From positions 1-24,010 of IMG/VR virus record IMGVR_UViG_3300042868_002141: 24,010 nt of DNA, one strand, 5' to 3'. The notes under the pieces are model-generated. The model ran no database searches and was not told the DNA's origin. It worked only from the letters and a program-made list of their open reading frames with translations. The position numbers were made by a program, and so were the translations under genes. The stretch comes from a virus. This document shows, in pieces, positions 1 through 24,010 of the stretch. How positions within the stretch are numbered: position 1 is the first letter of the stretch; each line of letters starts with the position of its first letter.

Positions 1-5
1 CCCTA

Positions 6-188
6 TCATTGTCCTTCTTGTTTAAGCAGTAAAATAATACCCTCGTTAATAAGGTCAGATACACTACCTTCGCCTCGTTTTAGTTGAAGTCTTTGTAGTC
101 TGTCGGGTAAGTCTGTATTAATAAGTATAGTTGAGGGCTTTCTGTTAGGTTTAATAATAGGTCGCCCAATTGTTGGTCGTATTGTCAT
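6..188 (-). CDS. Small ribbon-helix-helix-like DNA-binding protein (60 aa)
   Basis: This complete small ORF is the only convincing minus-strand gene. It has a basic, Pro-rich N-terminus (about residues 1-18), then a segment resembling a short beta strand (STILINTDLP, about 19-28), followed by two predicted helices ending in a hydrophobic stretch (SVSDLINEGIILLL). This layout fits a CopG/Arc-type ribbon-helix-helix fold, in which a dimer inserts paired strands into the DNA major groove. It is transcribed away from the phage operon across a shared AT-rich spacer, a common position for a regulator that controls its own promoter and the divergent one. The fold is inferred from pattern and length alone. 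The regulatory role is inferred from position. Confidence 0.6.
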   Translation of the reverse strand: MTIRPTIGRPIIKPNRKPSTILINTDLPDRLQRLQLKRGEGSVSDLINEGIILLLKQEGQ

Positions 189-223
189 AATGTTTTTTAT
201 TTTAGTTGTTAATTATGGTACGA

Positions 224-246
224 ATATATAAATATATATATATATA
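224..246. repeat. Alternating A/T dinucleotide tract
   Basis: A nearly pure alternating AT run, broken once by an extra AA at about 230-232. It lies in the spacer between divergent genes. Such tracts are flexible and easily melted. No function can be assigned from sequence alone. Confidence 0.6.
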
Positions 247-338
247 AGTCAAGTATTATTTTAATTCTATATGTAACTGTTTGATAATTAGCCTAAAAAA
301 TGTTGCTAACTTGTTATAATTAAATAAAATTTAGTAAT

Positions 339-346
339 TATATTTG
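339..346 (+). promoter_or_regulatory. Candidate Bacteroidota -7 promoter element (TATATTTG)
   Basis: The octamer matches the TAnnTTTG consensus used by the primary sigma factor of Bacteroidota. A TTG that could serve as the -33 element is present at 311-313, but the 25-base spacing is longer than the usual 17-23. If used, transcription would begin close to the ATG at 351, giving an almost leaderless mRNA for the operon. In DNA this AT-rich a chance match is possible. Confidence 0.35.
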
Positions 347-350
347 AAGC

Positions 351-503
351 ATGGAATTAAAACAAGGCAAAAAAAGAGGGGCAAAGCCTAAGGAAGATAA
401 AAAGCAAGCAGTCACATTTATGCTACGTCAATCAACTATCAATGCTATTGGTGGAATGGAAGCAGTTAGGGCAAAAGCGGTTAATCATTTTGAAATCTTA
501 TAA
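351..503 (+). CDS. Small basic protein, probable DNA-binding (50 aa)
   Basis: A short complete ORF that opens the rightward operon. The N-terminus is strongly basic (KQGKKRGAKPKEDKK), followed by a strand-like segment (AVTFMLRQSTINAIGG) and a short helix (MEAVRAKAVNHFEIL). Small proteins with a KRG/KPK start and a central GGxEAxR motif recur in Bacteroidota mobile elements, and I read this as one of them, perhaps ribbon-helix-helix-like. It ends just inside the following NinG gene, consistent with translational coupling. The start is the first ATG after the candidate promoter. Function is not established. Confidence 0.6.
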   Translation: MELKQGKKRGAKPKEDKKQAVTFMLRQSTINAIGGMEAVRAKAVNHFEIL

Positions 504-1014
504 AGACAAACCATGCCGAGCGTGTGGCGATATTTTCCCACAGCGTAAATCTACTGAAGTGGTTTGCTCAATTAAATGTGCAATCGAATTATCCAAAAAG
601 AAAACCGATAAAAAAAAGAAAATAGCTGATAAAGTAGAGATTGAGGTACTTAAGTTAAAGGTAAAAACAATATCAGACTATACTAAGGAAGCTCAGGCGG
701 TATTTAATAAATGGATAAGAGTACGCGATATAAACGAGCCTTGTATTAGTTGTGGTAGTTACATGGGGCAAATGCACTGCGGTCACTATAAGACTACAAA
801 AGCACATCCTGAGCTAAGGTTTAACGAACTCAACTGCCATAAGCAATGTGCAACGTGTAACAACTATCTAAGCGGTAACATAATTAAGTATAGGATTGAA
901 TTGATTAACAGAATAGGAATTGAAAAGGTCGAATGGATTGAAGGTCCACACTCTCCAGTTAAGTATACGATTGAAGATTTAAAGGAAATTAAAAAGAAGT
1001 ATGCAGTCAAATAG
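490..1014 (+). CDS. ninG: NinG/Rap-like recombination protein
   Basis: The protein closely follows the layout of lambda NinG (Rap), a structure-specific nuclease acting on branched recombination intermediates. An N-terminal zinc-ribbon-like cluster (C9, C12, C26, C30, numbered from the TTG at 490) is followed by a Lys-rich linker. Then comes the conserved core with PCISCG (C85, C88), a CGHY segment, the LRFNE motif and a further Cys/His cluster ending in SGN. The C-terminal RIELINRIG segment is also family-like. About 174 aa from this start. An upstream in-frame ATG at 442 exists, but it would overlap the preceding gene by 62 bases and add residues without family similarity, so the TTG at 490 is preferred though not certain. 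The stop overlaps the next gene by 14 bases. Confidence 0.88.
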   Translation: MKSYKDKPCRACGDIFPQRKSTEVVCSIKCAIELSKKKTDKKKKIADKVEIEVLKLKVKTISDYTKEAQAVFNKWIRVRDINEPCISCGSYMGQMHCGHYKTTKAHPELRFNELNCHKQCATCNNYLSGNIIKYRIELINRIGIEKVEWIEGPHSPVKYTIEDLKEIKKKYAVK

Positions 1015-1471
1015 AGATGCTTTAGTTGATTTGGTTATAAAAGATATTGCATACAAAAAAAAGTGTAAGGTCTTTTCACCCGATAACTATGAGGATTTGT
1101 ATCACGACATTGTGCTATTACTTTTAGAAATAAGCGAAGATCGTTTGCCAACTATTGAAAACTTACCTTTTTGGTTTTTCAGAGTAGCAAAGAATAAAGT
1201 ATCAAAAACAGGTTGCGATAAAAAGTTAAGGAGTGAAATCATAACCGATAACTTTACAAAGAAACTCAACCCAATAAAACAACAGCAAAGTGTTTTAACA
1301 GATGCTGAGATTAAGAAAGCCGAAAGGATTATGATAGAGTTAACCGAGTTTGAGAACAGAGTTATAACAGCCTATAATCAATTAGGCAATATGAAGAAAG
1401 TCGCAAGGTTTACTGGTATACCATACGCAAGTTTAAGAATAGTTAAGGACAAGATAAGAAAAATCAAATGA
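1001..1471 (+). CDS. Sigma-70-like / HTH transcription protein (156 aa)
   Basis: The N-terminal half resembles sigma region 2: an acidic helix with YEDLYHDIVLLLLE (about residues 27-41) followed by PFWFFRVAKNKV, which is like the aromatic DNA-melting helix. The C-terminal 45 residues (TEFENRVITAYNQLGN, then KKVARFTGIPYASLRIVKDKI) fit a region-4-type helix-turn-helix. The length suits a minimal phage sigma-like factor. It overlaps NinG by 14 bases and the next gene by four (ATGA). It sits just before the late genes, so a role in late transcription is attractive but inferred. It could also be a non-sigma HTH regulator. Confidence 0.55.
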   Translation: MQSNRDALVDLVIKDIAYKKKCKVFSPDNYEDLYHDIVLLLLEISEDRLPTIENLPFWFFRVAKNKVSKTGCDKKLRSEIITDNFTKKLNPIKQQQSVLTDAEIKKAERIMIELTEFENRVITAYNQLGNMKKVARFTGIPYASLRIVKDKIRKIK

Positions 1472-2538
1472 AAATACTTGTAGTAATACCAAGTTCAGCA
1501 AAGAAAATAAATGGAGTAGACTATCATCGAATGTTGATACCCCATAACCGTATGGGCATACTTAACCCTGAAAGTGAAATAAATGTATGCAATGACATCG
1601 AGGCGTTAACAGATGAGCAACTTGCAGACTTTAACCTCGTTATCTTTAACCGTTTTATATCTCAGTCAGGAAACGAAAAGCAGGTGTATAAAAGGTTGCT
1701 AACTTTAAGTTTGCCTTATGTATTGGACATGGATGACGATTATAGGCTTAACCTTTCGCACCCTCTTTATGAGCTTGTTAAGTTAGATAAACACGCAGAT
1801 AAGATAATGTTTGCAATGAAAAATGCAATAGCCATTACCGCAGCATCAAAACTACTTGCCGAAACATTAAAGAAAGAAAGCGGAAACCAAAATGTATTTA
1901 TAGTTCAAAACGGAATTGATACCTCACAAGACCAATTTAAGGTAAATGAAATTAACCTACCTAATTTAACTTTTGGATGGACTGGTAGCGTTAGTCACTT
2001 TGATGATGTGCTATTATTACATGATAGCCTATTAGCTTTATACTTACACCCTGACTTTTGCAATACGTTTAGATTTGTTTATGGTGGGTTTGACAAATCG
2101 GATGCAGTAAGTCAATCAATACTTGGCGTTTTAACCTGCAAAGGAATAGCAGATACAACTCAGTTCGATGTGTTCCCTGCAACCGATGTAGATAACTACG
2201 CTACGTTTTACGATAATATAAATGTGTCTTTAATACCGTTAAGGGCAAACCGTTTTAATAGTTTGAAATCTAATCTTAAACTTTTGGAGGCAGGGTTTAA
2301 AAAGAAAGCAGTAATAGTATCGGATGTTGAACCGTACAAGTCTTATCTTAAGCATGGTGTAAACTGCCTTGTAGTTAAGAATAAACACGATTGGTATAGG
2401 CATATGGTATACTTGATTAAGAACCCTCACATAGCTACTGAGTTAGCCGAGCAACTATATCAAGATGTACAAGTATTCGAGATTGACAATATAGCAAAAA
2501 GAAGATTTAACATTTATAAAAAACTATGCAACCAATAA
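1468..2538 (+). CDS. GT-B fold glycosyltransferase (GT4/GT1-like)
   Basis: At 356 aa this has the full two-domain length of a GT-B enzyme. The N-terminal domain begins MKILVVIPSS and contains the acidic VLDMDDDY segment (about residue 85). The C-terminal donor-binding domain starts near residue 168 (FGWTGSVSHFDD). It carries the typical SNLKLLEAGFKKKAVIVSD motif (about 268-286), in which a Glu in the LLEAG segment usually contacts the nucleotide sugar, then GVNCLVV. There is no signal peptide or membrane segment, so it is probably cytoplasmic. It opens a five-gene cassette through an ATGA overlap. Donor and acceptor cannot be read from the sequence. Confidence 0.85.
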   Translation: MKILVVIPSSAKKINGVDYHRMLIPHNRMGILNPESEINVCNDIEALTDEQLADFNLVIFNRFISQSGNEKQVYKRLLTLSLPYVLDMDDDYRLNLSHPLYELVKLDKHADKIMFAMKNAIAITAASKLLAETLKKESGNQNVFIVQNGIDTSQDQFKVNEINLPNLTFGWTGSVSHFDDVLLLHDSLLALYLHPDFCNTFRFVYGGFDKSDAVSQSILGVLTCKGIADTTQFDVFPATDVDNYATFYDNINVSLIPLRANRFNSLKSNLKLLEAGFKKKAVIVSDVEPYKSYLKHGVNCLVVKNKHDWYRHMVYLIKNPHIATELAEQLYQDVQVFEIDNIAKRRFNIYKKLCNQ

Positions 2539-2765
2539 TAATATCAATCGGAATGGCTTGTTTATTCACAGCCTTTCTAACCATTACCAACCTACCAACG
2601 TGGCTTGATTTTAAGCCTTTTAACTGTGCTATCTGCTTATCGTTTTGGAGTACGTTAGTATTAGTTTTTATGGGTTCAATGGGTTATGAAGTTATGTTAT
2701 TTGCCTATGCAGGTATATCGGCATATTCAGCAATCATTTTAAAAAGAGTAATATTCAAGATATGA
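2526..2765 (+). CDS. Small membrane protein with CxxCLSFW motif (79 aa)
   Basis: Two or three hydrophobic segments are visible (about residues 3-21, 36-52 and 55-72), so this is an integral membrane protein with little soluble part. The motif NCAICLSFW (about 33-41) recalls the Cys-x-x-Cys-Leu-x-Phe-Trp signature of DUF1360-type small membrane proteins. It overlaps the glycosyltransferase by 13 bases and the next gene by four, so it is made together with the glycan genes. It might anchor or recruit them at the inner membrane; this is inference. The biochemical function is unknown. Confidence 0.65.
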   Translation: MQPIIISIGMACLFTAFLTITNLPTWLDFKPFNCAICLSFWSTLVLVFMGSMGYEVMLFAYAGISAYSAIILKRVIFKI

Positions 2766-3040
2766 GAACATACGATGAGATTTACAGCGACATAATAGCT
2801 GATACTGGCGATAGGTTTACCATTAGAAAACTTATTGATGTGTTCGTAACTGAAAGCGATTGGATCGGAACCCACCAACAAACTTTAAAATGTGCCTCGC
2901 TATCTTTGGAGATTACAGGAATAAGGATAGGGAGTTGTTCCTCGTGTATGTTGGATGGAATAAAGAACTTAGTCAGGTGGATTAACAAGCACGAAGAAAC
3001 TATTTTAGCAGCACGTAAACCAATAAAGAAAACAAAATGA
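2762..3040 (+). CDS. Hypothetical CxxC protein of the glycosyltransferase cassette (92 aa)
   Basis: I do not recognise this protein. It is soluble, mostly helical by appearance, and carries GSCSSCMLDGIKNLVRWI (about residues 57-74), a Cys pair that could bind metal together with upstream C44 or be redox active. The C-terminus is basic. ATGA overlaps join it to the membrane protein before and the GT9-like gene after, so it is a genuine coupled member of the cassette. Whether it acts in glycan modification or is a passenger is unknown. Confidence 0.6.
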   Translation: MRTYDEIYSDIIADTGDRFTIRKLIDVFVTESDWIGTHQQTLKCASLSLEITGIRIGSCSSCMLDGIKNLVRWINKHEETILAARKPIKKTK

Positions 3041-3807
3041 GAGTTAAGCAGTCAGGGCATATTGGAGATTTAATTTATTCGCTATCCTCAATTAAACGAG
3101 TAGCTGAGTTGAGTGGTGATCCTGTGGACTTGTTTATTGGGTTCAATGAAATCAATCGAACGCCTGAGCACCCGAGCGGTAACTATACAATGAATGATAA
3201 TTACTACCGATACTTGCTACCATTGTTAAAAGAGTTGCCTTATATCAATTCGGTAACGCCTGCTAAAAAAGAAGTTGAGGTCGATTACAATTTTGATAGT
3301 TTTAGAAACAATGGTTATAATTTAGGAGCATACGATTTACGAAGATGGCATGGATTGATATACGAGGATTTAAGCCATCCAAATATAATGACTGCTAAAT
3401 GTATTGAGATTGAAAACAAACTGCCTTATTTAAAAGGTAAGATAGCAATAAACCTTAGCCTAAGATACCGCAACCCAACTATTGATTACAGCAAGTTAAA
3501 AGATATTGAGCACGATTTAATATTTGTAGGATTAGATGATGAATATAACGATTTTATGTTGAGGTATAACGTAATACCTAAGCGAGTAAATGTCAAAGAT
3601 GCTTTACACATGGCTACGATATTAAATTCAGTTGATTTATTTATTGGTAATCAAAGTAGTACATTTGCAATAGCCGAACAAATGAAAATAAAACGAGCAT
3701 TAGATGTCTATAACCCATCACCAAACGTAATAGTTAGCGGTGATAATGGTTATGACTTTATGACAACCAAAGGAATGATTAACGCAATAACTGAATTAAC
3801 AAAATGA
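3037..3807 (+). CDS. Glycosyltransferase family 9-like (heptosyltransferase-like) protein
   Basis: At 256 aa it is somewhat shorter than typical GT9 enzymes (about 300-350). The N-terminus SGHIGDLIYSLSSIKRV matches the Gly-Asp start of ADP-heptose:LPS heptosyltransferases. The C-terminal part (DALHMATILNSVDLFIGNQS, about residues 187-206, then STFAIAEQM) matches the region in which this family binds the donor nucleotide and places a conserved acid/Asn and Ser/Thr near it. The usual His of the GPxHLA signature is replaced here (SSTFAIAEQ), so the donor may differ from ADP-heptose. Overlaps of four bases on both sides. Family assignment is good; the reaction is inferred. Confidence 0.7.
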   Translation: MRVKQSGHIGDLIYSLSSIKRVAELSGDPVDLFIGFNEINRTPEHPSGNYTMNDNYYRYLLPLLKELPYINSVTPAKKEVEVDYNFDSFRNNGYNLGAYDLRRWHGLIYEDLSHPNIMTAKCIEIENKLPYLKGKIAINLSLRYRNPTIDYSKLKDIEHDLIFVGLDDEYNDFMLRYNVIPKRVNVKDALHMATILNSVDLFIGNQSSTFAIAEQMKIKRALDVYNPSPNVIVSGDNGYDFMTTKGMINAITELTK

Positions 3808-4385
3808 TTTTGAACAAATTAAACTTTTTAGGAGTTAAAAATGGAGTTGAGTATTTTCAAGATGAAAACGGTATTATCTTTTGTGAACCTTTGGACCAGG
3901 GGAATAAGTTAGGAGGCACAAATGAAAATGAAAGGAACATAAGCCAAAACTTAACCCGAATAGAAAGAGTTAAACAAATCAAAGAGGGTGCGAATGTATT
4001 AGACTTTGGATGTGGCAATGGATTATTGGTAAATGACTTTAATCAATCAGGAATAAATGCAAGTGGCTATGATAAGTTTAGCACGCTCTTTAAAAAAAGA
4101 CCCAAAAAAGAAAGTTTCGACATAGTATTAATGATAGAAGTGATTGAGCATTTAACAAGTCCCTTTAAAGAATTAGACTTAATATACAAGTCATTAGTGA
4201 AAGGTGGCTCAGTAATTGTTGAAACCTCATTTAGTGATTGGTTAACTTTAGAAGATACATACATTGAGCCAAGCATTGGACATTCAACTATATTCTCTCA
4301 CAAAGGATTGACTAAGTTAATGCAAATTAAAGGTTTTACCGAGGGTGAACATATTGATAGGAACACAAGAGTATACATTAAATAA
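3804..4385 (+). CDS. Class I SAM-dependent methyltransferase
   Basis: The Rossmann-fold SAM-binding motif VLDFGCGNG occupies residues 65-73, followed by the acidic end of strand 2 (GYD, 88-90). The strand-4 region FDIVLMIEVIEHL (105-117) is the Methyltransf_23-type signature of small-molecule or sugar methyltransferases. A late GGSVIVETSF strand follows. No DPPY/NPPY-type catalytic tetrapeptide of amino-DNA methylases is present, so a DNA methylase is unlikely. It is coupled by ATGA to the GT9-like gene, so a natural reading is O-methylation of a sugar added by the cassette, for example as a cap. That role is inference. Confidence 0.82.
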   Translation: MILNKLNFLGVKNGVEYFQDENGIIFCEPLDQGNKLGGTNENERNISQNLTRIERVKQIKEGANVLDFGCGNGLLVNDFNQSGINASGYDKFSTLFKKRPKKESFDIVLMIEVIEHLTSPFKELDLIYKSLVKGGSVIVETSFSDWLTLEDTYIEPSIGHSTIFSHKGLTKLMQIKGFTEGEHIDRNTRVYIK

Positions 4386-4391
4386 ACAAAC

Positions 4392-4847
4392 ATGGCAAAG
4401 CATAAGTACATAGAAACCCCTGAAAAGATGTGGGAACTATTTGAGCAATATAAGACATACACTAAAAGCAAACCTATTTTAGTTCAAGACTTTGTAGGAA
4501 AAGATGGTGATGAAGTAAACCGAAAGAAAGAAAGACCCTTAACCATTGATGGTTTTGAATGTTGGTGTTACGATAACGACATTATAAGCGATTTAAGCCA
4601 ATATTTTGCAAATACCGAACAAAGATACAGCGAATATCAAACTATCTGTTCACGCATACGTAAAGCAGTAAGGACAGACCAAATAGAAGGAGGCATGAGT
4701 GGCATTTACAATTCATCCATAACTCAACGGTTAAACGGTTTAACTGATAAAACACAAGTTGAGAATAGTGGAGAGGTAAAAATAATAACAGCAAATTTTG
4801 GAAATAGAACTATACACACCTCACAAGAACCAGGAGAAGATACATAA
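4392..4847 (+). CDS. terS: Terminase small subunit
   Basis: The 151-aa protein carries the pattern of the P22 gp3-like small terminase family: an N-terminal MWELFEQYK helix, a TIDGFECWC segment, then YQTICSRIRKAVRTDQIEGG and SGIYNSSITQRLNGL. Small terminases form a ring that recognises the packaging site and hands DNA to the large subunit. Its 3' end overlaps the large-subunit gene by 50 bases in another frame, which supports both the partnership and coupled translation. The start ATG follows a short A-rich gap after the methyltransferase. Confidence 0.88.
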   Translation: MAKHKYIETPEKMWELFEQYKTYTKSKPILVQDFVGKDGDEVNRKKERPLTIDGFECWCYDNDIISDLSQYFANTEQRYSEYQTICSRIRKAVRTDQIEGGMSGIYNSSITQRLNGLTDKTQVENSGEVKIITANFGNRTIHTSQEPGEDT

Positions 4848-6003
4848 CTCTATTAATAACGAGAAGTATAAGTATTATGTTCTTGATATTGGTAGGCAGT
4901 TTGGCAAGTCTATGCTTGCACAAAACCAAGCAGCATATTGGGGATTTAATGATGCAGGCTGTGTAATAGGATGGGTAAGTCCTATTTATAGGCAAGCAAA
5001 GAAAGTATTTACAGAACTAACGCAAGCATTTTCTGGGCATAACCTATTTAAGATTAATAATTCAGACTTAGAGATTAAGTTCCCTAATGGATCATTGATG
5101 AAATTCTTTTCATCTGAAAGGTACGACAATATAAGGGGTGAAACATTTGATTATCTAATATGTGATGAGTTTGCTTTTATGGATGCTTTGGCATGGTCTG
5201 AAGTATTAAGGGCAACCGTACTTGTAAAAGGCAAAAAGGTTTTACTTATATCAACACCAAAGGGCAAAAATCATTTCTTTAACTTGTTTAGTCTTGATGG
5301 TTCAAACGCTCAATACAAGTCATTTAAAATGACATCTTATGATAACCCTATAATAAACCCAACTGAAATAGATGATGCAAGATTAACACTTCCTGACCAT
5401 GTATTTAGGCAAGAATATTTAGCTGAGTTTATTGATGGTGGCTATTCGTTATTTGCAGCAGCAAAGTTTACAGCTTTAGGACAATCAACCTCTCGTAATT
5501 ATGCAGGTGTCGATTTGGGTAGGGCAGATGATTATACAGTTATATCTGTATTTAATCAAAATGGAGAGCAGGTTTATATTGAAAGATGGAGGCATGATAG
5601 CTGGACTAATATAGTAGCAAAATTAATAAAGGTTATAAATATTTATTCGGCTTATACCCTAATTGAAAGTAACAGTATAGGTGATGCTATTTATGAGCAG
5701 GTTCGAAACGGATGCTTAAACAAATCAAAAATACAACCATTTTTTACAACATCTAAAAGCAAACAAGATATTATAGAACAGTTAGTTGTTGCTTGCCAAA
5801 ATGAAGATATTAAATTTAATGATAATGAATTTCTTAAAAAAGAGTTAGATATATTTGGGTATGAGTACAATCCTAAATCTAAATCAGTTCGTTACTCTGC
5901 ACCTTCAGGCTTTCATGATGATGCTGTAATGGCAACAGCTATATCATATCATGCACTTAAAACATTAAGGGGCGGTGGCAAGTATGTTGTACTAAATGTG
6001 TAG
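4798..6003 (+). CDS. terL: Terminase large subunit (packaging ATPase/nuclease)
   Basis: The 401-aa protein shows both terminase domains. An adenine-contacting TPHKNQEKIH segment (7-16) precedes the Walker A-like GRQFGKS (32-38); Walker B is LICDE (120-124) with E124 the likely catalytic Glu; the coupling-type motif LLISTPKGK follows (about 150-158). The RNase H-like nuclease begins GVDLGRADDYT (D239 first metal ligand) and ends in HDDAVMA (D374/D375). The start is TTG: no ATG occurs between it and the Walker A, and translation from here restores the N-terminal adenine motif. It overlaps the small subunit by 50 bases. It powers DNA translocation into the prohead and cuts the concatemer. Confidence 0.94.
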   Translation: MEIELYTPHKNQEKIHNSINNEKYKYYVLDIGRQFGKSMLAQNQAAYWGFNDAGCVIGWVSPIYRQAKKVFTELTQAFSGHNLFKINNSDLEIKFPNGSLMKFFSSERYDNIRGETFDYLICDEFAFMDALAWSEVLRATVLVKGKKVLLISTPKGKNHFFNLFSLDGSNAQYKSFKMTSYDNPIINPTEIDDARLTLPDHVFRQEYLAEFIDGGYSLFAAAKFTALGQSTSRNYAGVDLGRADDYTVISVFNQNGEQVYIERWRHDSWTNIVAKLIKVINIYSAYTLIESNSIGDAIYEQVRNGCLNKSKIQPFFTTSKSKQDIIEQLVVACQNEDIKFNDNEFLKKELDIFGYEYNPKSKSVRYSAPSGFHDDAVMATAISYHALKTLRGGGKYVVLNV

Positions 6004-6033
6004 CAATAAGACTTAAATTAATACTATTATAAA

Positions 6034-6645
6034 ATGATTACCAACTACGAAAACCTAACGATTAAACAATTTCTAAACTGCAAGTTAATTTCAGACTTAG
6101 AAACCGACCCTATTCAACGTAAAGTAAAGATGCTTGCTGAGATTAGTGGTAAAAGTGTGGATGAGATTGAGTCAATGCCTATCGAAAAAATGATAAAGCA
6201 TTTGAAAGACTTGGAGAATATCGAAAACATTGCAACCCTATCAAAGGTGAAGATGAAGTTTAAGGTAGGTAGTAAAAGGTTTGAATGTATTTGGAAGCCT
6301 CAGGAATTAACAGCGGCTCAATATGTGGATGTAACACACTTTTGCAAAGATCAGGATGCGATAGTTTCAAACATTCATAACATATTAGCAGCTATTTGTG
6401 TAGAGGTTAATTGGTTTAAGAGGACTAAGTACGATGGGGTGAAGCATAAGGAGGTGGCTAATTTGTTTTTAAACAAAATGAAAATAAGTCAAGCCTACCC
6501 GATAATGGTTTTTTTTTGCAAGTTCTATCAGGAATTATCAAACAGTATCCTAACTTGTTTGGAGAAGGAAGTTCTGGAGGTGAAGGAGTTAGCGGAGAAA
6601 CATTTGAAAAGCGATGGGGATGGATTGCAGTCATTAACAATTTAA
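6034..6645 (+). CDS. Tail assembly chaperone-like protein, unshifted product (gpG-like)
   Basis: This 203-aa, mostly helical protein starts with an ATG after a 30-base gap. It has a central beta-like segment (KMKFKVGSKRFECIW, about 74-88) and a helical core (ELTAAQYVDVTHFC). The identification rests on architecture: the frame contains a T9 slippery run at codons 159-161, after which a second open frame continues to 6770. That gives a longer alternative product, exactly the arrangement of G/GT tail assembly chaperones, which coat the tape measure protein before tube assembly. It lies 4.6 kb before the tape measure gene rather than directly beside it, so the call is probable, not certain. Confidence 0.6.
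   Translation: MITNYENLTIKQFLNCKLISDLETDPIQRKVKMLAEISGKSVDEIESMPIEKMIKHLKDLENIENIATLSKVKMKFKVGSKRFECIWKPQELTAAQYVDVTHFCKDQDAIVSNIHNILAAICVEVNWFKRTKYDGVKHKEVANLFLNKMKISQAYPIMVFFCKFYQELSNSILTCLEKEVLEVKELAEKHLKSDGDGLQSLTI
6509..6517 (+). promoter_or_regulatory. Probable programmed -1 frameshift slippery site (T9)
   Basis: In the frame starting at 6034 the run reads GTT TTT TTT TGC, so T TTT TTT at 6510-6516 satisfies the X XXY YYZ rule with two Phe codons slipping back one base. After the slip, reading resumes at 6516 (TTG CAA) in the frame that stays open to 6770. Unshifted translation stops at 6645 (203 aa); shifted translation gives about 245 aa. No strong downstream stem-loop or pseudoknot is obvious by eye. 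A homopolymer sequencing error is the main alternative. Confidence 0.65.
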
Positions 6646-6770
6646 GTAATAACGATAGAAGCAGATGGGCGTACTATGAGGATATGAATGTAACTGAGTT
6701 TTTAAACACAGTAGTATTTTATAAAGAAAAAAGCGAAGCGGAGCAAAAATGGCAACAGGCAAATCAATAG
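6516..6770 (+). CDS. -1 frame extension of the tail assembly chaperone (gpT-like part)
   Basis: This open frame has no good start of its own (the first triplet is TTG directly inside the T9 run) and is best read as the C-terminal 84 residues of a frameshift fusion with the gene at 6034. The segment has a Gly/Ser-rich linker followed by a compact conserved-looking region, ETFEKRWGWIAVINNL and then VTEFLNTVVFYKEKSEAEQ, typical of the C-terminal part of phage G-T-like proteins. It ends 22 bases inside the next gene. Independent translation is unlikely but cannot be excluded. Confidence 0.6.
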   Translation: MQVLSGIIKQYPNLFGEGSSGGEGVSGETFEKRWGWIAVINNLSNNDRSRWAYYEDMNVTEFLNTVVFYKEKSEAEQKWQQANQ

Positions 6771-7363
6771 GCGAAAAGTACGGTAAGAGTACTGGTGATT
6801 ATGCAACGGCAAGTAAAAACGCTGCTGAGCAAGTTGTATTGCAATGGAGTAATGAGAGTATTGATATTATGCGAGATGTTATAATTGCAAACGCTCGGAC
6901 TGGGCAAGCCTCAACATTAGCACGTTCAATGAGTCCTAAAATTACTGAGGTATCGGATGGATTTAATCTTCGAATAGTATCGGATGTAAATTATAGTGAC
7001 TTTGTTGATAAGGGTGTAAGAGGTTTAAGAAAAAATAAAACTAAAAACAGTCCTTATAAATTTAAGTCAATAGGGGTAAGTCCTAAAATGGTAGAGTCGT
7101 TTAAAGAGTACATATCGAGAACTGGATTAAAAAGTTTAAAGAATAAAAGTGGCAAGCCTAAAAAGCTAATCATTAAGGATAAAAAGAAACAAGCCGACCT
7201 CATTACACAAGCAGCTACTCAGTTAGCAGTAGCCACAAAGATAGGAGGTATTAAACCAATGAATTTTAAAGCTGCGGCATTAACAAAAAGCAGACTAAAC
7301 AAATTAAGTACTGAGGTTGCAAGTGCATTAAGTGAAGTGATTAAAATTAATTTAAAGAAATAA
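6749..7363 (+). CDS. HK97 gp10-like tail completion / head-tail joining protein
   Basis: This basic 204-aa protein has an N-terminal helix (AAEQVVLQWSNESIDIMRDVI), then a Ser/Arg segment (STLARSMSPKI). Strands with SDVNYSDFVDKGVRG (about 88-102) follow, resembling the YAxyvEfGt motif of HK97 gp10-type proteins, which sit at the head-tail interface. The second half is Lys-rich. It overlaps the frameshifted product by 22 bases and lies among tail genes. The family assignment rests on this motif and size. Confidence 0.5.
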   Translation: MATGKSIGEKYGKSTGDYATASKNAAEQVVLQWSNESIDIMRDVIIANARTGQASTLARSMSPKITEVSDGFNLRIVSDVNYSDFVDKGVRGLRKNKTKNSPYKFKSIGVSPKMVESFKEYISRTGLKSLKNKSGKPKKLIIKDKKKQADLITQAATQLAVATKIGGIKPMNFKAAALTKSRLNKLSTEVASALSEVIKINLKK

Positions 7364-7364
7364 A

Positions 7365-8504
7365 ATGATAACCGTTAATAGTTCACCCAATACAAACCAA
7401 CCTGCATACAATCAACTATTGTTTAATATCCAAAGTAATAATAGTGCACAGCCTAACTTTAAGTACGTGGTCGATGTGTATATCGATGGAGCAACTCCAA
7501 CTTTGCAGTCTCGTTTACTATTCCCGCTTCAAATAAGTGGTAGCAATTTAACTATTGACATCATGCCAGTAATTAAAAACTATGTACAATACGATTTTCT
7601 AAACGCTGTAGGGGTTAATATCGCAGCGAATACAAATAGCAGGGCAAAGTATTACGTTCAATTTGGCGAGATGTATGATGTTGCAGGAGTGCCTACGATT
7701 TATGCCAACCTTATTAGAAACCCCTCGTCAGGATTTAAGTTCGCATACAACGCTGTCTTTCCTTTTTTAGAATTTACTTCTAATATTATGGCAAGCTATA
7801 ATGTTAATAGTGATAAGTTTTTAAGTGGTGATTTATTAGGTAGTTATCGAGTAGGTGACAATAAGTTGATTACATTTTATGATCCTGCAAGAGTTGTAAC
7901 AAGCGTTCAAATCTCAACGGATGGAACAGCACCAACTACACAAGCGATTACATTACCTGCAAGTGAGTACGAGTTTAACTTAAACTTAAAACAAATATTA
8001 ACAACTTTGGCAATAACTCCTTCAGGAACTATTAACGTAGCATTTAAAGCAGGCGGTTCGACTGTTGGTACTTATGGATTGATAGTAGATACCGATTGCA
8101 CAAGCTATGAAATATTCAGGCTTCATTGGTTAAACAAGTTAGGAGGGTGGGATGCTTACAACTTTATGAAGTCAAGCGTTGAAACCTCGTCAATAAACCG
8201 AAAGCAATATAAAAAAATACTTCCATTAGGGTACTCAAATACTGACCGTTTGAAAGTTAATTATCAAACCACAATGGAGGATAACATAAACGTTACGAGC
8301 GATTGGGTAAGTGATGATGAGTTTGTTTGGTTACAAGGGTTAGTTGAGTCGCCAATAGTTTACTTAGAAAGCGGAAGTAGTTTTGTATCAGTTAACTTAA
8401 CAGATGTAGCCTACGAAATTAAAAAGTATATCAACGGTCGCAAGCTAAACACGTTAAACATAAACATACAACCATCTTATAACAGATACAGCCAAAGTTT
8501 ATGA
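7365..8504 (+). CDS. Tail/baseplate protein, Bacteroidota phage type (379 aa)
   Basis: A beta-rich protein without signal peptide or membrane segment. The N-terminal region (NQLLFNIQSNN, then FKYVVDVYIDG) looks like a beta-sandwich domain. The C-terminal half contains IFRLHWLNKLGGWDAYNFMKSS (about residues 245-266), a motif I associate with conserved tail or baseplate proteins of Bacteroidota phages. It overlaps the next gene by four bases (ATGA), so the two are probably made in fixed ratio and interact. A distal-tail (Dit-like) role is an inference from position before the large hub-like protein. Confidence 0.5.
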   Translation: MITVNSSPNTNQPAYNQLLFNIQSNNSAQPNFKYVVDVYIDGATPTLQSRLLFPLQISGSNLTIDIMPVIKNYVQYDFLNAVGVNIAANTNSRAKYYVQFGEMYDVAGVPTIYANLIRNPSSGFKFAYNAVFPFLEFTSNIMASYNVNSDKFLSGDLLGSYRVGDNKLITFYDPARVVTSVQISTDGTAPTTQAITLPASEYEFNLNLKQILTTLAITPSGTINVAFKAGGSTVGTYGLIVDTDCTSYEIFRLHWLNKLGGWDAYNFMKSSVETSSINRKQYKKILPLGYSNTDRLKVNYQTTMEDNINVTSDWVSDDEFVWLQGLVESPIVYLESGSSFVSVNLTDVAYEIKKYINGRKLNTLNINIQPSYNRYSQSL

Positions 8505-11275
8505 TAGAAAATGAAATCAAAATACATCAGTTAATTGATACAGGTGTAGTTAACTATTATGTAGACCATAGCTTAGACTTAACCCAAAGTGAGTCTATTG
8601 TTATTACTAAGTCCATAATTGACATACGCAACTTTGAAAGCAGAAAGAGTGACTATACTAAAACAATTACACTTCCTGCAACTTCAAACAATAATAAGGT
8701 ATTCAATAATATTTTTGAGTTAAACAGGTCCACACGAAATACTACTCAGCAAAACTTTTACCCTGATTTTAATCCAAACTTAAAAGCAGATGTAAGCATT
8801 TATAAAAATGGCATAGTTCAAATGAGTGGCTATATGCAACTCGTACAAATTAATGTAGTAGATGAGCAACCTGTAAGTTATGAAGTAATAGTGATTGGTA
8901 GGTTTGCAAACTTAATTCAAGACTTAGGAGATAGGTTATTAACTGATTTGGATTTAAGTGAGTACGACCATGTGTATGATATTACAGCGGTTGAAGATAG
9001 TTGGACCGCACCAACTGGATTAGGGTACTACTATCCGTTAATTAATGTAGGTGATGTAGCAAATGGTATAACATTTTCACTTTTAAACTTTAAGCCTGCA
9101 ACATATCTAAAAACTTTAATAGATAGGATATTTATCGAAGCAGGTTATAGGTACGCTTCAAACTTTTTTGACTCAGCATTTTTCAAAACTTTGGTTATGC
9201 CTTTTGGCAATCCTGCTTTTAGAATTTCAGAAGCTGAGGTAACAGATAGAACATTTATAGCCGAGCAAACACCAGTATTAGTTCCACTTGATGGGCAATC
9301 AGTAAATAATAGAGCGACAGTTGGCTTTGATATTATAGTTCAAGATAGCAACCCCGCAGGATTTAACACTTCAACTAATTCTTTTGATGTACAAAATGGA
9401 GGTCAGTATTCTTTTATTGCAAGACTAAATGCAGACATAACAAATAATGGTGCAACAACCGAAACTTTATCACTTTTTAGAATAGGGTTTTATAAAAACG
9501 GAACAGCGGTTTATAATACTTTTTTCCCTCAAGTAACATTAGCAGCATCTGCAACAACTTTTAGGAGGTTTGATGTAATAAGCGGCAACATTAGTTGCCT
9601 TCCTGGTGATGTAATTACTGTTGAATATTATCAAAGCAATGGTTTATTAGATTGGACAATTGAGTTTGATAGTGATAGTTATTTTACTTGCATTCCAAAT
9701 GCTTTTATTACCTCAGGCTCGACTATTAACTTAAGTAAAACATTACCTTTAACCTTTAAGCAAACCGACTTATTTATTAGTCTTGTTCGTATGTTCAACT
9801 TGTATGTTGAAGTAGACAAGTACGATGATAGGAAGTTGATAATAGAACCCAAAGAGCAGTTTTACCAATTAACAAAAGTAGACTTGACTCCTTACGTTGA
9901 TGTAAGCGTTGATACTGTTATTAAACCGATTGGTGCATTAGAGGCCAAGACTTATAACTATAAGTGGAAAGAAGATAAAGACCTTTACAACTCACGTTAC
10001 TTAGCTAACTATAAATATCCATACGGTACAAGGCGGTTTGATGTTGAGAACCAATTTAACAAAGCAGTAAAAGATATTACTTGCGATATATCCCCTACTC
10101 CATTAGTTCAATTATTGGATAAAATAGTAAGCAACATTACTTTAGTTGATACTCAAGGTGCAGTTGTTCAAGGCGGTTGGAATCCTCGCATACTTATTAA
10201 CGGTGGATTGATGCCTACAAGTGTAGGATTTACAATTGATGGCACACCTTATACTAATTATCCGTATGCAGGGCATTTAGATGACCCTTTTAATCCTACT
10301 TTTGATTTGAATTGGGGCATACCTGCTGAGATATATTTTAATATTAGTGAATATCCTAATAATAATCTATTTAATAAGTACCACAAACAAGGCGTTTTAG
10401 AAATATCGGACAAAGATAGTAAGATAGTTGAGTTTAAAATGAAGCTAAATGAAGTGCAATTAAACGCTTTATCATTCAGACTGCTATATTATATTGACCA
10501 AAACTACTACAGGCTTTACAATGTAGAGTATGATATCAATAGCAATGAAACTACAACCGTTCAGTTTTTACAGTTAACCGACATTCCAGTATTTGTAGGC
10601 GTTTCAAGTCCTATCAATGGAGGCGGTTTTAACAATGGTGGAGGCACTGACTTACCTTTATATGGTGATAGTATATTTAGAGATGGCAACGGCAAACCAT
10701 TGCAACAAAACAGCGTATCATTTGGAACGGATAACAACATAGGCTCAAACAATGCAATAGTAAACTCACGTTCAAATAACGTGGTAAGCGATTATGCAAA
10801 TGTTTTAAACGGTCAATCCAACGTAGTACAAACAAATGATGTTACTTTAATCAATACCTCAGACTATGTTACAACATTGGATGGCGAGGTTGCAATAAAT
10901 AATATTCAATATCCATTTACAAAAGTTATTACACTAAATCAAGCACAACTTGATGATTTAGACACAATAACTATTGAAATAGTACCTACGCAAACCGATT
11001 ACATAGTTCAATATGTAAGTGGCTATGCAAAGAATAATTATGGTATTGACAGATACAAAAACCATAATATAATAATTCACCAAAATACAACCAACACTCA
11101 TATTGCCGAACTTAAAGGAATTGCATACGCTAATGAAACTTGTATACAAAATGCACAAGACTTAGCTCAGCCTTTATTTACTAATTATGGTTTATATTTA
11201 AAGGCATCAGGCAATTTGGCAGGCGGTGATGGAACTATAACTTTTACTATTCAATACAGATTAATTAAAATATAA
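8501..11275 (+). CDS. Large tail hub / tail-associated structural protein (924 aa)
   Basis: The largest gene in the window. Its N-terminus contains FESRKSDYTKTITLPAT (about residues 43-59) followed by a NNKVFNNIFELN stretch, a signature of large tail or baseplate proteins in Bacteroidota phages; integration-type domains of a tail hub are plausible in the first 500 residues. Near residues 695-720 there is a Gly/Asn-rich linker. Residues about 735-800 form an Asn-rich repetitive stretch resembling a beta-roll, followed by a beta-rich C-terminal domain. The gene ends one base into the tape measure start (TAATG). Probably located at the tail tip and involved in host contact; the exact role is not determined. 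Confidence 0.55.
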   Translation: MIENEIKIHQLIDTGVVNYYVDHSLDLTQSESIVITKSIIDIRNFESRKSDYTKTITLPATSNNNKVFNNIFELNRSTRNTTQQNFYPDFNPNLKADVSIYKNGIVQMSGYMQLVQINVVDEQPVSYEVIVIGRFANLIQDLGDRLLTDLDLSEYDHVYDITAVEDSWTAPTGLGYYYPLINVGDVANGITFSLLNFKPATYLKTLIDRIFIEAGYRYASNFFDSAFFKTLVMPFGNPAFRISEAEVTDRTFIAEQTPVLVPLDGQSVNNRATVGFDIIVQDSNPAGFNTSTNSFDVQNGGQYSFIARLNADITNNGATTETLSLFRIGFYKNGTAVYNTFFPQVTLAASATTFRRFDVISGNISCLPGDVITVEYYQSNGLLDWTIEFDSDSYFTCIPNAFITSGSTINLSKTLPLTFKQTDLFISLVRMFNLYVEVDKYDDRKLIIEPKEQFYQLTKVDLTPYVDVSVDTVIKPIGALEAKTYNYKWKEDKDLYNSRYLANYKYPYGTRRFDVENQFNKAVKDITCDISPTPLVQLLDKIVSNITLVDTQGAVVQGGWNPRILINGGLMPTSVGFTIDGTPYTNYPYAGHLDDPFNPTFDLNWGIPAEIYFNISEYPNNNLFNKYHKQGVLEISDKDSKIVEFKMKLNEVQLNALSFRLLYYIDQNYYRLYNVEYDINSNETTTVQFLQLTDIPVFVGVSSPINGGGFNNGGGTDLPLYGDSIFRDGNGKPLQQNSVSFGTDNNIGSNNAIVNSRSNNVVSDYANVLNGQSNVVQTNDVTLINTSDYVTTLDGEVAINNIQYPFTKVITLNQAQLDDLDTITIEIVPTQTDYIVQYVSGYAKNNYGIDRYKNHNIIIHQNTTNTHIAELKGIAYANETCIQNAQDLAQPLFTNYGLYLKASGNLAGGDGTITFTIQYRLIKI

Positions 11276-12960
11276 TGGCAACTACAAACGAGAATATAGT
11301 TTTAGGTGTAGACATCAAGCTGAAAGGCGGTGAAAGCGTAAAATCTTTAAAGGGTGAATTAAGGGACTTAAAAAATCAATTAGGACAACTTGACCCTGCA
11401 AGCAAAGCATTCGATGAGGCTGCTAAAAGGGCTGGACATTTACAAGAAAAGATTAGAGGAGTTAATGACTCAATACAGAACGCTGACCCTGAAAAGAAGT
11501 TTGCTCCGTTTGCAAGAACTATCGCAGGTTTGGCGGGTGGATTTGCAGCCGTTCAGGGTGCTATGGCTTTGTTTGGATCTGAGAGTGCAGACTTGCAAAA
11601 GGCTTTAGTAAAAGTACAAGGGGCTATGGCTTTGAGTAATGGATTAAATTCGCTATTAGAGTTCAAAAATGATTTTAAGGAACTTGGCGGAATTATCAAA
11701 ACAAACGTAACTAAAGCGTTTTCAACTTTAAGGGGTGCAATCGCAGCGACTGGTATTGGTTTGTTGGTTGTTGCAGTTGGTTTGTTGGTAGCTAATTGGG
11801 AAAAGGTAGTTGCTGTGCTTGATAGTGTATTTCCTGGTTTTAAAAAGCTAACTACATCAGTGGCGGATAATACCGAAGCATTAGAAAAAAACATTGAAAA
11901 AAATAAAGAGTCGCAAAATTTTTATAAAAAAATTATTGATGCAAGGTTAGCAGGAATAAAAGATGTAAGAGATAAAGAAACCGCAGAGTTAAAAGAAAGG
12001 CAAAGAAGAGAAACGCAAGAAGCACAAAGAGAGTATTCCACAAGATCAGACTTTAATAGTTTAATGTCGGCTTTAGAGCAACAGCATTTAACTGAGTTGG
12101 GTAATTTATCTAAAAAGTTTCAAGACGAAGATGATGCTAAGAAAAAAGAAAAAAACGAAAAAGATAAACAAGAAGCTGAAAGATTAAATCAACAAGCTAA
12201 AAAGTTAGAAGAGGATAGGATAGCACAAGTAAAATTAAATGCAGCAGCAGAAACTGCTATTAGTGCAGCAAAGGTTGAAAAAATAAAACAAGACTTTGAA
12301 GACATAAAAACACAAACCGATGCCAGTGTATCTGAGGTTGAAACTTTAAGAAATAACGCTTTAAAAGCTGTAGATGATACAACTAGAACATACGAAACAA
12401 GACAAGAAATATTAGATGCTTATTTAAATGCTGGTCTTATTACACAAAAAGAATATGCAGATGCTGAGGTAAAAATAGAACAAGAAAAGATGAACGCTAA
12501 AATGCAAATATTACAAGCATTTAGTCAAGTGTTAATAAACTCTTCGGAATTAGCAGGAAAAGAAACGGCAGCGGGCAAAGCGTTAGCAGTTGCATCAACT
12601 ACAATAGATACTTATGTTGCTGCATTTAGAGCATACAAAGAAGGATTTAAGGTAGATCCTACAGGAACGTTCTCAATTATATCAGCAGCAGCAGCAACTC
12701 TTGCAGGTGTTGCAGCGGTTAAAAATATTTTAAAAGTAAAAGTACCAGGAGGCGGTGGCGGTGGAACATTACCAACACCAGTTGGCGGTGGAGCACCAAA
12801 CGTACCTCAGCAAGTAAATGGAACTCGATTAAGTCAAGAGTCGGCATTGCTTACACGTGATGTTAATCAAGGCAATACTAAGGTTTATGTATTAGAGTCT
12901 GATATTAGCGATTCACAAAGGCGTATAGATGGCATAAAACAAAAAGCAACAATCGGATAA
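11275..12960 (+). CDS. Tail tape measure protein
   Basis: The 561-aa protein has the classic layout of a tape measure. An N-terminal coiled coil (KSLKGELRDLKNQLGQL, about 23-39) precedes an Ala/Gly-rich hydrophobic region (about 80-120) and a strong transmembrane-like segment (GIGLLVVAVGLLVANW, about 160-175). A long charged coiled coil follows (about 195-410), then a second hydrophobic region near 460-485. The Gly-rich stretch near 490-510 leads to a conserved-looking tail TKVYVLESDISDSQRRIDGI. Tape measures set tail length and are ejected with DNA; about 1.5 angstrom per residue gives a tail of roughly 80 nm, compatible with a siphovirus. The gene is short but intact. Confidence 0.82.
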   Translation: MATTNENIVLGVDIKLKGGESVKSLKGELRDLKNQLGQLDPASKAFDEAAKRAGHLQEKIRGVNDSIQNADPEKKFAPFARTIAGLAGGFAAVQGAMALFGSESADLQKALVKVQGAMALSNGLNSLLEFKNDFKELGGIIKTNVTKAFSTLRGAIAATGIGLLVVAVGLLVANWEKVVAVLDSVFPGFKKLTTSVADNTEALEKNIEKNKESQNFYKKIIDARLAGIKDVRDKETAELKERQRRETQEAQREYSTRSDFNSLMSALEQQHLTELGNLSKKFQDEDDAKKKEKNEKDKQEAERLNQQAKKLEEDRIAQVKLNAAAETAISAAKVEKIKQDFEDIKTQTDASVSEVETLRNNALKAVDDTTRTYETRQEILDAYLNAGLITQKEYADAEVKIEQEKMNAKMQILQAFSQVLINSSELAGKETAAGKALAVASTTIDTYVAAFRAYKEGFKVDPTGTFSIISAAAATLAGVAAVKNILKVKVPGGGGGGTLPTPVGGGAPNVPQQVNGTRLSQESALLTRDVNQGNTKVYVLESDISDSQRRIDGIKQKATIG

Positions 12961-12976
12961 TTAATATTATTTAATA

Positions 12977-13555
12977 ATGGATTTACCAATATACAGATTT
13001 AAGGTTTCTGAAGATGACGAATGTAAACTTGATGCAGTAGCATTAGTTGATAATCCTGCTATTGAATTAAACTGGCAAGCGTTCAACGGTAGTCAATTTA
13101 AGTTCTCAGCTAACGAGGAAAAAAGAATTATCTCAGGTCCGTTAATGGTAGCCGAACTTCCTATTTATAGACGAGATGAAAGCGGTGAGTATTACGGAAT
13201 ATTCACAGCCGAAGATATTTACTTTTTACGCAATAAGTTTTTTAAACAGTCAAAGGATAAGCAAGTAAACATGATGCACGATAGCAACCAAATGGTTGAT
13301 GGTGTATTTATGATTGAAAGTTTTTTAATCGACTCTAAGCGTGGCATTAACTCACCAAAAGGTTATAACTTAACTGATGGCAGTTGGTTCGGTAGTTACA
13401 AAGTAGACAATGATAATATTTGGAATGACTTTGTAAAGACTGGAGATTTTAAAGGATTTAGCGTTGAGGGTTTATTCAGGACTGAAAAGATTGCCACAAA
13501 ACCTTTAAACGTGATTGAGCAAATAATTGAGATAGTAAAGTCAATAGATAATTAA
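12977..13555 (+). CDS. Prohead protease, XkdF-like
   Basis: The protein matches the XkdF-like putative phage serine protease layout. It begins with AVALVDNPAIELNWQAF (about residues 21-37), where capsid-associated proteins of this family start. This is followed by the core KRIISGPLMVAELPIYRRD (about 49-67), a histidine in VNMMHDSNQMVDG (about 97-109), ESFLIDSKRG and the Ser-containing GFSVEGLF (about 160-167). His and Ser at these positions are the probable catalytic pair. It stands immediately before the scaffold and capsid genes, where a maturation protease is expected. Confidence 0.78.
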   Translation: MDLPIYRFKVSEDDECKLDAVALVDNPAIELNWQAFNGSQFKFSANEEKRIISGPLMVAELPIYRRDESGEYYGIFTAEDIYFLRNKFFKQSKDKQVNMMHDSNQMVDGVFMIESFLIDSKRGINSPKGYNLTDGSWFGSYKVDNDNIWNDFVKTGDFKGFSVEGLFRTEKIATKPLNVIEQIIEIVKSIDN

Positions 13556-13584
13556 CAATAAAAATAAAAATAATACTACTAAAT

Positions 13585-14160
13585 ATGACAATGAAAGAAG
13601 CATTTGCAAAGCTATCTGTTTTGCTAACAAATCAAAATTTTGAAAACGCCAAAACCGTTGATGGATTAATTATACAATGGGAGGGTGAATTATCACAAGG
13701 TACAGCATTAATGACTGTAGACTCCGATGGTAACATGATGCCAACAGTTGATGGAACTATCACAATGGAAGATGGAACTATGGTAACCGTAGTTGGTGGA
13801 TTAGTTACTGAGGTTAAGATGCCTGAGTCAGAAGTTGAAGTTGAAGTTGAAACTGAAGATATGGGAGATAAGATTGAAAAAATGTTTGCCCAATTTTCAG
13901 AAGAATTTACCTCAATCAAATCTGAATTAGCAGAAATGAAAAACAAAGTAACTGGCTACGATGCTAAGTTTGCAGAAATTACAGAAAAGTTTGCAACCGA
14001 TAACACAAGCATCGAAACTAAGTTTAACGCAATTAAGGAAATAGTTGATGCAATAGCTGAAGAGCCTGCTGCACCAATTGCAACTCCAGCAAACTCAACA
14101 TTCAAAGCACATTCTGTGATTGATAGATTTAACGATTTTAAAAAACTAAAAAACAAATAA
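13585..14160 (+). CDS. Capsid scaffold-like protein
   Basis: The 191-aa acidic protein has an N-terminal domain containing ALMTVDSDGNMMPTVDGTI (about residues 41-59) and a following Val-rich beta segment. A very acidic Glu/Val stretch (near 80-92) precedes a long coiled coil (about 95-150, FSEEFTSIKSELAEMKNKV) and a basic C-terminus (RFNDFKKLKNK). Acidic coiled coils with a basic tail that can bind capsid protein are typical of scaffolding proteins. Position between the protease and the major capsid gene supports the call. Only seven bases separate its stop from the capsid start. No sequence family is firmly recognised. Confidence 0.6.
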   Translation: MTMKEAFAKLSVLLTNQNFENAKTVDGLIIQWEGELSQGTALMTVDSDGNMMPTVDGTITMEDGTMVTVVGGLVTEVKMPESEVEVEVETEDMGDKIEKMFAQFSEEFTSIKSELAEMKNKVTGYDAKFAEITEKFATDNTSIETKFNAIKEIVDAIAEEPAAPIATPANSTFKAHSVIDRFNDFKKLKNK

Positions 14161-14166
14161 AAAATT

Positions 14167-15108
14167 ATGGCATTTAATGTAACAGGACTTACAGCATATG
14201 TAGCTCCAAACGAAAACACACTAATTACTCGCTCATTTTTTGAGCCTAAAACTGCATCACGCATGCAAATCTTGACAGGTGTAAAATCATCTATCTTGGT
14301 TCCTTCTTTATCTAACACAATGTTTTACCAAAATGGTGCTGCTTGTGGGTTTACTGCATCAGGAGATACTACTATCTCAGCACGTACACTTACAACTGGT
14401 TCTATTAAAGTAAACCAAGAATGGTGTATCAATGACTTAGAAGCTAAGTACACTCAATTATTGCTTTCACCGGGTTCAAACTATTCAGCATTACCGGGCG
14501 GTATCGATGAGGCGTTTGTAAACACTATCATGGGTACGCTTCACGAGCAAACTGAAAAGGCTATTTGGCAAGGTGATTTATCAAGTGGTAATGTTTTGTT
14601 AAACAAGTATGATGGATTGGTTAAAATTATCAATGCAGCATCAGGTGTAGTAAACGCAAACAGCACTTTAAACGGTTTCGTAGTTGTAACAGGTGTTACT
14701 TCAGCAAACATCGTTTCAGTAATGCAACAAATCTACAGTTCAATTCCAATTGAAGTATTGGATAAGCCTGACATGAAAGTATCAATCGGTACTGACTTGT
14801 TCAGAGCATACCAAATGGCTTTGATTAACGCTAACTTGTTCCACTTCATCCCTACTGAAAATGCTTTAGGTGAAATGAAATTACATGGTACAAACATCAC
14901 TTTGGTTTCAACTCCTGGTTTAGTTGGAGTAAATGCAATCTATGCATTAAGAGATAGCAATATGTTCTTAGGTGTTGATTTGGAAAACGACCAAGAAGAA
15001 TTCAAGTTTTGGTACTCAGAAGATTTTGATGTTGTAAGATTCAAAGCACGTTTCCGTTACGGAGTGCAAGTTTCTCAAACTCAAGAGATAGTTAAATTTA
15101 CTTGGTAA
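14167..15108 (+). CDS. Major capsid protein (HK97 fold)
   Basis: At 313 aa the length suits a mature-type HK97-fold capsid protein without a large delta domain. Recognisable features are the N-terminal ENTLITRSFFEPKTASRMQI, a middle section WCINDLEAKYTQLLLSPGS and EKAIWQGDLSSGN, and the C-terminal strands FKFWYSEDFDVVRFKARFRY ending in the P-domain-like GVQVSQTQEIVKFTW. Codon use differs from the neighbours: ATC and TTC are common and ATA is almost absent, as expected for the most highly translated gene. A hairpin follows its stop. It sits in a protease-scaffold-capsid series. Confidence 0.85.
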   Translation: MAFNVTGLTAYVAPNENTLITRSFFEPKTASRMQILTGVKSSILVPSLSNTMFYQNGAACGFTASGDTTISARTLTTGSIKVNQEWCINDLEAKYTQLLLSPGSNYSALPGGIDEAFVNTIMGTLHEQTEKAIWQGDLSSGNVLLNKYDGLVKIINAASGVVNANSTLNGFVVVTGVTSANIVSVMQQIYSSIPIEVLDKPDMKVSIGTDLFRAYQMALINANLFHFIPTENALGEMKLHGTNITLVSTPGLVGVNAIYALRDSNMFLGVDLENDQEEFKFWYSEDFDVVRFKARFRYGVQVSQTQEIVKFTW

Positions 15109-15114
15109 TAACAT

Positions 15115-15133
15115 GGGGAGCTAAACACTCCCC
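15115..15133 (+). terminator. Hairpin after the major capsid gene
   Basis: GGGGAG and CTCCCC form a perfect 6-bp GC-rich stem with a 7-base loop, beginning six bases after the capsid stop codon. It is followed by TTTAATATTTT, a weak T-rich tract. It could be a partial terminator or an mRNA 3'-end stabiliser that raises capsid message over downstream genes. Confidence 0.6.
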
Positions 15134-15150
15134 TTTAATATTTTAAAAAA

Positions 15151-15669
15151 ATGGCGTGTGCAATAGTATCAGGTTACGCACTTGACTGCAAAGATGCAGT
15201 CGGTGGAATTAAGAATATCTACATTACAGAATTAGCAAACATTACCGCAGTAGCACAAAACGCAAGTGGTTATGTTACAGCAATCACAAAGGTAGGAGGT
15301 AAGAAATACTTTACCTACGCATTAGAGCCAAGAGGTGTAAATAGCACTTCACAGACTATTAATGCAGACCCTACAATTGGTACTGTATCAGTTGAGCAAA
15401 ACATCAATGCTGCATTTGTGAAAATGAAGTTTGAGACTCAAAACATTTTACAAAACGTAATACAAAATAGAGTTTCTGTTTTAGTTGAAATGAAAACAGG
15501 ACAGTATTTTTTATTCGGGAAAGAATTTGGAATGCAAGTTAACGGAGGCACAGGTACTTCAGGACAAGCAATGAGTGAGTTTAATGGTTATGCCATTACT
15601 TTTCAAGGCGAAGAAAAACTATTTGCAAACGAAGTTGACCCTACAATAATAACAGCTTTATTGGTTTAA
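15151..15669 (+). CDS. Probable major tail tube-like structural protein (172 aa)
   Basis: A compact beta-rich protein starting MACAIVSGYALDCKDAVGGI, then NIYITELANI, a beginning I associate with a conserved structural protein of Bacteroidota phages. Its size and strand pattern are compatible with a tail tube subunit: alternating hydrophobic strands, a central YALEPRG segment, and GYAITFQGEEK near the end. It is flanked by two hairpins, so it may be expressed at its own level. Position beside the capsid gene would also allow a head decoration or other head role, so the tail tube assignment is moderate. Confidence 0.5.
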   Translation: MACAIVSGYALDCKDAVGGIKNIYITELANITAVAQNASGYVTAITKVGGKKYFTYALEPRGVNSTSQTINADPTIGTVSVEQNINAAFVKMKFETQNILQNVIQNRVSVLVEMKTGQYFLFGKEFGMQVNGGTGTSGQAMSEFNGYAITFQGEEKLFANEVDPTIITALLV

Positions 15670-15693
15670 GTTGGATTGGTTTTATATTAAAAG

Positions 15694-15721
15694 CCCTTGC
15701 ATAACGTGAGGGTTTTTTTTT
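15694..15721 (+). terminator. Intrinsic (rho-independent) terminator
   Basis: CCCTTGC (15694-15700) pairs with GTGAGGG (15706-15712), allowing two G-T pairs, around a five-base loop. A run of nine T (15713-15721) follows, and AAAAG lies upstream, so the stem can extend by A-T pairing. It stands about 25 bases after the stop of the tail-tube-like gene and is the clearest terminator in the window. Genes beyond it need read-through or a new promoter. Confidence 0.85.
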
Positions 15722-15751
15722 GCAATAAAAGTTTTTTTTATATTATTAAAT

Positions 15752-16174
15752 ATGTTGAACATTATCAAAGACACGATTAATACAATAGTTGTTACCTTAA
15801 CAGAGAATGCAACTACTTTTAATCCTATCTATTTATTTAAGTTCACTAATCAGCAATCAAATGTTGACTATTACTTTATAAGCACAGATACATCGAGCCA
15901 CATTGAGCGTTACAATAAGTTTTTACTAACTGAAAAAACAAACGCTAATACTTTAACTGGTGAAGTGACATTAGGCAATGAGGGGTTTTATAATTATGTA
16001 GTATACCAAACTAACTTACCTAACACTTCAGGGCTTACAAGTGCCTCAGAAGCGGTTGCAAACATAGTTAAGAGCGTAGAAGTTGGATTAGTTTGGGTTG
16101 TTCCTTCGGCGGTTGTCAATGTAACATATGAGCCTTCAAGTAATACATCAATAGTTTATCAATATCAAAATTAA
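15752..16174 (+). CDS. Beta-rich phage structural protein, unknown role (140 aa)
   Basis: I recognise this only as a type of small protein common in Bacteroidota phages. It opens with hydrophobic strands (NTIVVTLTENATTFNPIYLF), contains SSHIERYNKFLL (about 48-59), and has GNEGFYNYVVYQTN (about 75-88) near the end of a probable single beta-sandwich. A C-terminal VEVGLVWVVPSA strand and a flexible tail follow. It is the first gene after the terminator and overlaps the portal start by one base (TAATG). A head, neck or tail accessory role is likely from position only. Confidence 0.5.
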   Translation: MLNIIKDTINTIVVTLTENATTFNPIYLFKFTNQQSNVDYYFISTDTSSHIERYNKFLLTEKTNANTLTGEVTLGNEGFYNYVVYQTNLPNTSGLTSASEAVANIVKSVEVGLVWVVPSAVVNVTYEPSSNTSIVYQYQN

Positions 16175-18135
16175 TGTATAAAAATAACGTAATATCAATA
16201 GGCTTTAGCAACGATAAAGTACCCGAGTTTCAGGAAGTAAGAGGCAAGGATTGGGTATATTATGGCGAAACTAATAACTATCCTCAGTATCTTGTATTGC
16301 TATTCAACAGAAGTGCAAAACATAACGCTATAATAACAAGTAAGCAACTATACATTGCAGGTCAGGGATGGGTATTTAATGCCGATGGAATGAGTGGCGA
16401 AGATACGATTGCATTGCGTTCATTTATTGATAATCCAAATCCATACGAAACACTACAAGACCTTTTAACAAAAACGGTTTTAGATGTTGAGTTGTTTGGC
16501 GGTTTCTATTTTAAAGTAACCCAAAAGAAAGGCAAGAAAGGGCATTATATTTCGCACGTTGATTATGCTAAAATAAGAAGTAATGAGGATAATAGTTTAT
16601 TCTATTATTCAAACTATTGGTTAAATAAAAACGGAGAGCCGAATACCAACATTAAAGAGGATGAGTATACTGTTTATCCTGCGTATGATGCTGAGAAACC
16701 TGCAAGCGAAAGTATCTACTATTATAAAATGTATCGCCCAAATTTAAACACGTATACACTACCTGATTATATTGGTGCGGTTCCTGCTATTATTACAGAT
16801 TGCGAGATTGCAAACTTTCACAGAGCCGAAATACAAAATAGTTTTAAAGGTTCTAAAATGATAATCTTTAAAAACGGCATACCTTCAGACGATGAGATTA
16901 ACGCTACTGAAAGAAAATTAAAAAACAAATTTAACCCAACAGATGCAGCGGGTTCATTGGTAGTTGACTTTGTAGACGATCCGATTAGAGTTCCTGAAAT
17001 ATTGGATTTAAGTGCTGGCGATTTTGCCGATAAGTACAACGCTTTAAACGATACCATACAGCAAGAGATATTTGTTGGACATAAGGTAACTTCACCTATG
17101 TTATTTGGTGTTCGTGTAGAGGGTCAATTGGGTGGCAGGAGTGAAATGGTAGATGCTTATAACATATTCCAAAACACTTATGTTGACCCACGCCAACAAG
17201 TTCAAGAAAAAGTTTACAATTTATTTTCACCTATTAAGGGTAAGTTAAAGATTAAACAATTAGAGCCTATTATGCCATCGTTTAGCGAATCGACATTAAG
17301 TCAAATATTGACTAAGGATGAGATGAGAAGCATTATCGGTAGAGAGGCAATTGAAACAAGTGTTGCATCAGGATTGGTTGATGAAATAAATTCATTAAGT
17401 CCTATGTTAGCTACTAAGGTAATAAACAGCTTAACTCAAAACGAAGTTCGTGCAATAGTTAATCAGCCACCAGTTAATGGAGGTGATGCAGTTACAGATA
17501 CCGCACCTGCAAATTTTAGTTCGTGTAAACATTTTGCAGCAAATGATGATTTGGATTTTGAAGTGTTTTCAAAGTATGGTGAAAGCGTAGATAACTATGT
17601 TGAAGTTAAGCATAAGAAATTTATGTTTTCTTATCAAGACTTTGCACTTACTAAATTAGATGAGGCAATTTTAGACATCATTAAAAAGACTCCAAACATT
17701 ACCAAAGAGGGTATTGGCAAAGTTTTAAAGATTGACAAAACAAAAGTATTAAACTCCTTAGAGAATTTAGTTGCCGATGGATTAGTTGAAGATTCAGCAA
17801 AAGGAATTACGGCAACCCCTGAGGGAGTACAAAAAAAAATACCGAGTTTAGAAAGTTTAGTAATTCGTTACAAGTATAATTTAAGACCTGGAGCACCTGC
17901 ATTAGTAGATGGCGGTGAGAGTAGAGATTTTTGCAAAGCAATGATGGCAAACCCACGCTACTACACACGTGAAGATATACAAATGATTGGTGATGACTTA
18001 GGGGCGTTATACGGAATAGATAACTATAATGCTTTTACAAGGCGTGGCGGTTGGTATCATGACCCGAATACAGATACAAACCTACCTTATTGCAGGCATA
18101 TTTGGGAACAAAGTTTAGTAAAGAAAATTAAATAA
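16174..18135 (+). CDS. Portal protein with C-terminal winged-helix-like and CRH modules
   Basis: Residues about 1-410 are a portal: YYGETNNYPQYLVLLFNRSA near the start, a stem/wing region with LDVELFGGFYFKV, and the crown-proximal region DLSAGDFADKYNALNDTIQQ, then KVTSPMLFGVRVEGQLGG. This dodecameric ring is the DNA entry channel at the head vertex. At 653 aa it is longer than many portals. About 490-555 looks like a winged helix (LDEAILDIIKKTPNITKEGI, then the recognition-like helix DKTKVLNSLENLVADGLVE). About 560-650 is a module with ESRDFCKAM, RRGGWYHDP and YCRHIW, seen in other Bacteroidota phage head proteins and reminiscent of MuF-type C-termini. It overlaps neighbours by one base on each side. 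Confidence 0.85.
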   Translation: MYKNNVISIGFSNDKVPEFQEVRGKDWVYYGETNNYPQYLVLLFNRSAKHNAIITSKQLYIAGQGWVFNADGMSGEDTIALRSFIDNPNPYETLQDLLTKTVLDVELFGGFYFKVTQKKGKKGHYISHVDYAKIRSNEDNSLFYYSNYWLNKNGEPNTNIKEDEYTVYPAYDAEKPASESIYYYKMYRPNLNTYTLPDYIGAVPAIITDCEIANFHRAEIQNSFKGSKMIIFKNGIPSDDEINATERKLKNKFNPTDAAGSLVVDFVDDPIRVPEILDLSAGDFADKYNALNDTIQQEIFVGHKVTSPMLFGVRVEGQLGGRSEMVDAYNIFQNTYVDPRQQVQEKVYNLFSPIKGKLKIKQLEPIMPSFSESTLSQILTKDEMRSIIGREAIETSVASGLVDEINSLSPMLATKVINSLTQNEVRAIVNQPPVNGGDAVTDTAPANFSSCKHFAANDDLDFEVFSKYGESVDNYVEVKHKKFMFSYQDFALTKLDEAILDIIKKTPNITKEGIGKVLKIDKTKVLNSLENLVADGLVEDSAKGITATPEGVQKKIPSLESLVIRYKYNLRPGAPALVDGGESRDFCKAMMANPRYYTREDIQMIGDDLGALYGIDNYNAFTRRGGWYHDPNTDTNLPYCRHIWEQSLVKKIK

Positions 18136-18734
18136 TGGCACAAGTAATACTATTAAGCGAAACCGTTTTAAAAGAACGTAGCATTATACAAGATAATGTT
18201 GACATGAAAGTAATTTCACCAACTATTCTTGATGTTCAAGAGTTTTATATTATTCCAATTTTAGGAACCAGTTTGTATAATCAAATTATTTCACAAGTTG
18301 AAACAAATACTTTAACACAGCCAAACAGAACCCTATTAGATGAGTATGTATTGCGTACAATGATATGGTATTGTAGGTTTGAATTGCCATTAGTTATGAA
18401 CTATAAGCACTTTAACAAATCGGTAGGAGTACAAAATGCCGAAAATTTACAGCCTGCAAGTATTGAGGAGATTTATGTTATACGTGATAATGCAAAAAAC
18501 AAAGCTGAATACTATGCAGATAGGACTACAAAGTTTCTTTTAGCAAACACAACTGTATACCCTTTATACTTAAACCAAACCGATGCAAATATTGATACTA
18601 TTTTTGCAAAACAAAACAATTTTACAAGTGGTATGGCATTGGGTGATGGGGCATGTTGCATGGGTCAGTATAATTTTAAGGGAATTAAAATCGAGCCTTC
18701 ACAATTTAGAGATGGTTGCAGTCCATTTTGTTAA
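18135..18734 (+). CDS. Head-tail connector, DUF6712-like (199 aa)
   Basis: A mainly helical protein that starts MAQVILLSETVLKERSIIQD and has the segment ILDVQEFYIIPILGTSLYNQ (about residues 31-50), then LDEYVLRTMIWYCRFELPLV. This is the pattern I associate with the DUF6712 family, adaptor-like proteins found directly after portal genes in Bacteroidota phages. The C-terminus is Cys-rich (GACCMGQ, then DGCSPFC), giving four Cys in the last 30 residues, unusual for this operon. It follows the portal with a TAATG junction, which supports an adaptor binding the portal. Function is inferred from family and position. Confidence 0.6.
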   Translation: MAQVILLSETVLKERSIIQDNVDMKVISPTILDVQEFYIIPILGTSLYNQIISQVETNTLTQPNRTLLDEYVLRTMIWYCRFELPLVMNYKHFNKSVGVQNAENLQPASIEEIYVIRDNAKNKAEYYADRTTKFLLANTTVYPLYLNQTDANIDTIFAKQNNFTSGMALGDGACCMGQYNFKGIKIEPSQFRDGCSPFC

Positions 18735-18782
18735 TGAAAACGAAAGAAAAAAATATTAATAAACTTTATACATTTTTAAAAA

Positions 18783-19562
18783 GTGGAATTTTTTACAATC
18801 AATCGGTTAGTAAATCTATTAAGGGAGATAAGCCTCAATCACGCCCAAGTAAAGGCGTTTAATTTTGGTGAAAATTCGGAAATAGCAGCAAGCGAACAAG
18901 AGCGTTATCCTTTGGTGTGGGCATATGTTACGGACAGTTCTATTGATGGATTGGTGTTAACTGTAAATATGACTATCAAAGTTATTGATATTCAAAAAGC
19001 AGATGCAGCAAATGAAATTGATTTATTTTCTGATACTCTAAGTATTGCTCAGGATTTATATGCAATGCTTACAAATCCAATTTATCAAGATTATTTTTTA
19101 GTTCAATTCAATTCAAATATAGTTCCACTTAGCGAAGCGTATACCGATGTAGTCGATGGATGGGAAATGAGTTTAGCGTTTGACTTCTTGCAAGATAGAA
19201 ACAGATGTCAAGTACCTACAATAAATGCAACTATTCCAGTAAGTCCAACGTGTACTCCAAGTGTAGTTTTAATTAATGGCGAATACTTTATAAGCATACC
19301 AAGCGGTGCTACTCAAGATGTGCTATTAGTAGATGAACAGGATGCAGAAATAACCCCTATTGGATTTGATGGTAACAAAATAATACTTGGCGGTGGAAAT
19401 ATCACAATTGAAAACAGCGATGCAACTTATAGTGAAGTAGCAAGTACAAGTCCTTTTATACTACCCGATACAACTTATAATTTTATTGTAAACGGTGGCA
19501 CTCCAATAGTCGAAACAATACCATCTTTAAAAGATGAAACATTTAACATAGTATGGCAATAG
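18783..19562 (+). CDS. Neck / tail-completion-like protein with beta-rich C-terminal extension
   Basis: The start is GTG; an in-frame stop lies two codons upstream, so nothing earlier is possible. Residues about 1-145 look like a tail terminator or tail-completion fold: TINRLVNLLREISLNHAQVK, a YPLVWAYVTDSS strand and VVDGWEMSLAFDFL, as in proteins capping the tail at the neck. Residues about 160-259 are a separate beta-rich, low-complexity domain (VVLINGEYFISIPSGA, then DVLLVDEQDAEITPIGFDG) with a repeated strand pattern, perhaps exposed on the virion. It overlaps the fibre gene by ten bases. The neck role is inferred from position after the connector. Confidence 0.5.
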   Translation: MEFFTINRLVNLLREISLNHAQVKAFNFGENSEIAASEQERYPLVWAYVTDSSIDGLVLTVNMTIKVIDIQKADAANEIDLFSDTLSIAQDLYAMLTNPIYQDYFLVQFNSNIVPLSEAYTDVVDGWEMSLAFDFLQDRNRCQVPTINATIPVSPTCTPSVVLINGEYFISIPSGATQDVLLVDEQDAEITPIGFDGNKIILGGGNITIENSDATYSEVASTSPFILPDTTYNFIVNGGTPIVETIPSLKDETFNIVWQ

Positions 19563-21766
19563 ATATAAATATACCAACAGAAGTAAGCCAAGCTATTAGA
19601 AATGGCGAAACATTATTTGCACCAAGTGAGGATGTTGTGGCTGATGCTTTGGCTTCAAAACAAGCGGTGCTAAGTGGTACAGGTTTTGTAAAGTCAACAG
19701 CAGGCGTAATAAGCTACGATACTAATACTTATTTAACAACTATTGCAGGCATATCGGCAGGCGGTGAATTAAGCGGTACGTATGTAAATCCAAGTTTATT
19801 AAATTCAGCAGTAATAGGAAAAGTATTAACTGGTTTAAATTTAAGCACAGGCGGTTCAATACTTGCAACAGATAGTATATTAGTTGCATTTGGTAGGGTT
19901 CAAAATAGTTTATCTGCATTACTTGGTGGGGCAACCTATAAAGGAGTTTGGAATGCATCAACTAACACACCAACAATACCAGCTGCAAGTAGTGGCAATA
20001 ATGGTTGGTACTATATTGTAAATGTAGCAGGCTCAACTAATATTGATGGCATTACAGATTGGCAAGTTGGTGATTGGATTATAAGCAACGGAACAACATG
20101 GAGCAAGGTAGATAATACGGATGCAGTTAGTTCGGTAAATGGATTTACAGGTTCGGTTAATTTAACAACTGCAAATATTAGTGAAGTAACTAATTTATAC
20201 TACACCGATGCAAGGTCAAGAAGTTCAATAACTTTAACCACATCAGGAAATAGCGGTGCATCAACTTACAATAGTGGAACAGGTGCTTTAAACATACCTG
20301 ACTATACATTAGCAGGATTAGGTGGTTTTGCTAACCCAATGACAACTGTGGGTGATATAATATATGGTGGTGCAAGTGGAGTAGCAACAAGATTAGCAAA
20401 AGGAACAAACACTTGGTTTTTAAGAGCAGGAGCAACAATACCAGAATATTTTAATCTTTTTGGAACTGCCAACAGTTGGAGTGCTACTCAAACAATAAAC
20501 GGAGTTGAAGTATCTTCATCTGCAATTATACAAAATACAACAACTGCTATTTATCGTATTAATAACCAAACAGGCTATAATAGAATTATAGGTGGAACAA
20601 CTGCAAATGCTGACCCTACTTTAACGATGTACGGAAGTTTAAGTGGAGCACCAAATTTAATAACTTATGATGCACAAGAGCACAGAATAAGACTTTTAAA
20701 TTCAACTAATTTAGCTGTGTTTACTTCTACATCAGCTACTCTTTCAGTTCCTCTTACATTATCCAGTATAACAAGTGGTTCGATATTATTTGCAGGTACA
20801 TCAGGATTAGTAAGTCAAGATAATGGCAAGTTTAGATACTTATCAACAGGCTACAATAGCAATGCTATGTTAATGGTTAATGCTACGGCAGGAAGCCCTA
20901 CACCTAATGCTACACTTCATGTTGAAGGTAGTAGCATATCATCTAGTCAAAATGTTGTAGATTTTAGAAATAGTGCAGGTACAAGTTTGTTTATGTTAAA
21001 AAACAACAACGCTATTATGTTAGGAAATAATGCTACTTTTGAGCAAGGAGGTTCAGGAGCATCAATTTCTTTTGTAACAAACTTTTCGAGAACAGTACAA
21101 ATAACTCTCGATACAAGTGTAGGCGGTTCAAATTTTGGAAAACTAAGAATATCGGGAGGTGTAGCTAATACAAGTGCCACAACTGATGTGGCTATGTTTG
21201 CTCTTACAGGTACTATAAACCAAACTACACCAGTAAGCGGTGTAATAAGAGGTATATTAAGCAATGCTGTTTTAATATCAGCATACGACTACAAGGCATT
21301 TACATTTACTCATACAACAGCATACGCACCAAACGCAGCAATAACTACTTATAACTTTTCTGAAATTACACCAATAATAAATGCAAGTGTAAATAGTCAA
21401 GTAATTAACGGTTTAAATATTACATTAACAGGAAGCGATGGAGCATTTACAGGAGTAACAAGAAACGCTTTAAGATTAAGCGGTGGAGATTTAAATATTT
21501 TCACAGTAGGTAATGGTATTAAAATAAAAGAAGGAACTAATGCTATGAGTGGTATTGTTACTCTTGTAGCAGGCGTAGCAACAATTAATACAACCAAAGT
21601 AGCAGCAGATTCAAGAATACAACTAACAAGACAAAACGCATCTGGAACTATTGGAACATCAATAGATGTTACAGCAAGAACAGCAGGAACGTCTTTCACA
21701 ATTACATCAAACGGTAGCATACTTGACACAAGCGATGTTGCATGGTTAATAATAAATCCAAGTTAA
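19553..21766 (+). CDS. Tail fibre / receptor-binding-type protein (737 aa)
   Basis: A Ser/Thr/Asn/Gly-rich protein built from modules common in phage fibres. These are a G-ELSGTYVNPSLLN shaft motif (near residues 74-86), a YKGVWNASTNTPTIP module through TDWQVGDWIISNGTTW (about 127-187), the VNGFTGSVNLTTANI motif ending in NLYYTDARSR (about 195-223), and MTTVGDIIYGGASGVATRL (about 262-280). The C-terminal domain (about 655-737) has GIKIKEGTNAMSGIVTL, DSRIQLTRQNASGTIGTS and DTSDVAWLIINP, a widespread fibre ending. No chaperone-type autoproteolytic domain is seen. Probably a trimer that binds the host surface. The last structural gene before lysis. Confidence 0.75.
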   Translation: MAIDINIPTEVSQAIRNGETLFAPSEDVVADALASKQAVLSGTGFVKSTAGVISYDTNTYLTTIAGISAGGELSGTYVNPSLLNSAVIGKVLTGLNLSTGGSILATDSILVAFGRVQNSLSALLGGATYKGVWNASTNTPTIPAASSGNNGWYYIVNVAGSTNIDGITDWQVGDWIISNGTTWSKVDNTDAVSSVNGFTGSVNLTTANISEVTNLYYTDARSRSSITLTTSGNSGASTYNSGTGALNIPDYTLAGLGGFANPMTTVGDIIYGGASGVATRLAKGTNTWFLRAGATIPEYFNLFGTANSWSATQTINGVEVSSSAIIQNTTTAIYRINNQTGYNRIIGGTTANADPTLTMYGSLSGAPNLITYDAQEHRIRLLNSTNLAVFTSTSATLSVPLTLSSITSGSILFAGTSGLVSQDNGKFRYLSTGYNSNAMLMVNATAGSPTPNATLHVEGSSISSSQNVVDFRNSAGTSLFMLKNNNAIMLGNNATFEQGGSGASISFVTNFSRTVQITLDTSVGGSNFGKLRISGGVANTSATTDVAMFALTGTINQTTPVSGVIRGILSNAVLISAYDYKAFTFTHTTAYAPNAAITTYNFSEITPIINASVNSQVINGLNITLTGSDGAFTGVTRNALRLSGGDLNIFTVGNGIKIKEGTNAMSGIVTLVAGVATINTTKVAADSRIQLTRQNASGTIGTSIDVTARTAGTSFTITSNGSILDTSDVAWLIINPS

Positions 21767-21785
21767 ACATAATATAAAACAAATC

Positions 21786-21956
21786 ATGCAAAATCAAATC
21801 GACATTACCAAAATTAGCGACTTAGAATTAATGAAAATTAGTATTGAACTAAGTTCACAGCTTCAATTAGTTAGTAACAATTACAAAATAGTAATTGATG
21901 AGTTCAACAAACGTGAGCAATTGACAAAATCCGAAGAAACCCCTAAGGAGAATTAG
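21786..21956 (+). CDS. Small coiled-coil phage protein (56 aa)
   Basis: A short complete ORF filling an otherwise empty 192-base gap. It opens MQNQIDITKISDLELMKISI and continues as one long predicted helix (ELSSQLQLVSNNYKIVIDEF) with a heptad-like pattern, ending in a charged tail. Small helical proteins of this form are frequent between the fibre and lysis genes in Bacteroidota phages. The start ATG lies 20 bases after the fibre stop and its stop is two bases before the next ATG, which supports reality. Function unknown. Confidence 0.6.
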   Translation: MQNQIDITKISDLELMKISIELSSQLQLVSNNYKIVIDEFNKREQLTKSEETPKEN

Positions 21957-21958
21957 CT

Positions 21959-22264
21959 ATGTTACTTGACATTAATACAGTTATTGGAATTGGATTTACT
22001 ATTATTAGCAGTGTAGGTATTTACCTATTTACAAACGTAACAAGTTTAGGCAAGCGAGTACAAAAGATTGAAGATGTAAAAGACTTAGAGTTGGCTGCAA
22101 TAAAAAAAGAGGTTTCGGATTTGGATAAGAAAGTAGTTGAAGGATTTATTGATATTAACAATAAGTTAGTAGCTATTAATATGAATATTCACAAAAATAA
22201 AAATGAAGAAAACCAATTAAATAATACTTTGTCTGCTATTTTAAAATTCTTAAACAAAGATTAG
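21959..22264 (+). CDS. Membrane-anchored coiled-coil protein, XhlA-like layout (101 aa)
   Basis: One N-terminal transmembrane segment (about residues 5-26, VIGIGFTIISSVGIYLFTNV) is followed by a long charged coiled coil (about 28-98). This resembles, mirrored, the haemolysin XhlA type of phage lysis accessory protein, in which a helical domain and one membrane segment cooperate with a holin. The family is not recognised from sequence. It opens the membrane-protein series ahead of the endolysin, with gaps of two bases on both sides. Confidence 0.5.
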   Translation: MLLDINTVIGIGFTIISSVGIYLFTNVTSLGKRVQKIEDVKDLELAAIKKEVSDLDKKVVEGFIDINNKLVAINMNIHKNKNEENQLNNTLSAILKFLNKD

Positions 22265-22266
22265 TT

Positions 22267-22464
22267 ATGAGCGAAGTAAGCGAACCGAAACGAATTAATT
22301 GGCGTAACCATTTAAGCACTATTTTAGGGGCGGTGGTGGCTATTGCTAATGCGTGGGTTAATGTTGATTGGGCTACATTTGAATTAGATAGCAAACATTT
22401 GTTTCCTTTATTCGTATCGGCTGCTATTGCTATTGGTGGCAAGTTTACAACTATTAATAAATAA
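22267..22464 (+). CDS. Small membrane protein, holin candidate (65 aa)
   Basis: The protein has a charged N-terminus (MSEVSEPKRINWRN), one hydrophobic segment (about 15-30, LSTILGAVVAIANAWV), an acidic middle and a second hydrophobic segment (about 45-58, LFPLFVSAAIAIGG). Two membrane segments, 65 aa and a place three genes before the endolysin fit a class II holin. Holins open the inner membrane so that a signal-less endolysin can reach the cell wall. Two neighbouring membrane proteins are alternative candidates. Confidence 0.55.
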   Translation: MSEVSEPKRINWRNHLSTILGAVVAIANAWVNVDWATFELDSKHLFPLFVSAAIAIGGKFTTINK

Positions 22465-22466
22465 AT

Positions 22467-22787
22467 ATGTTCAGTTCAGAAAACGAGTTAATTATGATAG
22501 CTGGAGTCCTTATTGGACTTGGATTTATTGTAGGCTGTATGGCTATGGTAAACAAATTGTTTGTCAACCAAACGCAAGAATTATTGGTAAAATTTATTCT
22601 ATTAATATTTACGGCACTTGTAGCTGTTTATATTATAGACAAAGTAATTGCTTTTAAAATTAATTTATTAAATGCGGAGCAAAACAATTCATTGTTTGAT
22701 TTAATTAAAACACTTGTACTAATGGTGTTTGCATATTATTTCGGAAGTAAAACTATAAAAGAAAAAGAAGAAAATGAAAGTAACTAA
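22467..22787 (+). CDS. Three-helix membrane protein, holin or antiholin candidate (106 aa)
   Basis: Three hydrophobic segments are visible: about residues 9-29 (MIAGVLIGLGFIVGCMAMVN), 40-62 (LLVKFILLIFTALVAVYIID) and 80-95 (LIKTLVLMVFAYYFG). The C-terminus is highly charged (KTIKEKEENESN), a feature of class I holins. The gene overlaps the endolysin by 14 bases, the closest link of the three membrane genes. Which of them forms the lethal hole and which, if any, delays it cannot be told from sequence. Confidence 0.55.
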   Translation: MFSSENELIMIAGVLIGLGFIVGCMAMVNKLFVNQTQELLVKFILLIFTALVAVYIIDKVIAFKINLLNAEQNNSLFDLIKTLVLMVFAYYFGSKTIKEKEENESN

Positions 22788-23232
22788 AATAGACAGCAAA
22801 GGAATTGATTTAATAACTTTATTCGAGGGGTTTGAAGCTAAGCCATACCTATGCAGTGCGAATGTTCCAACAATTGGATTTGGTACTACACGCTATCAAA
22901 ATGGGCATAAGGTAAGATTGACTGATGCACCAATAAGCAGAGGAACGGCTATTGAACATTTTAAATATGATGTCGCTTTCTTTGAGTTACAAGTTGATGC
23001 AATGGCAGTTGATACCATTACACAAAATCAATTTAACGCTTTAGTTTCTTTTGCCTATAATTTAGGAGCACAAAGTTTAAAGGGTTCAACATTACTTAAA
23101 AAAGTAAACGCAAACCCAAACGACCCTACTATTGCAGTTGAGTTTCTTAAATGGGTTAATGCTGGCGGGCGAAAAGTTGCAGGACTTGTAAGACGTAGGG
23201 AGGCTGAGGCTAATTTATATTTTGCTAAGTAA
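22774..23232 (+). CDS. Endolysin, GH24 lysozyme (T4-type)
   Basis: The 152-aa protein follows the GH24 muramidase pattern from start to end: LITLFEGFEAKPYL, then TIGFGTT, the middle ITQNQFNALVSFAYNLGA, the LLKKVN turn, and the ending LKWVNAGGRKVAGLVRRRE. The catalytic Glu is E18. The position matching Asp20 of T4 lysozyme is C27 and Thr26 matches T33, giving the Glu-8aa-Cys-5aa-Thr variant known in part of this family. No signal peptide or signal-anchor segment is present, so release should depend on a holin. It cleaves the glycan strands of peptidoglycan at the end of infection. Confidence 0.93.
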   Translation: MKVTKIDSKGIDLITLFEGFEAKPYLCSANVPTIGFGTTRYQNGHKVRLTDAPISRGTAIEHFKYDVAFFELQVDAMAVDTITQNQFNALVSFAYNLGAQSLKGSTLLKKVNANPNDPTIAVEFLKWVNAGGRKVAGLVRRREAEANLYFAK

Positions 23233-23262
23233 TTGTAATTTAATAAAATTATATTATAATTG
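23233..23262 (+). promoter_or_regulatory. Weak candidate Bacteroidota promoter (TTG, 19-base spacer, TATAATTG)
   Basis: TTG at 23233-23235 and TATAATTG at 23255-23262 are separated by 19 bases, the expected spacing for the Bacteroidota -33/-7 pair. The -7 element differs from TAnnTTTG at one position. It lies in the 34-base gap before the ATG at 23267. In such AT-rich DNA the match may be accidental. Confidence 0.25.
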
Positions 23263-23266
23263 CATA

Positions 23267-23428
23267 ATGAATTACTTTAACACTTTAACAGCGAGTGAAA
23301 TTGCAAAGCGTGATGAAGCGGTTAAGGAAGTAAATGCAGGGCGTGAATTATTATGCGAGGCGGTTCAAAAAAGATTTGCTGAGGCGAAGATAAAAAAGGC
23401 TAATCAATTTATAAAAGTAAAAAAATAA
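23267..23428 (+). CDS. Small basic helical protein (53 aa)
   Basis: I do not recognise this protein. It is soluble, starts MNYFNTLTASEIAKRDEAVK, and is mainly one or two amphipathic helices ending in a Lys-rich tail (KKANQFIKVKK). The ATG at 23267 is preferred; the in-frame TTG at 23222 lies inside the endolysin gene and would add unlike residues. Its stop overlaps the next start by one base (TAATG), so it is probably cotranslated with the spanin-like gene. No function can be given. Confidence 0.5.
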   Translation: MNYFNTLTASEIAKRDEAVKEVNAGRELLCEAVQKRFAEAKIKKANQFIKVKK

Positions 23429-23970
23429 TGCTACACCTTAGAGATTTAACTTTAATTTTATTAGTTGGCATTATTGCCATGCTATTGGTACGCTCATTAA
23501 AAGTTGAACACGAAATTAACCCTCTAAAATCTGCAAATCAAAAACTACAATTAGAGCGTTCTGAATTAATTAACCGTACAAATAGCTATGCAAATATAAT
23601 TGACAGCTTAAACACGCTAAAAAGCACCACCATTACCAAGTATAAACACATTAAGGATAGCGTAAAAGTTTTAGATACCACAGGGCAACAAAATTACTTT
23701 AATAAATTTATCGGTTCAATAGATAGTTGCAACCAATTACACATAGCTTTTAACGAGTGCAACGATTTGCTAACGCTTGCCGATAGTAGCAACTTAATTA
23801 AAGATACTATTATAAGCAGTTTAAGGCTTGCTAATTTGAAAGCTGATACAATTATAGCAAACGATAGTTTGATATTAGCAGACGCAAAGAAACAAGCTAA
23901 AAAAGATATTCGCAAAGCATACGTTAAAGGTGGCGTAGTTGGTTTATTAATCGGATTTTTAATACCATAG
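23428..23970 (+). CDS. Spanin-like membrane-anchored coiled-coil protein (180 aa)
   Basis: An N-terminal transmembrane segment (about residues 5-24, DLTLILLVGIIAMLLVRS) is followed by a long, mostly helical charged region (about 25-160) with strong coiled-coil character. The protein ends in a hydrophobic segment GGVVGLLIGFLIP (about 168-180). Its place after the endolysin and the layout of anchor plus periplasmic coiled coil fit an Rz-type inner-membrane spanin, which would help disrupt the outer membrane. The hydrophobic C-terminus is unusual for Rz. No Rz1 lipoprotein was found inside it. Sequence family not recognised. Confidence 0.45.
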   Translation: MLHLRDLTLILLVGIIAMLLVRSLKVEHEINPLKSANQKLQLERSELINRTNSYANIIDSLNTLKSTTITKYKHIKDSVKVLDTTGQQNYFNKFIGSIDSCNQLHIAFNECNDLLTLADSSNLIKDTIISSLRLANLKADTIIANDSLILADAKKQAKKDIRKAYVKGGVVGLLIGFLIP

Positions 23971-23972
23971 AT

Positions 23973-24010
23973 ATGTACGAAATTATTATTATAAGCGATA
24001 TGGATTATGA
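23973..24010 (+). CDS. Start of a gene cut by the window edge
   Basis: An ATG two bases after the previous stop opens a frame (MYEIIIISDMDY...) that runs to the end of the window without a stop. Spacing and strand match the operon style, so it is probably the N-terminus of a real gene, but twelve codons are too few to name it. Confidence 0.3.
   Translation, partial: MYEIIIISDMDY

Follow-up and report, generated by a model that had tools for sequence, protein, structure and literature searches.

The window analyzed here is the whole 24,010-nucleotide stretch of IMG/VR virus record IMGVR_UViG_3300042868_002141, whose source is an uncultivated phage that probably has a host in the phylum Bacteroidota. 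A preliminary description had placed five coupled genes between a sigma-like gene and the terminase, and this arrangement was confirmed: all five reading frames are open and overlapping, on the + strand, at the coordinates it had assigned, which are those listed below. The junctions of this cassette are ATGA overlaps, save for the 13-base overlap of its first two genes (1468-2538 / 2526-2765). The features of the locus and its flanks are as follows.

442..1014, + strand: flanking NinG/Rap-type junction endonuclease (PF05766, 1.2e-57; phrog_171, 1e-83)
1001..1471, + strand: core gene 1, sigma-70/ECF-like regulator, its stop overlapping the GT-B start (ATGA); TIGR02952, 2.6e-4
1468..2538, + strand: core gene 2, GT-B glycosyltransferase (phrog_7162, 5e-41; PF13692, 2.9e-5, under cut-off)
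2526..2765, + strand: core gene 3, 79-aa membrane protein with an invariant KPFNCxxC and 2-3 hydrophobic stretches
2762..3040, + strand: core gene 4, 92-aa all-helical CxxC protein (invariant residues; AlphaFold model)
3037..3807, + strand: cargo gene 1, GT9 (heptosyltransferase-fold) glycosyltransferase, by fold match
3804..4385, + strand: cargo gene 2, class I SAM methyltransferase (Methyltransf_23; PF13489, 3.3e-18)
3015..4392, + strand: exchange slot, bounded by the CxxC gene (3′ end) and the small terminase gene (start), placed by analogy with relatives
4392..4847, + strand: flanking terminase small subunit, allele 'TerS7' (PF16677, 1.6e-9; phrog_606, 3.7e-16)
4798..6003, + strand: flanking terminase large subunit (PF03237, 2e-16; phrog_2, 1.3e-46)

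Promoter and terminator scans gave signal at background level only, and the defence-system models searched gave zero matches.

The NCBIfam matches of the sigma-like protein of the window are weak, and its homologue in contig L190 covers most of TIGR02937 at 6e-10 (38.9 bits vs a cut-off of 42.9). Of two candidate homologues, RAP44 gp34 was not supported and Nonlabens gp33 had weak similarity. The GT-B protein matches the glycosyltransferase family phrog_7162; its matches to the Pfam models of GT group 1 (PF13692, and PF00534 at 1.4e-3) both fall under the gathering score, and its DDDY, GWxGSxxHF and KSNLKxxExGFK motifs are invariant in 19 sequences. Among isolated phages, the GT9, methyltransferase and sigma-like proteins had no match and the GT-B protein had distant relatives only, which at 25-32% identity tell little about its substrate. 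A prophage or host-genome origin was also considered, and two short-pattern scans covering 84,980 species, with one genome per species, found no GT-B relative; because the patterns are short, this absence is weak evidence.

The preliminary description had also called for two different transferases and a methyltransferase, and all three are present, the GT-B enzyme and the methyltransferase by profile and the GT9 enzyme by fold only. PDB sequence searches with the GT-B and GT9 proteins gave zero matches, and the GT9 protein had no family match in Pfam or NCBIfam and no GT9 match in PHROGs. Its structural model, of moderate confidence (pLDDT 74), had PDB 3tov, a GT9 protein, as its top Foldseek match (E 1.2e-4), and gave VIA Z values of 12.8-13.2 to WaaC, WaaF and 3tov, with the next other fold group at 8.5. 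On this model the protein is GT9-like in its predicted fold over its whole length; it is not filed as a heptosyltransferase. The methyltransferase matches PF13489 with 66.4 bits against a cut-off of 27, and its VLDFGCGNG and IEVIEHL motifs are intact.

The two small proteins between these enzymes are conserved in their cysteines. In the membrane protein, C34 and C37 are invariant in 15 sequences, and every complete locus carries its gene; six contigs that seemed to lack it do carry it, the apparent loss having come from the choice of ORFs. The homologue in contig L016 resembles DUF1360 (PF07098) at E 0.027 and 14.9 bits, under the cut-off of 21, while the window protein had zero PF07098 match in Pfam and no match to GtrA. 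In the CxxC protein, C59, C62, G53, R55 and Q40 are invariant in 29 sequences, and the AlphaFold model (pLDDT 82) consists of four helices. No known family was assigned to it; the model had no PDB match, and its matches were weak and to unnamed viral proteins only. A PHROGs search gave zero matches for both families. We infer from linkage alone that the two proteins take part in glycan work. The locus supplies a context for both of these small, functionally unassigned families.

To place the cassette among its relatives, 107 related IMG/VR contigs were compared. The sigma-like gene, the GT-B gene, the membrane protein gene and the CxxC gene form a core that is intact in 92 of the 92 contigs with upstream room and 81 of the 81 with downstream room, and the sigma-like gene lies directly 5′ of the GT-B gene in all of those 92. 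This arrangement is far beyond chance, because order and frame are kept while most relatives are only 33-53% identical to the window in protein sequence. The fourth and fifth cassette genes behave differently. The exact GT9 and methyltransferase pair of the window occurs only there and in one near-identical contig (L002), and a divergent GT9 followed by a Methyltransf_23 gene recurs in 11 other contigs; the window GT9 is 50% identical to those of L090/L094 and about 30% identical to a 222-aa family. The five genes are thus two evolutionary units, three core genes and two cargo genes, and the proposal that they form one complete unit was abandoned since the GT9 and methyltransferase genes are exchangeable cargo behind an invariant core. 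Relatives do not carry the genes only singly in unrelated positions, the outcome that had been named as contrary to a coupled set; they keep the core genes grouped at the same site.

One rival reading is that not all of the core concerns glycans. The membrane and CxxC proteins could instead serve late gene control or packaging and be tied to the GT-B gene by operon position, so that only the GT-B enzyme and the cargo would act on glycans. The CxxC protein always lies between the sigma-like gene and the terminase, and in contig L192, where the slot is empty, the core runs directly into the terminase; in addition, Nonlabens phage P12024S has small genes in that interval, one of them with CxxC motifs, and no annotated glycosyltransferase. 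However, the Nonlabens CxxC protein was rejected as a homologue (hhalign probability 1.5%), and no contig with room had the membrane and CxxC genes but lacked the GT-B gene. We consider this explanation quite improbable.

The slot that separates the CxxC gene from the small terminase gene is swapped with sharp DNA boundaries among phages that are approximately 90% identical. In the contig pairs L072/L080, L193/L192 and L200/L195, the DNA is 81-93% identical up to the CxxC gene, loses this similarity at the 3′ end of that gene, and regains it at the terminase genes. Most of the alternative cargo is glycan chemistry: either another GT9 and methyltransferase pair, or a GT2 (PF00535, 1.8e-12) with a PLOD-type glycosyltransferase (PF25342, 3e-17) and a sugar-type methyltransferase, the latter a Methyltransf_24 protein that resembles rhamnosyl O-methyltransferase/CmcI and TylF below threshold. 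Other slots hold a methyltransferase alone, or nothing. DNA hypermodification genes (Mom, TET/JBP with ADDT, TAGT, and ParB with a DNA methylase) occur alone or behind the glycan cargo, and QueD/FolE-type genes also occupy the slot in relatives. Instead of a lone glycan cassette, these data describe a defined hotspot made of an invariant four-gene core and, next to the terminase, a slot where near-identical phages swap glycan enzymes or DNA-hypermodification systems at gene-precise boundaries, and they suggest that this hotspot serves to camouflage surface and DNA.

The hypermodification genes that use the slot would also fit a role of the transferases in glycosylating modified bases of the phage DNA. 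However, the core occurs whichever DNA-modification set a contig carries, and also where there is none, and a dedicated TAGT or ADDT accompanies Tet_JBP wherever it is found. Among 26 longer records, which may be fragments, the thymidylate-synthase superfamily was found in 0 and Tet_JBP in 2; the window record, which may likewise be a fragment, has no dCMP/dUMP hydroxymethylase or Tet_JBP. DNA therefore appears an unlikely acceptor, because no hydroxymethyl-base enzyme was detected in 24 of these 26 possibly fragmentary records and the core persists regardless of DNA modification. A homologous GT-B protein is also found in Phapecoctavirus, a group exceptionally sensitive to restriction (PMC8594841). 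We give this role only a slight chance.

It is possible, although doubtful, that the acceptor is part of the virion. The transferases and methyltransferase would then, as in mycobacteriophage Che8, decorate a capsid or tail protein made from the late operon they share, and the cargo would set the glycan type. The locus does lie in the late operon beside packaging and structural genes, and the cassette transferases are soluble, without membrane spans. The PLOD-type glycosyltransferase of the commonest alternative cargo, from a family that acts on protein hydroxylysine, suggests a protein acceptor rather than an envelope glycan. Capsid glycosylation has been reported for Che8 and Rita (cited in PMC11256854). 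On the other hand, the invariant membrane protein would have no obvious role. The benefit in mycobacteriophages is reported, in a study cited in PMC11256854, to concern immune recognition, which would not be selected in environmental bacteria, and their glycosyltransferase genes lie near the genome end and do not adjoin the terminase.

Our best explanation, to which we assign a probability of roughly 0.4, is that this modular late-operon locus modifies glycans and that its product changes the glycan on the envelope of the infected cell. The invariance of the core, the exchange of the slot, the mostly glycan-related alternative cargo, the membrane protein in every complete locus, the LPS-core heptosyltransferases as the closest fold matches of the GT9 protein, and the findings against DNA as acceptor were counted for it. 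The locus lies at the head of the late operon, and the set would be made late, when the sigma-like protein switches on the packaging and structural operon. The GT-B enzyme may add a sugar from the host nucleotide-sugar pool onto a membrane-linked acceptor, while the membrane/CxxC pair holds the enzymes at the inner membrane; the GT9 enzyme would add a second sugar, and the methyltransferase would then cap the product. If the LPS/LOS or lipid-linked O-glycan were altered in this manner, sibling phages or released progeny would cease adsorbing to the infected cell. Against this, superinfection exclusion is best documented for temperate phages. Differing cargo in near-identical phages would result in differing glycan types, which frequency-dependent selection could keep varied, as with the DNA-modification alleles in the same slot.

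No NAD-dependent epimerase was found in the 26 records, and host nucleotide sugars are therefore presumably used. Against the envelope reading, the cassette showed neither a flippase nor an O-antigen ligase or Gtr-type GT-C enzyme, so display on the envelope would rest on host machinery. In its favour, members of the Bacteroidota assemble their O-glycans on a lipid in the cytoplasm, and O-methylation of these glycans is common (PMC12871550). The most economical reading is still, as originally suggested, a methylated glycan on the surface of host or virion, with LPS, O-glycan and virion protein as candidate acceptors. If the glycan part of the locus alters the surface of the infected cell or the virion, closely related phages differing only in the slot would be a natural test set for the function of phage-encoded glycosyltransferases.

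A more specific and rather unlikely version of envelope modification is that the sigma-like gene, the GT-B gene and the membrane/CxxC pair form a dedicated platform. The two invariant CxxC motifs of the adjacent genes would together build one metal site or disulfide relay (a zinc clasp), to which interchangeable glycan enzymes would dock at the inner membrane. These phages would then have a plug-in system for surface-glycan conversion beside a plug-in DNA-hypermodification slot.

In terms of known systems, the cargo GT9 has, along its entire model, the GT-B fold of WaaC, WaaF and the Veillonella GT9 (2h1h, 1psw, 3tov; Z about 13) and keeps the N-terminal G-D motif (D11), but it has 256 aa, is 7-14% identical to them, lacks a Pfam match and lies outside an LPS-core operon. 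The tandem phrog_7162-like glycosyltransferases of Phapecoctavirus (for example Escherichia phage tuntematon gp113-116) include a homologous GT-B protein (28-32% identity) in a multi-transferase phage array, but there four glycosyltransferases lie beside primase/helicase genes in a 150-kb myovirus, and the annotated array has no glycan methyltransferase or terminase neighbour. The Gtr serotype-conversion genes (gtrA/gtrB/gtrC) are similarly phage-borne and coupled, with a small membrane protein and a glycosyltransferase; in contrast, the cassette has no GtrA flippase match or polytopic GtrC and consists of GT-B, GT9 and methyltransferase enzymes. Che8 and Rita also encode glycosyltransferases, which place glycans on capsid protein (cited in PMC11256854), but gene position and host phylum differ. 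Cellulophaga phage phi18:1 gp41 is, by description, a comparable glycosyltransferase inside a flavophage structural module, for which LPS change, DNA protection and other targets were proposed (PMC11946311); it is a single gene and not a core-plus-cargo locus. Finally, although the GT-B/membrane/CxxC core is not annotated in Riemerella phage RAP44 and Bacteroides phage BS-TP2, both of these Bacteroidota phages carry modification-type genes, ParB and PAPS-reductase, directly before TerS and TerL.

All five ORFs claimed in the preliminary description are present on the plus strand of the virus record (24,010 bases), and their junctions are ATGA overlaps, save one overlap of 13 bases. The locus is arranged as follows:

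upstream of the sigma-like gene: NinG
1001-1471: sigma-70/ECF-like gene, directly before the cassette
1468-2538, + strand: gene 1, GT-B transferase
2526-2765, + strand: gene 2, membrane protein
2762-3040, + strand: gene 3, CxxC protein
3037-3807, + strand: gene 4, GT9-like protein
3804-4385, + strand: gene 5, methyltransferase
directly after the cassette: small (TerS) and large (TerL) terminase genes
farther downstream: head-protease-like protein, portal, tape measure, tail protein, endolysin

Gene 1 encodes a GT-B transferase (phrog_7162, 5e-41; Pfam group 1 domains below threshold), gene 2 a 79-aa membrane protein with an invariant KPFNCxxC, gene 3 a small, all-helical protein whose last helix begins with an invariant CxxC and which had no match in a PDB structure comparison, and gene 5 a class I methyltransferase (Methyltransf_23, 3.3e-18). 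The earlier GT9-like assignment of gene 4 was borne out by the predicted fold rather than by profiles: no GT9 match was found in Pfam, NCBIfam or PHROGs, but the AlphaFold model (pLDDT 74) scored Z ~13 to Veillonella GT9 and E. coli WaaC/WaaF, whereas the best-scoring group with a different fold reached 8.5. A G-D motif near its N-terminus is invariant across 12 relatives. The window's sigma-like protein gave a weak profile match (2.6e-4), and its homologue in the related IMG/VR contig L190 gave 6e-10, its 38.9 bits falling short of the 42.9 cut-off.

IMG/VR scans with profiles of the GT-B, sigma-like and CxxC proteins recovered 107 distinct records, the window included. The sigma-like gene immediately preceded GT-B in 92/92 contigs with room, and the membrane and CxxC genes followed GT-B in 81/81 with room; these four genes form an invariant core. 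Using core genes as seeds biases the scans towards recovering them, but GT-B was found in every contig with room from the sigma-like and CxxC scans, which did not select for it. Apparent loss of the membrane gene in six contigs was rejected as an ORF-choice artefact. In L086, a second, divergent sigma-like copy (179 aa) lies between GT-B and the membrane gene.

The slot that separates the CxxC gene from TerS is exchanged. In three contig pairs with 81-93% identical DNA (L072/L080, L193/L192 and L200/L195), identity is lost at the CxxC gene 3′ end and regained at the terminase genes. Mapped on the GT-B tree, cargo GT class requires at least 7 changes and DNA-modification gene presence at least 10, and four cargo types occur within one 18-contig cluster (linkage at ≥95% GT-B identity). 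That exchange recurs across many contigs speaks against assembly chimeras.

Among 73 contigs with a complete CxxC-to-TerL span, the slot held GT2, a PLOD-type GT and a Methyltransf_24 enzyme in 22, GT9 with another Methyltransf_23 enzyme in 11, and a 176-aa methyltransferase without DNA-modification genes in 9; the rest had other combinations, and the L192 slot was empty. The five genes, proposed earlier as one set, are indeed coupled in the window, but their exact GT9/methyltransferase pair occurs only there and in L002. A window-like GT9 (50% identity) is present in L090 and L094, both lacking the window methyltransferase. In L018 (9091-12648) GT2 is present, but the place of the PLOD-type GT and methyltransferase behind it is taken by ParB, a cupin-like protein, PAPS reductase/DUF3440 and another ParB-like protein.

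DNA-modification genes, partly behind glycan genes, occupied the slot in 17/73 contigs. The sets were ParB + Mom; ADDT + kinase + Tet_JBP; TAGT; ParB + N6/N4 methylase; and ParB + PAPS reductase. L195 combines a GT with FolE, QueD and a QueE-like radical-SAM protein. Hypermodification genes were noted in L074, L078, L083, L094, L114, L121, L155, L190, L195 and L201. The L195 genes (1719-6634, core to TerS) also include ParB and a GT1-type transferase; a 301-aa protein after ParB had no family match and could, as a guess, be the inserting transglycosylase. L201 (6285-9038) has a possible self-contained set for sugar activation and DNA glycosylation, composed of ParB, a TAGT-like GT and two proteins that resemble an NTP transferase and a kinase. 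ParB and PAPS reductase also stand at the same position before the terminase in Riemerella phage RAP44 and Bacteroides phage BS-TP2, so use of the slot for DNA modification extends beyond this clade.

Phages are already known to carry GTs, glycan-modifying cassettes and pre-terminase DNA-modification genes; no description of the invariant core, of its two uncharacterised small protein families, or of one slot common to glycan and DNA-modification genes was found in the open-licence papers searched.

The window's TerS allele, TerS7, was without DNA-modification cargo in 45/45 complete slots, while other alleles had it in 17/28 (Fisher 1e-9, uncorrected for kinship); in independent pairs, 3-5 of 6 agreed and none opposed. 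Joint transfer is one possible cause of the association, and recognition of modified DNA another. In L030 (11565-12074), L086, L088, L089 and L092, HNH-like ORFs of homing type (cluster k37) are found next to TerS and ahead of TerL.

The sigma-like protein would drive late expression, the membrane/CxxC pair would provide a membrane tether, and GT-B, GT9 and methyltransferase would act in series. Donors would be host nucleotide sugars, since an NAD-dependent epimerase was found in 0/26 records searched. DNA is an unlikely acceptor, because Tet_JBP is absent from 24/26 records and the thymidylate-synthase superfamily from 26/26, and the core is indifferent to DNA-modification type. Phapecoctavirus phages, which encode GT-Bs homologous to the cassette GT-B, lie within a group exceptionally sensitive to restriction (PMC8594841). 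A host-envelope glycan is preferred by a small margin over virion protein as acceptor, because the membrane protein is invariant, GT9 relatives act in LPS core and alleles are exchanged fast.

The host is likely a member of the Bacteroidota. Shine-Dalgarno motifs are missing before start codons (present at 3/26, with a background rate of 9%), and start codons without them are usual in Bacteroidota. The nearest portal proteins in isolates, and the nearest terminase proteins when a relative's terminase was the query, belong to Nonlabens and Riemerella phages. The window's portal ORF (16174-18135, 653 aa) has a C-terminal extension with weak similarity to families (phrog_12156, phrog_1345) of phage helicases and MotA-like regulators.

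Follow-up and report, generated by a model that had tools for sequence, protein, structure and literature searches.

A run of nine T (T9) is strictly conserved in a phage gene that lies directly downstream of the terminase large subunit gene (terL) and whose 0 and -1 frames are both under selection behind the run. We propose that this one gene is decoded in two frames. The unshifted transcript would give a 203-aa protein, and slippage of RNA polymerase on the run, adding one U (or losing two), would give a 245-aa protein with its last 84 residues from the -1 frame. The two proteins would share about 161 residues and act as a tail-assembly-chaperone pair similar to G/GT; the extra helical domain of the long form might serve to bring in a further protein of the tail. 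As a whole, this explanation seems to us to have a slightly better than even chance of being correct.

The gene was found in the virus record IMGVR_UViG_3300042868_002141, of which positions 1 to 24,010 were analysed (the window). Its 0-frame ORF (6034..6645, + strand, 203 aa) reads ATG GTT TTT TTT TGC at the T9 (6509..6517, + strand), with T TTT TTT (6510-6516) in the slippery phase. Behind a stop at 6459-6461, the -1 frame runs open from 6462 through 6770, and a single -1 step results in a fusion of 245 aa. The extension (6516..6770, + strand) adds 84 codons after VFF. Close to the junction, ATG and GTG starts are absent from the -1 frame; the only candidates are two TTG codons, one within the run (6516) and one at 6555. 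A preliminary description of the window had reported the slippery phase, the open -1 frame without a sensible start and products of 203 and about 245 residues, and the sequence bears out all three. This T9 is the only one within a gene of the window, and a contig with 98% identity likewise carries exactly nine T.

A set of 219 loci (L002, L005-L222) was assembled from three scans of viral sequences with terminase proteins as queries, a scan with the fused protein, and a genome scan. Some of these loci come from the same contig and overlap. When profiles of the N-terminal and C-terminal parts were run on the stop-to-stop frames of all 219, both parts were detected in 196 loci, and in 195 of these the C-terminal part was in the -1 frame behind exactly nine T. 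The exception (L140:1591-2290) had a +1 relation and no run, an internal deletion having taken out the junction; it is either a contig error or a decayed copy. After removal of duplicates there were 116 distinct contexts; clustering of the proteins gave 32 groups at an identity of 70% and 20 at 50%. T9 was present at the site in all of 39 representative loci (273 kb in total) and only once elsewhere in them, which is far beyond chance. Where the end was seen, the frames stayed open past the first T for 98-209 nt (0 frame), 241-298 nt (-1 frame) and only 8-66 nt (+1 frame). The motifs Y..LFG and WGW were conserved in the extension (38 sequences). One locus came from a Chitinophagaceae MAG, so Bacteroidota hosts would be in line with the data for the virus group that bears the T9.

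This conservation bears on two other explanations. Homopolymers are error-prone on some sequencing platforms, and a single window could not exclude a sequencing or assembly error, or a decayed gene. The identical T9 in 116 distinct contexts and in two isolate genomes, together with purifying selection on both frames, already refutes this explanation, to which we give a negligible probability. Poly-T is slippery for DNA polymerase too, and replication slippage that alters the run in the DNA could turn the long form on and off as phase variation; with nine T in 116 of 116 contexts and no genome with 8, 10 or 11, we regard this as very improbable.

The preliminary description had held that continuous, unshifted homologues would refute a frameshift. 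There is one such homologue, in a divergent contig (L012, IMGVR_UViG_3300032237_000157; also fetched as L088 and L182), where the gene after terL encodes 224 aa with both parts in one frame and has no T9. This looks like a natural in-frame fusion in a lineage without the switch. It supports the unity of the N-terminal and C-terminal parts and leaves the selection on both frames in other lineages intact. At another locus (L015), an inserted gene, similar by eye to an MT-A70-type methyltransferase, separates terL from an intact T9 gene.

Behind the run, the two frames overlap in a doubly coding stretch (6518..6645, + strand, in the window). For 45 disjoint pairs of relatives, we compared the four-fold degenerate sites of the fused frame. 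They differed at 5.0% inside the overlap versus 27.5% outside, and divergence was lower inside in 43 of the 45 pairs. In the 0 frame these sites fall on second codon positions, which means that the tail of that frame is kept as well; this tail is open, and under constraint, in all relatives with a complete end. Downstream of the T9, then, both frames are under purifying selection as judged from this divergence, and for that reason the 203-aa and 245-aa products are both very probably real. The alignment of homologues that had been suggested for both frames thus turned out in favour of two coding frames. The C-terminal part appears to be made as a fusion, separate initiation being unlikely because 10 of the 39 representatives lack start codons of every type in the -1 frame as far as 60 nt beyond the first T. 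Re-initiation yielding a separate -1 protein was rejected on the same ground, many relatives having no start there.

The remaining question is which machine slips. Ribosomal slippage requires only seven T. In the classical -1 ribosomal mechanism, two Phe-tRNAs would slip on U UUU UUU of a uniform mRNA, and a fixed share of ribosomes would make the long form, as for lambda G/GT. All representatives have the T TTT TTT heptamer in phase, such sites are classically used by phage tail chaperones, and certain phage ribosomal shifts need no stimulator (PMC5009743). A transcriptional site, for its part, is expected to be a homopolymer of about nine A or T at the frame junction, conserved at the nucleotide level, and this too was found, in two codon registers.

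The run occurs as GTT/CTT TTT TTT Txx (register 2) and as GGT/TAT/ACT TTT TTT TTx (register 3). Codon 0 was Val or Leu (xTT) in 29 of 29 register-2 representatives and Gly, Thr or Tyr (xxT) in 10 of 10 register-3 representatives. The register has changed about 3 times on the terminase tree and 3 times on the protein tree with the junction masked, and at every change a T was gained at one edge of the run and lost at the other. Both edges therefore move together, and the length stays nine. Hybrids with eight T (for example, GGT TTT TTT TGC) or ten T (for example, GTT TTT TTT TTG) would fit both the heptamer and residues found in other lineages, yet they were never found in the related loci. Because these hybrids seem allowed and are absent, the target of selection seems to be the nine-T stretch itself, at the level of DNA or RNA, and not its codons.

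Selection for a run of nine is what polymerase slippage predicts. We therefore favour slippage of RNA polymerase adding one U over ribosomal frameshifting alone, and infer that the slip is mainly transcriptional; we think this probable, by a reading of sequence conservation. The ribosomal mechanism leaves unexplained both the two further T, kept on either side of a sufficient heptamer, and the paired movement of the two edges without a run of 8 or 10. Nor was a stimulatory structure found: RNA folding on either side of the T9 showed no enrichment over shuffles in the 39 loci, in a pseudoknot-free folding model, in agreement with the earlier remark that no downstream structure is evident. On this balance we judge ribosomal frameshifting alone to be possible, though rather unlikely.

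Some points speak against the polymerase. The register changes are only about three independent events, and each extra T is under some amino-acid constraint in one frame. Every relative retains an intact T TTT TTT, a sequence on which ribosomes slip well too. Separately, a pile-up of +1-frame stops right after the T9, which would hint at selection against transcripts that lose a U, was looked for and not found. RNA polymerase and the ribosome might also both contribute substantially, with a T9 tuned for the sum of the two. The run suits both machines, and dual-mechanism sites may well exist according to a review (PMC5009743); as the data do not require such a combination, we consider it improbable.

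The length of the run agrees with what is known of RNA polymerase slippage. Programmed transcriptional realignment has been described for T runs longer than 8 and A runs longer than 7 (PMC3711429). In mxiE, whose site is T9, the fusion is made by an extra nucleotide inserted in the U run, and dnaX has A9 (PMC1088944; PMC6260861 for the mxiE T9). Slippage by the E. coli enzyme is undetectable below 7 T and occurs to some extent already at T7 and T8 (PMC6260861), so nine is no hard threshold. Full-text literature searches, with most subscription papers outside their scope, returned none on transcriptional slippage at a tail chaperone gene.

The closest precedents for the mechanism that we favour are bacterial. 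Shigella flexneri mxiE has overlapping ORFs and a T9 on the sense strand, where one inserted nucleotide joins the frames into a longer product, as we propose for the phage gene. mxiE differs in being a bacterial regulator gene in which slippage was shown by experiment, whereas slippage in the phage tail gene is inferred. In Thermus thermophilus dnaX, a homopolymer of nine (A9) likewise serves programmed polymerase slippage and gives two products with a common N-terminal part; unlike the T9 gene, it is a cellular gene with poly-A, and its slippage results in a shorter product.

The preliminary description had called the site a programmed -1 ribosomal frameshift in a tail-chaperone-like gene. 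The programmed expression of two frames is strongly supported, with the conserved site, the dual-coding constraint, the synteny, a weak fold match to the HK97 chaperone and the T9 of isolate phages on its side. The word "ribosomal" is less secure: the ribosome needs seven T, yet there are exactly nine in every lineage despite the moved codon register, and ribosomal slippage is probably the lesser mechanism. For the time being we would speak of a programmed frame switch that is probably due to transcriptional slippage.

The gene set of the window is siphovirus-like, with a terminase, a tape measure protein, an XkdF-like protease and a weak portal match. terL (4798..6003, + strand; phrog_2, 1.3e-46; Pfam Terminase_6N, 2e-16) is the upstream neighbour of the T9 gene in nearly all relatives. 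The downstream neighbour (6749..7363, + strand) may encode a neck or tail-completion protein (weak phrog_29822 match, E 0.038). The tape measure gene (11275..12960, + strand; phrog_3336, phrog_1538 and phrog_9483, E 1e-11 to 6e-9) is the fourth gene downstream of the T9 gene.

Frame switching in tail chaperones is a textbook case of ribosomal recoding, and the slip heptamer of lambda is GGGAAAG. As in lambda G/GT and HK97-type phages, the T9 gene would make a short product and a frame-switched long one with a common N-terminal part, the switch is in the -1 direction, and the surrounding tail genes precede the tape measure gene, which here is at some distance. A weak fold match to the HK97 chaperone (2ob9) is a further resemblance. 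The -1 extension and the selection on both frames in 195 loci are consistent with this G/GT arrangement. The T9 gene differs from G/GT in having a T9 instead of a short heptamer. Unlike lambda and HK97-type genes, members of its family are doubly coding over some 100-200 nt and have a conserved 0-frame tail, the gene directly follows terL, and it has no sequence family match.

Tail assembly chaperones diverge fast in sequence. No convincing Pfam, PHROG or PDB-sequence relative was found for the fused or the 0-frame protein; Pfam gave no family in 16 members, and PHROGs gave scattered weak matches only (a curated family would be helpful, not essential). The 203-aa form was modelled by AF2 with a pLDDT of 89 (38 sequences); in the model, the 0-frame tail belongs to a long helix at the C-terminus. 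The extension model was helical and less sure (pLDDT 71), the same domain being part of a single frame in L012. Foldseek matched many uncharacterised phage proteins and no significant PDB chain. When PDB chains were re-aligned, the HK97 tail assembly chaperone 2ob9 came first, with a Z of only 3.4 over 61 residues (a weak match), and the extension alone had no PDB match above Z 2.9. From its architecture, its gene order and the weak HK97 fold match, a G/GT-like tail-assembly-chaperone role is likely.

Alternatively, the frame switch would be real and the protein some other head-tail or tail factor. The gene adjoins terL and not the tape measure gene, and neither the family searches nor the weak 2ob9 match is convincing. 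Nevertheless, a shared N-terminal part with a frame-switched C-terminal part is the hallmark of tail chaperones, the best re-aligned PDB chain is a chaperone, and the gene is located between terL and tape measure as in the isolate phage P12024S; we find this alternative doubtful.

The T9 gene also has relatives in cultured phages, which surfaced through the fold search only, as tblastn with four fused proteins against phage isolates gave no match. Among the Foldseek matches was a 175-aa protein of Nonlabens phage P12024S, of a length that fits gp38. By hhalign, gp38 is a homologue of the T9 gene product (probability 96%, E 4e-9), about 11% identical in the profile alignment. In P12024S, gp38 comes after terL and before a phrog_29822 member, for which phrog_5 (tail completion or Neck1) is a second match; a probable tape measure gene follows downstream, and the order is similar to that of the window. 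gp38 has exactly nine T, and its -1 extension runs into gp39 (L223:23136-23830). The T9 is also present in Nonlabens phage P12024L (P12024L_40/41, L225:2501-3195). In both phages the two annotated hypothetical genes are most likely one T9 frame-switched gene. These isolates thus resemble the window in a homologous gene after terL with exactly nine T and a -1 extension, and differ in the low profile identity and in the annotation as two separate genes. Flavobacterium phage 6H, a weak fold match, has no T9 at its gene, and P12002L and P2559Y have other gene orders.

A broader reading, which we rate at about even chances, is that in a phage lineage across Bacteroidota the balance between the short and the long tail-chaperone form is determined by RNA polymerase slipping at the invariant T9, and not by the ribosome. 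Transcription would then have taken over the part of the lambda G/GT switch, and the length of the run would be linked to the RNA:DNA hybrid that the host polymerase forms. If the switch is transcriptional, transcription and translation can each serve to fix the proportion of the short to the long form, for which dnaX is a known case, and prediction programs that rely on ribosomal slippery sites would get the mechanism wrong. With its strict length of nine in two codon registers, the run also amounts to an experiment of nature in which selection on nucleotides can be told apart from selection on codons. The sister gene in the cultured phages P12024S and P12024L makes the mechanism testable, and gp38 and gp39 merit re-annotation as one frame-switched gene.

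Two other homopolymer sites were noted in the window. The portal-like gene (16174-18135, 653 aa, weak Phage_portal match) has a winged HTH domain (HTH_24, residues 493-539) and a further C-terminal region. Inside this gene an A9 (17831-17839) is just 3′ of the winged-helix region; a slip there would yield truncated forms, as stops follow after 16 codons in the -1 frame and after 6 in the +1 frame. The intergenic stretch 15691-15739, after a gene at 15151-15669 with a phrog_19091 match, consists of CCCTTGCATAACGTGAGGG followed by T9 and soon by T8, and resembles an intrinsic terminator.
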